Shown here in pieces: positions 1 to 64,000 of a DNA stretch of 64,000 nt (position 1 is its first letter; every line of letters begins with the position of its first letter). The DNA comes from Nitrospinota bacterium. GTDB lineage: Bacteria > Nitrospinota_A > UBA7883 > JACRLM01. A program made the position numbers and the translations under genes. A model generated the notes under the pieces. The model was not told the DNA's origin, did not search any database, and was given only the letters and a program-made list of their open reading frames with translations. The stretch covers positions 62,001 to 126,000 of the forward strand of contig JACQXA010000001.1 in NCBI GenBank assembly GCA_016208975.1, read 5' to 3'.

Positions 1-495
1 TATAACGGCTATGTGGCCAATACCAATCTGCTACGGGAGAAAATCGGCTCCATGGTGGTGTCCGGCTCGGCTGGAACCCCGGAATTCGCGGAACTGGTTA
101 GACGGCTTGGGTTTGAGTACAACGGTATGCGGCTCCACGAGTTGTATTTCGAAAATCTTTCTGGCGGTGGCAAAAGGCCAAGCCAGATGGTGGTAAACGC
201 ACTGGAAGACGCGTTCAACGGCTTCGGATCTTGGGAAACCCTTTTCCGCAAGGTAGCGGCCATGCGGGGAGTGGGCTGGGTTATCCTTTACCAGGATCCG
301 CTTAACGAAAACCTGAGCGTCCACTGGATAAACCAGCATGAAGACGGGCACCCTGTGGGGTTCAACCCGATACTGGTTTTGGACTGCTGGGAGCATGCGT
401 GGACGGCGTACCTCCGCCCAACGGAGAGAGCCAAGTACATAGAGGACTTCTTCACCAATATAGACTGGGACGTGGTGGAAAGGCGGTTTAGATAA
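1..495 (+). CDS. Fe/Mn-family superoxide dismutase, 5' end outside window
   Basis: The reading frame is open from base 1, so the start lies upstream; 164 residues are visible. Superoxide dismutases convert superoxide to peroxide and oxygen using Fe or Mn. The C-terminal signature LDCWEHAW (about residues 130-137 of the visible part) carries the conserved Asp and His metal ligands, and RLHELYFENLSGGG holds the usual His ligand of the second helix; the N-terminal His ligand is not in the window. The ending WDVVERRF is also family-typical. There is no visible signal peptide, but the N terminus is missing. A GTG at 13 could be called as a start but would cut into the conserved N-terminal helix. 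Whether it uses Fe or Mn cannot be told. Confidence 0.85.
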   Translation, partial: YNGYVANTNLLREKIGSMVVSGSAGTPEFAELVRRLGFEYNGMRLHELYFENLSGGGKRPSQMVVNALEDAFNGFGSWETLFRKVAAMRGVGWVILYQDPLNENLSVHWINQHEDGHPVGFNPILVLDCWEHAWTAYLRPTERAKYIEDFFTNIDWDVVERRFR

Positions 496-659
496 CCGCC
501 AACAGCGCTGGGTGGCGGGAGTATAAGGCGCCGCGCGGCGTGGATGATTGAGAGGGGAATAGTTAAGGTGGCAGGTAAAATTGCGCGCTTAGCCACTTTG
601 AAAGGGGGAGGGGAAGGAGCGCGTTTCACCATTTTCACAGGAACGGCGGGAAATCATGA

Positions 660-2111
660 TTAGCGCCCGGCTCCGCTGATCCTGTAAACCTGCATTTCCT
701 CCGCAAGACCCTTTATCGTGGCTTTGCCGGGTTCAACTTTCATGGCCGTGAGCAGTGCCCCCACGCCGGGGTATTCATACACATCCGACGTTATGTAAAC
801 CTCATCGCCTCCGGCCAGTTCCTGAACCCTGGAGGCTATGTTCACCGTTTGGCCGAAATAGTCCAGCCGTTCGTTCAGGTTCACCACGATGGAGGCTCCT
901 TTGTGGATACCGATCTTCAGGATGATGTCAGTCTTATTCCCAGACTGGTTCATTTTGGCCACTTCTTCCCGCATCTCCAGCGCCGCTTTCATGGCGTCCA
1001 CCGGATTCATGAAACTGCCCATCACCGCGTCCCCGATGGTTTTCACGATGGCTCCGTGATTGCCTGCCACCACCTTTCCGAGGATGTCGAAATGCTGGCG
1101 AACAAGGGAAAAAGCGTTAAGGTCGCCAATCCTGTCATAAAGGGAGGTGGAGCCCTTCAGGTCGGTGAATACGATGGAGATGTCTTTCACACCCAGGCCT
1201 TCAGTGCCTTTCACCACATCGTAATGGAACAGGTCGTGGAACGATTGCGTGGTCAGAAGCCGCTTGCCGGAAAGGTATGGCGTGAAGCTGATGGTGAAAT
1301 CCTCGGCGTACCGAGTGGGGAAATTTAGCAGGGTTATCAGCCCTTTCCTGCCAGACTGGTTGTAAAAATCGAATTCAGTCTCCCCGGAGCTCAAGGTTCC
1401 GGCGCTTAAGGTGATCGCCGAGCCGTTGAGTTTTACGCCAAGAGAGCCGCTTCCGCCCCCTGGCTGGCCGCTCACGGGTATGCCAGCGCCGGTATGGTTC
1501 AGGAAATCGCTTATCACAAGGTAGCCTTCCGTAAGCTCCCTGGTTATCTTTTTCTCCTCGCCATTCTGGATGTAAGCGTGGAACTTCATGAAAGGGATTG
1601 CGCCATCTATCCATCTTCTTCCGTCCCGTATCACGCCTTCCCTGCTGAAACGATAGAGGGTCAGGTAATCCAGCGGGGACAAGGAATCCGGATGGTGGCA
1701 GGTTATCTCCCGGACTTGGGGCGACACGGTGAAGCTTATCATTATGTAGTCGTCCAGGGATGCCTCGGAGTCCACATTGCACACTTCGCAATGGCTGTGG
1801 GAGTCTAAAGCCTTTAGGGAGCTGAAGCTTTCCAGCACGCTGGTGCAACCGGGGCACAACACATGCCAGTTCATTTGAAACAGACCCTCCACGGCGCCGT
1901 GCAGGAAAAAGTCTATTGATTCGTTTTCCTCGATTCCTTTTTCCTTTGCGAACAGGATGGGATTGATCCGGAAAAGCGCCTCATCGGTGGCGTTGCGGAT
2001 CATGTTTTCCATTTTGGAGACAACCCGGGGGCTCCATTGCCTGGCCTTTTCAATGGATGCCAGCTTGCCGTCCAGAAGGGGCTCGTTTAACTTAACGCCG
2101 GTATCAAACAT
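660..2111 (-). CDS. Class III adenylate/guanylate cyclase with N-terminal DUF5939-like domain
   Basis: The C-terminal third is a class III nucleotide cyclase catalytic domain, which makes cAMP or cGMP. The two metal-binding aspartates are present in FTDLKGST (D317) and TIGDAVMGSF (D361), counted from the start chosen here. The N-terminal 300 residues resemble DUF5939, with a CPGC and a CEVC pair (C86/C89, C108/C111) that looks like a zinc ribbon. I chose the ATG at 2111 because AGGAG lies 9 bases upstream; an ATG at 2144 would add 11 residues but has no ribosome-binding site. No transmembrane segment is seen, so it is probably cytoplasmic. Purine specificity cannot be read with confidence. 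A Crp/Fnr-type regulator is encoded at 21296-21973, but no link is shown. Confidence 0.85.
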   Translation of the reverse strand: MFDTGVKLNEPLLDGKLASIEKARQWSPRVVSKMENMIRNATDEALFRINPILFAKEKGIEENESIDFFLHGAVEGLFQMNWHVLCPGCTSVLESFSSLKALDSHSHCEVCNVDSEASLDDYIMISFTVSPQVREITCHHPDSLSPLDYLTLYRFSREGVIRDGRRWIDGAIPFMKFHAYIQNGEEKKITRELTEGYLVISDFLNHTGAGIPVSGQPGGGSGSLGVKLNGSAITLSAGTLSSGETEFDFYNQSGRKGLITLLNFPTRYAEDFTISFTPYLSGKRLLTTQSFHDLFHYDVVKGTEGLGVKDISIVFTDLKGSTSLYDRIGDLNAFSLVRQHFDILGKVVAGNHGAIVKTIGDAVMGSFMNPVDAMKAALEMREEVAKMNQSGNKTDIILKIGIHKGASIVVNLNERLDYFGQTVNIASRVQELAGGDEVYITSDVYEYPGVGALLTAMKVEPGKATIKGLAEEMQVYRISGAGR

Positions 2112-2377
2112 AGGGTTTAACTCCTGATGTATCGACCCAGTCATCGGCGGTTGTTTGCCAGTAACATCATGGCGGAACGCTTCGCCTTATCAGTTAATAT
2201 ATTGCCGATGGATAAGCCTTGTCCATGTTAATGATGTCCACTGCCTTTCAGGAGCAAAGCCTAATTTATGTTGATGCGTATTTTCTTTCGCGGGATTCTC
2301 CAGTTTCAAAACATGGCGGATAAAAAAAATGGAGAGAAATGTTTAGCAGGAAATACATGCACCGGGGTGAAAAGCAT

Positions 2378-2406
2378 TTGACTAAAAATAGTGAAAGTCT
2401 TATATA
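2378..2406 (+). promoter_or_regulatory. Candidate sigma-70 promoter for rubrerythrin
   Basis: TTGACT at 2378-2383 and TATATA at 2401-2406 are separated by exactly 17 bases, about 50 bases before the rubrerythrin start. It is seen directly by consensus match; activity is inferred. Confidence 0.5.
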
Positions 2407-2417
2407 TTAAACAAGTA

Positions 2418-2430
2418 TAGACCAAGTCTA
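2418..2430 (+). promoter_or_regulatory. Inverted repeat TAGAC-CAA-GTCTA, candidate operator
   Basis: A perfect 5-bp inverted repeat with a 3-base centre lies at or just after the predicted transcription start of rubrerythrin, where a repressor would block initiation. Peroxide or redox regulators (PerR, Rrf2-type) often control rubrerythrin, but the site does not clearly match a known consensus. Confidence 0.35.
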
Positions 2431-2455
2431 ATTTCTTCCTGGAAGGAGGATGTTT

Positions 2456-2875
2456 ATGAAACTGGAAGGCTCCAAGACCCATCAAAACCTGAAAGACGCG
2501 TTCGCCGGGGAATCGCAGGCGAATCGCCGCTATTTATATTTCGCCGGTAAAGCGGACGTGGAAGGGTTCAACGACATATCGGCGGTTTTCCGTTCCACCG
2601 CCGAGGGTGAGACCGGCCATGCCCACGGGCATCTTAATTTTCTTAAAGAAGTGGGCGACCCTGTAACAGGGCTTCCCATAGGGGCCACGGCGGACAATCT
2701 AAAATCAGCCATCGCCGGGGAAACATATGAGTACACCGACATGTATCCTGGTATGGCAAAAACCGCCAGGGACGAGGGTTTTAAAGAAGTGTCCGACTGG
2801 CTGGAAACCCTGGCCAAGGCCGAGCGGTCGCACGCCAACCGGTTCCAGAAAGCTCTCGACAGCATGGGCAAATAG
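2456..2875 (+). CDS. Rubrerythrin (ferritin-like diiron domain only)
   Basis: A 139-residue ferritin-like protein. Rubrerythrins reduce hydrogen peroxide at a diiron site. The helices carry the expected carboxylate and histidine ligands: [26 protein letters not shown] and AERSHANRF. It ends without the C-terminal rubredoxin domain of classical rubrerythrin, as in sulerythrin-like forms, so electrons must come from another protein. The start is the ATG at 2456 with GGAGG six bases upstream; the ATG at 2450 overlaps that ribosome-binding site. The DUF3501 gene follows 76 bases downstream, a pairing common in anaerobes and microaerophiles. Cytoplasmic. Confidence 0.92.
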
Positions 2876-2951
2876 ATACGCGTGATAGGCGTGGATTAGA
2901 TCCGCCCCGGCAATAGCCTGCAAAAGGGCGGGAAAAGGAGGGATTCGTTTT

Positions 2952-3548
2952 TTGAAAAAGGCGCATATGAGAAAGATCAACCGGGAGGATCTTTTTAGTC
3001 TCGAAAAATACGAGGAGATCCGCCCCTCGTTTCGTGAGAGGGTGATGGAGCATAAAGCCAGCCGCCGGGTGCCTGTGGGGCCCAGCGCCACGCTTTATTT
3101 CGAGGACAGGCTCACCATCCACTATCAAATCCAGGAAATGCTTCGGGCCGAACGCATATTCGACCAGGCTGGGATTGAGGGGGAATTGTCGGCCTATAAC
3201 CCGCTGATACCAGATGGGGCCAACTGGAAAGCCACCTTCATGATTGAGTATGACGACCCGGCCCAGCGCCGCGCGGAGCTTGCCCGGCTGGTGGGGATAG
3301 AGCGGAGGGTATGGGTTATGGTGGAGGGGTTTAATAAAGTATTCGCCATCGCCGATGAGGATCTGGAACGCTCCACCCCCGAGAAAACCGCGGCGGTGCA
3401 TTTCCTGCGGTTCGAGCTTTCCGGGGAAATGGTGGACGCGATAAAACAAGGCGCCAGCGTTACCTGCGGCATAGACCACCCGCTTTACCGTTACGAGGCC
3501 CAGGCGCCGGAGCATAGCTGTAAATCGTTGGCGCTGGATTTGGACTGA
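2952..3548 (+). CDS. DUF3501 family protein
   Basis: A soluble protein of 198 residues matching the DUF3501 family, whose members are typically encoded next to rubrerythrin and whose function is not established. The first 60 residues (INREDLFSLEKYEEIR, then VGPSATLYFEDRLTIHYQIQ) are the conserved part, followed by a mixed alpha/beta region. A TTG start at 2952 is chosen because GGAGGG lies nine bases upstream; the first ATG, at 2967, is 24 bases from it and would remove only five residues. The context suggests a role in peroxide or iron handling together with the rubrerythrin. No membrane segment. Confidence 0.8.
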   Translation: MKKAHMRKINREDLFSLEKYEEIRPSFRERVMEHKASRRVPVGPSATLYFEDRLTIHYQIQEMLRAERIFDQAGIEGELSAYNPLIPDGANWKATFMIEYDDPAQRRAELARLVGIERRVWVMVEGFNKVFAIADEDLERSTPEKTAAVHFLRFELSGEMVDAIKQGASVTCGIDHPLYRYEAQAPEHSCKSLALDLD

Positions 3549-3566
3549 CCGGAAAGGTTTGCGGTA

Positions 3567-5183
3567 TCAATCCGCTGCGGGCAGTGTGAAAATGAATTTG
3601 CTCCCTCTGCCTGGCTCCGATTCGGCCCAAATTTCACCACCGTGACGGTCTATTATCTTTTTGCAGATGGCAAGGCCTATGCCGGTGCCATCGTATTTTG
3701 TCATCCCATGAAGCCGTTTGAAGGGTGAAAATATCTGGTCGAGATACTTCGGCTCTATTCCCATGCCATTGTCCTCTATCGTTACCTGGTAAGAATCTCC
3801 CAAGCGGTCTGCGGTTATGTTGATAACCGGAACCGCCTGGCCGCGGAACTTGATGGCATTTCCGATAAGGTTCGTGACGAGTATCCTTACGCTGTTGGAG
3901 TCGGCCATCACGAATGGCAGGCCTTTCCATTCTATTTTTGCCCCCGTTTCCCTCACCAGCCCTTCAAGGTCTCCAACGGCCTCCCTGATGATCTCGTTTA
4001 AGTCCACGCGGGTTATCTGCCGCTCCAGCCGTCCGGTTCTCGAAAGCTGGCGAAGGTCTTCGATCTGTTTTTTCATCCGGTCCGACGATAGAAGGATGAA
4101 GTTGAGGTCCTCCCTGGCTCTTTTGGATATGTCCTCTCCCAAATCCCCCTTCAGAAGCTGGCAGTAATTGGATACCGTCCGTAACGGTTCCAGCAGGTCG
4201 TGGCTTGCGATGTAAGTGAATTCCTCCAGCTCCTTGTTCATCCTCTCCAGCTTGCGCGCGTGGCTTCTAACCGTCTCTTCGGCGCGTTTCCGCTCCGTGA
4301 TGTCCCTGGCTATGGCGATGATAATCAGCTTCCCGTCATCCTGGGTCAGCGAGCTGAGCCGCAATTCCACGTCGAACCGGCTACCATCCTTTCGATGATG
4401 TACAGTTGTTATCTCGCTGGCCGCCCCATGGCCTTCGATAACCTTGTAAAAAATAGACTGCAACTGCTCTTCAGAATACTCGGGCATCACGTCCTGAGGG
4501 CCCATTAGCAACAGTTCCTCCGCGTAATAGCCCAGCACATTAACGGCGCTCTTGTTGAAATCCACAAAACGCATGATGGCGGGGTTTATCAGGAAAACAC
4601 AGTCGGGGGAAGTGTCCATGGCGGCTCTGAACCTTTTCAAGTCCAGAACCGCGTGATTGCGGTCGTCCAGGATCCTGCTTGTGTAGGTTTCATTGACCCT
4701 GGCCAGATCCAGCGCCTTGCCGAAGTTGTTGAGTATCGGCTGGAACACCTGGGTTATCGGCAGGTCGGTCACCGGTTTTTCGGGGGAGAACAACAGGAAC
4801 AGGCTATTCTCCGGCACTGGCAGACGCAGGGCCACTGTGAATCGTTTATGGATTGGTAATTTGATATCCCACAGAGCGTTATCCTCAATAAGCGCCGCCG
4901 GGCCGGCAACAAGGGATTGGGGCAGGGTGAACACTTGCCCTTTCAGAACCGCCAGTTCCGGAGAGCAGATTACGGCTTCCAGTAAATATTTCCGGCCGGG
5001 ATCGGAATTGTTGCTGGCCCTTTCAATCCTTTCAGGTATGGCAGATAAAAACATGCCGCAGGGAAAAGAGGTGTGGTACATAAGCCGCTGGAGTGTTTTC
5101 TCAATTAGCGGTTGGGCATGGGTGGCTCCGCCGGTGAGGAGGGCCATTTCATAAAGGATTGTCAGTATATGCTCTCTGTTCAT
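3567..5183 (-). CDS. PAS-domain sensor histidine kinase
   Basis: A 538-residue cytoplasmic kinase with no membrane segment. The order is an N-terminal GAF-like region (about 10-165), a PAS domain (about 185-300), a HisKA dimerisation domain with the phosphoacceptor His328 in ASHDLLEPLR (bacteriophytochrome-like H-box), and a HATPase with N-box NLIGNAIKF, DNGMGI and GTGIGLAI. The ATG at 5183 overlaps the stop of the upstream FIST gene by four bases (ATGA), which indicates translational coupling; an earlier start at 5204 would overlap it by 25 bases. There is no receiver domain and no response regulator beside it, so its partner is unknown. The FIST protein is likely its sensory partner. Confidence 0.9.
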   Translation of the reverse strand: MNREHILTILYEMALLTGGATHAQPLIEKTLQRLMYHTSFPCGMFLSAIPERIERASNNSDPGRKYLLEAVICSPELAVLKGQVFTLPQSLVAGPAALIEDNALWDIKLPIHKRFTVALRLPVPENSLFLLFSPEKPVTDLPITQVFQPILNNFGKALDLARVNETYTSRILDDRNHAVLDLKRFRAAMDTSPDCVFLINPAIMRFVDFNKSAVNVLGYYAEELLLMGPQDVMPEYSEEQLQSIFYKVIEGHGAASEITTVHHRKDGSRFDVELRLSSLTQDDGKLIIIAIARDITERKRAEETVRSHARKLERMNKELEEFTYIASHDLLEPLRTVSNYCQLLKGDLGEDISKRAREDLNFILLSSDRMKKQIEDLRQLSRTGRLERQITRVDLNEIIREAVGDLEGLVRETGAKIEWKGLPFVMADSNSVRILVTNLIGNAIKFRGQAVPVINITADRLGDSYQVTIEDNGMGIEPKYLDQIFSPFKRLHGMTKYDGTGIGLAICKKIIDRHGGEIWAESEPGRGSKFIFTLPAAD

Positions 5184-6325
5184 AAATTGTCCCAGGAGGC
5201 GCACACTATCGTTCCGTTATGGAAAAGGGGATAACCTCCCTGGATAGAGCTTCCTATTTCACCAAGAGATAACGCTCCGGCGATGCGCGCCGGGGACAGG
5301 CGCTCCGACAGAGCCCCTAACTCGTTCTCCGCGGCCGCCCCAAGATGGAGCCGCCGTCCCGCGCAGTAGAAAGTAAGCACGAAATTCCGGTATTTGTTTT
5401 TCAGCCGGTCAGTCAAGGCGTCCACAGTGGCCGTTGATCCGCTTTCCGGGGCGGCAAGCAGGGTCAGAATGGCGTTTTCCGGTATCTCTCCCACGCAAAA
5501 TAAAGACCCATCCTCTTCCAGCGCCACGGGAATGCGAACTAAAACCTCGTCGTCGGCCCGGATGATGCCGAAGGGGAAATGAACACCCATCTGGTAGAAA
5601 TTCTCTTTCGTCACCTCCACGCCATACCGGGATTGCGCCATCCGGGCGTACACCTCGAAGGCTGGTTTCCAGTCTATATTGATAATGCGGTTGCCGCTGG
5701 TGGATGTGGCGGTGATCATCTCTTCCGGCATTATGTATCCGTGCTCCAGGCTGGCCCCTTCGTGGTCCGGCAGGATTAGCGCAAGTAGAGCGTCACCGGT
5801 GAATTCTTTCTCCGTAAATACGCAAGGCATGGGCTGGAAAGTTTCGCTCCCGGCGTTAACGCCCATATAGCTGACCATGTCCGCCAGTTTGAAATAAAGT
5901 GAATCCAGGATGGTGGCGATGGTGGGTATCATGGCGTCAATGATTAGAAAAAGGGTGTCTTTTCGCCCTTTTTGACCGCTGGCCGTCACGAACCCGGCAA
6001 GTTCTTCAATGGAAGAGTCCAGCGCATTACCGTGTTTGGACAACCCTTTCAAGACAATGTGCGCGGGCATCCGTTTGAGGAGCGAAATAAGAATGCCCCG
6101 TTTCTTGAATGCGCCGTCCACAACAAGTTCCGGGAATACAGCCCCGGCTAGTGGTATGCCTAGATCGCTAAAGATTTTCTGGAGGCCAGGAACGGCGTCC
6201 TTTTCCGCCTCACAAGCCAGCGCCAAAACGCCCATTTGAGGATTGTCACGCCGCCATGAGATGAGAATTTCGTTAAGGTCGGCGTAATCCACGGATTCGA
6301 GATAGACGAACTTATCCACTTCCAT
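5180..6325 (-). CDS. FIST (N and C) signal-transduction sensor protein
   Basis: A 381-residue soluble protein with the FIST domain pair. FIST domains occur in signal-transduction proteins and are proposed to bind small ligands such as amino acids. Features include the N-terminal segment MGVLALACEAE, the central GYIMPEE and IINIDWKPAFEVY region that starts FIST_C, and GEIGSSIQGGYPLFHNGTIV near the end, the typical FIST_C finish. The start at 6325 has a GAGGGGG ribosome-binding site seven bases upstream. It is the first gene of a two-gene operon and is coupled by a 4-bp overlap to the histidine kinase, so it probably passes a signal to it. The ligand is unknown. Confidence 0.85.
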   Translation of the reverse strand: MEVDKFVYLESVDYADLNEILISWRRDNPQMGVLALACEAEKDAVPGLQKIFSDLGIPLAGAVFPELVVDGAFKKRGILISLLKRMPAHIVLKGLSKHGNALDSSIEELAGFVTASGQKGRKDTLFLIIDAMIPTIATILDSLYFKLADMVSYMGVNAGSETFQPMPCVFTEKEFTGDALLALILPDHEGASLEHGYIMPEEMITATSTSGNRIINIDWKPAFEVYARMAQSRYGVEVTKENFYQMGVHFPFGIIRADDEVLVRIPVALEEDGSLFCVGEIPENAILTLLAAPESGSTATVDALTDRLKNKYRNFVLTFYCAGRRLHLGAAAENELGALSERLSPARIAGALSLGEIGSSIQGGYPLFHNGTIVCASWDNL

Positions 6326-6425
6326 ATGGTGTCCCCCTCACCGAAATTCAGGCCGGAGCTACCCTGCCGCAAAGCCCTATGTTTATGATTCATTTTACCT
6401 TTGAATTACTGGCGCTTAACCATAA

Positions 6426-6514
6426 TTTTTCCTGCCTCTTCTAAATAAGCCAGGAATCGTTTAAAATCCCTGATAGGGATGTATTGAAGATAACTTTATT
6501 CCGGATTGGCCATG
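6426..6514 (+). repeat. Duplicated ispF leader, copy 1 (in front of phhB)
   Basis: About 89 bases aligning with 6950-7039 with few differences, including identical CTGCCTCTTCTAAATAAGC and TTCCGGATTGGCCATG blocks. The phhB start codon lies in the last three bases, which in the other copy are internal bases of ispF. Confidence 0.8.
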
Positions 6515-6760
6515 TCATCAGAAAAATGGACGGAAAATGGCGGGGCGCTCTCCCGGATTTTCAAATTTGGCGCATATCTGGATGGGGTGGAGTTCGCCAG
6601 AAAAGTGGCGGTGATAGCCGATAAACAGGACCACCATCCCGATATCACGATCGGATACCGGAAAGTCACCGTAACCGCCACCACCCACGATAAAGGCAAC
6701 ACGGTGACGGAAAAAGACTGGAGCCTGGCCCAGGCCATAGATGAAATTGGCGCCGATTGA
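6512..6760 (+). CDS. phhB: Pterin-4a-carbinolamine dehydratase
   Basis: An 82-residue protein of the PCD/DCoH family, which dehydrates 4a-hydroxytetrahydropterin to recycle the cofactor of aromatic amino acid hydroxylases; in many bacteria without such hydroxylases it acts elsewhere in pterin metabolism. The active-site motif DHHPD is present, followed by the family strand YRKVTVTATTH and the helix TEKDWSLAQAID. It is shorter at the N terminus than most members. The ATG at 6512 lies inside a sequence duplicated from the ispF leader and start, and no good ribosome-binding site precedes it. A MITE follows the gene. Confidence 0.8.
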   Translation: MSSEKWTENGGALSRIFKFGAYLDGVEFARKVAVIADKQDHHPDITIGYRKVTVTATTHDKGNTVTEKDWSLAQAIDEIGAD

Positions 6761-6771
6761 CATTGGTTTTT
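6743..6771 (+). repeat. 29-bp direct repeat, left copy
   Basis: Bases 6743-6771 (phhB C-terminal codons, stop and a T-run) are identical to 6926-6954. The two copies flank the MITE at 6774-6924. This is much longer than the 8-bp target duplication seen at the other MITE copies. Confidence 0.85.
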
Positions 6772-6773
6772 TC

Positions 6774-6924
6774 GGTAGTGACTCAGTTTGAAAGTACAGG
6801 GGAGATTCTTCACTTACGCTCAGAATGACAATATAAAAGCCGTTGATAACATTGTCATCCTGAGCGAAGCGCAAGCGGAGTGAAGGATCTGTCTATTATT
6901 TGAGATTCAAACTGAGACACCACC
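6774..6924 (-). mobile_element. MITE-like element, copy A
   Basis: A 151-bp non-coding element with terminal inverted repeats of the form GGTGGTGTCTCAGTTTGAA, here inverted relative to the other three copies. The interior is itself palindromic: a GATCCTTCACTTCGCTTG arm pairs with CAGAATGACAAT-type sequence, so the whole element can fold into one long hairpin. No 8-bp target duplication is visible here. Confidence 0.85.
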
Positions 6925-6925
6925 C

Positions 6926-6954
6926 GAAATTGGCGCCGATTGACATTGGTTTTT
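6926..6954 (+). repeat. 29-bp direct repeat, right copy
   Basis: Identical to 6743-6771; it repeats the last codons of phhB after the MITE and runs directly into the second leader copy. Confidence 0.85.
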
Positions 6955-7039
6955 ACCTGCCTCTTCTAAATAAGCCCGGAATCATTTAAAATTCCCTATT
7001 CAGCTTAATTGGAGATCAATTTGTTCCGGATTGGCCATG
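6950..7039 (+). repeat. Duplicated ispF leader, copy 2 (native position)
   Basis: The leader and first six codons of ispF, repeated at 6426-6514. Here GGAG at 7011-7014 sits six bases before the ispF TTG; in copy 1 this part has diverged. Confidence 0.8.
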
Positions 7040-7500
7040 GGTTTGACGCGCACAGGCTGGTTGAAGGCCGCAGGCTTGTGATTGGCGGGGTGGAACTGGA
7101 CTTTCCCCTGGGTCTTCTGGGCCATTCGGACGCCGATGCGCTGGTCCACGCCGTTTGCGACGCTTTGCTTGGCGCCTCGGCGCTGGGGGATATAGGAAAG
7201 CTGTTTCCAGACAGTGACGCTAAATACAAAGGGATCTCAAGCATCGCCCTTCTTGAAGAAGTGTCTGGCAGATTGCGCAAAGCCGGATTTTCGATAATGA
7301 ATGTGGACACCACCATCGCCGCCGAGGCCCCCAAAATGGCGCCTCATTCAGACAAGATGCGCGAAAACCTCGCCAAGGCCATGGGTATCGAGCCGGGCCA
7401 GGTGTCCATTAAAGCCACCACCACCGAAAAACTCGGGTTCACCGGCCGGGGTGAAGGCATCGCCGCGTGGGCCGTGGCCCTGATCACTTCGACCAAGTGA
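7021..7500 (+). CDS. ispF: 2-C-methyl-D-erythritol 2,4-cyclodiphosphate synthase
   Basis: The enzyme cyclises CDP-methylerythritol 2-phosphate in the non-mevalonate isoprenoid pathway. The hallmark start RIGHGFDAHRL gives the DxH metal site, followed by VELDFPLGLLGHSDADALVHAVCDALLGA, DIGKLFPDSD and the C-terminal TTTEKLGFTGRGEGIAAWAV. The 159-residue length is typical. A TTG at 7021 is preferred because GGAG lies six bases upstream; the upstream TTG at 7009 overlaps the Shine-Dalgarno. The gene's stop overlaps the gltX GTG start by four bases, so the two are translationally coupled. No ispD is seen, either fused or adjacent. Confidence 0.95.
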   Translation: MFRIGHGFDAHRLVEGRRLVIGGVELDFPLGLLGHSDADALVHAVCDALLGASALGDIGKLFPDSDAKYKGISSIALLEEVSGRLRKAGFSIMNVDTTIAAEAPKMAPHSDKMRENLAKAMGIEPGQVSIKATTTEKLGFTGRGEGIAAWAVALITSTK

Positions 7501-8921
7501 ACGCGACAAGAGTAAGGTTCGCCCCAAGCCCCACCGGCTCCTTGCACATGGGGAACCTGCGCACGGCGTTGTTCAACTGGCTTTTCGCCAGGAAAACGGG
7601 GGGCAAGTTCATCCTTCGAATAGAGGATACAGACGTTTCCCGCTCTTCCGCCGAAGCGGAGGTGGAGTTGATGGAGACGCTGAAAACCCTGGGGCTGGAT
7701 TGGGACGAGGGCCCGGACATCGGCGGCCCCTTTGCCCCCTACCGGCAAAGTGAAAGGGTTGGGCTGTATCAGAAAGCCGTGGAGCGGTTACTGGCCGTTG
7801 GGAAAGCCTATCCATGCTTTTGCCAGGTTGACGAGCTGGAAGCGGAGCGGGCTGGGCAGATTGCCTCTAAAAAACCGCCACGGTATTCGGGAAAATGCGC
7901 CAACCTTACCCCGGCCGAACAGACCGCCCTTGCCAAAACCATAAAACCTGTTTACAGGTTCCGGGTGGACAAGGATGTATTGGGGTTTGAAGACGGTGTG
8001 CGCGGCAAAATAATGTTCAACACCGCCGATTTCGGCGATTTCATATTGCTCCGCTCCAACGGAACGCCTTCATACCATCTGGCCTCGGCGCTGGACGATG
8101 TGGAGATGGGGATTACCGATGTTATCCGGGGGGAGGACCATCTTTCCAACACGGCGAAACATCTTCTTATCATGCGGGCGCTGGGCGCCCAGCCGCCACG
8201 GTATTACCACTTGTCCATAATTCTGGATAGCGCGGGCAAAAAGCTTTCCAAACGGGCCGGTGGAACCAACGTGAAATCTCTGCTGGATCAGGGTTATCTG
8301 CCATCGGCGATAAACACCTCTGTCGCCATGTTGGGCTGGTCCGGCGTTTCTGGCGCCGAGGCGGAGCCGCTTTTGAAACTGGCGGAGATGTTCGATATTG
8401 GCGCCGTATCCCGGGCCCCGGCGCATTTTGATTTAAAACGGCTGGACCATATAAACTCCCGCGCCATGAAAAAACTTTCCCCCGGGGAAAAAGTGGCGGC
8501 CCTAAAACCGGCGCTGGCCTGGGCGGGGTTTCCGTTCGATAAGTTTTCAAGTGACGTTTTGGAGAAAATAATAGTGGCCGTGGCCGACACAATAAACGCC
8601 CCTGGCGAGGCTCCGGAAATTGCCATGCAGTTCATCAAAAGGCTGGAGCCGGACGATTCGGCCATGCAGGCCCTTCAAATGCCCTCCGCGGGGGATGTGA
8701 TATCGGCGTTGAGGGAGGCCGTCTCCGCTGTAACCGACCCGCAGGAAATGATAGACTCCGCCATGGGCAAAAGCGGGGCCAAGGGTAAGAATTTTTTCTG
8801 GCCCGCACGCGCCGCGCTCACCGGCAGGGTGGCGGGCCCCAACTTGAAAGAGCTGTTGGCGGCCATGGGGCCGGCCGAAATAAAAGACCGTCTGGAAAAG
8901 ATATCAACACCACGGAGCTGA
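7497..8921 (+). CDS. gltX: Glutamyl-tRNA synthetase
   Basis: A class I aminoacyl-tRNA synthetase of 474 residues that charges tRNA-Glu (and tRNA-Gln in organisms lacking GlnRS). The HIGH-type motif appears as SLHMGN near residue 15 after RVRFAPSPTG, and the KMSKS-type motif as KKLSKRAGG. The GTG at 7497 is chosen because it overlaps the ispF stop as GTGA and begins right before the conserved RVRFAPSPTG; the longer reading from 7467 would add ten residues inside ispF. The gene lies in the run ispF-gltX-cysS-rlmB, all on one strand with gaps of no more than four bases. Confidence 0.97.
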   Translation: MNATRVRFAPSPTGSLHMGNLRTALFNWLFARKTGGKFILRIEDTDVSRSSAEAEVELMETLKTLGLDWDEGPDIGGPFAPYRQSERVGLYQKAVERLLAVGKAYPCFCQVDELEAERAGQIASKKPPRYSGKCANLTPAEQTALAKTIKPVYRFRVDKDVLGFEDGVRGKIMFNTADFGDFILLRSNGTPSYHLASALDDVEMGITDVIRGEDHLSNTAKHLLIMRALGAQPPRYYHLSIILDSAGKKLSKRAGGTNVKSLLDQGYLPSAINTSVAMLGWSGVSGAEAEPLLKLAEMFDIGAVSRAPAHFDLKRLDHINSRAMKKLSPGEKVAALKPALAWAGFPFDKFSSDVLEKIIVAVADTINAPGEAPEIAMQFIKRLEPDDSAMQALQMPSAGDVISALREAVSAVTDPQEMIDSAMGKSGAKGKNFFWPARAALTGRVAGPNLKELLAAMGPAEIKDRLEKISTPRS

Positions 8922-8922
8922 C

Positions 8923-10377
8923 ATGGCCCTGCGCGTTTACAACACATTGACCCGGAAAAAAGAGCTGTTCGAGCCCATCACGGCCCCGAAAGTGGGGATG
9001 TACGTTTGCGGCGTAACGGTTTACGACTTGTGCCACATAGGCCACGCCCGCGCCGGAATAGTGTTTGACGTGGTTTACCGCTACCTGAAGTTCCGTGGGT
9101 ATGACGTTTATTATGTGCGCAACATCACCGACATAGACGACAAGATTATAAACCGGGCCAACGAGCGCGGCTTGAACTGGGCCGACGTGGCGGAAAAATA
9201 CACCGTGGAGTTCCATGCCGATATGGACGCGCTGGGCCTGCTTCGCCCCAACGAAGAGCCTAAGGCCACGGGCCATCTGGCGGAGATGTTCGAGATTATA
9301 GCGACGCTGGTTGAGAAGGGGCATGCCTACCCCTCTGAAGGATCTGTGTATTTCGCCGTCCGCAGTTTTAATGGTTACGGAAAACTTTCTGGAAAAGACC
9401 TGGAGGATTTATTAGCGGGCGCCCGGGTGGATGTGGACGAAACCAAACGCGATCCGCTGGACTTCGCCCTGTGGAAAGCCGCCAAACCCGGCGAGCCGTC
9501 TTGGGATTCCCCCTGGGGGCCGGGCAGGCCGGGGTGGCATATAGAATGCTCCGCCATGGGCCGCAAATACCTGGGCGACTCTTTCGACATCCATGGCGGC
9601 GGCAAAGACCTGGTGTTCCCGCATCACGAGAATGAGATAGCCCAGTCCGAGGCTTCTTCCGGCCAGCAACCGGCGCAATATTGGATACATAACGGGTTCG
9701 TCACCGTGAACTCAGAAAAAATGTCCAAATCGCTGGGCAACTTCTTCACCATTAAAGACCTGCTTGGCCTTTATAACCCCGAGGCGGTGCGGCTGTTCCT
9801 GCTTTCCAGCCATTACCGGAGCCCCATAGATTTCGCCGACGTGTTCGTGGCCGAGGCGTACAAGAACCTGGCCCGGTTCTACGAGCTGTTGGCCTTCGCC
9901 GGGGAACTGGGTGAAGTGGCGGAGCAATCCCCCGCGCCGCAAGGTGTAAGAGAGCAGTTCATTGAAGTGATGGATGACGATTTCAACACCGCCCAGGCGC
10001 TGGCCGTTATGAACAACGAGTTAAGAAGGGTCAACCAGCTTCGCGCGGAAATGGGCAAGCTGAAAAAGAAATCCCCGGAGTTTAAAAAAGCCGCCGGTGA
10101 GGTTGTGGCCGGGGCCATGGCAATAAAAGAGCTGGGCGGGGCGTTGGGGCTGTTCCAGCAAGAACCGGAAAAGTTCCTGAGCCTTGCTAAAACTGAAAAA
10201 CTGAAAGAGGCGGGCCTTACCGGAGAGATGGTGACGCAAATGATCAAGTCCCGGACTGACGCGCGTCAAAATAAGGACTATAAAGAGTCCGACAGGATTC
10301 GCGACGAGCTGGCCTCTAAAGGTGTGCTGTTGCACGATACACCCGAGGGCACCGGCTGGTCGGTGAAATTCGAATAG
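8923..10377 (+). CDS. cysS: Cysteinyl-tRNA synthetase
   Basis: A class I synthetase of 484 residues that charges tRNA-Cys. Cys28 in [10 protein letters not shown] is the zinc ligand that discriminates cysteine, HIGHAR follows at about residues 37-42, and the second zinc region WHIECSAM and [18 protein letters not shown] are present, as is KMSKSLGNF. The C-terminal DALR-like helical domain and anticodon region are complete. It starts one base after gltX and is followed four bases later by rlmB, so all are probably co-transcribed. Full length for the family, with no unusual insertions. Confidence 0.98.
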
Positions 10378-10381
10378 CAAA

Positions 10382-11137
10382 ATGAAACGCCATCATCACC
10401 GCCCGGGCAGGGATAAGGAGATAATCTTCGGCGTCAACCCTGTTATGGAGGCCCTTCGCGCGGGCAAGCGTAAATTCCACCGGCTGTATGTAAAAGGTGG
10501 TTTTAAACCCGGCGGCCCGGCGGACATTTTGATAGAAATGGCCAGGGAGAAGGGAGTCCCCACCGTCACCAACACCGGCGAGGAGCTTAACAGGCTAACC
10601 GATTCTGACGGCCATCAGGGAGTGGCGGCGCTGGTGTCCCCCTATGAATATGAAAAGCTGGACGACGCCATCGAACGGTTACGCTCCAAACCATTCCCCA
10701 CGCTTATAGCGTTGGACAGTGTGCAGGACCCGCGAAATTTCGGCGCCATTATCCGTTCCGCCGAAGCCTTCGGCGTGGATGGGATTATTTTCCCGCAAGA
10801 CAGGGCCTCCACTTACACACCCACCGCCGCAAAAGCTTCCGCCGGGGCCGGGGAGCGGATGAACCTTATTAAGGTGGTGAACCTGGCGGAGACCATCCGG
10901 AAAATTTCGGACGAAGGCTACCATTGCGTGGCGCTGGAGGAAGACGCGGAAGAAAATTTCGATAAAGCCCCGGAAGGGCCGTTTGTAATGGTGTTCGGCG
11001 GCGAAGGGGTGGGGGTGCGGCCATTGGTAAAAACCCGGTGCGGGCATGTGGCGAAGATACCCATGAAAGGGGAGATAGGCTCGCTGAACGTATCCGTTGC
11101 GGCGGCCATCGCCCTTTACATCGCTTCGTTACGCTAG
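10382..11137 (+). CDS. rlmB: 23S rRNA (guanosine-2'-O)-methyltransferase RlmB (TrmH/SpoU family)
   Basis: A 251-residue SPOUT methyltransferase expected to methylate the ribose of G2251 in 23S rRNA. The N-terminal substrate-binding domain (IIFGVNPVMEALRAG) is followed by motif 1 SVQDPRNFGAIIRSAEAFG, motif 2 FGGEGVGVRPLV and motif 3 IPMKGEIGSLNVSVAAAIALY, which form the knot that binds S-adenosylmethionine. Co-location with cysS is very common for this family. It is the last gene of the ispF-gltX-cysS run; the next 250 bases hold only a REP-like palindrome. Confidence 0.94.
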   Translation: MKRHHHRPGRDKEIIFGVNPVMEALRAGKRKFHRLYVKGGFKPGGPADILIEMAREKGVPTVTNTGEELNRLTDSDGHQGVAALVSPYEYEKLDDAIERLRSKPFPTLIALDSVQDPRNFGAIIRSAEAFGVDGIIFPQDRASTYTPTAAKASAGAGERMNLIKVVNLAETIRKISDEGYHCVALEEDAEENFDKAPEGPFVMVFGGEGVGVRPLVKTRCGHVAKIPMKGEIGSLNVSVAAAIALYIASLR

Positions 11138-11257
11138 GGGTAGGCAGTGTCCTGATTTGATTTTAAGGAACGCGCCTTCTATACCCTTTCACCTGATGGG
11201 GAGGGGTTTTGGGAGAGTGTTATATTCCTGATTCTTACCCATAGCCACCTACTCACC

Positions 11258-11288
11258 GCTTCCCCGGGGTTGCCCGACCCCGGTTCCT
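11258..11288 (+). repeat. REP-like palindrome
   Basis: GCTTCCCCGGGGTTGCCCG followed by its complementary half and GGTTCCT; a member of the family seen at 16545, 35544, 39885, 47334, 47774 and 47935. Confidence 0.6.
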
Positions 11289-11393
11289 AATTCTTCACCA
11301 CTCTTCGATGGAAAGGGTCTGGGGGATTTCCGCATTTGCCAAGTATCCCCTCCAGCGGTTAAAATTAACATTTATGGACACTTCGGCGGTTAA

Positions 11394-11747
11394 ATGAAAC
11401 AGTCTAATAAACCATCCATACGCCGGTGGCTAATGGCCGGGCTTGCCATAACCCTTATGGGGGCGTTTTTCGCGTTCGGCCCGCAGGCCTGCTCCACATC
11501 CTCCACAGCGCAAGAGCCGGGGGACACCACGCCCACGGAGGAGTTTTGCGGCTGGTCCACCGAAGGGTATTGCGAGAGCGATATGGATTGCGTGGTTAGC
11601 GGATGTTCTTCCGAGGTGTGCCAGTCCACCAGGGAAAGCGAATATAACACCATTTGCCAATGGCGGGATTGTTACGATCCGGAGCCGTACCAATTGCATT
11701 GCGGATGCGTAAACAGCGCCTGCCAATGGGGTAATGGCAGTACGTAA
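11394..11747 (+). CDS. Exported eight-cysteine-cluster protein
   Basis: A 117-residue protein with a cleavable export signal (basic MKQSNKPSIRRW, then a hydrophobic stretch to about residue 32). The cleavage region reads PQAC, so it may be a lipoprotein with an atypical lipobox or a soluble periplasmic protein. The mature part, residues 50-113, has eight cysteines in the spacing of the eight-cysteine-cluster family (CGW..YC..DMDCVV.GC...VC), which suggests four disulfides. The function of that family is unknown. Its stop is directly followed by the nadA ATG with no gap, so they are probably co-transcribed, although no functional link is evident. Confidence 0.65.
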   Translation: MKQSNKPSIRRWLMAGLAITLMGAFFAFGPQACSTSSTAQEPGDTTPTEEFCGWSTEGYCESDMDCVVSGCSSEVCQSTRESEYNTICQWRDCYDPEPYQLHCGCVNSACQWGNGST

Positions 11748-12671
11748 ATGGAAACCACGGCGATAGACATAAAGAAATTGCAGGGGGAAATCCGCCGCCT
11801 TCTGAATCAGCGAAAAGCCGTTCTGCTGGCCCATAACTACCAGCGGGACGAGATTCAGGAGATAGCCGACCTTGGCGGTGACTCGCTGGAGCTTTCCCGC
11901 AAAGCCGCCACCACGGACGCCGAGGTGATAGTTTTCTGCGGGGTGCATTTCATGGCGGAAACCGCCGCCATTTTATCGCCGCGCAAAACCGTGCTTCTGC
12001 CGCGTATGGAGGCCGGTTGCCCCATGGCGGACATGATAACCGCCGATAAGCTCAGGAAGAAAAAAGAGGAGCTCGGGCCAAACGTGCCTGTGGTTACCTA
12101 TGTTAACTCCACCGCCGACGTAAAGGCGGAGTCGGACATTTGCTGTACATCCGCCAACGCCGTGAGGGTGGTGAACTCGTTGCCGCAGGAGCGGGTGTTG
12201 ATGACGCCGGACATGAACCTGGCCAAATACGTCCAAAGGAACACCACGAAAAAAATAGAGTGGTGGAAGGGCTTCTGCCCAACCCATCACCTGCTGAAAC
12301 CGGAAACGGTGATAGCGCTAAAAGTGAAATACCCCAACGCCAAAGTGGCGGCCCATCCCGAATGCGCCCCGGAAATACTGGATCTGGCCGATCACGTCTG
12401 CTCCACCTCCGGCATGTACGCTTACGCTCAAAAGGAGAGTGCCCGGCAGTTCATAATCTGCACCGAAAGCGGCATCCTGTACCGGCTAAGGAAAGAAAAC
12501 CCGGAGAAAGAATTTATTCTGGCATCCGAAGACCTAATGTGCCCCAACATGAAAGTCACAACCCTCGAGGACGTTTACGAGGCGCTGGTGGAGATGAAAC
12601 ACGTTATAACCGTGCCGGAAGATATCAGCGCCAAGGCCAAACAGGCGCTGGATAAAATGCTGGCGGTTTAA
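11748..12671 (+). CDS. nadA: Quinolinate synthase
   Basis: The enzyme condenses iminoaspartate and dihydroxyacetone phosphate to quinolinate, the first dedicated product of de novo NAD synthesis, and uses a [4Fe-4S] cluster. The protein has 307 residues with the family landmarks [75 protein letters not shown] and EDLMCPNMK. Cluster cysteines are expected in the CPMA, HPEC and CPNM segments. No nadB or nadC is adjacent. The start is the ATG immediately after the stop of the eight-cysteine gene. Confidence 0.96.
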
Positions 12672-12742
12672 GGACCTTACGGTGTCATCCCCGGCCAAGC
12701 GACAGCGTGAGCCTGGATAAGGGCATATAATGGAAGGCCCGG

Positions 12743-12763
12743 ATGCCGGGTCAAGCCCGGCAT
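12743..12763 (+). repeat. 21-bp GC-rich palindrome, copy 1
   Basis: ATGCCGGGTC-A-AGCCCGGCAT-type palindrome, also at 39853-39873 and 47811-47831. Here and at 39780 it is accompanied by GGCCAAGCGACAGCG upstream, so the repeat unit is longer than the palindrome. Confidence 0.7.
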
Positions 12764-12869
12764 GACCATGTCCGGCCTCTTGTCATGGTGAGCCAGTCGA
12801 ACCGTGACTAATGAACTCCTTGATCCTTCGGCAGACTTGGGGTGACCCGTCACCGGGAAGGTTCGAAGG

Positions 12870-13064
12870 TTATTTCCGGCCCATTTTGCAAGTGTTGATC
12901 CCCAACAACTGGTAAGGAGGGCACCAGCCCAACGCGCCGGTGACAATCGGTATTATCCCAAGCCAGCCCCAGGCGGTTTGAGGGCCCACGAAAACCAGCG
13001 AAATAAGCGCAAGACCCACAACAACCCTTACGCCCCGCTCGATAGGGTGAATGTTCGTTAACAT
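12870..13064 (-). CDS. Small DUF2892 (YgaP-type) inner-membrane protein
   Basis: A 64-residue protein with the DUF2892 pattern: MLTNIHPIERGVRVVVGLALISLVF, a second membrane helix WGWLGIIPIVTGALG, and the C-terminal WCPPYQLLGINTC with two conserved cysteines. Two transmembrane helices of this type occur in YgaP next to rhodanese domains and as free-standing small proteins; their function is not defined. It stands alone between nadA and the LysM peptidase gene. A second, divergent DUF2892 member is encoded at 54010-54219 in the efflux operon. Confidence 0.8.
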   Translation of the reverse strand: MLTNIHPIERGVRVVVGLALISLVFVGPQTAWGWLGIIPIVTGALGWCPPYQLLGINTCKMGRK

Positions 13065-13165
13065 GACTAATTCTCCATGACGGTTTGATTAATTCCTGAA
13101 ATAAGGAAATTACTACCCTCTCTCATTAGATACCGGACCGGGCCGGGAGATTCAACCGGAATTGG

Positions 13166-13954
13166 TTAACGTTCGGTGGCGATGGTGGCTATTTGCGGGT
13201 TTTTGCTGGTCAATGTGGGCATGTACCGGGCCGGATCCACCGGTTTGCGGTCTATCCTCAGCTCGAAATGGCAATGGTAACCCGTGGCCCTGCCGGTGCG
13301 GCCAACGCCAGCCACCGTTTCGCCCTGTTTTACCTCTTGCCCTTCGGCCACCATGTTTTCGTCGTTATGGGCGTAAACCGATATGGTGCGCCGGTCATGC
13401 TTTAAAATGACGATCTTCCCGTAACCTGCCGGGCCCCATCCGGCGTATATCACTTTACCGTCGGCAATGGCCATTATTGGCTCACCTTTGGGCGCCCGCA
13501 GGTCTATCCCGTCATGTTTGGATTCATGCCGGATGCCGAAATGCGAACCTATGGAGACTGACCGCAAGGGCCATATGAATTTCCCTTCCATAACGGGGTA
13601 ATAAACTTCTTCAACACCCTCGTCTTTCATGGCCAGCGTGGGCCTGTTTTCTACCGCTCGTTTATTGCCGGGGGTTATGACAAGCCTTGCGCCGACATCA
13701 AGTGACCGCGCATCGGATATCCCGTTTTGGCCCTTCAACGTCTGCACGGAAATGCCATAACGCTTGGCGATGCTGTAAAGGGTGTCGCCCCGTTTCACCA
13801 CATGGTATTTGGCGGTTCTATTCGAGGTGAAAAGGCCGCCGGTTTCGCTGTCTCCCCGGTTGTACACATTTTTGGAAATATCCGCCCGTTCGGCGCAAGA
13901 GGCCATGAACAGGCCCGATATGACCAGCGCAAGGGTGATAAGGCGTTTAGTCAT
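13166..13954 (-). CDS. NlpD-like LysM/M23 lipoprotein (murein hydrolase or activator)
   Basis: A 262-residue protein: a lipoprotein signal with lipobox MASC, a LysM peptidoglycan-binding domain (YHVVKRGDTLYSIAKRYGIS, about 50-95), and a C-terminal LytM/M23 domain with GSHFGIRHE.KHDGIDLRAP and HCHFELRIDRKPVDP. The M23 zinc ligands HxxxD and HxH are present, so unlike E. coli NlpD it may be catalytically active. It would act in the periplasm on peptidoglycan cross-links. The ATG at 13954 is chosen; a TTG at 13972 would overlap the upstream gene. It is the last gene of a cluster with the LOG-like and ferritin-like genes. Confidence 0.88.
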   Translation of the reverse strand: MTKRLITLALVISGLFMASCAERADISKNVYNRGDSETGGLFTSNRTAKYHVVKRGDTLYSIAKRYGISVQTLKGQNGISDARSLDVGARLVITPGNKRAVENRPTLAMKDEGVEEVYYPVMEGKFIWPLRSVSIGSHFGIRHESKHDGIDLRAPKGEPIMAIADGKVIYAGWGPAGYGKIVILKHDRRTISVYAHNDENMVAEGQEVKQGETVAGVGRTGRATGYHCHFELRIDRKPVDPARYMPTLTSKNPQIATIATER

Positions 13955-13958
13955 CACC

Positions 13959-14435
13959 TCAACGAAGCCCAAGACGGTTAAACACGTTTTCCACAGCCTC
14001 CCCAGGGGTTGCGCAGGGCATAACGCCCTTAACGCCGCTCCATGCGCCCAGCGCCGCCACCGGTTTTCCCAGTTTCAGCGCCACGGCTATCTCAGACAAA
14101 GTCCCATACTCCCCATCCACTGCCACAAGACCCATGGCGGTGTGGGCGATTATCACGTTTCGCCCGTGCCCCATGTTGGTGATTACGGGAACACGCACAT
14201 ATTGGTTCATCCCCCGCGTATCCGCGCCGGGCAGAACGCCTATCACCAGTCCGCCTGCTTCCGATGCGCCTTTGGAGGCGGCTTCCATCACGCCACCCAG
14301 GCCGCCGCAAACCAGCGCGGCGCCCCGTTGCGCCAGCAATTTACCAATCTCGTAAGCTTTTTCCGCTGTATCCGGGCCGCAAAAAGAGGCCCCGATAACA
14401 CCGATGATAAGCGAAGGCTCCGGCGGGCCGTTCAC
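13959..14435 (-). CDS. TIGR00725/LOG-like Rossmann protein (SLOG superfamily)
   Basis: A 158-residue protein of the SLOG superfamily, which contains the lysine-decarboxylase-like cytokinin riboside phosphoribohydrolases. It has IIGVIGASFCG at the start, the nucleotide-binding VCGGLGGVMEAASKGA, and DGEYGTLSEIAVAL in place of the usual PGGxGTxxE, keeping the Gly-Thr and Glu. It falls in the TIGR00725 branch, whose enzymatic role is unproven. The start overlaps the stop of the ferritin-like gene by four bases (ATGA), and the LysM peptidase begins four bases after its own stop. Cytoplasmic. Confidence 0.8.
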   Translation of the reverse strand: MNGPPEPSLIIGVIGASFCGPDTAEKAYEIGKLLAQRGAALVCGGLGGVMEAASKGASEAGGLVIGVLPGADTRGMNQYVRVPVITNMGHGRNVIIAHTAMGLVAVDGEYGTLSEIAVALKLGKPVAALGAWSGVKGVMPCATPGEAVENVFNRLGLR

Positions 14436-14674
14436 AGGTCTTTCATAACCTTAAGGCCCAACCTTTTTTTAATCTGGTAGTACCGTTCTTTTAAAACATG
14501 CTCATGGGCTTCCTCATCCTGCGCCAGCCGTTGGAACATTTTCTTTGCTTCCTCGTCCACAGCCAGTTCGTATCCGCGAAGATACCGGGCGCGGGAGCTT
14601 TTTTCCTCTTCAATGGCTTCTTCGAGGATATCCAGCAATAATTCCTCTACCGGCCTTTTGCTCTTGTCGCCCAT
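14432..14674 (-). CDS. Small rubrerythrin-like ferritin-fold protein
   Basis: An 80-residue helical protein with two ferritin-like helices: EEAIEEEKSSRARYLRGYELA and FQRLAQDEEAHEHVLKERY, which contain the Glu and ExxH ligands of one half of a diiron site. At this length it would have to dimerise to build a complete four-helix bundle. The C terminus is basic. It is the first gene of the ferritin-like/SLOG/LysM cluster and overlaps the next gene by four bases. A role in peroxide or iron handling is inferred from the fold only. Confidence 0.7.
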   Translation of the reverse strand: MGDKSKRPVEELLLDILEEAIEEEKSSRARYLRGYELAVDEEAKKMFQRLAQDEEAHEHVLKERYYQIKKRLGLKVMKDL

Positions 14675-14730
14675 GGTTTGTCAGGATATTAACAAATGGC
14701 TATATATTAACATTAATTATCCGAGAATTA

Positions 14731-15867
14731 TCATACTTTCGACATGGGGTCGAATAGTTTCTGATATTCCTCCATGGCATGTTTATCGGTCATCCCGGCT
14801 ATATAGTCGCAGATCAAACGGTTTTTGTCTTCGCTGTCCAGGTGGCGGCTTACCTGGGGAGGCAAAATTTCCGGCCTCCGGTGATATTTCTCGAATAGTC
14901 CGGTTACGATGTTGTACGCCTTCTCCTCCATACGGATCACCCGGTAATGGCTGTACATGCGCTCCTTCAGGAACTTTTTCAGCTCCATGTGGGCGCTTCG
15001 CATCCCTGGCGTAAAATCCACCGTAATGGCGGGGGCTTTCCGGGTATCATCCGGGGAGGATATTTTCATCCGCTCCACGTTATTTAGCGTGGCGGCAAGA
15101 ACATCTGTCACCTGCGCGTTGATGATACTTCTTATAACGTAATGCCGGGCCAACCGGGGGGACATGTTCGGCACACGCTGGGCCGCCTCGTGAAACCTGC
15201 GCCATAAAGGAACCTCGTCCAGCGACTCCTGGATCAGAAGACCGGAAGCTATACCGTCGTCCAGGTCGTGGCTGTTATAGGCTATGGAATCGGCCAGGTC
15301 CACAAGCTGGGCCTCCATAGCGGGGAACTTGAAACCGTTGAACTCCTCAAACTCCGGATTGGCCGGGCGTTTGGAATGTTTGGCGATGGCCTCGCGGCTT
15401 TCCCATGTAAGGTTTATCCCGCGAAAATGGGGATACCGGTTCTCGATATGGTCCACTATGCGCAGGGCATGGGCGTTATGCTCAAACCCGCCGTTGTGTT
15501 TCATCAGCGTGTCCAGCGCCCGCTCGCCGGAATGGCCGAAGGGCGGGTGCCCCAGATCGTGGGAGAGGGCGATTGCCTCGCAAAGGTCTTCGTTCAGTTT
15601 TAGCGCCCGAGCCATGCTCCGGGCTATCTGCGCCACCTCGATGGTGTGGGTCAGGCGGGTGCGGTAATAATCCCCCTCGTGATAAACGAAAACCTGGGTT
15701 TTATACTCCAGCCTGCGGAAGGCGGAGCTGTGGATCACCCTGTCGCGGTCGCGCATGTAGCGGGTGCGGAACGGGTGTTCTTCCTCGGCGTGGCGCCGGC
15801 CACGGCTTTCCGCGCTTTTAGAGGCGTAAACCGCCAGCCCCGGTTCAACAGACTCTTGCCCGCTCAT
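14731..15867 (-). CDS. dgt: Deoxyguanosinetriphosphate triphosphohydrolase-like HD protein
   Basis: A 378-residue HD-domain phosphohydrolase that removes triphosphate from dNTPs. The metal-binding residues are in RLTHTIEVAQIAR (first His) and SHDLGHPPFGHSGE (HD), with a further Asp in LADSIAYNSHDLDDG. The N-terminal FRTRYMRDRDRVIHSSAFRRLEYKTQVF is the characteristic dGTPase start, and the length matches the short (type 2) dGTPase-like family rather than E. coli Dgt. It is cytoplasmic and stands alone between the ferritin-like cluster and the thioredoxin-like ferredoxin gene. Confidence 0.93.
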   Translation of the reverse strand: MSGQESVEPGLAVYASKSAESRGRRHAEEEHPFRTRYMRDRDRVIHSSAFRRLEYKTQVFVYHEGDYYRTRLTHTIEVAQIARSMARALKLNEDLCEAIALSHDLGHPPFGHSGERALDTLMKHNGGFEHNAHALRIVDHIENRYPHFRGINLTWESREAIAKHSKRPANPEFEEFNGFKFPAMEAQLVDLADSIAYNSHDLDDGIASGLLIQESLDEVPLWRRFHEAAQRVPNMSPRLARHYVIRSIINAQVTDVLAATLNNVERMKISSPDDTRKAPAITVDFTPGMRSAHMELKKFLKERMYSHYRVIRMEEKAYNIVTGLFEKYHRRPEILPPQVSRHLDSEDKNRLICDYIAGMTDKHAMEEYQKLFDPMSKV

Positions 15868-15896
15868 GCGCTCTGTTTATACCTCAGTTGAAACGG

Positions 15897-16226
15897 TTAT
15901 CCGAAAATCTCCGGGGGCAGAATCAGCCTTTCCACCGGCTTGCCCTGGATGAAATGGTTCTCGAAAATCTCGGCCACGTCCGCTTCGGTCACATTGCCGT
16001 ACCACACGTTTTCAGGGTAAACCACCACCAGCGGGCCGTTTTGGCACGGGCCCATGCAAGAGCGGGCGCCGGTAACCATCACCTTGTCGTACATGTTTTT
16101 CTGGTTGAGAAGGTCGGCGAATTTCTGCCACACGCCCATGGCGTTTTTCTGGGCGCAACTTCCCCTGGGGTGCCCCTCGGGCCGCTGGTTTACACAAATG
16201 AAAACGTGATACTTCGGTTTCGGCAT
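15897..16226 (-). CDS. Thioredoxin-like [2Fe-2S] ferredoxin
   Basis: A 109-residue protein of the thioredoxin-fold ferredoxins related to the NuoE C-terminal domain and Aquifex ferredoxin 4. Cluster cysteines are visible in HVFICVNQRPEGHPRGSCAQK and in ARSCMGPCQNGPLVVVYP. The rest (WYGNVTEADVAEIFENHFIQGKPVERLI) is the standard C-terminal helix. It carries single electrons; its partner is not apparent here. A 6-bp-stem hairpin at 16271-16290 lies upstream of its start. Confidence 0.9.
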   Translation of the reverse strand: MPKPKYHVFICVNQRPEGHPRGSCAQKNAMGVWQKFADLLNQKNMYDKVMVTGARSCMGPCQNGPLVVVYPENVWYGNVTEADVAEIFENHFIQGKPVERLILPPEIFG

Positions 16227-16352
16227 ATCTCTCCAACTCCATACCGTTGATTATTTCTTTAAATGACATACCGCCAAGCCTTCATGGCGGTTTATATAAA
16301 GTCCAGAAAGTATAAAACATGGGGGCGTGAAAGTATAGGCATCATAGCAGGG

Positions 16353-16504
16353 GGTGGTGTCTCAGTTTGGATCTCAAATAATAGACAGATCCTTCACTTC
16401 GCTTGCGCTTCGCTCAGGATGACAATGCGATCAACGGCTTTTATATTGTCATTATGAGCGTAAGTGAAGAATCTCCCCCTGTACTTTCAAACTGAGACAC
16501 TGCC
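16353..16504 (+). mobile_element. MITE-like element, copy B
   Basis: A 152-bp element with ends GGTGGTGTCTCAGTTTGGA and TTTCAAACTGAGACACTGCC. It is flanked by TAGCAGGG (16345-16352) and TGGCAGGG (16505-16512), an 8-bp target duplication with one mismatch. It fills most of the 465-base gap between the ferredoxin and sulfatase-family genes. Confidence 0.9.
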
Positions 16505-16544
16505 TGGCAGGGGCGCCCCTGTTGTCGCCCTTCTTTTGTTTACC

Positions 16545-16575
16545 GCTTCACCGTGGTCGCCGACCACGGTTCCTT
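16545..16575 (+). repeat. REP-like palindrome
   Basis: GCTTCACCGTGGTCGCCGAC followed by the complementary half and GGTTCCTT. It lies just beyond MITE copy B. Confidence 0.7.
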
Positions 16576-16690
16576 CATTTTAACCAGTCATTGATGTGAT
16601 GGTCTGGGGAGGGAGAAGAATTGAAATTATCAACATTGAGCCGTCTACGGGAAAGCGAGCAAATGTCAATTACGAGAATCGTGGCGCTGA

Positions 16691-19207
16691 TTACAAATAA
16701 CCCCACTTCCTCATGAGGGTTTCCAGCTCCGAGTCCAGCTTGGCTCCCTCGGCTTGATCGGCCCGCCACTTGCGGAACGGTATGTTCACTATGTAAACGC
16801 CGTCTTTTTTCATCCGCTCGTCGGCCAGCCGTTCCGGGTCGCCCAGGAAGAAATGCTCTTTCCCGGCGGTCACGGTTACAGGGCCGGCAGGGGCGGGGAG
16901 CGCCATGGAACCCAGGTTTACGCTACCTTCCGCCAGCGGATTGCCATCGCCGTCCATGGTTTTTATAGTTACAGGGGCGTTGAACGGCTCCACCTCGAAG
17001 AATATACGCACATGGCTACCGATTCCTTTGAGATTTACAACGCGCCTGTTGGTTGCGCTTTCATCCACTGCGGTTTTCAAATTAGGGTTGCCTTCCGCCG
17101 GGGCTGTTTCCAGAAACACAAACCTGCCGGTGGTGGATATGTCCAGCCGGATACTCTTTAGCTTGTCCACCCCCCGGGCTGTAATCTTGTGGATGTTTAT
17201 ATGCTCGGGATATTCACTGTCGAACCGCTCACGCAACTTAACGGTCAATTCGGTATTGGTTTGGGATAGGTCTTGGGTTTCAGCGGGATCGGCGTTGATG
17301 TCGTAAACTTCCTCACGCACGGAACGGGGTTTTTTTAAAGCCCCATCCAAAGTTCGCGGCATTTCCAGCCCGCGCCGGAGATATTTAAAACCGTCCGGCG
17401 TTACCATGCTCCACACTTGCTCACCTTCGGCGGTAAGGATCCGGGTTTTCAAACCCTCCGGGGCGTCGCCGCCTTTCATGATGGGGGCCAGGCTTTGGCC
17501 GTCCCACTTTACTTTAGTGTTCAGGCCAGCCAAATCCGCAAGCGTTGGAGCCAAATCAAAAAGCCCGGCCTGGGCGTTGCTGGTCAAACCGCGCTTTGCG
17601 TCAGTGGCGCCATTAATGATCAACGGAACCCTGATCTCTTCTTCGTAAAGGGTATGGGTGTGGGTGGCTGTGATAAGTTCATAATCCCCCTTGGGATGCG
17701 CCTTGAACGCGCCGTTACGATAAATCACAATGCCATGGTCGGCCGTTACCACAATTATGGAGTTTTTCGACAACCCCAGCTTGTCCAGCGCCGTAAGGAA
17801 TTTGCCAAGATAATCGTCGGCATAGGCCGCCACGCCCCGGAACATCATGGCCTGGGGATTGAGTAGATATCGGGACTGCGTAGTTAGCCCGCGCAGGAAA
17901 TATTTCACCGGCGGGCGGAAAGGGCTGTGGGCGGTGTTAAGCGTGAACATCATGAAGAACCGCTCGTCCCGGTGGACTTTAAGCCATCTTATGCCTTCGG
18001 TGGTGACAAACTCCGTGTCGAAAGGCTGGCGCTGTATGTCTATGGCCTCATCGAATCCCAAATGAAGCCCTACGGGCCCGCCATCGTAAACGAAGGGGTT
18101 GTTCCCAACAGAGATGGTGGTGTAACCGTTTTTCCGGAACTCCTCCGCCAGCGAAGGGATGGAACGCCGGTTATAAACGGCTTTTTCCTCTTTCAGATAA
18201 CTCCACCGGTCGGCGTATCCGAACTTGGGAACCACCGTTCCGGTGAAAATGGAAGCGAACGACCCGCGTGACCAGTTTCCGTGGGACCGGACGTTGTTAA
18301 AATTCACCCCATCCGCCGCCAGCCTGTCCATGTTAGGCGTAAGGCCAGCCACTTCCGGATTGTTGGCGCCTACAAAATCCGCCCGCAAAGTGTCCAATAC
18401 CACCACAATTACGTTCGGCTTGCCGTTATGCGCTGGAGTGTAAATCCGCGGCAGGCCGATAAAACCGTGGGACAGGGAGTTATCCGCGGATTTGGCTGTG
18501 AAAGTGAGGGTAACCTTTTTACCGGCGAAATGGGCCAGGCTAACCTCGTGTTCGTGCCATTTACCGTTCCACCAGCCGGAATCTATCTTGATAAATTTAA
18601 TAAAAGAGCGGTAAAGCTCATCGTTTTCGCTCCAGGGGAATTTTGGCTCCGGCCCGCGCCGGTCATTGAACAACGTTTGTTTATTTCCCGCCGCATCCTG
18701 GGCAGTCAAAGTAAAAGTCACAGGCGCCAGCTCTTTTTCGTTGAGTCTGCTTAGTATTGAGCTTGAGAAACGAAGCGTGGCGCCTTCGGGAATTTCGAGG
18801 GTGTATGAAACTTCCGCCGGGGTAGGCATGTATAGGGCGTTCATCTGCCGCAGGAACATGGCGTGTTTGCCCTGGGTCATGCTGACGGCGGTTTTAGCGT
18901 TATTCGCAAGTTTGGCGAAGGGGTATTCGGCGAAAAAATCCACTCCGCCCAACGCTCCCAATCCCACGGGAAGGCTGGGAGCCCACACCTTGGCGTTGTC
19001 CAGTTCGAAGAGGAGGTCCTTATAAACTGTCAATGGCTGTTTTGGCGAAGTGTCCGCGTCTTTCAAAACCTCCAGCGGATCGTCCACCCTGGCGGGGTTC
19101 GGCAAGGCGAATATCATGTAGAAAGCGAACCACCCCGTGAATACCACCAGAAATGTAATCGCCAGCGCCTTGGCCAGGCGGCGGGCGAGGCGGGGAATGG
19201 TCACCAT
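16691..19207 (-). CDS. Membrane-anchored sulfatase-fold enzyme (Ser nucleophile)
   Basis: An 838-residue protein with one N-terminal membrane helix (about 14-36) and a large periplasmic part. A beta-rich region (about 120-265) precedes the alkaline-phosphatase-superfamily domain, which starts at VIVVVLDTLRAD. The catalytic segment reads NWSRGSFASIFTGT; alignment with the sulfatase C/S-x-P-S-R motif places Ser at the nucleophile position and lacks the Pro and Arg, so formylglycine maturation is not expected. Later metal ligands are in VVTADHGI. It could be a sulfatase, phosphodiesterase or phosphoethanolamine-type transferase. It overlaps the upstream paralogous gene by seven bases, so they form an operon. 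Confidence 0.8.
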   Translation of the reverse strand: MVTIPRLARRLAKALAITFLVVFTGWFAFYMIFALPNPARVDDPLEVLKDADTSPKQPLTVYKDLLFELDNAKVWAPSLPVGLGALGGVDFFAEYPFAKLANNAKTAVSMTQGKHAMFLRQMNALYMPTPAEVSYTLEIPEGATLRFSSSILSRLNEKELAPVTFTLTAQDAAGNKQTLFNDRRGPEPKFPWSENDELYRSFIKFIKIDSGWWNGKWHEHEVSLAHFAGKKVTLTFTAKSADNSLSHGFIGLPRIYTPAHNGKPNVIVVVLDTLRADFVGANNPEVAGLTPNMDRLAADGVNFNNVRSHGNWSRGSFASIFTGTVVPKFGYADRWSYLKEEKAVYNRRSIPSLAEEFRKNGYTTISVGNNPFVYDGGPVGLHLGFDEAIDIQRQPFDTEFVTTEGIRWLKVHRDERFFMMFTLNTAHSPFRPPVKYFLRGLTTQSRYLLNPQAMMFRGVAAYADDYLGKFLTALDKLGLSKNSIIVVTADHGIVIYRNGAFKAHPKGDYELITATHTHTLYEEEIRVPLIINGATDAKRGLTSNAQAGLFDLAPTLADLAGLNTKVKWDGQSLAPIMKGGDAPEGLKTRILTAEGEQVWSMVTPDGFKYLRRGLEMPRTLDGALKKPRSVREEVYDINADPAETQDLSQTNTELTVKLRERFDSEYPEHINIHKITARGVDKLKSIRLDISTTGRFVFLETAPAEGNPNLKTAVDESATNRRVVNLKGIGSHVRIFFEVEPFNAPVTIKTMDGDGNPLAEGSVNLGSMALPAPAGPVTVTAGKEHFFLGDPERLADERMKKDGVYIVNIPFRKWRADQAEGAKLDSELETLMRKWGYL

Positions 19208-21288
19208 GAATAATCCCGCCGGTCGAACAGATAGCCCTGGTATTCCTTGGTGGAATTTTCCGGCCGGGCCACCTCATTCAGCTTGCCCATCATTTTGCGC
19301 AGGGCCTCGGGATTCTCTTTGGAAATGTCATGTTGCTCCTCCGGGTCATTCCCCAAGTCATAAAGCTCCGTCACCACCCCGTTTTCGGTGGGCATCACTA
19401 TCAACTTGTGGGCGCCGTCGGAAACGGCCCGGTGTTTGGCCATCACCACCAGCGGCTGATAACGCTTCTTTAACGCAACTTCGTTCCGCCAGTCCGGATC
19501 CACCTCGCAAAGCTGTGTGATGCCGGGATAATGTATCCGCGAATTCTGGAAGAAGAATGGTCCCTCGTCCACATACCACAGGCCGGACTCGGTGTAAGTT
19601 AGCCGGTGGCCGGTCTCGGCGCCGCTGATAAAGGGCAGGACCGATTTCCCTTCCGCGTGGAACTTGTCGTACCCGGCAAGCTCGGCCATGGTGGGGGCCA
19701 GGTCAATCATCCTGGTCTGGTAATCCACCTTCACTCCTTTGTTTTTTAGCCAGGGGGCGTGGATTACCACCGGCACGGTAATGGCGTGGGGCCCTCGCAA
19801 ATGGTTGCCGTGGCCTATCTCGGCCCGGTATTCGAAGAAGTTCTCCCCATGGTCGCCGGTGACGATTATAGCGGTGTCTTCGCCGTAACCCATGGCGGCC
19901 AATGTTTCTCTCAGTCTGCCTATCTGCTCGTCGGTGGCGCGCAGGCCGCCGTCGAACAGGTCTATCACCTGCTGGACGTCGGCGGGGGTGTCGTTATCGT
20001 TTTTCATCAACAGGTTCTTTTTCTGGAACCTGTAATTGCCGCGATATGCCGGGTCGGCATACTGCCGGTAATATGGCCCCGGCGCGGCATATGGCATGTG
20101 CGTGGCGGAATAGAATATCGCCAGGAAAAACGGTTTCTCCCCCCGGAACGAGCGCAGGGTTTTAATGGCCTTGTCCGTAAGCGCCGCAGGGTCGCAATTA
20201 TAAGAAAGTTCCCGGATGGAAGGGAAAAGCGTGTGCCCCAGCGGATTGTTGAAAAATGCCAGCGCCGCCGGATGTATCTCCAGGTTGCGCATTTTCACCA
20301 CTTCGTCGAAGGTCAGGTCCGGCGTGTCCACCGTTTGGAACCCGAAATCTATCCGGGGGAAAATGTCCCCGGCGAAATCGGATACCACCGCTGTTTGCCA
20401 CCCGTCCTGGGCCAGGATTTTAGGCAGGGGAGGGTGGACGAGCCTTCTTTGTTCCGCCGTTGGGAACATGTGGCGCACACCATGACTCATGGGGTAAACC
20501 CCCGTCATCATGGAGACCCAACTGGGGAACGTGCGGGGCAGGTCCACAATGTTTTTCGTGAACAGGGCCCCTTCCCGCGCCAAATCGTCTATTTCCGGCG
20601 TGGTGTCCCTTTTGTATCCATTGCTGGTAAGGTGATCGGCCCGCAAAGAATCCAGAACGATCAATACTACGTTCCGCTTTTGGGAATGAGGCGTCTGGGC
20701 CGGGATGGCCCCGGCGATTTCCCATAACAGGAACACCGCCACCGCCGAAACCGTGGCCGCCGCCCGTTTCTTTGAAAACGTCACCCATTGCGTGATGGAT
20801 ACGGCTGGAGCTAGCGCAAGACCTGCGATCAATGTGTATAAAGCCCAATCGGCCCAGGCAGGCTCAATATATGCCGTTGGGGAGAACACAATTTCCCTCA
20901 GCCACGGTTTGCCATCCAGGAACGGCCCGTCGTAAAACTGGGGCTGGTGTAGCAGTGTCTTGAACTGCGCCGAGACGAAAATAAGAATGGGCGCGCCGAG
21001 GGTTGCTATCCAGCCGCCGCCGAACTTGCGGGCATAAAGGCCCCCAAGCAGGCCGCTAATGCCGCCAATAGCTACGAAAACAGCCAAAATGTATATCTGG
21101 TAACCGATGTTGAACCAGAAATAGTTGGACTCCACAAAATCCTGCAGAGTCTTGTCCGTCTCGCCCATAACCTCAAAACCGGAATAGGCGCCGATTTCCA
21201 GCAGGAACCACGCGGCGAATATAAGCCCGCCCGCCAGGATGGCGCGTTTGAGGGATGGGCTTTTTCCCGGTTTAAAAGGAATGTTCAC
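19201..21288 (-). CDS. Multi-spanning membrane sulfatase-fold enzyme (Thr nucleophile)
   Basis: A 695-residue protein with about five N-terminal membrane helices (to residue 195) and a periplasmic alkaline-phosphatase-superfamily domain beginning VVLIVLDSLRADHLTSNGY. The catalytic segment RTFPSWVSMMTGVYP keeps the x-P-S pattern but has Thr where true sulfatases have Cys or Ser, as in phosphoglycerol and phosphoethanolamine transferases of the LtaS/EptA type. IVTGDHGENFFEY supplies metal ligands. The topology also resembles LtaS. The substrate is unknown; lipid, glycan or lipopolysaccharide head-group modification is a reasonable inference. It is the upstream partner of the 838-residue gene. 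Confidence 0.8.
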   Translation of the reverse strand: MNIPFKPGKSPSLKRAILAGGLIFAAWFLLEIGAYSGFEVMGETDKTLQDFVESNYFWFNIGYQIYILAVFVAIGGISGLLGGLYARKFGGGWIATLGAPILIFVSAQFKTLLHQPQFYDGPFLDGKPWLREIVFSPTAYIEPAWADWALYTLIAGLALAPAVSITQWVTFSKKRAAATVSAVAVFLLWEIAGAIPAQTPHSQKRNVVLIVLDSLRADHLTSNGYKRDTTPEIDDLAREGALFTKNIVDLPRTFPSWVSMMTGVYPMSHGVRHMFPTAEQRRLVHPPLPKILAQDGWQTAVVSDFAGDIFPRIDFGFQTVDTPDLTFDEVVKMRNLEIHPAALAFFNNPLGHTLFPSIRELSYNCDPAALTDKAIKTLRSFRGEKPFFLAIFYSATHMPYAAPGPYYRQYADPAYRGNYRFQKKNLLMKNDNDTPADVQQVIDLFDGGLRATDEQIGRLRETLAAMGYGEDTAIIVTGDHGENFFEYRAEIGHGNHLRGPHAITVPVVIHAPWLKNKGVKVDYQTRMIDLAPTMAELAGYDKFHAEGKSVLPFISGAETGHRLTYTESGLWYVDEGPFFFQNSRIHYPGITQLCEVDPDWRNEVALKKRYQPLVVMAKHRAVSDGAHKLIVMPTENGVVTELYDLGNDPEEQHDISKENPEALRKMMGKLNEVARPENSTKEYQGYLFDRRDYSW

Positions 21289-21295
21289 GGTTTAA

Positions 21296-21973
21296 TCAGT
21301 CGGCGAAAATTTCTTCCAGCGCGGGCATCTTGTGGATGGTTATCTTCTTTCCGTCCACCGAGATCACCCCGTCTTCCCGCAATTTTTTCAGGCTCCGTTC
21401 CACCACTTCGAAAGAGGTGCCAATAATCTCGGCCATGTCTTTTCTTGTCATGTTCAGCGTTAAAGCCACTCCGCCGGGAGTGGTTACGCCCATATCGGCT
21501 GAAAGTTTGGACAACAACCGGGCCAGGCGTTTTTCCACGGGTTGCACGGCGATGGAGCCCAGGTTGGCGGTAAGCTCCCTAAGTTTTGCGCCAAGCCCCA
21601 CTATCATCATTACAGGCACTTCCGGCGCTTTCCTGAAAAGCTCCAGGAACGTTTCGGAAGGAATGGCGGCCGCCGTCACCTCATCCATGGCCACGCAGGA
21701 GGCTGGGTATGGCTTGCTGTCCACCGCCGCCACTTCCGCCACCATCTGCCCCGGGCCGAATATGCCCATGATTGCGTTTTTTCCGCTGGCGAATTCTTTA
21801 ACTATCTTTACGCTACCTTTCACTACCAGGTAAACCTTGTGGGCGTCCTCACCCTCATGGAACAGGTAGTCTCCCTTGGTGTAATTCCTGATTGCCATCC
21901 GGGACGCCAGCCACGAAGCGGTTTCATCGGAAAGTTTTGAAAACAGCCGTATCTTCTTAAGTTGTTCGTTCAT
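21296..21973 (-). CDS. Crp/Fnr-family transcriptional regulator
   Basis: A 225-residue regulator with an N-terminal cyclic-nucleotide-binding-like sensor domain (about 10-125; GDYLFHEGEDAHKVYLVVKGSVKI) and a C-terminal Crp-type winged helix (about 150-220) with recognition helix region RKDMAEIIGTSFEVVERSLKKL. It has no FNR-type N-terminal cysteine cluster, so it is not an O2-sensing FNR; DNR- or HcpR-like heme/NO sensing or nucleotide binding remain possible. It is transcribed away from the oxidase/DUF1858 fusion, with a palindromic FNR-like box in the shared 124-bp gap. It ends eight bases before the sulfatase-fold operon and may be co-transcribed with it. Confidence 0.88.
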   Translation of the reverse strand: MNEQLKKIRLFSKLSDETASWLASRMAIRNYTKGDYLFHEGEDAHKVYLVVKGSVKIVKEFASGKNAIMGIFGPGQMVAEVAAVDSKPYPASCVAMDEVTAAAIPSETFLELFRKAPEVPVMMIVGLGAKLRELTANLGSIAVQPVEKRLARLLSKLSADMGVTTPGGVALTLNMTRKDMAEIIGTSFEVVERSLKKLREDGVISVDGKKITIHKMPALEEIFAD

Positions 21974-22017
21974 TATTCAAAGGTTCGTTTAGAATAACTT
22001 TTAAGTTTATCAGCTTT

Positions 22018-22031
22018 ATGATTTTCATCAT
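22018..22031 (+). promoter_or_regulatory. FNR/CRP-like binding site ATGATTTTCATCAT
   Basis: A perfect 5-bp inverted repeat with a 4-base centre, the geometry of FNR (TTGAT-N4-ATCAA). It lies between the divergent regulator and oxidase-like genes, 67 bases before the latter. The adjacent Crp/Fnr-type protein is the obvious candidate binder. Confidence 0.55.
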
Positions 22032-22097
22032 AGGGGATGATTACCGGATGATTTATGTTCAAATTGTACTGGTTTATTCGATGTTGAAAGGTTTGGA

Positions 22098-23075
22098 ATG
22101 GACAAGAACGCGAAACTGTTTATAAAGGCCTCCATAATTTACCTTGGGCTGGGCGTTTTCATGGGGTTTCATCTGGCGGTTTTCGAACACGCCAGGGCGG
22201 AGCTACGGTTCGTCCACGTCCACATGATGTTGCTGGGGTTCTTGTCCATGATGATATACGGCGTGGCCTATCACATCCTTCCCCGGTTCAACGCCAGGCC
22301 TGTGCCTTACCCCGCGCTTATCCCCGTCCATTTCTGGCTGGCCAACATCGGGCTTTGGACAATGTCCGCGTTTTACATCATGGGCGGGTACTGGACGGGA
22401 GGCATGCCAAGAGCATTGTTCGGCGCGGCCGGGGCGCTGGAGGGTATCGCCATTTTCATATTCATCGTGAACATCTGGGGGGTTCTGAAGGAAGAAGACG
22501 CGCCCGCCGAGGCGGAAAAGTTCCCGGTGACCCCCACGCCAAGTCCCACTACCCCGACAGCCCCATCAGGCGGGGAGCCGGTAAAAGTGGGCCCTTCCAT
22601 GAAAATAGGGGACATTCTGGATAAATGGCCCCATCTGGAAGAGATATTTAACCAGCACGGGCTGGACAGCGTGGCCAATCCATCGGCCCGCGCCACCGTT
22701 GGCAAGATGATTACCCTGGAAATGGCCGCAAAGAAGGCTGGCGTGGGATTATTCAATCTCATCGCCGCGTTGGAGGGGAAAAAACTTGTAACAGGTTCAG
22801 ATGAGGATGCGCAGGCTCCGGCGCATCCGCAGGGTTATCTCAAGCTGGGCGCCCAGATTGAACGGGGAAGCCTGGCCCACGCCAAAACGCAGATAGGCAA
22901 CCTGCTGGAGGTCTATCCGGAAGTGAAGCCCGTGTTCGAGAGCAATTACGGCTCCGCATGTTTCACCTGCCCAGGCCAGAAGACGGAAACGGTGGAGCAG
23001 ACAGCCATGATGCACAACATGCCTGTTGAGAAAATCCTTGACGAAATAAATGGCATTATCCAGAATGTAATATAG
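22098..23075 (+). CDS. Heme-copper-oxidase-like membrane domain fused to two DUF1858 domains
   Basis: A 325-residue protein. Residues 1-135 form four membrane helices resembling the first helices of cbb3/NOR subunit I, with histidines in FVHVHMMLLGF, YHILPRF and PVHFWLANIG; similar 4-helix proteins are often annotated as cytochrome oxidase subunit I, but the catalytic helices are missing. A Pro/Thr-rich linker (about 145-165) leads to two DUF1858 (ScdA N-terminal) domains. The second has SACFTCPGQKTETVEQTA, matching the hybrid-cluster-protein-associated redox-disulfide pattern; the first lacks the cysteines. The divergent Crp/Fnr gene and palindrome suggest control by low O2 or nitrosative stress. 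A possible heme/NO sensor or redox adaptor; the function is inferred. Confidence 0.75.
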   Translation: MDKNAKLFIKASIIYLGLGVFMGFHLAVFEHARAELRFVHVHMMLLGFLSMMIYGVAYHILPRFNARPVPYPALIPVHFWLANIGLWTMSAFYIMGGYWTGGMPRALFGAAGALEGIAIFIFIVNIWGVLKEEDAPAEAEKFPVTPTPSPTTPTAPSGGEPVKVGPSMKIGDILDKWPHLEEIFNQHGLDSVANPSARATVGKMITLEMAAKKAGVGLFNLIAALEGKKLVTGSDEDAQAPAHPQGYLKLGAQIERGSLAHAKTQIGNLLEVYPEVKPVFESNYGSACFTCPGQKTETVEQTAMMHNMPVEKILDEINGIIQNVI

Positions 23076-23148
23076 CGGCTGAAATTATAGCCGGTTCTCA
23101 TCAAACAAAGGATGGACAACATGAAACGCGGAAATAACGCCGATTGCG

Positions 23149-23179
23149 CCGCTGTAAATAGCGGGTCAGCGGGTTTTTT
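23149..23179 (+). terminator. Rho-independent terminator after the oxidase/DUF1858 gene
   Basis: Stem CCGCTG/CAGCGG with a 12-base loop followed by GTTTTTT, 73 bases past the stop codon. Confidence 0.6.
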
Positions 23180-23258
23180 GCGTTTTACCCAACCCCAATT
23201 CCGCAAAAAGCCCCAACAAGGCGCAAAGGCGCGCGCCCAACAAGCGGCGCGGGCCTAA

Positions 23259-23289
23259 CCGGCGGCTTCGAAAGCCATACCGGTTTTTT
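23259..23289 (+). terminator. Second terminator-like hairpin upstream of the glutamate synthase genes
   Basis: Outer stem CCGG/CCGG and inner stem GGCTT/AAGCC followed by six T. It lies 135 bases before the glutamate synthase start; it may back up the first terminator or attenuate the synthase transcript. Confidence 0.5.
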
Positions 23290-23424
23290 CTAACACAATC
23301 AGTTAGTTTTAGGTTTGCGCCTGACCATGGAATTGTTAAAATTCACGTTTACGGTTTTTTTGGATATGGATAGTTTTTCACCCTATTGCGCCCCTGCCGG
23401 GGGTGAAGAGGCGAAAGAAGGAAG

Positions 23425-24993
23425 ATGAGCGGATATGTAGTTCCCCTCTGGGAAAACAAAACGGCCCCTTGCGGCGGCCTTAACGGTTGCCCGGCCAATA
23501 CCGATATAGCGGCGGCCCTTCACGCGCTGTCCCGCAACGAGCCCGGAAAGGCCTGGCGCATCATGATGGACAGCCACCCGTTAAGGGGGGTGCTGGGCCG
23601 TGTTTGTTACGGTTTTTGCGAAACGCCCTGCAACAGGGGCAAGTTCGACCAGGCGATTTCCATACAGATGCTAGAGTCGGTGATCGGCGACCACGGGTTC
23701 GATCCTTCCTACCGCCCGGCAATGGCGGCTCGCAACGGCAAAAAGGTGTTGATAGTGGGCGCTGGCCCCGCCGGTCTTGCGGCTGGCTGGTTCCTCAACC
23801 TCGCCGGGTACAAGGTGGATATCCACGAGGCGGATGAAAAGGCCGGTGGCGTATTAAGATACGGCATCCCCCAGTACAGGCTTCCCAGGGAAGCGCTGGA
23901 CAGGGAGATAGGCCTTATAGAAGCATGTGGCGTGGAAATAAAAACCGGCAAGAAAACAACCCCCGCTGACGTGAAAAAACTCTTGGTCAACGGGTATCAT
24001 GCGGCCATCGTGGCCACCGGCGCCGGGAATGGCAGGAAAGCCGGAATAACCGGCGAAGACAAAACTTTAAACGGTATCGAGTTCCTTCGCGCCGTCAACA
24101 CCGGCAAAACCGGCCCAAACCATTTCACCGGGAAGAAAGTGGTGGTAATAGGCGGTGGTAACGTGGCCATGGACGCATGCCGGTGCGCCACCCGGCTTGG
24201 GGCCGTATCGGTGAACACACTCTACCGCCGGACAGAAAACGAAATGCCAGCCCACGCAAATGAAGTGAAGCAGGCGCGGGAAGAAGGGGTGGTGTTCGAG
24301 TTCCTGGTGGCGCCGGAATCTTACGACGGCAAGGTTTTGAAGAGCCGGAAAATGCGCCTTTCCGGCGACGACGAGTCGGGCCGGGGCAAGCCTGTTCCCA
24401 CCGGCGAAGTGATAACCACCCCGGCGGACGTGGTGATAATGGCCATCGGCCAGGAGCCGGAGAAATGGGAGATGACCGGCGTCTCCAACGTTTTCTTCGC
24501 CGGTGACGTTTTGCCGGACTCCAGGGGGACCGTCATACACTCCATCGCCGCGGGCAAAAAAACGGCTGAGGGCGTTCACAAGCTTCTTTCCGGAGCCTCC
24601 ATGTTCGCCCCGTCGGGTGAAGAGGTCACCTACGACAAGATGAACGTGAAACGCTATTTCGTTGAATCAGCGCGGATACGCAACCGCACGGCCCCCGCTA
24701 AAAAGCGGATTGCCGGTTTTGAAGTGATTGAGCAGGTTGTAACCCTGGAAGAGGGCATTCTGGAATCAAACAGGTGTTTCCGGTGCGGCATGTGCATCGG
24801 AGGGTTGAACTCCGATTGCGACTGGTGTTTCCGCGCATGTGGAGATAAAAAGGGAATAGAGAAGGCCATGGTGGAATGGACCCCTGAGGGGAAGCTGTTC
24901 AGCCGGGGCGATGATTGCGATTACTGCGGCCGGTGCTGGGAGGATTGCCCCCGTTACGTGGTGCGGCCTGTGGAAGTGGAGGAGGTGGAATGA
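23425..24993 (+). CDS. Glutamate synthase NADPH-oxidoreductase (small-subunit-like) with ferredoxin domain
   Basis: A 522-residue flavoprotein that moves electrons from NAD(P)H toward glutamate synthase. The N-terminal [4Fe-4S]-binding region has CGGLNGCPANTD and VCYGFCETPCNRG; the FAD site is VLIVGAGPAGLAAGWFL (about 108-125) and the NADP site VVVIGGGNVAMDACR (about 238-255). The C-terminal extension (about 450-515) adds ferredoxin-like cysteine clusters, CFRCGMCIGGLNSDCDWC and CDYCGRCWEDCP, absent from classical GltD. It is the first of four genes forming a split glutamate synthase and overlaps the next start by four bases. The start follows GAAGGAAG. Confidence 0.9.
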   Translation: MSGYVVPLWENKTAPCGGLNGCPANTDIAAALHALSRNEPGKAWRIMMDSHPLRGVLGRVCYGFCETPCNRGKFDQAISIQMLESVIGDHGFDPSYRPAMAARNGKKVLIVGAGPAGLAAGWFLNLAGYKVDIHEADEKAGGVLRYGIPQYRLPREALDREIGLIEACGVEIKTGKKTTPADVKKLLVNGYHAAIVATGAGNGRKAGITGEDKTLNGIEFLRAVNTGKTGPNHFTGKKVVVIGGGNVAMDACRCATRLGAVSVNTLYRRTENEMPAHANEVKQAREEGVVFEFLVAPESYDGKVLKSRKMRLSGDDESGRGKPVPTGEVITTPADVVIMAIGQEPEKWEMTGVSNVFFAGDVLPDSRGTVIHSIAAGKKTAEGVHKLLSGASMFAPSGEEVTYDKMNVKRYFVESARIRNRTAPAKKRIAGFEVIEQVVTLEEGILESNRCFRCGMCIGGLNSDCDWCFRACGDKKGIEKAMVEWTPEGKLFSRGDDCDYCGRCWEDCPRYVVRPVEVEEVE

Positions 24994-26225
24994 GCGGCGC
25001 GGACCTTTTGACAAAAGACTGGCCAGACTTGTCCGGCCTGCCCGATAACGGCCCCATTACCAGGGCGGATTGCGCTTCCAACGGCGTTTCCCCCGGAGCC
25101 TGCGGGCTGTACGCCGCCATTGGAGAGGTGAATCTGCGCGCTTCGCTGGAATCCGCAAAGACCATGCAGGCCCGGGGCACTTACGGCGCGGGCGTATTGC
25201 TTCGGGGCATCTATCCCAAACGGGCGGATTTTTACGCCTTCCACGTCCTTTACAGGGACCGGGAAGTGGCTAAGAACCTGGAGCCGCTTATCACCGAACA
25301 CAAACTGGGTATGCGCCATTACGGCGAAATGGAACCGCTGGTTACGCCGGAAGCTTATCGCAAATATTCCCTGCCGGAAATGCGGCGTTATTTCCTCAGC
25401 ACCCCCACGGAAGACGAGATGATGCGCAAGACCCACACCAGCGACGAAGACCTGCACGTGCGCCGGGTTGTGGAGAGGTTCAACAATTCCTATATGGGCG
25501 AGGCCAGGATTTTCTCCTCTGGCAAGAACCTTGGGGTGTTCATTACCGCCATGGAGCTGAAAGACACCATAGACGCTTTCGAGCTTTACCAGTACGCCGA
25601 AAAACCGCTTTCGGCCATTATGATACACATGCGCTGGCCCACAAGCATTGTGTCTTCCGGCATCTGGTGGGGCGCGCATCCCATAAGTTTCCTTAATTCG
25701 GCTATTATCCACAATGGCGACTTGTCTTCCGCCCCGTCCAACGCCATCGGCCTTCAGGCCGGCGACGTGAAAAGGTGCGTTGGCACCGACTCGGAGGCCA
25801 TCCTGCTGGAGGTGGATGACCTGGTGGGCAAGAACCTGGATTACCAGAAAATAGAATGGGTGATGTGCCAGAAGTTCCCCCAGGAGCTTTCCACCCTAAC
25901 GGCGGATGAGCGGGCGGAATACATGAAACTGGTGTCCGACCCCATCCTGGCCCGATACAAAATGAGCGGCCCCTCTTCTTTTGTGGCCCTCGTTGGCGAC
26001 AAGGTTATCGCCGGGCGGGACCGGGACGGTTTACGCCAGCTTTGGATGGGCCGTTCATCCGACGGGAAAACGGCCATCTGGGGTTCCGAGGAGAAGGTGA
26101 TTTATCACAGCGCCTGGATCGCGCAGAAGGATTTCAAATCGGTCAACTGCGAGCCGGGACGGCTGGTGGCATACGAGATAAAGAACGACGGTTCCATTGA
26201 TGGAGTGTTCGGTGAAACTCTCTGA
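24990..26225 (+). CDS. Glutamate synthase, glutaminase (GATase class II) subunit
   Basis: A 411-residue stand-alone glutaminase part of an archaeal-type split glutamate synthase; it hydrolyses glutamine and supplies ammonia. The probable catalytic cysteine is C38 in GVSPGACGLYAAIGE; class II amidotransferases need it as N-terminal residue, so a 37-residue propeptide must be removed. HMRWPTS and IIHNGDLSS are the usual glutamine-site segments. The ATG at 24990 overlaps the previous stop (ATGA), so the longer reading from 24915 is not needed. The next gene starts within its last codons. Confidence 0.88.
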   Translation: MSGADLLTKDWPDLSGLPDNGPITRADCASNGVSPGACGLYAAIGEVNLRASLESAKTMQARGTYGAGVLLRGIYPKRADFYAFHVLYRDREVAKNLEPLITEHKLGMRHYGEMEPLVTPEAYRKYSLPEMRRYFLSTPTEDEMMRKTHTSDEDLHVRRVVERFNNSYMGEARIFSSGKNLGVFITAMELKDTIDAFELYQYAEKPLSAIMIHMRWPTSIVSSGIWWGAHPISFLNSAIIHNGDLSSAPSNAIGLQAGDVKRCVGTDSEAILLEVDDLVGKNLDYQKIEWVMCQKFPQELSTLTADERAEYMKLVSDPILARYKMSGPSSFVALVGDKVIAGRDRDGLRQLWMGRSSDGKTAIWGSEEKVIYHSAWIAQKDFKSVNCEPGRLVAYEIKNDGSIDGVFGETL

Positions 26226-27792
26226 AAGAAAAATAGTATATGAACGGCCGCTGAAAGTCGGCATCGGCCGGATGGGCGGGCCGTACAAGGTTACGGTGGA
26301 TCCGGACAAGTGCGTGTGGTGTTACACCTGTATGGGCGAGTGCACCCACAACCTCACAGACAAGAACCGCAAGACAGGTGTGTTCGAAGGGGTAAACGTA
26401 TATCTTGACGCCAAAGGCAGAAGACTGCCCGAAAGCGCCTCGGCGCAGGCGGCAAGCGTCGTACAGCATTTGCGCGTGCAGGATGAGGACTGTTGCAACT
26501 GCAAACGGTGCGTTGCCATGTGTCCCACCGACGCCATAACCGTGGACAACAACCCGAACTTCCAGGTGATAGGCACACCGGCCCACGGAGCGCAGGTCAT
26601 CTTCCAGAACCTGTACAGGTCTTTCGGCCAGCGTATGACCAGCTCCATGATGGACTACAACCAGCCGCCGGACTACGAGGATTTCCACATAGACGCCTCC
26701 ATAATCCTCAACCCCCAGCGTGACAACGTAAACGAGTTCGCGGGCCAGCTGTCGCATTGCTATCTGGGAAAGAACCCGGAGCGGCGCCTGCGGGTGAACA
26801 CGCCCGTTCTGGACTCGCACATGAGCTACGGCTCCAACAGCCACGAGGCCATGTTGTCGCGTATTCTGGCCTCGGTGGAGTTGGGCCGGCCGTTTTTCGC
26901 CGGCGAGGGGTATCTTCATCCGGATTTCGCCCCGGCCTTCAAACATTGCATCCTGCAGTTCGGCACCGGCGGGTTTGGCCCCTGGGTGGATTTAAGCCAG
27001 TTCCGGGGCATATCCATGAAGTACGGGCAGGACGCCAAAAAAGGCAAAGGCGGAAAACTTCCCGCCCCGAAGAACGACTGGGAGATAGCGTTAATTCGCT
27101 GTATAGAGCCATACAAAGATGTGAATTCGCCGAACCCACAGCATCTCCAGTATTCCATCGAGGAGCTTAGGATGCGCATCGCCAGCCTGCGGGCGGCGCT
27201 GGGGCCCAACAAGCTGGTTGGCGCTGACATTTACGGCACCATCTGGAACGTGAACCACATCGTGGTGGCCCTTGCCCGGGCCGGATTCGATTATATAACC
27301 CTCCGGGGTGGCGGTGGCGGCACTGGCGCGGCGTCTATAACCGATTTGCAGAACCGTGGCATGAACACCCTTTATATCGGCAAGATCGCCCATGACGCGC
27401 TGGTGGCCGAAGGGTTGCGCGAGAAAGTCTCCCTCATAGGCGAGGGGGGCATTATGAACCCGAAAATGGCCATGCTGGCGCTGATGGTGGGCTACGATTT
27501 CGTGGGCACTGGAACCCGGCATCTTATCCCGCTGGGTTGCACCATGTGCAGACGGTGCCATACGGGCCAGTGCGCCTGGGGCATCACAGCCAGGGCTTAC
27601 GGGCACAGGATAGACCCGGAAGACGGCGCCCGGCGGATAGTGAACATGATGAGCTCTTGGAAACGGGGCATGGAAGGGCTGGCGGCGGGTCTTGGTTTCA
27701 CCACCCATGAAGACGTGGTGGGTTCCAGGAAATTCCGGTATCACGGCTCCAACCCCTTGCTGTTTGAGACTTTCGGCAAACAGCCGTTCTGA
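26212..27792 (+). CDS. Glutamate synthase, FMN/central subunit with two ferredoxin motifs
   Basis: A 526-residue synthase core that binds FMN and makes glutamate from 2-oxoglutarate and ammonia. Near the N terminus are two 4Fe-4S motifs, CVWCYTCMGEC and CCNCKRCVAMCPTDA (about 25-115). The TIM-barrel segment RGGGGGTGAASI, IGEGGIMNPKMAM and GTGTRHLIPLGCTMCRRCHTGQC carry FMN and cluster ligands. A GTG at 26212 with GGAG six bases upstream is preferred; TTG 26197 and ATG 26200 are alternatives. It overlaps the glutaminase gene by 14 bases, which favours coupled translation. Confidence 0.9.
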   Translation: MKLSERKIVYERPLKVGIGRMGGPYKVTVDPDKCVWCYTCMGECTHNLTDKNRKTGVFEGVNVYLDAKGRRLPESASAQAASVVQHLRVQDEDCCNCKRCVAMCPTDAITVDNNPNFQVIGTPAHGAQVIFQNLYRSFGQRMTSSMMDYNQPPDYEDFHIDASIILNPQRDNVNEFAGQLSHCYLGKNPERRLRVNTPVLDSHMSYGSNSHEAMLSRILASVELGRPFFAGEGYLHPDFAPAFKHCILQFGTGGFGPWVDLSQFRGISMKYGQDAKKGKGGKLPAPKNDWEIALIRCIEPYKDVNSPNPQHLQYSIEELRMRIASLRAALGPNKLVGADIYGTIWNVNHIVVALARAGFDYITLRGGGGGTGAASITDLQNRGMNTLYIGKIAHDALVAEGLREKVSLIGEGGIMNPKMAMLALMVGYDFVGTGTRHLIPLGCTMCRRCHTGQCAWGITARAYGHRIDPEDGARRIVNMMSSWKRGMEGLAAGLGFTTHEDVVGSRKFRYHGSNPLLFETFGKQPF

Positions 27793-27836
27793 CGGGTTTT
27801 ACATAGCATCAACTGCTCGAACAGGAGAAGAAGGCC

Positions 27837-28871
27837 TTGGAGGAACTGGTTTTAAACAACGGCGTGGATGAAAACAGCGTGGCCGCCATGGTGGCCGGGC
27901 GGAACGCCGTCATCATAGACTGCGGCGTGATGGACATGAACGGCGAGAAGCTCAACGGCCTGATGAAAGCCGCCAGGGCCGCCGGTGTGACAGACTTCAC
28001 GCTGAACAACGTTTGCGGCCAGACGCTCATAGGCACTGGAGTGTCCGGCCCGGCCAAAATTTCCGTTTACGGAATAATGGGCAACCATTCCGCGGCGTTC
28101 ATAGACAAAATCCAGCTGAACACTTACCCAACCAAGTTCCCGAACAATGTCTGGTGTCCGGGGGACGCCCAGGTGGCCATCGGCAACACCTCCAATCCCA
28201 CGGAGCTTAACATCGGCGGCTCTGTGGACGACCTTTTCGCCTCTTATTGCCCGTCTGGCCTGTTCCGGGTGGCGGGGCAGGGGGGCAACCGGTGCGGTTT
28301 GCGAGCCGGGGCCGGCATCCCCCACGTGTGGCGCGAGATTGACTATTCAAGCTACGAGGGGCTTTCCAAGGAGGAAACCAAAGAGACTCTACTGCTAACC
28401 TATCAGAGCCGCAAAGCCAGGATCATGGCCCACGGGTGGGAGTCGTTCCAGCAGGAATACAAGCAGATCGTGGAGAACCGCAACCCACCGGTGATAGTCA
28501 TAGGCAGAAGGGTGCGGGACTATTTCATGGAATACGCGCAGGGTACCATTGGCGTTATCCTGAACGTATATGACATACCAAAACCGGCCGGTTATTACAT
28601 CTGCTCGGGGATGACGGCGGGACACGCCTATATCCGAGGCGGCATAGAGAAAGAGCAGTTGGGGGCCAGAGTTAAATTCGGAAAGCCTGGCGATCCGGAT
28701 TACGAGTTTCTAACCGGGCAGATAAACAGTTTCTTCGAAACGTTCAAGGACAGGATGAGTGACACCTATATGGAAAAACTCAATGGGTTTATTGACAGGT
28801 TCCGGAAGGATCCTTCAACCATCCTTGGCGAGTTCAAGAAGATAATTCCGGAGACCGGCGCTGGCCATTAA
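27837..28871 (+). CDS. Glutamate synthase, GXGXG structural subunit
   Basis: A 344-residue stand-alone equivalent of the C-terminal beta-helix domain of glutamate synthase large subunits. The repeated Gly motifs are visible in [26 protein letters not shown] and [12 protein letters not shown]. It has no catalytic residues of its own and stabilises the complex. The start is a TTG at 27837 with AGGAG nine bases upstream; the frame is open only back to 27807 and has no better start. It closes the four-gene operon and converges on the chemoreceptor gene, their stop codons overlapping by four bases. Confidence 0.85.
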
Positions 28872-31800
28872 AAATGGCTGAAATCGCCGTCGTCAAAGTG
28901 TGGCGCGGCGGCGCCTTCGCTGGCCTGTACGGTACCCTGACCTGGTTTTGAGAAGCTGGTTCCGCCTCCCTTGGCTATCAGCTGTTTAAGGATATGCTCG
29001 CCGTATTTCCGGTCGTCTTTCTGGATGTGGTTGTTCAGCCAGTTCCGCACGAAACCTAACAGCTTCAACACCGAAGGATTGCGGCCTTCTATGAAATCCT
29101 TATACAGCTTGCTCACGTTGTTGAGCAGTTCAGTATGGATTTTCTTGTGGGCGGGGAAATCCGGGTAACCATATTTTGTCATTAGCTCCTCTTCCTGGGA
29201 GAGGTGCGTTTTGGCGTAATCCAGCAGGCCGTCCAAAGTTTTTCCGATAACGTCCCGGTCATGTCCCGCCTGTTCGGAATCGTAAAGGGTGTTAAGGATT
29301 ACGATCAGCTTTTTATGTTGTTCATCCATCTCCGGCACACCGGTGCCGAACACAGCCGGATCCCACTTTATCCTTTGGCCGTGATAATCGCCATGGTCGG
29401 CCGCATGGGCGGCGGCCGGGGTAAATACAGCCGATGACGGCCTGGGCGCTGATTTGCCGGTTTGTTTCAGGATGTATTCGCCGTATTTTTTGTCTTCTTT
29501 CTGGATGTGGTTGTTCAGCCAGTTGCGGACGAATCCAAGCAGTTTCAATACCGATGGATTGTGCCCTTCCACGAAATCCGTGTAAAGCTTGGTCACGTTG
29601 TGCAGAAGGTCGGTATGGATTTTCTTGTGGTTGGGGAAATCCGGGAAGTTGAATTTCTTCATCAACTCCTCTTCCTCGGAAAGGTGCGTTTGGGCGTATT
29701 CCACCAAACCGTCCAGGGTTTTGTTGATCACGCGCTTGTCATGCCCTTCCTGCTCGGCGTCGAACAGCCCGTTGAGGATATTGATGAGCTTCTTGTGTTG
29801 CTCGTCCATTTCCGGTATGCCGGTTCCGTAAACCGCCGGATCCCATTTGATCCGCTTTCCGTTATCTCCAGCGGAAAATGAGCGGACTGGCGCCATGGAC
29901 TGCGCGGTGAACGACGCCGAAGATGGCGGCAAAGCCTTCACTGAGCCGGTGAAATCTTTCAGCTTGAACCGGGACAGCATCTCTCTTAGCCGTTCCGAAT
30001 TGCCGGACAGGTCTATAGCCGCCGCCGCGGTCTGTTCGGCGATGGCCGCGGTCCGCTGGGTCACTTTGTCTATCTCGGCCAGGCCTTTATTGACCTCGTC
30101 TATGCCTACCGCCTGTTTGTTGGACGATTCTGCGATTTCCCTCACCAAGCCTGTAACCTTGGTGACCTCCGCCACGATAGACTCCAGAGCCAGGGCGGTC
30201 TTGTCGGCTATCTCGGCTCCGTTCCTGGCTTTTATCACAGAACCTTCTATAAGCTCCGCCGTCTCCCGCGCCGCCTGGGCGCTCCTGGCGGCAAGGTTTC
30301 GCACCTCTTCGGCCACCACGGCGAAACCCTTTCCGTGCTTACCGGCCCGGGCCGCCTCCACCGCCGCGTTGAGCGCCAGGAGGTTCGTCTGGAAAGCAAT
30401 CTCGTCTATGACCTTGATGATCTTGAAGATGTTCTGGCTGGAATCGTTGATCTCCGCCATGGCCCCTACCATCTCTTTCATCTTGGTGTTGCCCTCTTCG
30501 GCGGCGTGCCGGGAATGTTCCGATAACCGGTTGGCCTGACCGGCGTTTTCCGCGTTCTGTCTGGTTTGGGCGGCTATATGCTCTATGGAACTCTTAATCT
30601 GCACCAGCGCCGAAGCCTGCTGGGTGGAACCATTGGAGAGCGCCTGGCTGGATTCGGACACTTGGCTGGAGCCGGAGGCTAAATGGTTTCCAGCGGAGTT
30701 TATTTGGAAAATAAGATAGTTCAGATCTTCCACGGTTTTGCGAAGGGCGCCCATGATGACATCCCGTTCATCCTTGGGGGAGGCTTCCATGGTAAGGTCG
30801 CCTTCTGAAAGAAGCTGGAGCGCCCCCACCACCTCATATTGGAGGTTGTCCGCAAAATCGTCCATGGCTCTGGCCATCTGCCCGATTTCGTCGGTGCGTC
30901 CCAAATCAAGCCTCTCTTCCAGATGCCCTTTGCCCATCTCCTGGATCATGTGGATCACCCTCTCCATGGGCTTGGTAATGGCCCTGGTGACTATTACCGT
31001 GGGGATAATGCCCACCATCAAAGCCATAAGGATGAGGATGGAAGAGGCGGTGTTGGCTTCTAAAAACAGGGTTTCAGCCCGGCCCCGCAGTTGGGAGCTT
31101 CCCGCCGCCGTCAGACGCCGTATTTCATCTATGTTGGAGATCATCCGGGCGGATTCTTTTTCCACCTGGGCGGAGTGGGTCACAAGCCTGGCCAGTTCGG
31201 CCTTGTAATTATCCAGCTTGCCTCCCAGCGGGCCGCCCGCTTTGCCGGAAACGCCTATGAGGCTTTCCATGCTGTCGGACAGGTTGTTTATGTTTTTCGC
31301 CGTGGGACTGAAATGGAACACCGCCTTGCTGTATTCCACTTTGCGGAGCCTTTCGCGCAGTAGCGGGTCTGAAACCATCCGGAACATTTCATCCGCCATG
31401 GAGTCTGTCCTGGCGTAGGCGTTCTGGGCGGGTTGATAGGCCGACATCAGGTTGTTGAAGCTTTTTTCGTAGCTTTGGACTGCGCCTCTGATCTTTTCTA
31501 ACAGCGCCAGGTCTTCTTCTTCCGCGTGGGAGTTCTGGCTGATGGTTTTATAGTCGTCCTCATACTCGGAAATAAGGCTCTTTATGGCGGACGACTGCTT
31601 GTCACCGAAAGCCGGGTTGTTCCCGCCGTAAAGCAGGAAATCGCTTTGGGCCACGTTGAGCTTGTTGACCATGGCGTTGAGGTCGAGAAATTGCAGGTCC
31701 AGCTGGGAAACGTTGGTTAGCCTGCTTATGTAAGTGTAGCCGGTTATTCCAAGAATAAGGGCCAACAGCACCAGACTGCCGTGGCTGTTATAAAGTTTAA

Positions 31801-32122
31801 GACTAATGCTGGTGCGCTTGGCCGCCGCGCCGAAAGACACCACCAGCGGCGCCACGATAAGCACCGTTACAGCGATGATGACAACCCAGAACACCGCGGA
31901 GAACGACGAGGTGTCCTCGCTAATCTCCTGAGTATCGCCGCCTTTGTGGTTTTCAAGCCAGTTGGTGGAGAGGATTTTGGCGCTTTCCGCGTCAACTATG
32001 GACGAGACCCGGGCCTGATCCCCAGCTCTGGACGAAACGGCCTCTTCCGCCGCCAATACCGCCGATGGCGTGTACGCAGTAAAGAAAACGACAAGAAAAA
32101 ACGAAATGAGCAGTCTTTGCAT
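28868..32122 (-). CDS. Methyl-accepting chemotaxis protein with two C-terminal bacteriohemerythrin domains
   Basis: A chemoreceptor of 1084 residues. A signal-like N terminus and two hydrophobic segments precede a periplasmic helical sensor domain; a further membrane helix leads to HAMP ([17 protein letters not shown]) and a full signalling domain with the hairpin tip [20 protein letters not shown]. Two hemerythrin domains follow, each with the DEQHKKLI, HLSxEEELM, HKKIHT and NHIQKxD diiron ligands; they are nearly identical to each other. Hemerythrin binds O2 or NO, so the protein probably mediates aerotaxis or NO taxis from the cytoplasmic side. The ATG at 32122 has GGGGG five bases upstream; a GTG at 32173 would add 17 residues. 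Confidence 0.9.
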
Positions 32123-32217
32123 GAATGCCCCCGGAAACAAAAGACTGATTTTGAACGAAGATTGGATTGACACAATTTACTCTAACGGCAATGGAAAAGC
32201 AACGGATAAAGTTTTAG

Positions 32218-32368
32218 GGTGGTGTCTCAGTTTGAATCTCAAATAATAGGCAGATCCTTCACTTCGCTGGCGCTTCGTTCAGGATGACAATGTTATCAAC
32301 GGCTTTTATATTGTCATTCTGAGCGTAAGTGAAGAATCTCCCCTGTACTTTCAAACTGACACACTACC
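32218..32368 (+). mobile_element. MITE-like element, copy C, with perfect 8-bp target duplication
   Basis: A 151-bp element with ends GGTGGTGTCTCAGTTTGAA and CTTTCAAACTGACACACTACC-type. AGTTTTAG occurs directly on both sides (32210-32217 and 32369-32376). The right duplicate contains the stop codon of the porin gene. Confidence 0.92.
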
Positions 32369-32372
32369 AGTT

Positions 32373-33758
32373 TTAGAAGTCCATCTGGGCACGAAGGGCC
32401 ACTATTGTAATGTCCCTGTCTTGAGCGGTTGGCAGGTTGGAATGCAACTGAACGTCCGGGGTTATGGCTATCATCGGGTTAAGCCTGGCGTTGTAGTAAA
32501 TTTCCAATGCGGTCTGGCCATCGGAATTGGCTGAATTATCAATGTTATCGTTTAAGCCAAGCCTGGCGTAGCCTATGCCTATCAAATCATCCCACCGGCC
32601 CCACAACCCGCCGGAGAATGTAAGCCCGCCGGAAGCCATGGACGCCACACGGTTCTCTTTTATAGTGTCGTCCGTAGTGGCGTAACGCAGGAAGAAGCCC
32701 ATATGGTCGGTCACGAACTGGTCGAAACTCAAACCCATCACCCGGTTGGACCTGGTTTCAGCGCCACCCAGGTCATGGTACTCCCGCCCGTCGCTCACAT
32801 AATAGAACCTGTAATTCCCCTCCAGCCCGCCCATGCTGGGCCTGAACGAAAGCTGGGCCACCAAATATGGGTTCCTTTCCAGATGGTCGAACCCGGAATG
32901 GGCATAAATGGCCTGAAACTCCGCCCAAGGCGCTGGGGTTAATATAATCCTCAAAGCCGGGGAAAACAAAGGCTCCAGCGATTTGCCCACTATGCCTGAA
33001 GCCCTGTTAAAAGCGCCTGAAACAAAAGCTGTTTTCTCGCTCCCGGCCAATATGTTCTCGTCGAAAAGGGAGCTTACATCCATCTTCCCGGCGCTTATGA
33101 TGAACCTCTTTTCCAGAAAAAGCCCTTCCAGATAAGCGTGGGAGATAATTATCCCTTCATCTTTATCTCCAGCCAGCCGCTCGGCGCCATAATTCACCGG
33201 TATATCGGTGGCCAACGCCGGATCCAACCCTCTACCAGACCATGCTTTGGCCCCGATGATGAGGTAATAAATATCATTCTGGCTATATACTATTTCCATA
33301 TCCAGAACGGCGCTGGCGTTGGTTTGTCCATCGCCCCGGGCGGTTTTGGAGGAGCCCTGCAATATGCCTGTGAGCCCGCCTGTGAACTCTGGCCCCCGGG
33401 AGTATTTTTCCTCGGAAAATACCAGTGGCGTGGTGGTTTCACCTTCCAAAAGTTCCCCTTCGGCGCCAGCGGGAGGTTCAGATTCCGGATTAACCATGGG
33501 CTCCGGGGATGTTTCCGCGGTGGGGGATGGCGCTTCACCCTGTATGGTCAATTCTTCAATTAATTTCTCAAGGTTGCGCCGGTGTTCTTTCTCCTGTTCA
33601 AGCTCCTCGGTAATCCGTTCAAGCTGTTCTTCTATGGCTTTGATTTTACTGTTGGAATCCGCAACTGAGGGGGACGGGAAAAGGGCCGCGCCGAAGGCCA
33701 TGAAAAGTATAGGAAAAGCCGATTTTCCCACTACAACCTTATGCTCAAAAAACTTCAT
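32373..33758 (-). CDS. OprB-type carbohydrate-selective porin with N-terminal coiled coil
   Basis: A 461-residue outer-membrane protein. After a signal peptide ending near SPSVADS there is a coiled coil (about 36-70, KIKAIEEQLERITEELEQEKEHRRNLEKL) and a Pro/Glu-rich linker (about 75-110), then a beta-barrel with alternating hydrophobic strands ending in QMDF, the C-terminal Phe needed for insertion. The sequence between (FTGGLTGILQGS, INASAVLD-like, TALEIYYNARLNPMIAITPDVQLH) fits the OprB family, which passes sugars and other small solutes. The coiled coil may hold trimers or contact peptidoglycan. A MITE inserted exactly at its stop codon, preserving it. Confidence 0.8.
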   Translation of the reverse strand: MKFFEHKVVVGKSAFPILFMAFGAALFPSPSVADSNSKIKAIEEQLERITEELEQEKEHRRNLEKLIEELTIQGEAPSPTAETSPEPMVNPESEPPAGAEGELLEGETTTPLVFSEEKYSRGPEFTGGLTGILQGSSKTARGDGQTNASAVLDMEIVYSQNDIYYLIIGAKAWSGRGLDPALATDIPVNYGAERLAGDKDEGIIISHAYLEGLFLEKRFIISAGKMDVSSLFDENILAGSEKTAFVSGAFNRASGIVGKSLEPLFSPALRIILTPAPWAEFQAIYAHSGFDHLERNPYLVAQLSFRPSMGGLEGNYRFYYVSDGREYHDLGGAETRSNRVMGLSFDQFVTDHMGFFLRYATTDDTIKENRVASMASGGLTFSGGLWGRWDDLIGIGYARLGLNDNIDNSANSDGQTALEIYYNARLNPMIAITPDVQLHSNLPTAQDRDITIVALRAQMDF

Positions 33759-33844
33759 GGTTTACCGGACATATCAAAAATCATATCGTGATCGCTAAGT
33801 ATATCCGAGAATTGATATAAAGTCGCGGAGCTATCCGATAAAAA

Positions 33845-34303
33845 ATGTTTGGTGTCGCCCGCCTGTATGTGAAAACGGCGCTGGTTTTTTTCGGCGCGGG
33901 CCTTTTCCTGGGGGGCTGGATTTTGGCCCAACAGGTTTTGGGTTTTGCCGTGGCCTCCGCCGGGACGCTGATGTCGGCCCATACCCATCTTACGCTGGTG
34001 GGGTTCATGACCATTCTCATCATGGGTGTGGCTTACTGGATGTTTCCGCGCCCCGCCAGGGAGGACATGCGGTACAGCCCCAAAATGGCGGAGATAAACT
34101 ATTGGCTCATCACCTTGGGCACGGCCATAAGGGCTATGGGGGAGGTGGGCATGGCTTTCTCGCCCAATACTGGCCTTTGGGCGCCGGTTACGGTGGGCGC
34201 GGCAATGCAAATAGTAGCGGGCTTCATTTTTATATGGAACATCTGGAGCAGGATACGCTCCATTGGAAGCGCCCAGCGGGAAGCGAAAGGGGAGAAGTTT
34301 TAA
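33845..34303 (+). CDS. Small heme-copper-oxidase subunit I-like membrane protein
   Basis: A 152-residue protein with four membrane helices: LYVKTALVFFGAGLFLGGW, LMSAHTHLTLVGFMTILIMGVAYWMFPRP, NYWLITLGTAIRAMGEVGM and ALMQIVAGFIFIWNIW-type. It is a paralogue of the first 135 residues of the fusion at 22098-23075, with histidines at SAHTHLTLVG but without the YHILPRF histidine (here YWMFPRP). It lacks the remaining oxidase helices, so it is not an oxidase; similar short proteins are often annotated as cytochrome oxidase subunit I. The siroheme-domain gene follows one base after its stop. A role in heme binding or NO handling is inferred. Confidence 0.7.
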   Translation: MFGVARLYVKTALVFFGAGLFLGGWILAQQVLGFAVASAGTLMSAHTHLTLVGFMTILIMGVAYWMFPRPAREDMRYSPKMAEINYWLITLGTAIRAMGEVGMAFSPNTGLWAPVTVGAAMQIVAGFIFIWNIWSRIRSIGSAQREAKGEKF

Positions 34304-34304
34304 A

Positions 34305-35006
34305 TTGAGCGGATGCGGGAATAGAAAAAGGATTGAGACGGACGAGAACGGCGAGGAGGAACGGAAGGGGACTTTTGCGCCTTTCATATCCGCCGGGGTC
34401 ATACCGGTGGCAGAGCTGAAAACCCTTGTAGCGCAAATGGAAGCCGAAGGGGCGGACAATATAAAGCTCACCGGCGAGATCATCTTCGTATGGGGCGATG
34501 GAAAAGTTCCCGAAGATATAGAAGGGCGTTCCGGCCGGAAGGCTAACACCTTTAAGGCTGGCGGCGTGCGGCCTGTAAAAATGTGCTCGGCGGAGACATT
34601 CTGCCGCCGGTTCAAAAAACCGGTGTTGGGCCTGGCCATGCGGATAGACGAACTGTACCGTGGAGTTGAACTGCCAATGAAACTGGCCATAGGCGTGGCC
34701 GGGTGCCAGCGGTCTTGCAGTGAGCCCGCCACCAAAGACATAGGTGTTATAGCCAATCCCAGGGGGTACGAAATACTGGCGGGAGGCGCCGCCGGGTTTA
34801 AACCCGGGATCGCCACGCGGCTGGCGGTGGTTTTAACCGAGGAGGACGTTATAAAAACCGTAGGCCGCATCATAGGATACTTCTCAAAAAACGCCATCAA
34901 AGGGCACAGGCTTGGCGCGGTGATAGAGAAAAACGGTTGGGAACCTTTTAAAGCCCATGCGCTGGAAGGGGTGAAGGTTTTGGAAGAGGACAATCCGGGG
35001 GAATAA
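34305..35006 (+). CDS. Nitrite/sulfite reductase-like siroheme [4Fe-4S] half-domain protein
   Basis: A 233-residue protein with one ferredoxin-like half (FAPFISAGVIPVAELKTLVAQMEAEGADNIKLTGE) and one siroheme/[4Fe-4S] half in which the cluster cysteines are seen in VKMCSAETFCRR and VAGCQRSCSEPATKDIGVI. Full-length sulfite or nitrite reductases have two such repeats; this has one, like small dissimilatory-type or archaeal proteins of uncertain function, and may act as a homodimer. The TTG at 34305 is preferred, with GGAG ten bases upstream and one base after the previous stop; an upstream TTG at 34263 lies within the preceding gene. Its 3' end overlaps a convergent ORF by 59 bases. Confidence 0.78.
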   Translation: MSGCGNRKRIETDENGEEERKGTFAPFISAGVIPVAELKTLVAQMEAEGADNIKLTGEIIFVWGDGKVPEDIEGRSGRKANTFKAGGVRPVKMCSAETFCRRFKKPVLGLAMRIDELYRGVELPMKLAIGVAGCQRSCSEPATKDIGVIANPRGYEILAGGAAGFKPGIATRLAVVLTEEDVIKTVGRIIGYFSKNAIKGHRLGAVIEKNGWEPFKAHALEGVKVLEEDNPGE

Positions 35007-35313
35007 ACGCGCAAATCATCGGCGGGGAGCCGATAAGGCTTTTCCCCAGCCCGGCGTTATGGGTGGATACGGGGCCATCGTACCGTTCCAGCCCCATTAT
35101 CTCCAGCGTCGCCTCCCACAGCTCGAAATGACTCTGGCTGAACACCGGGAAAAGGCCCATCTGCCCGCATCGGGCCACAACCGCTCTTGCCTCCATAGGG
35201 GCGAAGGTTTCATAGCAATTGGGCGAACGCTCGCCGGACAAAAACATTTCCAGCTCCCGGTTAAACCATAAGGCCGCGCCGTGAGCCGGTGGGATACCCA
35301 TTTTCTTTTTCAT
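34948..35313 (-). CDS. Hypothetical protein, convergent overlap
   Basis: An open frame of 121 residues that I do not recognise. The first 85 residues look like a real soluble domain (ALWFNRELEMFLSGERSPNC, MEARAVVARCGQMGLFPVF), and the start has AAAGGA about ten bases upstream. The last 25 residues are Pro-rich and lie antisense to the siroheme gene, with a 59-base overlap, so the original stop may have been lost. It has no signal peptide or membrane helix. The call rests on frame length, start context and sequence composition only. Confidence 0.4.
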   Translation of the reverse strand: MKKKMGIPPAHGAALWFNRELEMFLSGERSPNCYETFAPMEARAVVARCGQMGLFPVFSQSHFELWEATLEIMGLERYDGPVSTHNAGLGKSLIGSPPMICAFIPPDCPLPKPSPLPAHGL

Positions 35314-35543
35314 TTGTGCCGTCCTTTATTCGAAACGCCGCCGTTTGCAAACATCGGTCTCCCGCGGCCTGCAAGCCGCGCCAATGAAGAAGGTAGCCCA
35401 GTTAAATTACAAAATCACTATAACCTGATAAAGAAGTTAAACTTGGCAAACCTGAAGGACTTGAAAAACCTGATAAACCTGAAAAACGCCGCTTGTGTTG
35501 TGAAACGGCTTTATGCGACGCGCGCCCGTTGCCGGTTTTCGCC

Positions 35544-35639
35544 GCTTCACCGAGGTCGCTGACCTCGGTTCTTGTTGCTTCGCCGAGGTCGCTGACCTCG
35601 GTTCTTAAATAATCCGTGGCCGGGCGGCCACGGGGAAGC
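35544..35639 (+). repeat. BIME-like cluster: two direct and one inverted REP-like unit
   Basis: Two tandem units built on CACCGAGGTCGCTGACCTCGG (35544-35573 and 35577-35606, the second with CGCC) are followed by an inverted unit CCGTGGCCGGGCGGCCACGG (35613-35639). With it, the 400-base gap before the thioredoxin gene holds no recognisable gene. Confidence 0.75.
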
Positions 35640-35716
35640 TTTACGTTGATTATTTCCCGGGTTGAGGCTACACTTTTAACCATTCTTTCGGGAACTTTTG
35701 AATCAGGAGAAGCGCG

Positions 35717-36043
35717 ATGTCCGAGAACGTTGAAACATATACCGATGACAATTTCAGCGAAAAGGTTGTTAAATCCGAAAAACTGACCCTTGTGGATTTT
35801 TGGGCCGAATGGTGCGCCCCGTGCCGCATGATCGCCCCCGTGGTGGAAGAGCTTGCCAAGCAGTACCATGGCAAGGTGAACGTGGGCAAGGTGAACGTGG
35901 ATGAGAACAACAAGATCGCCACTCAATACGGCATCCGCTCCATACCCACCCTGCTGTTCTTCAAGAACGGGCAAATTCTAAAACAGGTGGTCGGCGTGCG
36001 GAGCAAAGCGGAGCTGGACGAGATAATCTCGCAGAACGCGTAA
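35717..36043 (+). CDS. trxA: Thioredoxin
   Basis: A 108-residue thioredoxin that reduces protein disulfides. The active site is WCAPC, in FWAEWCAPCRMIAPVVEELA, rather than the commoner WCGPC, and the cis-Pro follows in IRSIPTLLFFKNG. The length and C-terminal helix are standard for cytoplasmic TrxA. It stands alone and is followed by a strong terminator at 36068-36098. A second thioredoxin with WCGPC is encoded in the efflux operon at 53662-53994. Confidence 0.95.
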   Translation: MSENVETYTDDNFSEKVVKSEKLTLVDFWAEWCAPCRMIAPVVEELAKQYHGKVNVGKVNVDENNKIATQYGIRSIPTLLFFKNGQILKQVVGVRSKAELDEIISQNA

Positions 36044-36067
36044 CCGGTTTTTCAGCGAAACACTAAG

Positions 36068-36098
36068 CGGGCGCTTTAACCGGCGCCCGTTTTTTTTT
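36068..36098 (+). terminator. Rho-independent terminator of trxA
   Basis: CGGGCGC/GCGCCCG stem with an eight-base loop followed by nine T, 25 bases past the trxA stop. Confidence 0.85.
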
Positions 36099-36101
36099 GG
36101 A

Positions 36102-36746
36102 TTATTCCCGGTTCAGGTACTTTACGCTTATCTCTTCCGGGTCCAGCCCCAGGGCCTTGGCGTATGCCTTTAAAAACCCTTTCATGAAAACCGGGGCCGG
36201 GAAACTTTTGCTGTCTTCCCTCTCTATGGCTTCCAGGTAAGATTTCTTTACCTTGGTTTGCGAGGATATCTCATCCAGCGACGCGCCTTTGGCCAGGCGT
36301 ATGTTCTTAAGATGGGCCCCGGTTACAGGCCCCGTGTTAAGCGCCGGGGGTGGGGTGCCCGGCACATGGACATGGCTCTTATCCTGATTCTGACGCGCCG
36401 CCTGTGGCATGGAAGCCCCCGCCCCATGGAAAGATTCCAACAGCCTTTTACGGCGTTGTTCCGCGCCGGTGGAGGGCGCTTTTGTATCGGCGGTAACGGT
36501 TTGTTTCAAAGCCGCGTCATATTCAGCGCGAAGGGCCGGGTTAATGAGCGTTTCAAACGCCAGCTGGACCCGTTTTATCATCCATTGGCGTTCCGCTTCG
36601 GAGATGGCGCCGTAAGCCGCCCTGGAGTTTTCGCTGTAAACCGACGCCAGATAAAGATAGGCCCGTTCCACCTCCTCCTGGGAGGCGCGGGGCTGAATGT
36701 TCAGCAGTTCGTAATAGTCCAGCTCTGCTATCTTTTTGCGTTTCAT
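36102..36746 (-). CDS. J-domain-like protein without HPD, fused to a RodZ-type helix-turn-helix
   Basis: A 214-residue protein. Residues 8-80 resemble a J domain (DYYELLNIQPRASQEEVERAYLYLASVYSENSR...LINPALRAEYDAAL), but the His-Pro-Asp tripeptide needed to stimulate DnaK is replaced by Ser-Glu-Asn. A linker (about 85-140) leads to a helix-turn-helix of the RodZ/cHTH_25 type (LKNIRLAKGASLDEISSQTKVKKSYLEAIE, about 145-205). There is no membrane helix. The start overlaps the stop of the MinD-like gene by four bases, so the pair is translationally coupled. It is more likely an adaptor or polar positioning protein than a chaperone; this is inferred. Confidence 0.75.
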   Translation of the reverse strand: MKRKKIAELDYYELLNIQPRASQEEVERAYLYLASVYSENSRAAYGAISEAERQWMIKRVQLAFETLINPALRAEYDAALKQTVTADTKAPSTGAEQRRKRLLESFHGAGASMPQAARQNQDKSHVHVPGTPPPALNTGPVTGAHLKNIRLAKGASLDEISSQTKVKKSYLEAIEREDSKSFPAPVFMKGFLKAYAKALGLDPEEISVKYLNRE

Positions 36747-37741
36747 GAACTGATAAGGTTCAACTGGTTGCTTTTAGCCCGTTCCGGCGCAAGCTTTAAC
36801 AGTTCTTTCAAAATCAGGCTGAAATGGGCCGCCGTCTCGCTTTTTCCATACTCCACCAGGAATGGCGTGTTCCTGCGGAACGAGTGGGGGACACGCTCGT
36901 CGAACGGTATGATGCCCGCATAATCCATATGGATGCCGTAGAACTTGTTTACGATCTCGCAGATGGAGGGGCCCAGGTACCTGTCGTGCCGGTCCCGGGC
37001 CTGGTTCACCACCAGTTTAAACTCCATCTCGTAAAGGGCCTTGGCCACTTTTTCGGCCACCTGGCTGTCGGTTTTTTCTATCTTTTCCAGTATGGATTCC
37101 AGCCGGGCTATCAGGTTGCCTTCGCCCATGTCGCCGAAACCTTCGTCCAGATATTCCTCGAACAGCGGCCTGTCCACGATGTTTTTAAGCTTTCGATGGA
37201 TAGAGGCCCGGATAAACCTGTACGCCGTTTCCACCGCCGTGGGTTCGGGGGTTATCAACATCACCTGAATATGACCCTCCAGGAAAAAATCCGCCGCCTG
37301 GAAGTTTGTGCCGGGGCCGATGTCCAGAAACAGATGTTCGCAGGGAATGGACCGAAGACGTTTTACCAGTTTGGTTTTGACCGCGGAGTTTGGATTGGCC
37401 GCGTTGATGGCGTCCTTTGCGCCGGGGATAAGCCTTAGGTTGTTGAAGGGAGTGGGGACTATAACATCCGAAAGGTCCGCCACGCGGCCTTGCAGGAAAT
37501 CCGACAGGGTTTTGGATGGATGTTTCATGCCCAGGGCGGTATGGGCGTTGGCGCATCCCAGGTTGCCATCGAACAAGATGACATCTTTCCCATCTCTGGC
37601 CAAAAGTATGGCCAGGTTCGTCGCAAGCAGGGTTCTTCCGGAGCCGCCTTTGCCGCCCCCGAAGGACCAAATTACTTTTTCCTGTTCGCTGGAAATATCC
37701 ACCGCCCCCCCCTTTAAGGAGAAATGGATTAGAGTTGCCAT
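36743..37741 (-). CDS. MinD/FlhG-like P-loop ATPase with a variant Walker A
   Basis: A 332-residue ATPase of the MinD/ParA superfamily, the kind that positions division sites, flagella or plasmids. The deviant Walker A reads GGGKGGSGRTLLATNLA: the signature first Lys is kept but the phosphate-binding second Lys is Arg. Switch regions appear in VILFDGNLGCANAHTALG and EHLFLDIGPGTNF. A C-terminal extension (from about residue 270) is unlike MinD. The ATG at 37741 lacks a ribosome-binding site; a GTG at 37702 directly after a G-rich AAGGGGGG sequence may be the true start and gives 319 residues. It is coupled to the J-like/HTH gene. Confidence 0.78.
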   Translation of the reverse strand: MATLIHFSLKGGAVDISSEQEKVIWSFGGGKGGSGRTLLATNLAILLARDGKDVILFDGNLGCANAHTALGMKHPSKTLSDFLQGRVADLSDVIVPTPFNNLRLIPGAKDAINAANPNSAVKTKLVKRLRSIPCEHLFLDIGPGTNFQAADFFLEGHIQVMLITPEPTAVETAYRFIRASIHRKLKNIVDRPLFEEYLDEGFGDMGEGNLIARLESILEKIEKTDSQVAEKVAKALYEMEFKLVVNQARDRHDRYLGPSICEIVNKFYGIHMDYAGIIPFDERVPHSFRRNTPFLVEYGKSETAAHFSLILKELLKLAPERAKSNQLNLISS

Positions 37742-38064
37742 GCTGATGAAGCACGGAGTGGGACTAAGACTCAAAAATAAAATGAAATGATACATCAATA
37801 TAGCGGATATTCCAAAATATTTTATAAAAATTGCGGGGACCGGGGTCATGCGACTCCGGGGATGCTTGCGGTTTGGGTGGGCGGCTTTGGGGGTGCTAAC
37901 TGGACAAGGGGGCTGGTGACCCCGGGGATGCTTAACAGGGAATGAGGCTTTAAACTGGCCGGGTAATGCTTGATTTGGGCTTACCCTTTGGAATACCATT
38001 ACGTGTTTTCGCCAAGCGCGAACCTAGCAGTAACGAAATCTAAAAAGAGAGCAAGGTTTTGAAG

Positions 38065-39153
38065 ATGGTTGACCATATCAAGGGTAAGAGGATCGAACCG
38101 GCCAGGATTAAAAAAGGGATGGCCGTTGACGAGCTTATAGACGGTTTCTTTAACGCCTACAACGCCGCCAGGCTGGCGGAGGCCTGCCGCCTGCTGGAAA
38201 AGAAGATACTTTCCAATGACACCACGCTGGGCATCTCCCTCACCGGCGCGCTTACCCCGGCGGGGCTGGGCTCTTCCTGCCTTGTTTCATGGATAGAAAA
38301 CGGCTGGATTGACTATATCTCCACCACAGGGGCCAACCTTTATCACGACCTGCATTTCGGGCTAAACCTGCCGCTCCACAAGTCCACCCCCTTTGTGGAC
38401 GATACGGAGCTGAGAAAACACGGCATCATCCGGATTTACGACATCGTTTTCGATTTCGAGGTGCTGGCCCGGTCGGATAAATATGTTTTCCATCTTCTGG
38501 AGCAGGCGGAGTTCAAACACAGAATGGGCACCGCCGAGCTTCACAACCTGATGGGCAAATATGTGGACGCCACCGAGAAAGAAACCGGCTCCCAAGGCTC
38601 CACCGTATTAGGCGCCGCTTACCGGAACGCCGTGCCGGTGTTCTGCCCGTCTCCTGGCGATTCCACCATCGGCCTTAACGCCGCCGCGCTAACGTTGACC
38701 GAGCCGGGGCATGAGATAGACCCCATCCGCGATGTCACCGAAAGCACCGCCATAGCGCTCCACGCCAAGCGGAGCGGTAAAAGCGCCGTGCTGATATTGG
38801 GCGGTGGAAGCCCGAAAAATTTCCTGTTACAAACCATTCCACAACTGGACGAGATAATGGAGATCCACGTGGAAGGGCACGACTATTTCATCCAGATAAC
38901 CGACGCCCGGCCAGACACCGGCGGCCTTTCCGGCGCCACCCCGCACGAGGCGGTGAGCTGGGGCAAGGTAAACCCGGTTATGATCCCCGACACCGTGGTG
39001 GGATATATGGACACCACCATCGCCCTGCCGCTGATGACTTCGTATCTGCTAAACCGTATTGGGCCAAGAAAGCCCAAGAGGCTGTACGACCGTCGCGACG
39101 AGCTGGTGGCCAGGCTCACCGAAGAGTATAAAGCCGCGCAGGCGGGCAAATAA
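38065..39153 (+). CDS. Deoxyhypusine-synthase-like protein
   Basis: A 362-residue protein of the deoxyhypusine synthase fold, which uses NAD and spermidine to transfer aminobutyl groups. In bacteria without eIF5A such proteins make homospermidine or modify other amines. Typical segments are SLTGALTPAGLGSS, DYISTTGANLYHD, STVLGAAYRNAVPVFCPSPGDSTIG, VLILGGGSPKNF and FIQITDARPDTGGLSGATPHEAVSWGKV. The catalytic Lys of the eukaryotic enzyme would lie in the last segment (SWGK). The ATG at 38065 has AAGG eight bases upstream; a TTG at 38059 is possible. The lipoprotein gene follows shortly after. Confidence 0.88.
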   Translation: MVDHIKGKRIEPARIKKGMAVDELIDGFFNAYNAARLAEACRLLEKKILSNDTTLGISLTGALTPAGLGSSCLVSWIENGWIDYISTTGANLYHDLHFGLNLPLHKSTPFVDDTELRKHGIIRIYDIVFDFEVLARSDKYVFHLLEQAEFKHRMGTAELHNLMGKYVDATEKETGSQGSTVLGAAYRNAVPVFCPSPGDSTIGLNAAALTLTEPGHEIDPIRDVTESTAIALHAKRSGKSAVLILGGGSPKNFLLQTIPQLDEIMEIHVEGHDYFIQITDARPDTGGLSGATPHEAVSWGKVNPVMIPDTVVGYMDTTIALPLMTSYLLNRIGPRKPKRLYDRRDELVARLTEEYKAAQAGK

Positions 39154-39167
39154 TTAACGGCGTGGGT

Positions 39168-39752
39168 ATGACAATGAAAAGCAGTTATTTCCGCAAGAGT
39201 ATCGCCTTTGGCGCTGTGCTGGCCCTTTCCATGTTTACCGGGGCGTGTCAGGACCATCATTTCGAGCCGTATGAGAAGATAGGCCCACTGCCGGAGCCCA
39301 AGCCGGTTCCAGCGGAAGAAAGAAAGGCTCAACCATCAGCCCCGGCGCCCGCCATGCCCCCGCAGACAGCGCCATACTCCATGGGAGGCGCGTCTGCGCA
39401 GGCGCCAGCGGGATTCGCCGGTTTGATAGTTTCCGGCCGGGTGGAGCTTTCGCCCGCCACCGCTTCCAGCGCCCCGCAGGGGTGGACGTTGTACGTAATC
39501 GTGCGGCCCAAAGAAGGCGGCCCGGCGCTGGCGGCGAAAAGGTTTGATAAACCCGTGTTCCCCATAAAATTCGAACTTACCGAAAAAGACCTGATGATGG
39601 GCACGCCCACCGCCGGAATGGAGATTAGCGTGGAAGCGCGATACGATTCCGACGGCGACCCGATGACCAAGAAGCCGGAAGACTGGATAGGGAAGGCGGC
39701 CCAACCAGCGCCTATAGGTTTCAAAGGGGCCATTATCACCCTGGCAAGATAG
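39168..39752 (+). CDS. Lipoprotein with CcmI/CycH-like Ig domain
   Basis: A 194-residue exported protein. A signal peptide (about 8-28) ends in FTGAC, a plausible but atypical lipobox, and a Pro/Ala-rich linker (about 35-80) leads to a C-terminal domain of about 110 residues with SGRVELSPATASSAPQGWTLYVIVRP and FPIKFELTEKDLMMG, which resembles the Ig-like C-terminal domain of cytochrome c biogenesis protein CcmI/CycH. The TPR part of CcmI is missing and no ccm genes are nearby, so a direct role in cytochrome maturation is uncertain. Starts at 39162 and 39174 are also possible. Confidence 0.7.
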   Translation: MTMKSSYFRKSIAFGAVLALSMFTGACQDHHFEPYEKIGPLPEPKPVPAEERKAQPSAPAPAMPPQTAPYSMGGASAQAPAGFAGLIVSGRVELSPATASSAPQGWTLYVIVRPKEGGPALAAKRFDKPVFPIKFELTEKDLMMGTPTAGMEISVEARYDSDGDPMTKKPEDWIGKAAQPAPIGFKGAIITLAR

Positions 39753-39852
39753 GCGGGGTGAGTTAGCGCATAGCTTCGTGTCACCCCGGCCAAGCGACAG
39801 CGCGAGGCGGGGTCTGCGCCTGCCAAGGTCACGGGAAAGAATTTAGGCCCAG

Positions 39853-39873
39853 ATGCCGGATCAAGTCCGGCAT
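39853..39873 (+). repeat. 21-bp GC-rich palindrome, copy 2
   Basis: ATGCCGGATC-A-AGTCCGGCAT-type palindrome matching 12743-12763 and, inverted, 47811-47831. Confidence 0.7.
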
Positions 39874-39884
39874 GATAACGCTTC

Positions 39885-40090
39885 GCTTCACCGAAGTCGC
39901 TGAGAGTAATGCTTCTCCGAGGTCGCCTGACCTCGGTCTTTAATTACGGCTTGGGAGTCGTGGTCGGGCGACCACGGGGAAGCTGGAGTTTCTTTGTACT
40001 TCACCGGGGATTTTGTGCTTCACCGAGGTCGCCTGACCTCGGTCTTTAATTATGGCCTTGGAGTCCGTGGTCGGGCGACCACGGGGAAGC
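39885..40090 (+). repeat. BIME-like cluster of five REP-like units
   Basis: One truncated unit (39885-39903), direct units at 39911-39940 and 40017-40047, and inverted units CCGTGGTCGGGCGACCACGG at 39957-39983 and 40063-40090. Direct and inverted units alternate, about 105 bases apart as pairs. With the preceding palindrome these fill most of the 390-base gap before the coiled-coil gene; no gene is seen there. Confidence 0.8.
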
Positions 40091-40141
40091 GATAAGGGCC
40101 AAGCCTTGAATCATGTCTTTCTTCCACCGTATGCATTTCCC

Positions 40142-42823
40142 CTAATTCAACTGCAAGCTCTTCGCCACTCTCCGTATCTCCTCCTCGAACCTCTCTCTTG
40201 TAAAGTTGGCGTTGTGGGCCATTTCTTCACGGATCTGCTCGAAGTAGCGTTCTTTCTCTTTCTGGAAACTGGTGTCCAGCTCGGCTTTTTTGTTCATGAT
40301 GTCGGTTATCAATTCCTGACGGCGGCGGTACTCTTCGGTTTTCAGCTCCATCCGTAGCATGTCGAAACGTTTCAACCGCTCTACGTTCAATTCATTTTCC
40401 AGCTGGGACAACCTGTCGGCCTCCCTGGCGCGGACTTCTTCCTCCATCCCCTTCAAACGGGTGGCGCGTTCGGCTTCCAGCTGGGTGTCCAGCTGGGCCA
40501 GCCGTTCGGCCAGTTTGGATTGCACATCCGTTTCCACATCCCGTTTGGCCCGTTCGCGGAAAATGCCCACTTCGTCCTGAACTTTCCGTTCCAGATGGCG
40601 TTTATCCATATCCGCGTCCAGCATGGCCCGTTGCGCCAGTTTTTCCTTTTCGGCGGCTATTTGCGCTTCCAGCGCGTTCCTGCGTTCGGCCCGGGCGATT
40701 TCCATTTCTTCGTTCAGCTTCTCCCAAAGCTCTATTTTCAGCCGGTCGGTTTCGTACCGCACCCATTCTTCCTGTTTACGCCACAACCTCTGCTTCCGGT
40801 CCTCCAGGCGCTCCACAAGGCTTTTTTCATGGGTGTCGTATTCTTTACGCAACGCTTCCAGGCGGCTGGCTTTCTCTTCGGCGATGGATATGTTTATCTC
40901 CCGGGCGCGTTCTATGCGCTCGTTCTCCATTTCCTGCTCCAACGCTTTGCGTCTTTTTGCGCGTTCTTCGGATATCTCCACTGCCAGGGTTTCCACGGCG
41001 GCCCGGCGGGCGTTTTTGGATTCCTCCTCCATTGCCAGGGCCAGGCGCTCTTTCTCCGCTGCGGCTTCCTGGCGGCTTTTGGCCACCAGCGAGTTCTTTT
41101 TGGACTCCAGCTCCAGCGCCATCAAATCTTCGGCCTGGCGTTGACGTTTTTGGAGAGTGGCTTTTATTTTCCCGGCGGCGGTCCTGTAACGCTCGGCCAG
41201 ACGGCTGTCCAGGAACCTTCGGCGGAGGGCTTCCTCGTCGGTCATGCGGGAATCCACCAGGGCCAGCCGCCGTTCCTTTTCTTCCCGCTCCCACCTGCTC
41301 AACCGCTCCACATGACGCAGGCGCAGGGAGTCCAGCTCGGCCTTCAATGAATCCAACGCCCAGGATTTTTCCACCTCCAACCGTTCTTTCATTTCCAGTT
41401 CCATCCGGAACAGCCGGGGCCGCATGTCGGCGGTCATCTGGGCCACGGCCTCTTTATGCTCGGTCTCTATCTGGCGCAACAGCCGCGCCCGGGCCTCCTG
41501 TTCCTCATTCACAAGCCGTTCGGCCAACGATTCGCGGGCGGTGGTCTCGTCGGCCCGCAACCTGTCGCCCATTATCCTCATGCGGGCCTCGCGCTCGGCC
41601 TCTATCTCTCTTTTCACCAGCTCCAGCTTTCCGGTTTTTTCTTTTTCCACCTCGGCGTTCATCCGCTCGGCCATGCCAAGCCGCATGCTTACCGCCTCGT
41701 GGGCCAGGGAGCCTATGGAGTCGTTCCGTAACCGGGATACTTCCGCCTCCAGTTCCCCGATGCGCCGCGAGCGTTCCTCTGTGATGAGCGAATCTATGGC
41801 CGCCAGCCGTTCACGTTTGGCTTCTTCCACCGCCGCCTGAATGGACTGCTTACGCTCAGTTTCGAGGGTGACCATGCTCTGGGAAATATCGTCTATCAGC
41901 CGCGCCCGGAGGATGGCGGTTTCTTTCTCCACCTCTTTTTGCATGGCGGCGCGGATCTCTGCGGCCTCCTGTTGCGCTTCCAGCATGGCGGCGGCCCGTT
42001 TCATTTCCATATCGCGCTTGAACTGCTCCTCCCACTCGGCGAAAGCGCGCAGGGCGTCGTTACGTCTTAACTCCATCTCTTCGGCCAGGCCCGCCTCAGC
42101 GTCGGCCCGGGCTTTGTGGCGGATGTCTTCTATCTCGCTGGACAGCTCGCTTTTCAGGCGAAGCCGCTCACGTTCCACCTCGTCCACCATTTCATGGGTC
42201 TTGCGCTGACGGAAAGCGTCCACCTCGGTATGCACCTGATGGGTAAGGCGGTTGCGTTCCAGTTCGGATTTGCGCCTTAAGGCGGACATGGCGTGGGAGT
42301 TTTGCCGGTCATATTCCGTGTCGAAAAAGGCGGTGAGCCTCATTATTTCCTGGTGGGCCTGGTTTAAAAGCGATTTGGAGAAAAGCTCCGTTTCCGCCTG
42401 CGCGTCTTCTTTCAGCCTGGCCTTTAGCTTTGAAATGTCCTCGAAGATAAGCTCCTGCTCGGTGTCGCGGATTTTGCCGGTTTCTTCCTTGATAGAGGCG
42501 ATTTTCTTTAAACGCTCCTGCTCCAGCTCCTGCCATACCACTTCACGGATATGTTCCACCTCGCGTTTGGAGCGGGTGTATGTCTCTTTCCTTAACCGTT
42601 CGTAAAGGTCTTCCAGTTCCGCGTTGGCCTTGTCCTTGCGCGATTTTATATAGCCGTCCAGCCCATCCAGCCCCTTTTTGCGCAGGGCTGTTATCTCGTC
42701 TTCCAGCTGGGCCAGCCGCTTCATCCGCTCATATTCGATCTCGCCGCGCAACTCTTCCAGCATCCGCTCCCGCTCACTGCCACGGGAAGCGTTTGGGGCG
42801 GGGTTCCAATAAAATTCGCTCAT
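40142..42823 (-). CDS. Giant cytoplasmic coiled-coil protein
   Basis: An 893-residue protein I do not recognise. From about residue 15 to the end it is almost uninterrupted charged helix, rich in Glu, Arg, Lys, Ala and Leu, with recurring EERxxR..LExE and AEKExLA blocks and no Pro after the first dozen residues except a couple. There is no signal peptide, membrane helix or globular domain apart from the short N terminus FYWNPAPNAS. A coiled coil of this length could span more than 100 nm. Possible roles are a cytoskeletal filament, polar scaffold or organelle-associated strut. It is a single gene with REP-like repeats downstream and 214 non-coding bases upstream. Confidence 0.8.
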   Translation of the reverse strand: MSEFYWNPAPNASRGSERERMLEELRGEIEYERMKRLAQLEDEITALRKKGLDGLDGYIKSRKDKANAELEDLYERLRKETYTRSKREVEHIREVVWQELEQERLKKIASIKEETGKIRDTEQELIFEDISKLKARLKEDAQAETELFSKSLLNQAHQEIMRLTAFFDTEYDRQNSHAMSALRRKSELERNRLTHQVHTEVDAFRQRKTHEMVDEVERERLRLKSELSSEIEDIRHKARADAEAGLAEEMELRRNDALRAFAEWEEQFKRDMEMKRAAAMLEAQQEAAEIRAAMQKEVEKETAILRARLIDDISQSMVTLETERKQSIQAAVEEAKRERLAAIDSLITEERSRRIGELEAEVSRLRNDSIGSLAHEAVSMRLGMAERMNAEVEKEKTGKLELVKREIEAEREARMRIMGDRLRADETTARESLAERLVNEEQEARARLLRQIETEHKEAVAQMTADMRPRLFRMELEMKERLEVEKSWALDSLKAELDSLRLRHVERLSRWEREEKERRLALVDSRMTDEEALRRRFLDSRLAERYRTAAGKIKATLQKRQRQAEDLMALELESKKNSLVAKSRQEAAAEKERLALAMEEESKNARRAAVETLAVEISEERAKRRKALEQEMENERIERAREINISIAEEKASRLEALRKEYDTHEKSLVERLEDRKQRLWRKQEEWVRYETDRLKIELWEKLNEEMEIARAERRNALEAQIAAEKEKLAQRAMLDADMDKRHLERKVQDEVGIFRERAKRDVETDVQSKLAERLAQLDTQLEAERATRLKGMEEEVRAREADRLSQLENELNVERLKRFDMLRMELKTEEYRRRQELITDIMNKKAELDTSFQKEKERYFEQIREEMAHNANFTRERFEEEIRRVAKSLQLN

Positions 42824-43036
42824 CTGGCCAATACCTTTTGTTTTGGTTTGCGGAACCCGGCGGGTGGAACAAAATGGGATAGCGGGGGGCGAACAGACAA
42901 ACTACGGCGTGAAAAGTTGCGTTCAGGCGAAGCCATAAAAAGCCCTCAACCGGAAATTTAGACCCACCAAAGATTATGGGATATTACAGGTTTATACCTG
43001 TTCTGTCAAGTATTTCCGGGTGTTAGGGCTGTTTTC

Positions 43037-43909
43037 TTAAAAACATTCCTTGGCTATTTTAAGGCAGGTTTCCGCCCGGTTAAGGGTGTATAAATGCACC
43101 CCCGGAGCGCCTTGCTTTAGAAGCTCTTTGGCCTGGGAGATTGCGTGGGCTGTGCCTATTTCCGCCACGGCGTCCTGGCCTTCATTTTCTCCGGCTTTCT
43201 CCAACTCCGCCAGTAACGAGGGGGGCAGGGTGGCGCCGCACAGGGAGGCTATCTTTTTTATAGTTCCCAGATTGATGATGGGCAGAACGCCGGGGATGAT
43301 CGGTTTGGTTATACCGGCGCTTCGGGCCCGTTCCACGAACTTCCAGTACAGATCGTTATCGAAAAACAGCTGGGTGACGGCAAAATCCCCCCCGCAATCC
43401 AGCTTGTTCTTAAGCTGATGCAGGTCATCTTCCGCCGACACGGCTTCGGGATGGGTTTCCGGGTATGCGGCAACCCCAACACCGAACCGGGTGAAGCCGT
43501 TCCGGATGAAACGCACCAGGTCGTCGGCATGGGTGAAGCTCTGGTTCGTGGGTTTGAACGCGCCATCGCCCCTTGGAGGGTCTCCCCTTAAGGCCAGAAC
43601 GTTGTCTATCCGCGCGGCGGAGAGTTTGTTCAGGAAATCGGCCAGGAACGCGTCGGACGCGCCCACGCAGGTAAGATGGGCCATGGGCTCCATGCCGTAC
43701 TGGTTCTTTATTTTGTCCACTATGTCCAGCGTGTTGGACTGGGTGCCGCCGCCAGCGCCATAAGTAACAGAAACGAATAGAGGATTCGTGGATTTTAGCT
43801 TCTCCACAACCTTGAAAAAGTCTCCCCATGCTTCCCTTTCCTTGGGCGGGAAGAACTCCAGAGACAGGAACTGGCCTTTTTTTTCGTGTAAAAGTTCGGC
43901 TATTCGCAA
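43037..43909 (-). CDS. metF: 5,10-methylenetetrahydrofolate reductase
   Basis: A 290-residue flavoprotein that reduces methylene-THF to methyl-THF for methionine synthesis. The family landmarks are SLEFFPPKERE, FVSVTYGAGGGTQSNTLD, MAHLTCVGAS, NVLALRGDPPRGD, VAAYPETHPEA, DFAVTQLFFDN, KPIIPGVLPI and APGVHLYTLNRAETCLKI. The start is taken as TTG 43909 with GGGGAG seven bases upstream, which gives the normal MetF length; an upstream TTG at 44008 would add 33 residues of non-conserved sequence. It is divergent from the tRNA-Val/infC region. Confidence 0.95.
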   Translation of the reverse strand: MRIAELLHEKKGQFLSLEFFPPKEREAWGDFFKVVEKLKSTNPLFVSVTYGAGGGTQSNTLDIVDKIKNQYGMEPMAHLTCVGASDAFLADFLNKLSAARIDNVLALRGDPPRGDGAFKPTNQSFTHADDLVRFIRNGFTRFGVGVAAYPETHPEAVSAEDDLHQLKNKLDCGGDFAVTQLFFDNDLYWKFVERARSAGITKPIIPGVLPIINLGTIKKIASLCGATLPPSLLAELEKAGENEGQDAVAEIGTAHAISQAKELLKQGAPGVHLYTLNRAETCLKIAKECF

Positions 43910-44041
43910 GAAACAACTCCCCAATAAAACGCGAAATTGCCCTTTAGCGTAACCGTTTGTATTGGAAACGGGGGCTTTAGGGCGTGGGGTTATTATAGAC
44001 GGTAACAACGGGTTGATGTCAAAAATAAAATGGAAAACAAC

Positions 44042-44070
44042 TTGACTAAACCTTTATAATTTATGACAAT
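44042..44070 (+). promoter_or_regulatory. Candidate sigma-70 promoter of tRNA-Val
   Basis: TTGACT at 44042-44047 and GACAAT at 44065-44070 with a 17-base spacer would start transcription about six bases before the tRNA. TATAAT at 44055-44060 is a better -10 by sequence but has no -35 at the right distance. Confidence 0.4.
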
Positions 44071-44082
44071 TATTCATTTTAT

Positions 44083-44157
44083 GGGCGCGTAGCTCAGGGG
44101 GAGAGCGCTTGCTTGACACGCAAGAGGCCGGAGGTTCGAAACCTCCCGCGCCCACCA
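44083..44157 (+). tRNA. tRNA-Val (anticodon GAC)
   Basis: A complete cloverleaf: acceptor GGGCGCG pairs with CGCGCCC, D arm AGCTCAGGGGGAGAGC, anticodon stem CTTGC/GCAAG with loop TTGACAC giving anticodon GAC, and T arm GGAGG-TTCGAAA-CCTCC. The 3' CCA is encoded (44155-44157). It reads GUC and GUU valine codons. It is the only tRNA found in the window and lies just upstream of infC. Confidence 0.97.
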
Positions 44158-44246
44158 TCGCGCCACAGGTTGTGTTACAGCCGCGGTTCCAGCGCCGGGC
44201 TTGGGTTGCTGGCGTGAAATCAGCGGTTTTATTGGAGGTTTAGAGT

Positions 44247-44843
44247 ATTAGCAAGTCTTTAAGGGTTAACAGCCAGATCAGGTCGTACCAGGTGATGGTA
44301 GTGGGCGCCGATGGGGCCCAGCTTGGCGTTATGTCGGTGGAAGAAGCGTTAGGCCATGCGGCGGACGCGGAGATGGATCTTGTGGAGGTTTCTCCGAACG
44401 CCACACCGCCGGTATGCAAGATAATGGATTTCGGCAAATTCAAATACCGGCAGAACAAGAAATCCCACGACGCTAAGAAAAAGCAGAAAATAATAAAGCT
44501 TAAGGAAGTTAAAATAACGCCCGGCACCGAGGAGCACGATTACCAGTTCAAACTTAGCCACGCCAGAAGGTTTCTGGGCGAAGGCGACAAGGTGAAAGTG
44601 GCTGTGTTCTTCCGTGGCAGGGAGATAACCCATGCGGAACTGGGCCTCCGGATCCTGCAGAGGTTCGAGGCGGACCTTACGGAAATCGCCGTGGTGGAGC
44701 AGGAGGCCAAGCAAGAGGGCAGGAACATGTTAATGATCTTCGCCCCTAAAGCAGGCGGTGAAAGCGCGGCCAGGAAAGCCAAGCCCAAAACCGATGACGA
44801 TGACCAGATGGAAAACTCCGGTGATGCCGGGGAAACAGAGTGA
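44247..44843 (+). CDS. infC: Translation initiation factor IF-3, AUU start codon
   Basis: A 198-residue IF-3 that keeps the 30S subunit free and checks start codons. Its conserved N terminus (SLRVNSQIRSYQVMVVGADGAQLGVM) begins upstream of any ATG, GTG or TTG in that position; the frame has a stop at 44241-44243, and ATT at 44247 has GGAGG eight bases upstream. AUU is the known infC start in E. coli, where IF-3 discriminates against it to limit its own synthesis. The linker KFKYRQNKKSHDAKKKQK and C domain (VKITPGTEEHDYQFKL, KVAVFFRGREITHAELG) are typical. The C-terminal tail is extended and acidic. It heads infC-rpmI-rplT. Confidence 0.95.
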   Translation: MSKSLRVNSQIRSYQVMVVGADGAQLGVMSVEEALGHAADAEMDLVEVSPNATPPVCKIMDFGKFKYRQNKKSHDAKKKQKIIKLKEVKITPGTEEHDYQFKLSHARRFLGEGDKVKVAVFFRGREITHAELGLRILQRFEADLTEIAVVEQEAKQEGRNMLMIFAPKAGGESAARKAKPKTDDDDQMENSGDAGETE

Positions 44844-44861
44844 ACGGAAGGAGTTCGAAAA

Positions 44862-45056
44862 GTGCTGAAAACTAACAAAGGCGCCGCCAAACGGTTGCGG
44901 GTGACCGGATCTGGCAAAGTAAAACATAAAAAAGCGTTCTTGCGCCACATACTCACCAACAAAACGGCGAAAAACAAACGCCAGTTGAGGAGCGCCGGCT
45001 TGCTGGACAAGGCGGACGTGAAAGAGGCCAAGCGCCTGTTGCCGTACTCTTTTTAA
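44862..45056 (+). CDS. rpmI: Ribosomal protein L35 (bL35)
   Basis: A 64-residue basic protein of the 50S subunit with the family pattern LKTNKGAAKRLRVTGSGKVK, HKKAFLRHILTNKTAKNKRQLR and a C-terminal LLPYSF. The GTG start at 44862 has GGAG eight bases upstream. The usual N terminus MPKMKTNK is shortened to MLKTNK. It sits between infC and rplT in the order conserved across bacteria, and the three are probably co-transcribed; in other bacteria L20 represses this operon by binding its mRNA. Confidence 0.95.
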   Translation: MLKTNKGAAKRLRVTGSGKVKHKKAFLRHILTNKTAKNKRQLRSAGLLDKADVKEAKRLLPYSF

Positions 45057-45107
45057 GGCTGGTATAAATCCAGCGGTTTTAGAAAACTCAATCAGGAGTG
45101 AACTGTA

Positions 45108-45476
45108 ATGCCTAGAGCGACTAATAATCCGGCTTCCAGGGCCCGGCGGAAAAAAGTGCTGAAAATGGCCAAGGGCTATTTCGGCTCCCGGGGAAGCCAG
45201 TTTCAGAAAGCAAAGGAAACCGTAACCCGCGCCCTTAAATACGCCTATCGCGACAGGCGCGCCAGGAAGCGGGATTTCCGCGGCCTTTGGATAGTGCGTA
45301 TCAACGCGGCGGTAAGGATGGAGGGGTTGAACTACTCCACATTCATCGCGGGTCTCACCAAGGCCGGTGTATCGGTGGATCGCAAGATCATGGCCGACCT
45401 GGCTGTTAGAGAGCCGGAGGCTTTCAAGAAGCTTGTTACCTTGGCCAAGGAGAGCCTGGCGGCCACCGCCGCCTGA
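45108..45476 (+). CDS. rplT: Ribosomal protein L20 (bL20)
   Basis: A 122-residue rRNA-binding protein needed early in 50S assembly. The long basic N-terminal helix ([48 protein letters not shown]) and globular C domain ([44 protein letters not shown]) are complete. It starts with ATG after CAGGAG. A terminator at 45525-45559 ends the infC-rpmI-rplT transcript. No pheS follows it, unlike in many bacteria. Confidence 0.97.
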
Positions 45477-45524
45477 TAGCGGTTTAACCGCTGTTAAAGC
45501 TCTTTTCTTCGCTGAAACATAACG

Positions 45525-45559
45525 GGTTCGCGGATTACTTGAAGTCCGCGAACCTTTTT
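45525..45559 (+). terminator. Rho-independent terminator of infC-rpmI-rplT
   Basis: A perfect 10-bp stem GGTTCGCGGA/TCCGCGAACC with a ten-base loop and five T, 49 bases past the rplT stop. Confidence 0.88.
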
Positions 45560-45710
45560 GTTTTTGGCTTTCCAAGCGCCTTAACCCCGCCTGATAAAAA
45601 CTCTTGAACTGCGGCCAGATGGCCTATATTATGTATTGGCAAGTGATTCAAATAGATAAGCCGCATTAGCAAATGTTTAACTTCAACGCTTGACCGGGGT
45701 CGGCTGAAAG

Positions 45711-46010
45711 ATGGATTTTTCGCGTCTTGATAGTGTTCTAGAGAGCCTGGACGTTCTCCTGGAGCAGATCGAATCCATGAAGGAAGAGAACCGGGAGTTG
45801 AAGCGGAAGATCTACGCGCTGGAGCTGAACCTGGCCCAGGCCAAAGCCGCCGCCACAAACGACGCGCTGAAAGCGAAACATTCTAACCTTATCGAAGAGC
45901 GCGACCGGCTGGTGATGGACCGGGAACTTATGCGAAAGAAAATCGAGAGCCTGTTGAGCCGTATAGACGCGGCCATCGAGACGGAGGAAGGAGCGCCGCA
46001 CGTTGAGTGA
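45711..46010 (+). CDS. ZapB-like coiled-coil cell-division protein
   Basis: A 99-residue protein that is almost entirely one coiled coil (about 8-85: LDVLLEQIESMKEENRELKRKIYALELNLAQ, LIEERDRLVMDRELMRKKIESLLSRID). Its position directly before zapA, with an 8-bp overlap, and its heptad composition match the ZapB-like genes that accompany zapA in several Gram-negative groups. It would bind ZapA and help stabilise the FtsZ ring. Direct sequence similarity to E. coli ZapB is limited, as is usual for short coiled coils, so the call rests mostly on context. Confidence 0.65.
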   Translation: MDFSRLDSVLESLDVLLEQIESMKEENRELKRKIYALELNLAQAKAAATNDALKAKHSNLIEERDRLVMDRELMRKKIESLLSRIDAAIETEEGAPHVE

Positions 46011-46320
46011 CAACCGAACCGTCCGGATAAAGATCCATGGCCGGGAATACACCATAAAGTCGGCGCAAGACCCGCAGGTCACCAAGGAATACGCCGAGTA
46101 TATAGACAGGAAGATGCGGGAAATATCGCACAAGAGCGGCTCTTTCGACACCAACACCGTTACGGTGCTAACCCTGCTCCAGATAACCCACGAGCTTTTT
46201 TCCATGCGGAAAAACGTGGACCGGCAAGGGCTGGATTACAACGAGCGAATGGCGAAGATTATAGAGAAGCTGGACAAGATGACCGGCAAGGGCGGCGTGC
46301 AGACAACGCTGGTGGATTAG
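46003..46320 (+). CDS. zapA: Cell division protein ZapA
   Basis: A 105-residue ZapA, which cross-links FtsZ filaments at midcell. The N-terminal globular part TVRIKIHGREYTIKSAQDPQ and the helix VTKEYAEYIDRKMREI lead into the C-terminal coiled coil (VTVLTLLQITHELFSMRKNVDRQ). The TTG at 46003 is preceded by GGAAGGAG at suitable distance and overlaps the ZapB-like gene by eight bases, so the two are coupled. It converges on the SGNH hydrolase gene, their stops overlapping by four bases. Confidence 0.88.
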   Translation: MSDNRTVRIKIHGREYTIKSAQDPQVTKEYAEYIDRKMREISHKSGSFDTNTVTVLTLLQITHELFSMRKNVDRQGLDYNERMAKIIEKLDKMTGKGGVQTTLVD

Positions 46321-47309
46321 TTTACCAGTTGTCCCCCCAAAAAATCAGCCATCACCTGATGCCCTTTTTCAGATAAATGGCAATCGTCGGCGTACAGGAA
46401 ATAATCTTTCGAAGATCCTCCTGCGTTTAAAAAATAGTCATGGGGGTCTATAAACTTTATGTTCTCCTGTGACAGATAACCGGCCACAAGCTTTCGAGCC
46501 TTCAATAACTCTGGCGTATTCTCCCTAAGCTGATATTCGCTTGGCAGAAGGGTTACGATAAATTCCACATTCGCGGTTTTGGCCATACCGGCTATCTCTT
46601 TCAACGTTTTCATGGCGGCGATGAAGGATGGGTTAGTTTCGCCATACAAACCGGAGTTGAAAAGTGTGTATTGCCTGCTCCGGTCGAACGCCACGTTCTT
46701 TAGCAAAAGAAACAGTTTTGAATTGGCCTGCAACGCCTGCATCAGCGGATGGGTGATACGCTTTACGGTGTTACCCTTATCATCCGGCTGGTTTCCCTTT
46801 AGCCCGTTATCCATATCGGCCACGTCGTTTATGCAGAAGAAGAGAACCACCTTTTTTATTCCTGGCGTAGAGCCAAGATATTGCTCCGCCGCTTGTTTGT
46901 ACTGTACAGGGCCAGAGCCTATAACTGCGGAATTTAACAACCTTACGCCGGGAAGCTTCTTTTGCAGTATGGCAACAAAAGTGCGCTCATCCTCCACGCC
47001 AACGCCGAAGGTTACAGAATCGCCAATCACAAGATAGGATCCATCGGCGCCGGTTATGGGGGAGAAGGCGGTTTTCCTCATGCCAAGGCCGTCTATATGG
47101 GCCACAGCGCCGAAAGAGACCCCCTCGGAATCGGGAATGTTGCCGAAGATTTTTTCTTCCCTCTGGTTCCGGATAAGCGTTTTGGATGTGCCCTGGAAAT
47201 TTATCTCCGGGAAAAAGAATCTGGCGCCAGCCTCAAGAACAATAAGAAAAACGCCAGCCACGGCCACGGACAACGCCAGTAGCGCCAGCCTGAAAACAAG
47301 CTTCTTCAC
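46317..47309 (-). CDS. Membrane-anchored SGNH/GDSL hydrolase-like protein
   Basis: A 330-residue protein with one N-terminal membrane helix (about 4-28, KKLVFRLALLALSVAVAGVFLIVLEAG) and a periplasmic SGNH domain. The catalytic Ser lies in VIGDSVTFGVG, the Asn block is ICINDVADM-like (FFCINDVADMD), and the terminal Asp/His pair is YADDCHLSEKGHQVMA. Enzymes of this kind remove or add acyl groups on glycans and lipids; the substrate is unknown. The GTG at 47309 is chosen because GGGGGG lies nine bases upstream; earlier starts run into a REP-like palindrome. Confidence 0.78.
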   Translation of the reverse strand: MKKLVFRLALLALSVAVAGVFLIVLEAGARFFFPEINFQGTSKTLIRNQREEKIFGNIPDSEGVSFGAVAHIDGLGMRKTAFSPITGADGSYLVIGDSVTFGVGVEDERTFVAILQKKLPGVRLLNSAVIGSGPVQYKQAAEQYLGSTPGIKKVVLFFCINDVADMDNGLKGNQPDDKGNTVKRITHPLMQALQANSKLFLLLKNVAFDRSRQYTLFNSGLYGETNPSFIAAMKTLKEIAGMAKTANVEFIVTLLPSEYQLRENTPELLKARKLVAGYLSQENIKFIDPHDYFLNAGGSSKDYFLYADDCHLSEKGHQVMADFLGGQLVN

Positions 47310-47333
47310 CTTCACTATCCCCCCGAGTTGGAA

Positions 47334-47360
47334 TCCGTGGTCTGGCGACCACGGGGAAGC
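47334..47360 (-). repeat. REP-like palindrome, inverted orientation
   Basis: CCGTGGTCTGGCGACCACGG followed by GGAAGC, immediately upstream of the SGNH hydrolase start. Confidence 0.75.
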
Positions 47361-47441
47361 GATAAAACATGTCACGCTAAATTATATACAGGAACGGGGT
47401 TTAAGGTAGTGGTATGGCTATTAAAATAGTGTTTACCGGTT

Positions 47442-47741
47442 TTAATCAATATTGCTGTCGCATGAGGTCCCGGCGGCAATCCATCTTCTGATCAGCCTGC
47501 CCGCCAGTTGGTCCAGCGGCGCGGGAACCCACGGGATGAACATGCGCGGGTTTGCCAAGGCGCCGCACATGTAGCGTTTTTCGCCATCGCTCCAGATGAG
47601 GGCGCCGCATGTCCCGCGAAACTTGAGGAAAAGCGCGATACCCACCGGGCACGGTTCCGCAATACAACATACCCCGCATCCGTTGCATGGCTCGCCTGTG
47701 GCTGGTTTTAGGGGCGCTTTGGGATTGATGACAGTATTCAT
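47442..47741 (-). CDS. YkgJ-like cysteine-cluster protein
   Basis: A 99-residue protein with the metal-binding pattern PCNGCGVCCIAEPCPVG (five cysteines within 15 residues) and two further cysteines in GTCGALIWSD and RYMCGALANP. This fits the YkgJ-type family that is predicted to chelate zinc or an iron-sulfur cluster; the function is unknown. The ATG at 47741 begins right before the conserved part; the longer frame from 47831 would run into a REP-like repeat. No operon partner: the neighbouring gaps are filled with repeats. Confidence 0.75.
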   Translation of the reverse strand: MNTVINPKAPLKPATGEPCNGCGVCCIAEPCPVGIALFLKFRGTCGALIWSDGEKRYMCGALANPRMFIPWVPAPLDQLAGRLIRRWIAAGTSCDSNID

Positions 47742-47773
47742 TGTGATATTTTCGCATGATTCAGCGATAAAGA

Positions 47774-47800
47774 ACCGTGGTCGGGCGACCACGGGGAAGC
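47774..47800 (-). repeat. REP-like palindrome, inverted orientation
   Basis: CCGTGGTCGGGCGACCACGG followed by GGAAGC, upstream of the YkgJ-like gene. Confidence 0.8.
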
Positions 47801-47810
47801 GAATGTTGTC

Positions 47811-47831
47811 ATGCCGGACTTGATCCGGCAT
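47811..47831 (-). repeat. 21-bp GC-rich palindrome, copy 3 (inverted)
   Basis: The reverse complement of the palindrome at 39853-39873. It is followed by TAGGCGCTTTCGCGCCTTCC, another hairpin, at 47871-47890. Confidence 0.7.
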
Positions 47832-47934
47832 CCGGGCTTCACCCGTTTCGACATCAAGGCCCTGATCCCGTATAGGCGCTTTCGCGCCTTCCGGGATGAC
47901 ATGGCGTAAGCGATGAAAAAGGTTAAATCTGGAC

Positions 47935-47988
47935 GGCCACGGGGAAGCGGTGGAAGAGGAACCGTGGTCGGGCGACCAAGGGGAGGCG
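47935..47988 (-). repeat. REP-like half unit and degenerate full unit
   Basis: A half unit GGCCACGGGGAAGCGG at 47935-47950 and a full unit with one changed base in the right arm at 47961-47988. Together with the preceding repeats, these occupy the 278 bases between the YkgJ-like gene and the efflux operon. Confidence 0.6.
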
Positions 47989-48018
47989 GTTATATTGAAA
48001 ACGCGAGTCCGGTTATAA

Positions 48019-48243
48019 TCAGTTAGACTTAATCAAATAATCCTTCATCAGTTTTGCCGCCAGTATTAACAGCGGCGTGGCGTGCATTATCAAATCGAAA
48101 ATGTCTATGGGTTTGGTCAACACCCCATTCTTGAGCATGATTAACTTTTCCACCAGATGCGGCATGGGCGAGAACGGAGCCAGCGCCAACGCCACAGCCA
48201 GCGGTATTAATAGAGAGTAGGGGATAGAATCCAGCAGTTTCAC
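48019..48243 (-). CDS. Small RND-transporter-associated membrane protein
   Basis: A 74-residue protein with two membrane helices (about 8-25 and 50-66) joined by PHLVEKLIMLKNGVLTKPIDIFDLIMHATPL. This pattern is shared by small proteins that follow RND permease genes in several proteobacterial groups and are often annotated simply as RND transporter. It could be a small accessory subunit comparable in position to AcrZ, although it is not related in sequence. Last gene of the efflux operon, 21 bases after the permease stop. Confidence 0.7.
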   Translation of the reverse strand: MKLLDSIPYSLLIPLAVALALAPFSPMPHLVEKLIMLKNGVLTKPIDIFDLIMHATPLLILAAKLMKDYLIKSN

Positions 48244-48264
48244 GTTATCTCCTTTTGGGGCCTT

Positions 48265-51200
48265 CTATACGTCTTTGCGGCCCCAGTTCTTGCCATCCAC
48301 CATGAAGAACAGTACCGGTATCACGATAAGCGTGAGGGCCGTGGATGCCGTCATGCCGAATATAAGCGCCCAGCTCAAACCGCTCCACACCGGGTCCGCG
48401 GCTATCACCGCGGAGCCCAATATGGCCGCCGCGGCGGTGAGGGCTATGGGGCGGAACCTTATGGCTCCAGCCTCTATAATGGCATCCTCCACTGTGGCGC
48501 CTTCGTTCTTCTTGTCCAGTATGAATTCCAGAAGCACTATGGAGTTTCGCACAACTATTCCCGAAAGGGCGATGATGCCTATCATCGAGGTGGCCGAAAG
48601 GTAAACCCCCACAAGCGCGAAGCCGGGCATGATGCCTATCATGGCCAGCGGGATGGAACCCATGATCACCAGCGGTATCATGAACGACCTGAACCGCCCA
48701 ACGAGGATGAGGTATATCAGCACCACCGCCACCACCATGGCCATGCCCAGGTCGCGCATGACGTCCCAGGTGAGTTTCCATTCGCCGTCCCACACTATGG
48801 TGTAGCCTTCGGGTAACGGGTTTTTCCAGAAATGGATGATCATGTCCAGCACGGCGTAAACCGAGCCCCTGTCGCCCATCTCGCCGAACACATACACTAC
48901 CGGCTCCAGGTTCTTGTGATACAGCGGCCGCTCTATCTCGCCGGGAATGATGGACACCAGCTCCGACAGGGGCGCGATAACCCCCTGCGGGCTCTTGATA
49001 TACATCTTGTCCAAGTCGTCCGGGCTGGAGCGGGAGCCTTCCGGGTAGCGCATGAAAATGCCCACCGGGGTTTTCGCGTCGGTCACGTGCAGGGTGCTAA
49101 CCACCGCGCCATTAACGCCCACGCGAAGCTCACGCACGATGTCTTCGGTGGATACGCCGAGATATGTGGCTTTTTCCTTATCCACCTTCAAGTAATACTT
49201 GTGAGTTTTCTCCTTAACGGTGTCGTCTATGTCCGTAACCTCGCTGGTTCCGGCGAAAGCGTTTTTAACGTCCGTCGCCAGCTCGCGGGCCTTGTCGTAA
49301 TCCGGGCCGTATATTTCCGCCACCAGGGTGGAGCGCACCGGCGGGCCGGGCGGGTCTTCCAAAACCTTGATGTTGGCGTTGAACGGTTTGCCCATCTCGT
49401 GAAGCCTGGGCCGGATGGCCAGAACTATTTCTTCCGACGAGCGGGGCCTGTCCGCCTTGTCCGAGAGGTTCACGCGGATGTCGGCGAAATGCTCCTGGTT
49501 GCGGAATGAGCTTCCGCGCAGGAGGCCGTTGAAATCAATTACGGAACCCACGCCCACGAAGGTTTCGTAATCCGTCACTTCCGGGACTTTTGCAAGATAC
49601 GCCCCCACGGCCCGGGCTAGCTCGTCGCTCTTTTCGTGGACAGTGCCGTTGGGCATGTCTATGGTTACAAGGAATGTGTTCTTGTTGGCCTTGGGCAACA
49701 TGCGGAACTTAACAAGCTGAACCATGGGCATCGCTATGGCCACGAAGAACGCCACCAGTACGATAGTTAAAAACTTCATCCGTTTACGGTAATCGGTGAG
49801 CAGGGGGAGCATTATCTCCCGGTACTTTTTATAAAGCTTCTGCCCGGCCAGAGGTTGCGCTGAATGGTCGTCATGCACCTTTATAAGCCTGTAACTCGCC
49901 CACGGGGTAACGATGAACGCCACCGCCAGCGACACCAGCATGGCCACCGGCACGTTGAACGGTATGGGCGCCATGTAAGGGCCCATCATGCCCGTGACGA
50001 ACGCCATGGGGATGAACGCCACGATGACCGTCAACGTGGCCAGCACCGTGGGGGAGCCTATTTCGTTAACAGCTTCTATGGCGGATTTCATCCTGTCCTG
50101 CGCGCCCATCTTGTAGTGGCGGTAGATGTTTTCCACCACCACAATTGCGTCGTCCACCAGCAGGCCCAGCGAAAGGATTAACGCGAACAGGGTGATGCGG
50201 TTTATGGTTTGGCCGTAAACCATCCCCACGCCGAGGGTTACAAAAAGGGTGAGGGGTATGGCGATGGCCACTATCATGGACTCGCGCCAGCCCAGGGCGA
50301 AGTAGAGCAGGGCCACCACCACCAGTATGGATATAACCAGGTGGAAAACCAGTTCGTTCACGGCGTGGTTGGCCTTCTCGCCATCGTTCCGGGTGATGTG
50401 GGCCTCCACACCCTGGGGTATCACACCCGATTTTTTCAACTCCTCCACGCGGTCAATTATCTTGTCGGCTATCACCACCGCGTTGAGGCCCCGCTTTTTG
50501 GCGATGGCCACGGTTACGGCGGAGCGTTCGGATTTGTCCTGCTCTTTTGCGGCGGGGCCGAAACCGATACGGGTTTTGGCGTTGGTGTCCTCGAAACCAT
50601 CTTCCACCTGGGCGATGTCTTTCAGCAACACCAGGCTACCGCCATAATTTGCCACCACCACATTGCCCACATCCTCCGCCGTCCGGAGGAAATCTCCGGT
50701 CTCCACGAACTGGAGTATGTCGTCTTTCGGGAAATCGCCAACGGGCAAGTTGGAGTTGCTGATGCTGATAGCGGCGGCTATCTGCTGGGCGTTCAGGTTG
50801 TACTGGCTCACCTTCTCCGGGTCGAACACCACGTTCACCTGCCGTTTCCTGCCGCCGATAATGTTTGGGTTGGCCGTGCCGGGGATGCGCCGCAGATAGT
50901 CCAGCACATCTTCGGCGGTTTTGCGTAGCTCGCCGTCATTTTCAGTTTTCGAAGAGAGGGTAACGGCCACCAGCGGCACGTCGTCCACGTCCACAGGTTT
51001 TACTATGGGCTGGCTGGCCATTTCCGGCTTGCGGTCCAGGTTGCTCATTATCTTGTCGTACAGCCTCACCAGCGAGTTTTCCTTGTGCTCGCCCACGTAG
51101 AACCGGACGGAGACTATGGATAGCGAGTCCATAGAGACGCTGTAAACATACTCCACCCCCGGCAGTTCCCAGATGAGCGCCTCCATGGGTTTGGAGATAT

Positions 51201-51414
51201 GCTCCTCCACCTCTTTGGCCGAAGCGCCGGGATACTGGACGAACACGTTGGCCGCCGGAACCGTGATTTGCGGATTTTCCTCGCGGGGGGTTATCACAAG
51301 GGCCAGCAGGCCGAAAAAAGTCACAAAAACCATCAGCAGGATGGTTAGCTGGGAATTTATAAAATATCGCGCCAGCCGCCCGGCGAAATTCATTGAGTCA
51401 TTCTTTTCTTCCAT
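48265..51414 (-). CDS. RND efflux permease (AcrB/MdtB-like)
   Basis: A 1049-residue inner-membrane proton-driven transporter with the twelve-helix RND layout: a first helix (LTILLMVFVTFFGLLALVI), a periplasmic porter loop with FVQYPGASAKEVEEHISKPMEALIWELPGVEYV, the helix-4 motif LSLGLLVDDAIVVVENI with the paired Asp of proton relay, and the second porter loop and helices 8-12. It has no CzcA-type heavy-metal signature that I can see, so a hydrophobic-drug, lipid or small-molecule substrate is more likely. It is encoded with its adaptor and TolC protein and with a thioredoxin and DUF2892 gene under a sigma-54 promoter. Confidence 0.93.
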   Translation of the reverse strand: MEEKNDSMNFAGRLARYFINSQLTILLMVFVTFFGLLALVITPREENPQITVPAANVFVQYPGASAKEVEEHISKPMEALIWELPGVEYVYSVSMDSLSIVSVRFYVGEHKENSLVRLYDKIMSNLDRKPEMASQPIVKPVDVDDVPLVAVTLSSKTENDGELRKTAEDVLDYLRRIPGTANPNIIGGRKRQVNVVFDPEKVSQYNLNAQQIAAAISISNSNLPVGDFPKDDILQFVETGDFLRTAEDVGNVVVANYGGSLVLLKDIAQVEDGFEDTNAKTRIGFGPAAKEQDKSERSAVTVAIAKKRGLNAVVIADKIIDRVEELKKSGVIPQGVEAHITRNDGEKANHAVNELVFHLVISILVVVALLYFALGWRESMIVAIAIPLTLFVTLGVGMVYGQTINRITLFALILSLGLLVDDAIVVVENIYRHYKMGAQDRMKSAIEAVNEIGSPTVLATLTVIVAFIPMAFVTGMMGPYMAPIPFNVPVAMLVSLAVAFIVTPWASYRLIKVHDDHSAQPLAGQKLYKKYREIMLPLLTDYRKRMKFLTIVLVAFFVAIAMPMVQLVKFRMLPKANKNTFLVTIDMPNGTVHEKSDELARAVGAYLAKVPEVTDYETFVGVGSVIDFNGLLRGSSFRNQEHFADIRVNLSDKADRPRSSEEIVLAIRPRLHEMGKPFNANIKVLEDPPGPPVRSTLVAEIYGPDYDKARELATDVKNAFAGTSEVTDIDDTVKEKTHKYYLKVDKEKATYLGVSTEDIVRELRVGVNGAVVSTLHVTDAKTPVGIFMRYPEGSRSSPDDLDKMYIKSPQGVIAPLSELVSIIPGEIERPLYHKNLEPVVYVFGEMGDRGSVYAVLDMIIHFWKNPLPEGYTIVWDGEWKLTWDVMRDLGMAMVVAVVLIYLILVGRFRSFMIPLVIMGSIPLAMIGIMPGFALVGVYLSATSMIGIIALSGIVVRNSIVLLEFILDKKNEGATVEDAIIEAGAIRFRPIALTAAAAILGSAVIAADPVWSGLSWALIFGMTASTALTLIVIPVLFFMVDGKNWGRKDV

Positions 51415-51457
51415 GACCGATACACCTTCGATGGAAAATCAGGTTTGAGTTGTGGGT

Positions 51458-52294
51458 TTACCGCCACCGGGCTTTGCCGTACATGCCGGCGCGCAATCCC
51501 TCGGTGAGAGGCAGGTCTATCCTCACAAGGAAACTGTGGCTGGCCCTGTCTCCGGCGGGCACAATCTGCGCCACCGTGCCGCTGATGGTTTTATTTGGCA
51601 GAGCGTCCACCGTAACCTCCACCTTGTCGCCCACACCTATCAGGTTGATGTCCGACTCTTTCACGCTGGTCTCGAACCGCAGGTTCTTCGTGTCCGCCAC
51701 TTTCACCACCGGCTGGCCGGGGGAGGTAAGCTCACCCACTTCCACCGATTTGCTTTCGATAACTCCATTTATGGGGGAAACGATATTGGTATAAGCGAGA
51801 TAAACCTGGGCTTTGCGAAGTTCCGCCTCGGCCACGGCCACACCGGCTTGGGCCCTTTGCATGGCCGTGTTCGCCTCGTCATATGCGCTCTGGGTGGTGG
51901 AACCCTGGCTCAAAAGCCTTTTCTGGCGGTCGAAGCCGAGGGTGGCGTTTTCGTAGGCCGCCTTGGCCGAATCCAGATGCCCGCGGGCCAGCGCCACATT
52001 GGCGCCCAGTTCGCCATCGTCCAGTTTCATTATCACCTGGCCCTTTTTAACCGGTGAGCCCAAATCGCCGGATATCCGTACAACCTGGGCCGAAATCTTG
52101 GACGACAGGGTTATGGAGGCTTTGGAGGCCACCACTCCTGTGGAAAGGATCAACGGCTGAGGAGCGGGCGCCGGAGCCTGCGCTGGTTGAGGGGCTTTTT
52201 GAGGTGCGGGTTGCGCCTGACCATGGGCTAGGGGCGCGGCTAGCGATAGGCCGGTTATGGCCGCGAAGAACGTGTTCATCCACAAAGATTTCAT
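51458..52294 (-). CDS. RND efflux periplasmic adaptor (membrane-fusion protein)
   Basis: A 278-residue HlyD-family adaptor that links the RND permease to the TolC protein. A signal peptide (about 5-25) is followed by a Pro/Ala/Gln-rich segment (about 28-50), the lipoyl half-motifs GDLGSPVKKGQVIMKLDD and IVSPINGVIESKSVEVGELTSPGQPVVKVAD, and between them a helical hairpin (RGHLDSAKAAYENATLGFDRQKRLLSQG...). The membrane-proximal domain at the end is short, so the protein is smaller than AcrA. Its start codon shares one base with the TolC stop (TAATG), indicating coupling. Confidence 0.9.
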   Translation of the reverse strand: MKSLWMNTFFAAITGLSLAAPLAHGQAQPAPQKAPQPAQAPAPAPQPLILSTGVVASKASITLSSKISAQVVRISGDLGSPVKKGQVIMKLDDGELGANVALARGHLDSAKAAYENATLGFDRQKRLLSQGSTTQSAYDEANTAMQRAQAGVAVAEAELRKAQVYLAYTNIVSPINGVIESKSVEVGELTSPGQPVVKVADTKNLRFETSVKESDINLIGVGDKVEVTVDALPNKTISGTVAQIVPAGDRASHSFLVRIDLPLTEGLRAGMYGKARWR

Positions 52295-53634
52295 TACCGC
52301 TTCTCCTTTATTGAACCGCTATCCAGCCCAAGGGTTAGATCCAGCTTGGCGCGGGACAACAGCATCTCGTGATCGGACGCTATTTTGTTTAACCTTGCCC
52401 TTTCCAACTGGGTTTCGGAAGCCAGCAGGTCTGCGGAAGATTTCAGCCCTTCGATGAATTGCTGACTGATTATCCTGTGGCTCTCCTCGGCCAGCGACAC
52501 CTGGCGAAGGGCTATCACGCTATTCTCAACGGCGGTCTTCAACCCGCTGATGTCCCGCTCAACTTCGGTCCTGATCGAATCTTTCAACAGGCGTTCATGG
52601 AATTTATGGGCCTCTTCCACGGCGCGGGCGGCTTTATACCTGGCCGCGTCACGCCCGCCGGAAAAAAGGTTCCATCTGGCTTCCACCGCCACCATGTACG
52701 ATTCGCCGCCGGTTTTGGCCAGGTCTTCCTGATTCCATTCATAATCAGCGGCCAGCCCCACCGAGGGTAAAAAACCGCCCGCCGCCGATTTAACGTCGTA
52801 ACCGGCCATGGCTACCCCGGCGGAGGTTTTTTGCAAGTCCGCCCGGTTTTCATAGGCGACCTTCAGCGATTCATCCACATCCACCACACCCGGCTCAAAG
52901 GTGTATTCACCGAATTGGGGCGATAGCTCACCGGCGCCCAACAACGTTTTCAACGCGGATTTGGCCAGCTGGATATTGGCGAGGGTGGCGTTTATCTCTT
53001 TGCGGACCCGCTCGTAATTTATCTGCATGTCCAGCAGGTCGGAATTCAGCGCCATTCCCGCGTCAACCCGGTTCCGGGCCACTTTCAAACTTTCAAGAGC
53101 CAGCGATTTTGAATGTTCCAGCGTTTCGAGGCTCTTATTTAGAAGACTCAGGTTCAGCCAACCTTCAACCACCCTGAACGCCACCTCACGGCGGGTTTGT
53201 CCCAAATCCAGCTCCGCAATGCGGGCGGCGCTTTCGGCCTTGCGGTATTCGTTGTGTATCTGGCCCCCCGCGAAAAGGGGCTGACGTAGCGAAACCGCCG
53301 TCTTCCAGTTGGCCATCGCCTCGGGATTGTTAAGCGCCGAAGGCTCAAAATCCTGTTGGGCGATACGCTCCTGATTCAACCTGGCGCCGAAAGCATACAT
53401 GGGGTTGTTGGTCTTGCTGTACGTTTCGCTGACTTCCACCGTGGGCATAAACCCAGCCCTGGCCATGGATAACGATTCGTCCGCGGCGGTTTTTTGGGCG
53501 GCGGCGACCCTTACCTCCAGGTTGTTTTCCATGGCTATGGCCAAAGCTTCCGACAGGGTAATGGCCCCGGCGGAAAGTGGGGATAGCGTAGCGGAAAAAG
53601 AAAATAGAAGTCCCCAGAACCACATCATTCGCAT
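52294..53634 (-). CDS. TolC-family outer-membrane efflux protein
   Basis: A 446-residue outer-membrane channel. After a signal peptide (to about residue 24, ending SAGA) come two homologous OEP repeats: the first begins ITLSEALAIAMENNLEVRVAAAQKTAADESLSMARAGFMPTV and the second VVDVDESLKVAYENRADLQKTSAGVAMAGYDVKSAAGGFLPSV. The remainder is long alpha-helix with Ala/Leu/Glu heptads, and the short strands lie around NPMYAFG and WNLFSGG. It forms the exit duct for the RND pump encoded downstream. It overlaps the adaptor start by one base. Confidence 0.92.
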   Translation of the reverse strand: MRMMWFWGLLFSFSATLSPLSAGAITLSEALAIAMENNLEVRVAAAQKTAADESLSMARAGFMPTVEVSETYSKTNNPMYAFGARLNQERIAQQDFEPSALNNPEAMANWKTAVSLRQPLFAGGQIHNEYRKAESAARIAELDLGQTRREVAFRVVEGWLNLSLLNKSLETLEHSKSLALESLKVARNRVDAGMALNSDLLDMQINYERVRKEINATLANIQLAKSALKTLLGAGELSPQFGEYTFEPGVVDVDESLKVAYENRADLQKTSAGVAMAGYDVKSAAGGFLPSVGLAADYEWNQEDLAKTGGESYMVAVEARWNLFSGGRDAARYKAARAVEEAHKFHERLLKDSIRTEVERDISGLKTAVENSVIALRQVSLAEESHRIISQQFIEGLKSSADLLASETQLERARLNKIASDHEMLLSRAKLDLTLGLDSGSIKEKR

Positions 53635-53661
53635 GGGTTTTTATCTCTTCCTTTACGGTTA

Positions 53662-53994
53662 TCAGCCTACGGCCGCGGCGCTGTCTATAAAATCCACCAG
53701 CGCCGGTTTTGGCACGGCGCCCACAATCTGGTTGGCCACTTTGCCGTTCTTGAACAGGATGAGCGTGGGGATGCCCCGGATGCCGTACCGGGCCGGTATC
53801 TGGTAGGCCGCCTCGGTGTCGCATTTGGCTATTTTCACCTTGCCCGCGTATTCACCGGCCAGCTCTTCGATAATGGGGGCGATCATCCGGCAGGGGCCGC
53901 ACCAGGCCGCCCAGAAATCCACCAACACCGGAATATCGCTGTTCAACACTTCCGTCTGGAAATTGTCGTCGTTCACATGCACCACTTTAGACAT
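53662..53994 (-). CDS. trxA: Thioredoxin (efflux-operon copy)
   Basis: A 110-residue thioredoxin with the classical active site WCGPC in FWAAWCGPCRMIAPIIEELA and the cis-Pro in IRGIPTLILFKNG. No signal peptide is present, so it works in the cytoplasm on disulfides or as an electron source. The placement between a DUF2892 membrane protein and TolC is unusual and indicates that the operon links thiol redox state to export. It has 16-base and 28-base gaps to its neighbours. The genome region has another thioredoxin at 35717-36043, with WCAPC. Confidence 0.93.
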   Translation of the reverse strand: MSKVVHVNDDNFQTEVLNSDIPVLVDFWAAWCGPCRMIAPIIEELAGEYAGKVKIAKCDTEAAYQIPARYGIRGIPTLILFKNGKVANQIVGAVPKPALVDFIDSAAAVG

Positions 53995-54009
53995 GGCTAA
54001 TCTCCCTTT

Positions 54010-54219
54010 TTATAGATCCTTCGAACGGACATGGGATTTAACACCGGCTTTGACCAAAATAGACTCCATCAGGCACCACCGGGTAAAGCCATGCTGGAAA
54101 AGATTCAGCCCGACGAAGGCCGTGAGGAACAGCCAGTAGGGGCTGTATATCTGGGAAAGGGTCAGCGAAACCAATATAAAAGTTCCCGCAATAACATGGA
54201 TCATCTGTTCAGCGTACAT
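54010..54219 (-). CDS. DUF2892 small membrane protein
   Basis: A 69-residue protein with two membrane segments: MIHVIAGTFILVSLTLSQI and YWLFLTAFVGLNLFQHGFT, followed by RWCLMESILVKAGVK. This is the DUF2892 (YgaP transmembrane) pattern with its conserved Cys; YgaP is a membrane rhodanese, and free DUF2892 proteins often lie next to sulfur-transfer or thioredoxin genes. The ATG at 54219 has GGAG seven bases upstream, and the longer frame to 54273 would cross the predicted sigma-54 start site. First gene of the efflux operon. Confidence 0.82.
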   Translation of the reverse strand: MYAEQMIHVIAGTFILVSLTLSQIYSPYWLFLTAFVGLNLFQHGFTRWCLMESILVKAGVKSHVRSKDL

Positions 54220-54256
54220 ATCAAAACTCCAAAACGGTACTCTTGACCAAGTATAT

Positions 54257-54272
54257 AGCAACGAGCTTGCCA
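54257..54272 (-). promoter_or_regulatory. Sigma-54 promoter of the DUF2892-thioredoxin-RND operon
   Basis: The minus strand reads TGGCAAG-CTCG-TTGCT: GG (-24) and GC (-12) separated by ten bases, and only one clear departure from the consensus TGGCACG-N4-TTGCT. The predicted start at about 54246 is 27 bases before the DUF2892 ATG. Confidence 0.8.
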
Positions 54273-54366
54273 TAATGGGGCGCTGGCGTAAGACTAATAT
54301 AATCGCGTAGGTACAGAGTCAAGCGATGAAAGGCCGCGTGATGGATGTTTCAGCAAGCAACATAAA

Positions 54367-54388
54367 TGATGCAACATATGTTGCATCA
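54367..54388 (+). promoter_or_regulatory. Perfect 22-bp palindrome, candidate upstream activator site
   Basis: TGATGCAACAT and its exact mirror on the other strand form a perfect 22-bp palindrome, with an extra GTTGCAT half-site at 54389-54395. It lies 120-140 bases upstream of the predicted sigma-54 start and 26 bases beyond the stop of the sigma-54 activator gene, typical of a binding site for that activator's Fis-type domain. Confidence 0.75.
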
Positions 54389-54413
54389 GTTGCATAAAGG
54401 GGAGGGGAGTTGG

Positions 54414-55763
54414 CTAATGGATGTTAAGGGTTTTTATCTTCCGCCAGAGGGTGGTGCGGTTTATGCCGAGCATTTTAGCGGCCTTGGATTTTTGACCGGC
54501 GGTGATTTCCAGCGCCTCTTTTATGCGGGCGGGTTCATCCCCAGGCAGGTCGGTTAATGGCGTTGCCGGTGGTTTACCGGGGTAGGCGGTGGTCCGCAAA
54601 ATCTCTTCCGGCAGGTCTTCCGGCTCTATAAGGCCCCCTTCGCAAAGGACGAAAGCCTGGGCGATGGCGTTTTCCAGCTCCCTTATGTTCCCCGGCCAGC
54701 GGTACCGGGCCATGGCTTTCATGGCCTCCCGGGAGATCCCTTTTATGGGTTTGCCGGTTTCGTTTCTCTGTTTTTCGATAAAGTGGTCCGCCAGCAGGGT
54801 TAAATCGTCTATCCGTTCCCTTAACGATGGCAGGTTTAAGCGCACCACTTTAAGCCTGTAATACAGGTCTTCCCGGAACAGCTTTTTCTCCACAAGTTCT
54901 TTCAGGTTTTGGTTGGTGGCGGATATTATCCGCACGTCCACGTTGCGTTGCTGGGTGTCGCCCACTCTTTCTATGAGCTTGTCTTGAAGCACGGTGAGCA
55001 GTTTTACCTGGGTGGAGGGTGGGATTTCCCCGATTTCGTCCAGAAATATGGTTCCGCCGTGGGCCAGCTCGAACCGGCCGATGCGGTCGCGATACGCTCC
55101 GGTGAAAGCGCCTTTCACATGGCCGAACAGTTCCGACTCCAGCAACGTTTCAGACAGCGCCGCGCAGTTCACCTTGATGAACGGCTCATCCCGCCGGCCC
55201 GATTTTTTATGGATGGCCTCGGCGACTAACCCTTTGCCCACGCCGGATTCGCCTTCTATCAAAACCGGCGCTTCGGCCTTGGCCACTTTATCTATAAGGG
55301 TGTAAACCTCCTGCATCTTGCGGTTGCGGCCGATGAGCTTGAAATAGGAAGGGTGGGATTCCAGCCTTGTCTGCAGTTTTCTTATCTCGGAAATGTCATG
55401 GATGATGAGCATCACGCCGCCTTCTTCCCCCGCGGAGTCTCGCAGGATGGCGGTGGACATGATTACGGTGCGTTCGTCGCCGGTGTGGTCTATGAACTTG
55501 AAGGAATAGTTCTTTATAGGTTTCTTCTCTCTCACGGTTTCCTGGAGGATGTCCTTGATGTCCACCAGCATCTCGTCGCAGAAACAGGATTTGCCCAGCG
55601 CCTCCTGCTTGGACACGCCGAAAAACCCCAGCGCCGCCTCGTTGATGTTTATCACCTTCATATGGCTGTCCAGCACGATTATGCCGTCGTGGACGGAGTT
55701 GAAAACCGCCTCCAGGTTGTCCTTGAGCGCCAGACAGGCTTCGATGCGTTTGGTTTCATCCAT
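54414..55763 (-). CDS. Sigma-54-dependent PAS/AAA+/Fis transcriptional activator
   Basis: A 449-residue NtrC-family activator. Residues 10-125 form a PAS domain with CFCDEM (possible redox or metal site), 135-380 the AAA+ module with Walker A GESGVGKG (171-178), the sigma-54 contact loop GAFTGA (218-223) and Walker B TIFLDEIGE, and 410-447 a Fis-type helix-turn-helix (GQKSKAAKMLGINRTTLWRKIKTL). There is no receiver domain, so it senses its signal through the PAS domain rather than by phosphorylation. It lies upstream of and on the same strand as the efflux operon, whose promoter has the -24/-12 pattern and a palindrome. Likely its direct activator. Confidence 0.92.
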   Translation of the reverse strand: MDETKRIEACLALKDNLEAVFNSVHDGIIVLDSHMKVININEAALGFFGVSKQEALGKSCFCDEMLVDIKDILQETVREKKPIKNYSFKFIDHTGDERTVIMSTAILRDSAGEEGGVMLIIHDISEIRKLQTRLESHPSYFKLIGRNRKMQEVYTLIDKVAKAEAPVLIEGESGVGKGLVAEAIHKKSGRRDEPFIKVNCAALSETLLESELFGHVKGAFTGAYRDRIGRFELAHGGTIFLDEIGEIPPSTQVKLLTVLQDKLIERVGDTQQRNVDVRIISATNQNLKELVEKKLFREDLYYRLKVVRLNLPSLRERIDDLTLLADHFIEKQRNETGKPIKGISREAMKAMARYRWPGNIRELENAIAQAFVLCEGGLIEPEDLPEEILRTTAYPGKPPATPLTDLPGDEPARIKEALEITAGQKSKAAKMLGINRTTLWRKIKTLNIH

Positions 55764-55815
55764 GGGGGTATTTTAGCATTGCTGATGGAGCGGTGTTGAG
55801 GATGAGTTGGCGGAA

Positions 55816-55937
55816 AATAAAAAAGACCGCCAAGCCCATCGCTGGAACTGGACGGCCCAAGGTTTACCCCGTGAAGGGGTAAGCCTGCGAAGTAAACTTC
55901 TTGTTATGAATTCCGCGCAGGCTCCTATCTGATACAG
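55816..55937 (-). ncRNA. tracrRNA of the type II-C CRISPR system
   Basis: Plus-strand bases 55903-55934 match the reverse complement of the CRISPR repeat with 25 consecutive identities and two further differences that become G-U pairs, so a minus-strand RNA carries the anti-repeat. Downstream on that strand lies a stem TTACCCC/GGGGTAA (plus 55861-55885), a second hairpin and TCTTTTTT near 55820 as terminator. A promoter with TTGCGA and TATATT precedes it. The RNA would be about 120 nt; it pairs with pre-crRNA and anchors Cas9. Confidence 0.85.
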
Positions 55938-55942
55938 CCAAA

Positions 55943-55971
55943 AATATAATATACTCTTATCCAATTCGCAA
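55943..55971 (-). promoter_or_regulatory. Promoter of tracrRNA, divergent from cas9
   Basis: On the minus strand TTGCGA (55971-55966) and TATATT (55948-55943) are 17 bases apart, placing +1 at about 55936, right before the anti-repeat. On the plus strand TATAAT at 55945-55950 may be the cas9 -10, but no matching -35 is seen. Confidence 0.6.
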
Positions 55972-55996
55972 TGATTTTCTTGCAAGGGGGATAGTC

Positions 55997-58978
55997 ATGA
56001 AAATACTGGGGCTGGATATTGGCACAAATTCCATCGGTTGGGCGGTCATCGAACGGGATGACGAAAAACTGGACGACGTGGCCGGAACAGGCAAGATATT
56101 GGGCGCCGGAGCGCGGGTATTCACCGCGCCGGTGGAGGATAAAACAGAAGCGCCCAAGAATCAGGAGCGCCGGGCAAAACGAGGCGCGCGGAAAATCCTT
56201 GCACGAAGAAAAATGAGACGTGAACATCTAACCAACATCTTGGTATCCACCGAAATGTTGCCTTCCGATAAAGATGAGCGGGAAAAACTATTGAACACGA
56301 TAAATCCGTATAAAGCCAGAGCCGAAGGATTGGATGGCAAAATATCTTTGTACGAGCTGGGCCGCGCCCTGTTCCACATGAACAAACGGCGGGGTTTTAA
56401 GAGCAACCGGAATGCGGACAGAAAAGAAAAGGATAAAGATAAAAGCAAAGTCCTCGACGCCATTAAAGATCTTCAGGGAAGGATAGATCACAACGCCCGC
56501 ACCCTTGGAGAATACCTTTATAAACAAAATAACAGCCTGCTACGTAAACAGTACACCCACCGCAATATGTACGAAACCGAATTTGAGAAGCTATGGGCAA
56601 CACAAGCGGCTTTTCATCCGGAATTGACGCAAGAGCTTAAGATAAAAATCAACAAGGCCATATTCTTTCAACGTCCCTTAAAGTCGCAAAAAGGCCTTGT
56701 GGGCTTTTGCGAGCTGGAGCGGAAAATATGGCGGAAACCGGATGGTGGATTAATAGACAAAGGCCCGCGCCGGGCCGCCAAATCTCATCCGTTGGCCCAA
56801 AGGATAAGGATGCTTCAGGATGTTACAAACCTGAAGGTAAATGCCCAATCTCTTAAAAAAGATCAACTGAAAACGATCATCGAGGCTATTGACGGCAAGC
56901 AAAAGCTGACGTGGGCGCAGGTAAAAAAATCGGCGGGCATACACAAGGAAACAAAGCTGAACCTGGAGGAAACAGGCAAGAAGCATATTCCAGGCGATTA
57001 CACTTCTTTTAATATTGCTAAAGCGCTTGGGGCAAAGTGGCAGGCTCTGGACGTTACACAGCGTGAAAGTTTATATACCGACCTTACCACCATAGAAAAC
57101 GAAGCGGCATTAATAAAACGCCTCACAGAAGGTTGGGGCTTTTCAAAAGATGAATCGGAGGCGCTGGCAAAAGTAGAACTGGAGGATGGCTATGCCGCCC
57201 ATTCACTGAAAGCTATCAAAAAGCTTCTGCCTCACATGGAAGCCGGTTTAACTTATCCGGAAGCCAAAATAGCCGCTGGGTATGGCGGGGTAAGCGGCGC
57301 CAGCGAAGGATTTAATGTATTGCCGGAACCGCCGCAGGTACGCAACCCGGTTGTCCAGAAAGCTCTTTATGAAACCCGCAAGGTGGTAAACGCCATCATC
57401 CGCAAGTTCGGCAAGCCGGACATTATTCGCGTCGAGTTGGCTAGAGACGCAAAACAACCGAAAAAAGTTAAAGATGAACGGCACAAACAGATGCGTGACC
57501 GGGAAGCGGAAAATGAAACCATAGACGCCGAACTGAAAAATGAATTCGGCGTAGCCAAACCTACAAGAGAAGACAGGGACAAATACCGGTTATGGCTTGA
57601 ATGCAACCGCACAAGCCCATATTCCGGAAAAGCGATAGGCAAGCAGGAGCTGTTCACCGCCGATGTTCAGGTTGAGCATATCCTCCCTTGGCAAAAATCG
57701 CTGGACAATTCCTATATGAACAAGACGCTTTGTTTTCAGAAGGAAAATCTTGAGAAAGGGGACAACACTCCTTTTCAGGCATGGAGCCATGATGAACAAA
57801 AATGGGGTGAAATAGAAAAGAGAATAGAATCATTACCGCTGGCCAAACGCCGCCGCTTCTACATGACCGAAATTCCCGATGGTTTTCTTGACAGCCAGTT
57901 GACGGACACACGATATATCACAAAGGAGGTATGCGCCTATCTGAAATCAACAGGTGTCCGGGTGGACACAAACAAGGGCCTGTTCACCGCATGGTTGCGC
58001 GGCGAATGGGGTCTTTACGATATTTTGCCCAAGCGTAACTACGATTTGAAAGCGGGTAAGGACCGTTCCGATCATCGCCATCATGCCTTGGACGCGATAG
58101 TGATAGCCCTCACAGGCCCGTGGCAGGTACACATGTTTAGCAGGGCCACATCGCGCGGCGATGGCAGGTTGCGATATTCAAACTTCCCGGTTCCGTGGAA
58201 AGGATTCCGTGACGATGCGCAAGCCGCCATTGACGCAATCATCGTCTCCCATCGCGCCACGCGGAAAATACGGGGGGCGCTACACGAAGAAACTTCGTAT
58301 GGGGCGACATCGGAAAAAGGCGTTTTCGTCCGGCGAAAGACCATTGAGACCATGACATATGCCGAAGTGAAACGTATCCGTGATGAGCGCATTCGTGATT
58401 TGATCCTTAAACGGATTGAGGAGCATGGAGGCGATTGCAAGGCGGCGCTCAAAACTGAGTTTGTAATCGGAAAGCATTCCGTGAAAAAGGCCCGGCTACT
58501 TTACTCAATTAATAACGCTTTCCCAATATTGGACAAGAAAGGCAAAGAATACCGCTTTCTAGAATATGGAAAAAACCACCATATTGAAATAATCAAACCC
58601 AAATCATCCGGCAAATGGGAGGGATGGGAAGAAGGGGATATCGTGACTATGATGGAGGCGGCGCGGCGAGCAAGGCCCAGAAAAGGTGAGGAAAAACGCC
58701 CAATTATCAACACGATTTGCGGCCCGGATAATGAGCTTGTCATGTCACTTTCCATCAACGAAATGCTGAGGATGAACGTGGACGGTGATGTAAGGATATA
58801 TAGGGTTCAGAAGTTGTCCAAAGGATATTACGTTTTTAGAGAGCATTGCTCTGCTGGCACAGAAGATGAAACAAAGCCGGCAATGTTGCGAATTCAAAGT
58901 ATGGGCGCATTGATGAGTTACAAACCTGAAAAAGTGACGGTCTCACCTATCGGCGAGGTGTTCCCCGCCCATGATTAA
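55997..58978 (+). CDS. cas9: Cas9 endonuclease, compact type II-C
   Basis: A 993-residue RNA-guided nuclease, in the size range of type II-C Cas9. RuvC-I is LGLDIGTNSIGWAV with D7; an Arg-rich bridge helix follows (about 57-77, RRAKRGARKILARRKMRRE); RuvC-II has E480 in IIRVELARD; HNH has H561 in VQVEHILPW and the Asn-containing YMNKTLCFQKENLEKGDNTP; RuvC-III has HHALDA (H696, D699). All catalytic residues are present, so it should cut both strands. The C-terminal ~230 residues are the wedge/PAM-interacting part; the PAM cannot be read. AGGGGG precedes the ATG. The gene looks AT-richer than its neighbours, a sign of transfer. Confidence 0.97.
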   Translation: MKILGLDIGTNSIGWAVIERDDEKLDDVAGTGKILGAGARVFTAPVEDKTEAPKNQERRAKRGARKILARRKMRREHLTNILVSTEMLPSDKDEREKLLNTINPYKARAEGLDGKISLYELGRALFHMNKRRGFKSNRNADRKEKDKDKSKVLDAIKDLQGRIDHNARTLGEYLYKQNNSLLRKQYTHRNMYETEFEKLWATQAAFHPELTQELKIKINKAIFFQRPLKSQKGLVGFCELERKIWRKPDGGLIDKGPRRAAKSHPLAQRIRMLQDVTNLKVNAQSLKKDQLKTIIEAIDGKQKLTWAQVKKSAGIHKETKLNLEETGKKHIPGDYTSFNIAKALGAKWQALDVTQRESLYTDLTTIENEAALIKRLTEGWGFSKDESEALAKVELEDGYAAHSLKAIKKLLPHMEAGLTYPEAKIAAGYGGVSGASEGFNVLPEPPQVRNPVVQKALYETRKVVNAIIRKFGKPDIIRVELARDAKQPKKVKDERHKQMRDREAENETIDAELKNEFGVAKPTREDRDKYRLWLECNRTSPYSGKAIGKQELFTADVQVEHILPWQKSLDNSYMNKTLCFQKENLEKGDNTPFQAWSHDEQKWGEIEKRIESLPLAKRRRFYMTEIPDGFLDSQLTDTRYITKEVCAYLKSTGVRVDTNKGLFTAWLRGEWGLYDILPKRNYDLKAGKDRSDHRHHALDAIVIALTGPWQVHMFSRATSRGDGRLRYSNFPVPWKGFRDDAQAAIDAIIVSHRATRKIRGALHEETSYGATSEKGVFVRRKTIETMTYAEVKRIRDERIRDLILKRIEEHGGDCKAALKTEFVIGKHSVKKARLLYSINNAFPILDKKGKEYRFLEYGKNHHIEIIKPKSSGKWEGWEEGDIVTMMEAARRARPRKGEEKRPIINTICGPDNELVMSLSINEMLRMNVDGDVRIYRVQKLSKGYYVFREHCSAGTEDETKPAMLRIQSMGALMSYKPEKVTVSPIGEVFPAHD

Positions 58979-59852
58979 ACGCACGGTGGAAATATCATCG
59001 GGCGCGGCGCATCTTTCCCTCCGGCTCAAACAGCTTTCAGTTAAACGGGAAGGGGAGGATGAGGTGACCGTCCCGCTGGAAGACCTTGGGATTCTCGTCA
59101 TCAGCCACCCCAATGTCTCCATCACCAACGCCCTTCTGGCGGAATGCGCCTCGCAGAACATAACCGTGGTGTTTTGTGACATGAAGCATAAACCAAGCGG
59201 TGCCATGTTGCCCTTCTCCGGCCATAGCACCCAGGCGGAAACCATGGAGGCGCAGATTGCCGCCAGCCAACCGGTGAAAAAACGGATATGGCAGTACATC
59301 ATCGAGGCAAAAATCGCGGGACAAGCCAAAGCGCTGGAGGCGTGTAGTGGCAAAGGAAAAGCGCTTTTCGAAATGGCCAAACAGGTGAAATCCGGCGACA
59401 CGGAAAACATGGAGGCCCGCGCCGCCCAATATTATTGGCCCCGGCTTTTCGGCAAGGATTTCCGGCGGGACAGGGAGGGCGGCCCGCCCAACTCCATCCT
59501 TAACTATGGCTATACGGTCATCCGCGCATCGGTGGCGCGCGCTCTTGTGGGCTCCGGGCTTCACCCTTCCTTGGGTGTGCATCACAGGAACCGTTATGAC
59601 AGCTTCCGCCTGGCGGACGACGCCATGGAACCGTTAAGACCAATAGTGGACATAAAAGCGTTCGAGTTGTGGAAGGCCAACCCCGAAGTTGAAGTGGAAA
59701 AAGAAACCAAACGGGCAATGCTGGAAATTCTTGGAATGGATTTGAGGTTTAACGGCGAAAAAGAGCCATTCATGGAAGCGATGGCCCATTACGCCGCCTC
59801 TTTGCGGCGCGCCATCGCCGAGGGAGCGCCGCTTACGATACCGGAATGGTAA
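58971..59852 (+). CDS. cas1: CRISPR integrase Cas1 (type II)
   Basis: A 293-residue Cas1 that, with Cas2, integrates new spacers. The type II form is recognised by TVEISSGAAHLSLRLKQLSVKRE, VPLEDLGILVISHPNVSITNALLAECA, FSGHSTQAETMEAQI, NYGYTVIRASVARALVGSGLHPSLGVHHRNRYDSFRLADDAMEPLRP, which hold the metal ligands (Glu of MEARAAQYYWPRLFG, His and Asp in the last segment). The ATG overlaps the cas9 stop by eight bases, so the two are translated together. Complete, without a fused reverse transcriptase or Cas4. Confidence 0.96.
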   Translation: MIKRTVEISSGAAHLSLRLKQLSVKREGEDEVTVPLEDLGILVISHPNVSITNALLAECASQNITVVFCDMKHKPSGAMLPFSGHSTQAETMEAQIAASQPVKKRIWQYIIEAKIAGQAKALEACSGKGKALFEMAKQVKSGDTENMEARAAQYYWPRLFGKDFRRDREGGPPNSILNYGYTVIRASVARALVGSGLHPSLGVHHRNRYDSFRLADDAMEPLRPIVDIKAFELWKANPEVEVEKETKRAMLEILGMDLRFNGEKEPFMEAMAHYAASLRRAIAEGAPLTIPEW

Positions 59853-60015
59853 CTATCTCGCGTTCCGCTCCGGTTTCTCCCCCTGCCAGAGGGGGAGTGG
59901 CTCCAAAGGAGCCGAGGGGGTGGGAGCTCAAAGCAAATCGCTTACCACTCCGGCGGCTTTGCCGCCACCCCTCCCCATAAAGGAGGGGAAAAGGTAACGG
60001 CATGGGGAAGGGTAA

Positions 60016-60348
60016 ATGACAAGCTTTGGGGGATTCCGCTCCATGTGGATTGTGCTTATGTTCGACCTTCCAGTGGTGGAGCCGGAAGAGCGCAAGGATG
60101 CCAACAGGTTCCGGAAAGATTTAAAAGGGTGCGGCTTTACCATGATGCAATTGTCGGTATATGTGCGGCACGCCGCAAGCGATGAGAATGCCCAGATTCA
60201 CCTGAAAAGGGTGAAAGGGCTTTTACCGCCAAAAGGTGAGGTGCGGGCGATATTGATAACCGATAAACAGTTTGAACGTATGCAGGTTTTCTATGGAAAA
60301 ATGCGCAAACCGGCGGAACGCGCCCCGGCCCAACTGGAGTTTTTATGA
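60016..60348 (+). CDS. cas2: CRISPR Cas2 (type II)
   Basis: A 110-residue Cas2 of the ferredoxin-like fold that dimerises and bridges two Cas1 dimers. It shows the type II pattern MWIVLMFDLPVVEPEERKDANRFRKDLKGCGFTMMQLSVYVRH and later VRAILITDKQFERMQVFYG; the Asp at the end of the first strand is present. GGAAGGG lies upstream of the ATG. It is separated from cas1 by 163 bases of repeat-like sequence with inverted CTCCCC/GGGGAG arms, which is unusual in a compact locus and suggests a later insertion. No csn2 or cas4 follows, so the system is type II-C. Confidence 0.94.
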   Translation: MTSFGGFRSMWIVLMFDLPVVEPEERKDANRFRKDLKGCGFTMMQLSVYVRHAASDENAQIHLKRVKGLLPPKGEVRAILITDKQFERMQVFYGKMRKPAERAPAQLEFL

Positions 60349-60360
60349 ATTGAAGGCTCT

Positions 60361-60400
60361 AATAGGCCCTGCAAAACCAACCGGTTCTGCAAGGCCTATT
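60361..60400 (+). other. 40-nt hairpin abutting the CRISPR array
   Basis: Nested arms AATAGGCC/GGCCTATT, TGCA/TGCA and AACC/GGTT form one 40-base hairpin between cas2 and the array. Its last three bases are the first three of repeat 1. It lies at the end of the array that is transcribed last (minus strand) and may terminate or protect the pre-crRNA. Confidence 0.6.
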
Positions 60401-60828
60401 ATATCAGATAGGAGCCTGCGCGGAATCCACAACAGTACATAGATGGATAGATACATGGTGTGTATTATATCAGATAGGAGCCTGCGCGGAATCCACAACC
60501 AGCGTTGCTTCTTTGCCCATCCCCGTCATATTATATCAGATAGGAGCCTGCGCGGAATCCACAACCGGTGTCCCCTAACTGCATGGCTTTCTCGGATTAT
60601 ATCAGATAGGAGCCTGCGCGGAATCCACAACAGCTGTAGATGGATAGATACATGGTGTGTCATTATATCAGATAGGAGCCTGCGCGGAATCCACAACTTG
60701 TTTGCGGCGGATGTCAATTTTTTTATTATTATATCAGATAGGAGCCTGCGCGGAATCCACAACCTCTACCGAATCACCGGATACTCTGCATAATTATATC
60801 AGATAGGAGCCTGCGCGGAATCCACAAC
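60398..60828 (-). CRISPR. CRISPR array, seven 36-bp repeats and six spacers
   Basis: Seven identical repeats start at 60398, 60464, 60530, 60596, 60662, 60728 and 60793; the spacers are 30, 30, 30, 30, 30 and 29 bases. On the minus strand the repeat starts GTTGTGGATTCC and ends TCTGATATAAT, like the Neisseria type II-C repeat, and the tracrRNA anti-repeat pairs with this strand, so crRNAs are transcribed opposite to the cas genes. TGATATAAT is an extended -10 promoter in every repeat. Spacers 1 and 4 share 24 bases. All repeats are intact, with no decayed end. Confidence 0.98.
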
Positions 60829-60832
60829 GGCT

Positions 60833-60892
60833 TTATGTTTCCCCGGAACCTAAAGGCCCCGGGAAAACATAAACCGGGGTCAGGGACCCCGG
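60833..60892 (+). other. Two hairpins beyond the distal end of the array
   Basis: TTATGTTT-CCCCGG pairs with CCGGGAAAACATAA (60833-60872), and CCGGGGTC-AGG-GACCCCGG (60874-60892) is a perfect 8-bp stem. This side is upstream of the array in the direction of crRNA transcription; no clear leader motif is visible. Confidence 0.5.
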
Positions 60893-60944
60893 CAGAGCAG
60901 GTTACGGAGCTGTTTAGCATTTGAGGGCAGGGGAGGGGGGAAAC

Positions 60945-61094
60945 GGTGGTGTCTCAGTTTGAATCTCAAATAATAGACAGATCCTTCACTTCGCTTGCGC
61001 TTCGCTCAAGATGACAATGTTATCAACGGCTTTTATATTGTCATTCTGAGCGTAAGTGAAGAATCTCCCCTGTACTTTCAAACTGAGACACTCC
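60945..61094 (+). mobile_element. MITE-like element, copy D
   Basis: A 150-bp element in the same orientation as copies B and C and nearly identical to C. It is flanked by GGGGAAAC and TAGGAAAC, an 8-bp duplication with 6 of 8 matches. It lies between the CRISPR array and miaB. Confidence 0.88.
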
Positions 61095-61157
61095 TAGGAA
61101 ACGGGGAGTTGTCCGCCCAAGGGGTCTCTCATGTTAAAATTAAAAATTTAGCTAAAC

Positions 61158-62471
61158 ATGACCCATAAGAAAAAACTGGCGATAATCACCTTGGGGTGCC
61201 AGATGAACCGGCACGATTCGGAATGGCTGGCGGGCGCCCTGGCGGATGAGTACGAATATACGGAAAACGAGACTCAGGCCGATTTCCTGGTGGTGAACAC
61301 CTGCGCCGTAAGGGACAAGGCGGAGGCCAAATTCTTCTCGCTCATGGGGCGGTTGCGTCCATTGAAACACCAAAATAAAAACCTTGTGGTGGGCGTGGCC
61401 GGGTGCATCGCCCAGGAGCGTGGCGAGGCGCTGGTGCGGCGCGAACCTATCATAGACCTGGTTTTTGGCACCCGGGCGGTTCACAAAGTCCCCTCCATGC
61501 TCAAACAGTTCGAGGAGACAGGCCGCCCCCAGGTGGACACGTCTTCGGAGTCCGCTTTTGACGAGTTTCCCATGCGGCGGGAATCTTCCATCTCCGCCTG
61601 GGTGGCCATCATGCGCGGGTGTAACAACGCCTGTTCATACTGCATCGTCCCTCAAACCCGTGGCCCGGAAGAAAGCAGGCCGGTGGAAAGCATTTTGAAT
61701 GAAGTACGGAACCTTGCGGAGAAAGGCTACAAAGAGATAACCCTGCTGGGGCAGAACGTGAACAGCTACGGAATGAACCTTTCGCCCCGGGCAACTTTTC
61801 CGGAACTTCTCCGGCGGATTCACGCTGTCTGTGGTGATATGAGGATCAGGTTCGTCACCAGCCACCCAAAAGACATGAGCGACGAGCTGATATCCGCCAT
61901 GGCGGAGTTACCGGGGATTTGCCCTTCCATGCATCTGCCTATCCAGTCCGGATCGGACAGGATATTGAGCCTGATGAACCGGAACTACACCGCCGCCCAT
62001 TATTTCGACAGGGTGGAAAAGCTTAAAGCCAAAGTGCCCGATTTATCCATAACTACCGATATTATTGTGGGTTTCCCCGGTGAAGCTGAAAGCGATTTCG
62101 AGCAAACCGTTCAAGCGGTTTTACAAGCCCGGTACGACAACATATATTTATTCAAATATTCGCCAAGACCCGGAACGGAAGCGGAGAAACTAATGGACAG
62201 GGTGGATCCGGTAGTGGCGCAAACCCGGTTCGACCGGATTTTGGTCATGCAAAAGCGCATAACCAAAGAACGGTTCAAGGAAATGACAGGCAGGGATTCG
62301 GAGCTGTTGGTGGAAGGGCCAAGTAAACGGGATCCGGCGCGGTATTGCGGAAGGAACCCGCAAAACATGATGGTGAATTTCGGCTCGGACAAGGATTTAA
62401 CCGGCCGATTTGTTCATGTTAAGATAACTGGAAGCGGACAGCATAGCCTGGAAGGCAAGTTGGCCGGCTGA
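61158..62471 (+). CDS. miaB: tRNA-2-methylthio-N6-dimethylallyladenosine synthase
   Basis: A 437-residue radical-SAM methylthiotransferase that adds the methylthio group to isopentenyl-A37 of tRNAs reading U-starting codons. The N-terminal UPF0004 domain has C14 (TLGCQMN), C50 (NTCAVRD) and a third Cys in VAGCIAQ binding one [4Fe-4S] cluster; the radical-SAM motif is CNNACSYC (CxxxCxxC), followed by PQTRGPEESR. The C-terminal TRAM domain (ELLVEGPSKRDPARYCGRNPQNMMVNF, LTGRFVHVKITGSGQHSLEG) is complete. The bifunctional-nuclease gene follows 23 bases downstream, as in other genomes. Confidence 0.96.
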   Translation: MTHKKKLAIITLGCQMNRHDSEWLAGALADEYEYTENETQADFLVVNTCAVRDKAEAKFFSLMGRLRPLKHQNKNLVVGVAGCIAQERGEALVRREPIIDLVFGTRAVHKVPSMLKQFEETGRPQVDTSSESAFDEFPMRRESSISAWVAIMRGCNNACSYCIVPQTRGPEESRPVESILNEVRNLAEKGYKEITLLGQNVNSYGMNLSPRATFPELLRRIHAVCGDMRIRFVTSHPKDMSDELISAMAELPGICPSMHLPIQSGSDRILSLMNRNYTAAHYFDRVEKLKAKVPDLSITTDIIVGFPGEAESDFEQTVQAVLQARYDNIYLFKYSPRPGTEAEKLMDRVDPVVAQTRFDRILVMQKRITKERFKEMTGRDSELLVEGPSKRDPARYCGRNPQNMMVNFGSDKDLTGRFVHVKITGSGQHSLEGKLAG

Positions 62472-62494
62472 TTTAACTCCAATAAAGGCCGCGC

Positions 62495-63004
62495 ATGAGC
62501 GAACGCAAAGACATAGTCGAGATGAAGGTGGAAGGGCTGGTATTCGACCCTGTCACCAACACCCCCATAATTATTCTCAAGGATTCGGGCGGGGCAAAAT
62601 CCCTGCCTATATGGGTTGGCTATCCTGAAGCCACGGCCATAGCGCTGGAGATGGAGTCTGTGGCCACGCCACGGCCCATGACGCACGACCTTATCAAAAA
62701 CCTTTTGGGTTCGCTGAAAGCCAAGGTGAACCACATCACCGTGTGCGACCTGAAGAACAACACGTTCTACGCCATCATAAACATCACTATTAATGGCAAT
62801 ACTCTGGAGGTGGATTCGCGCCCGTCGGACGCCATAGCGGTAGCCTTGCGGGTGAAAGCGCCCATATACGTTTCCAACAGCGTTCTGGAAAACGCAAAGA
62901 CCATGGAAAACGCCGCTACGGCGCCGGAACCGGAAGATGAGGAAGCGTTCAAAAAATGGCTACACAACGCCAAACCATCGGACTTCGGAAGTATAGACCA
63001 ATAA
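62495..63004 (+). CDS. Bifunctional nuclease (BFN domain) family protein
   Basis: A 169-residue protein of the BFN/DUF151 family; a plant member has been reported to have DNase and RNase activity, but the role in bacteria is not settled. The conserved core is VEGLVFDPVTNTPIIILKD, LPIWVGYPEATAIALEMESVATPRPMTHDLI, and VDSRPSDAIAVALRVKAPIYVS. A short acidic C-terminal tail follows. No signal peptide. The tight spacing after miaB suggests one transcript. The ATG at 62495 is the only sensible start. Confidence 0.88.
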   Translation: MSERKDIVEMKVEGLVFDPVTNTPIIILKDSGGAKSLPIWVGYPEATAIALEMESVATPRPMTHDLIKNLLGSLKAKVNHITVCDLKNNTFYAIINITINGNTLEVDSRPSDAIAVALRVKAPIYVSNSVLENAKTMENAATAPEPEDEEAFKKWLHNAKPSDFGSIDQ

Positions 63005-63020
63005 TTCCCCGCGAGAGGGT

Positions 63021-63329
63021 TTAAACCTTCTCCGCGTCCAGGCTTACCACGGCTTCGTTACCCGCCACTTCCGCGCTGTGCAGTTCCATGGCGGGCACAA
63101 AAATGGCCTCGCCGGTGGTGAGGATAACGGAGTTCCCGCCCATGGTGAATTTAAAATGGCCCGAAACCACTGCGGCCATTTTGTCGTAATGATGAATGTG
63201 GGGCGGGAAAACAAGGCCGGGAGGGTAAACATATTCCACCGGCGCGAATCCCAGGCTGACGAGTTTTGTTTTTAACGAGTCTTTGGAAAAAGGGCCGTCT
63301 TCCCTCTCATCCCAGCGGAGGATATTCAT
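63021..63329 (-). CDS. Small cupin-domain protein
   Basis: A 102-residue single-domain cupin. Motif 1 is VFPPHIHHYDKMAAVVSGHFKFTMGG, with the histidines that would hold a metal, and motif 2 is GEAIFVPAMELHSAEV with a further His. Such small cupins are binding or isomerase domains of varied function; the ligand is not evident. It follows 24 bases after the membrane protein gene on the same strand and may be co-transcribed with it. It converges on the bifunctional-nuclease gene. Confidence 0.8.
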   Translation of the reverse strand: MNILRWDEREDGPFSKDSLKTKLVSLGFAPVEYVYPPGLVFPPHIHHYDKMAAVVSGHFKFTMGGNSVILTTGEAIFVPAMELHSAEVAGNEAVVSLDAEKV

Positions 63330-63353
63330 CAGCAGGGCAGGGGGGGGGAAGGT

Positions 63354-63680
63354 TTAGTCCCCCAGCAGTTTGGTCCAGATAAACCAGCCCGCCACCAGGA
63401 AAAACGCCACCATAGCCATCAGGAAAGGCCCCGTGGCGGTGATGTTATCGTTTTTCAGGATGATTACCGTGATAAAAAGATAAGCCACAGCTGGAACATA
63501 AAGCAGAAGCTGTTGCCCGATATAGGCGGTCTTGTTATAGCTTATCAGACCGATGATTATTATTACCGGAACCAGCACATAAGGATTCACTATCAGGTCA
63601 TTCACGGTTATGGTGGTAAAAAACACCATAAGAGCTTCAAAATCGAAGGAATCAACGAAAGATCTTAACTGGTCGTACAT
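63354..63680 (-). CDS. Hypothetical three-helix membrane protein
   Basis: A 108-residue protein I do not recognise. It has three hydrophobic segments (about 33-48 YVLVPVIIIIGLISY, 54-75 LLLYVPAVAYLFITVIIL and 84-103 FLMAMVAFFLVAGWFIWT) and an acidic, aromatic N terminus with no signal peptide. It is the first of two genes on this strand, with the cupin gene 24 bases downstream. Probably an inner-membrane protein; no function is proposed. Confidence 0.65.
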   Translation of the reverse strand: MYDQLRSFVDSFDFEALMVFFTTITVNDLIVNPYVLVPVIIIIGLISYNKTAYIGQQLLLYVPAVAYLFITVIILKNDNITATGPFLMAMVAFFLVAGWFIWTKLLGD

Positions 63681-63869
63681 TATTGAGCCCCGATAGCCGG
63701 TTTATTTAAAATTACGATAAATGGTTTCAATGAGTTTTGTCAATAGCGCCCTTCGGGATTAAAGCACAAAACAAACAGCCTATACTTGACAAGTGTTATG
63801 CTAGAATGGCTCCAGCGAGCCAGGGAACACCGCTTTATTTTGTAACATTTATTCGCTCCGGAGGCTTTT

Positions 63870-64000
63870 GTGGCCCAGATCCTAGTAGTTGACGATTCCG
63901 CGTTTCAAAGATCCATTTTGAAAAAAGTCATCGAATCCGCCGGGCATTCGGTTATAGAGGCGCCCAACGGCAGGGAAGGTATAGAAAAGGCCACGGCCTT
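63870..64000 (+). CDS. Response regulator receiver domain, 3' end outside window
   Basis: The first 43 residues of a CheY-like receiver domain: the frame reads MAQILVVDDSAFQRSILKKV and continues GHSVIEAPNGREGIEKATA, with the acidic pair DD of the phosphorylation pocket and the DDSAFQRS segment typical of chemotaxis-type receivers. The GTG at 63870 has GGAG six bases upstream. Phosphoacceptor Asp and the output domain lie outside the window, so whether it is a stand-alone CheY or a longer regulator is open. Confidence 0.85.
   Translation, partial: MAQILVVDDSAFQRSILKKVIESAGHSVIEAPNGREGIEKATA

Follow-up and report, generated by a model that had tools for sequence, protein, structure and literature searches.

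The locus lies in a 64,000-nucleotide stretch of the genome of a Nitrospinota bacterium, called the window throughout, and places the gene for a sigma-54 activator next to an operon encoding a tripartite RND pump. Two related MAGs, G003 and G004, provide the corresponding loci L034 and L189 to which the features of the window were compared.

54414-55763, minus strand: sigma-54 activator (bacterial enhancer-binding protein) with PAS, AAA+ and Fis HTH domains, 449 aa (Pfam PAS_4, Sigma54_activat, HTH_8)
54356-54395, no strand assigned: operator array (predicted UAS) of about six TGCAACA-type half-sites, from comparison with relatives
54367-54388, no strand assigned: perfect 22-bp palindrome TGATGCAACATATGTTGCATCA, from a palindrome scan of the window
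54272-54257, minus strand: predicted -24/-12 (sigma-54) promoter TGGCAAGCTCGTTGCT, from a motif scan and counterparts in L034 (8188) and, weaker, L189 (1416)
54010-54222, minus strand: DUF2892/YgaP-like transmembrane protein, 70 aa (PF11127; start aligned with L034)
53662-53994, minus strand: cytoplasmic thioredoxin (WCGPC), 110 aa (PF00085, TIGR01068), 63% identical in L034
52294-53634, minus strand: TolC-family outer-membrane channel, OEP (PF02321)
51458-52294, minus strand: periplasmic adaptor, MFP, HlyD (PF16576, TIGR01730)
48265-51414, minus strand: RND permease (ACR_tran) of a distinct clade, with Asp421-Asp422 and Arg956 (PF00873 and clade comparison)

Family searches bore out every member of the DUF2892-thioredoxin-TolC-MFP-RND operon that a sequence-only reading of the window had described. 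Apart from the thioredoxin and DUF2892 genes themselves, no sulfur gene lies beside the operon, and neither SQR nor PDO is encoded there; an SQR homologue is present elsewhere in the same genome. About 430 bp after the RND gene and on the same strand is a gene for a 129-aa protein with a CxxCxxCC cluster (47445-47831), for which no match was found in Pfam or NCBIfam.

The same reading had placed a -24/-12 promoter with exact GG-N10-GC spacing at 54257-54272, and the motif scan confirms it on the minus strand. TGGCAAGCTCGTTGCT differs from the consensus TGGCACGNNNNTTGCW by one mismatch, retains the exact spacing and is the sole site with no more than one mismatch in the 64-kb window. The chance expectation for sites of such quality is about 0.73 per 64 kb over both strands and the promoter motif on its own is weak; it becomes convincing because its position and strand fit the 140-bp gap between activator and operon. 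Transcription is predicted to start near 54246. The promoter overlaps the first ATG of the listed DUF2892 open reading frame (54273), so the protein must start at ATG 54222 (70 aa), which is preceded by GGAG and corresponds in the alignment to the start of the L034 homologue (ATG 8240). The genome of the window encodes rpoN (PF04552 at C4:207456).

A perfect 22-bp palindrome had been noticed upstream of the promoter and is present at 54367-54388. Perfect palindromes of at least 22 bp are expected by chance at 0.017 per 64 kb, and the second longest in the window measures 16 bp. The operator array exceeds the palindrome, which has an N2 gap and overlaps a half-site pair with the N4 spacing seen in relatives (AGCAACATAAATGATGCA, 54356-54373). 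The gap between half-sites is variable (N0, N2 and N4), with two half-sites separated by N4 as the recurrent operator form across relatives. Positions 54356-54373 are the only match to TGCAACANNNNTGTTGCA with two mismatches or fewer in the 2.97-Mb genome of the window, and a single site in the G003 genome, the one at the promoter, matches the gapped pair of half-sites with no more than one mismatch; the best genome-wide N4 site falls at the operon promoter in both genomes. Enrichment statistics for the half-site array are optimistic, as overlapping half-sites are non-independent and the window itself served to define the motif. TGCAACANNNNTGTTGCA was rejected as a genome-scale regulon marker: its four exact matches in 385 genomes are close to chance level and two of them (G141, G158) fall within unrelated genes, and therefore the motif alone defines no regulon.

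The adjoining gene was confirmed by Pfam and by its sequence as the PAS-AAA-Fis activator with GAFTGA that had been proposed. Its AAA+ domain scores 243 bits against Sigma54_activat and carries the GAFTGA loop, a Fis-type HTH (HTH_8) and an N-terminal PAS_4 domain are found, and Pfam detects no receiver domain. With this domain content the protein is a bona fide enhancer-binding protein. Orthologues 60-64% identical occur in L034, L189/L051 and L036 (G003, G004 and G012), and a clear gap separates them from the next full-length relatives at 47% identity or less. Cys10, Cys60 and Cys62 lie within or beside the PAS domain, including a CFC motif, and by alignment all three are kept in every orthologue. 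A predicted PAS model (mean pLDDT 75, built from two sequences) confirms the PAS fold; assignment of a ligand from this structure was rejected, as many PAS folds match it without discrimination. The cysteines would be compatible with thiol sensing as well as with metal, heme or flavin binding and do not tell these apart.

Comparison with relatives carries the case for regulation. The window genome belongs to the same order as G003 and G004, which are deposited as Nitrospinaceae and Nitrospinota. In G003 (L034) the activator is followed by a 112-aa open reading frame and then by DUF2892-Trx-TolC-MFP-RND, and in G004 (L189) the same operon start is found some 3 kb away from the activator, miaB lies in the interval and the pump genes continue on another contig. 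Both relatives have a half-site array upstream of the operon, TGCAACGTGTTGCAACATTTGCGTTGCAACA in G003 and CGTTGCATAATGATGCATGTTGCT in G004, and the geometry is similar: the distance from the array centre to the -12 element measures 118 bp in the window, 110 bp in G003 and about 121 bp in G004, and from there to the ATG it is 36, 38 and about 43 bp, respectively. The promoter is CGGTCCACTTTTTGCC in G003, with exact GG-N10-GC, and TGGCCCGCATTTTGAA in G004, degenerate at -12 with TTGAA instead of TTGCA. No N4 site with two mismatches or fewer was found in the G004 genome. In G012 the activator is 63% and the pump 67% identical to those of the window, and in front of its MFP-RND pair there is neither an array nor a good promoter, and DUF2892 and thioredoxin are absent there. 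Conservation of palindrome and promoter in relatives, the comparison that the sequence-only reading had put forward as decisive, thus holds in part. The half-site array is kept in G003 and G004; the exact palindrome is rejected as the conserved element, since relatives retain half-sites and not the 22-bp palindrome, and the promoter is eroded in G004 and missing along with the array in G012. Sigma-54 control by the adjacent activator is nevertheless supported, with activator, operon, array, promoter-like element and geometry all kept in G003 and G004. This comparison supports a model in which the activator would bind the array and the operon would be transcribed by sigma-54 polymerase.

More distant activators offer independent hints. 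In G048 a thioredoxin gene and the gene for an activator 45% identical are divergently oriented, and TGCAACACTAGTGTTGCA and AGGCACGATCCCTGCT lie between them. In G047 an activator 47% identical is followed by a small open reading frame and then by genes for a thioredoxin-kinase fusion, for a RACo-like protein and for a protein that combines pyridine-nucleotide-disulfide oxidoreductase with rhodanese domains, and TGGCACGTGTATTGCC is found in the gap between activator and operon. Elsewhere in G047 (L185 5154-5400), the palindrome TGCAACACTGGTGTTGCA and a sigma-54-like TGGCAGACATGTTGCA stand before a row of genes, the first of which matches the glycine-cleavage H family; the site may be another target of a related activator. 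A 108-aa membrane protein without a Pfam match is encoded at 63354-63680 of the window, and a similar protein of 117 aa is found beside the G004 operon (L189 1728-2078).

On its other side the activator gene is separated from miaB by a compact CRISPR-Cas locus (window 55908-60834), the proteins of which were named by reading of the sequence.

55908-55934: anti-repeat (tracrRNA-like), matching the CRISPR repeat
55997-58978: Cas9-like protein
58971-59852: Cas1-like protein
60016-60348: Cas2-like protein
60397-60834: seven CRISPR repeats

Activator and miaB are immediate neighbours in G003 (L034) and have one small open reading frame between them in G004 (L189), and the CRISPR-Cas locus therefore looks inserted in the window. 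Two of its spacers (60440-60463 and 60637-60660) are identical over 24 bases and represent a duplicated spacer.

The permease belongs to an RND clade at 39-76% identity, with the other RND proteins listed for related genomes at 31% or less once one fragment of a clade member is set aside. Across 90 clade sequences Asp421 is invariant, Asp422 is present in 88 and Arg956 in all 90, compared with Asn, Lys or Cys at the Arg956 position (TM10) in 20 control RND proteins. When tested for the HAE-1 relay, the permease has the Asp-Asp pair of TM4, and the TM10 Lys is replaced by Arg956. Scores fall below the cut-offs of curated multidrug families (508 bits against 1250 for NF033617 and 422 against 1250 for NF000282), and the heavy-metal (HME) family was rejected with 318.7 bits for the CusA/CzcA model TIGR00914 against a cut-off of 701, which places the permease outside the curated families of heavy-metal and multidrug pumps. 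By record labels the clade spans Nitrospinota, Nitrospirae, Gamma- and Zetaproteobacteria, Cyanobacteria, Bacteroidetes, Verrucomicrobia and others, and it is widespread yet undescribed.

Gene neighbours up to 7 kb upstream and up to 5 kb downstream were counted for 91 clade genes and 20 control RND genes. DUF2892 lies near 46 of the 91 clade loci and none of the controls (Fisher p=6e-6), in a comparison with few controls, drawn from a narrower taxonomic range than the clade set, and with DUF2892 and sulfur-gene profiles seeded from the clade loci themselves. With the same controls at zero throughout, SQR is found near 14 of the 91 loci (p=0.07, alone not significant against the small control set), ArsR-type regulators near nine, MBL-rhodanese (persulfide-dioxygenase-like) proteins and CydA near eight each, and TauE near four. 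SQR was assigned by match to solved sulfide:quinone reductases (Aquifex SQR 3hyv, E=2e-104). In the family of the genome with L094 (labelled Methyloversatilis), the clade is represented in 28 of 38 genomes and SQR occurs at 14 of the 20 loci inspected. The clade-linked DUF2892 proteins share an invariant cysteine (47/47) in a KWCLM motif, which in the window reads RWCLM within TRWCLM. The window operon has the traits of the clade, namely about 40% or more identity, Arg956 and a linked DUF2892 with the invariant cysteine.

No activator relatives at E <=1e-92 were found in the family of G385, and therefore the switch is not general to the clade. Methylohalobius links the same clade to sigma-54 in a second and different way (L149 4952-10000): a clade pump operon is preceded there by genes for a sigma-54 activator of the receiver type and for a probable sensor kinase. 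Clade operons of Bacteroidetes (L126-L159, for example L148 13251-13553) encode a 100-aa protein with a weak match to the transporter-associated PG0541 family, and PG0541-like proteins occur in 21 loci of the whole set. L134, labelled Bifidobacterium breve, has a Bacteroidetes-type TolC-MFP-RND-PG0541-DUF2892 operon, and its label or binning is probably wrong.

Several described systems resemble parts of the locus. The sigma-54 activator FisR controls sulfide genes in Cupriavidus and Acinetobacter (PMC7315123, PMC12170894). FisR of Cupriavidus pinatubonensis and Acinetobacter baumannii shares with the window activator a non-receiver N-terminal sensory domain, AAA+ and a Fis HTH, a sigma-54 promoter adjacent to the activator gene, targets linked to sulfide and, in Cupriavidus, cysteines in the sensory domain. 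It differs in that its known targets are pdo, sqr and tauE with no RND pump, and the Acinetobacter protein lacks the regulatory cysteines. The window activator was not classed as FisR because its neighbourhood has neither sqr nor pdo and because the likeness is one of domain layout and description, not of sequence alignment. If the inference of sulfur sensing is right, the activator would work like FisR. The Azospira suillum PS operon Dsui_3440-3443 encodes an unknown protein, an RND pump, SQR and an MFP; it was flagged by Bar-seq as relevant to fitness under H2S and is highly expressed or induced during H2S oxidation, when a DUF2892 gene also rises about 10-fold, and its authors proposed metal-sulfide export (PMC5358917). 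Deletion of Dsui_3440-3443 left the H2S oxidation rate unaltered (PMC5358917), so the sulfide role in Azospira is stress-related at most. Like the window, this operon joins an RND pump and MFP, here tied to H2S, but it also contains SQR; its MFP-SQR-RND order matches that of clade member L120, and from this gene order the Dsui_3440-3443 permease probably belongs to the clade.

The DUF2892 protein shares its transmembrane domain with YgaP, but YgaP has a rhodanese domain and the window protein stands alone at 70 aa with PF11127 only and its own invariant cysteine. The pump resembles HAE pumps of the AcrB/CmeB type in its ACR_tran fold, tripartite partners and TM4 Asp-Asp, and departs from them with Arg956 at TM10 and with at most 31% identity to other RND pumps of related genomes; the TM10 residue in AcrB is Lys940. 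PG0541-associated RND operons of Bacteroidetes belong to the same RND clade and have DUF2892 downstream, but carry a PG0541-type small protein absent from the window and no thioredoxin. The claim that no pump of such composition is described under sigma-54 agrees with the open-access literature, the full texts of which yielded no described system joining an RND pump with sigma-54, DUF2892 or persulfide. In the paper on the D. vulgaris sigma-54 regulome, the main text contains no entry for efflux, TolC or thioredoxin.

We consider it more likely than not that the locus acts as a one-component switch that places a tripartite RND pump of a sulfide/sulfane-sulfur stress clade under sigma-54. The PAS activator would sense reactive sulfur, or a related thiol or redox change, via its conserved cysteines. 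The Fis-type HTH is predicted, with support from the comparison, to bind the TGCAACA half-site array some 115-120 bp upstream of the -12 element, and the AAA+ ring with GAFTGA would, as follows from the family, remodel sigma-54 polymerase at TGGCAAGCTCGTTGCT. The DUF2892-Trx-TolC-MFP-RND transcript would then be made, the pump may export sulfur-derived or sulfide-generated toxic species, and at the inner membrane the thioredoxin and Cys-bearing DUF2892 may deal with thiols or persulfides. The PAS domain had been read as a sensor of a thiol, metal or redox signal; context narrows this to sulfide or sulfane sulfur, which is favoured because the PAS cysteines are conserved and the clade is linked to SQR, persulfide-dioxygenase-like proteins, CydAB and DUF2892. 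The signal would then be sulfide or sulfane sulfur sensed by the cysteines and the pump would relieve such stress. The published behaviour of the Azospira operon under H2S is in line with this reading, and FisR supplies a precedent for sigma-54 activation of sulfide genes. The sulfide link itself draws on homologues at 40-50% identity in other phyla and is best regarded as an association by homology. The further proposal of the sequence-only reading, that export is coupled to thiol repair, found no support, as thioredoxin is in the operon only in close relatives and near few distant loci.

Other explanations give the same domains and sites a different purpose. A resistance pump for metal, or for metal-sulfide, arsenic or mercury, would have PAS cysteines that bind metal and a thioredoxin and DUF2892 that handle thiol damage. 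The CFC motif with conserved Cys10, the ArsR-type regulators near 9/91 clade members and the suggestion of metal-sulfide export by the Azospira authors (PMC5358917) are consistent with such a pump, but the CusA/CzcA score (318.7 against 701) and the TM4 Asp-Asp pair are not, and the SQR, persulfide-dioxygenase-like and CydAB neighbours indicate sulfide itself; we regard it as unlikely. Similarly doubtful is a general multidrug or xenobiotic pump under sigma-54, in which the PAS domain would bind an organic ligand as in aromatic-responsive regulators. Scores far under the multidrug cut-offs (508 of 1250) and a separate clade linked, unlike control RND loci, to DUF2892, SQR and persulfide genes weigh against it, even though the permease is of HAE type with the Asp-Asp pair, its best NCBIfam matches are multidrug permeases and the predicted PAS model resembles ligand-binding PAS domains, including toluene and 1,2,4-TMB complexes (5hwv, 5hww).

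It is quite improbable that the protein is a general oxygen or redox activator with a heme or flavin PAS domain and that the pump is switched with anaerobiosis, the sulfur link being indirect because sulfide and low oxygen go together. Matches to the PAS model do include the flavin PAS of NifL and the heme PAS of FixL, and CydAB, a low-oxygen oxidase, is found near clade pumps; the SQR, persulfide-dioxygenase-like and TauE neighbours are specifically sulfur-linked, however, and the PAS cysteines are conserved in all four orthologues. The regulatory sites themselves could be misread, if the palindrome served another DNA-binding protein or ended the activator transcript and the promoter match were due to chance. 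About 0.7 promoter sites of equal quality are expected per 64 kb and the palindrome begins only about 26 bp past the activator stop codon, but the palindrome is rich in A+T and has no T run, the N4 site is found nowhere else in the genome, and two relatives have both array and promoter together with the activator, which makes this explanation very improbable.

Beyond the sulfide-stress switch that we favour, one could suppose that the Arg956/DUF2892 clade is a dedicated sulfane-sulfur exporter across both membranes, wired in Nitrospinota to a persulfide-sensing activator and sigma-54. Its cargo might be polysulfide or low-molecular-weight persulfides, with thioredoxin and DUF2892 passing or reducing persulfide at the pump. 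We offer this extension as speculation with a modest chance of being right. To our knowledge, RND pumps have been studied almost wholly as drug and metal exporters. The recurrence of the clade beside SQR, persulfide-dioxygenase-like proteins and cytochrome bd across phyla suggests that outward pumping has been overlooked in sulfide tolerance, and the window presents this in a compact, testable version with one activator, one operator, one promoter and one operon.
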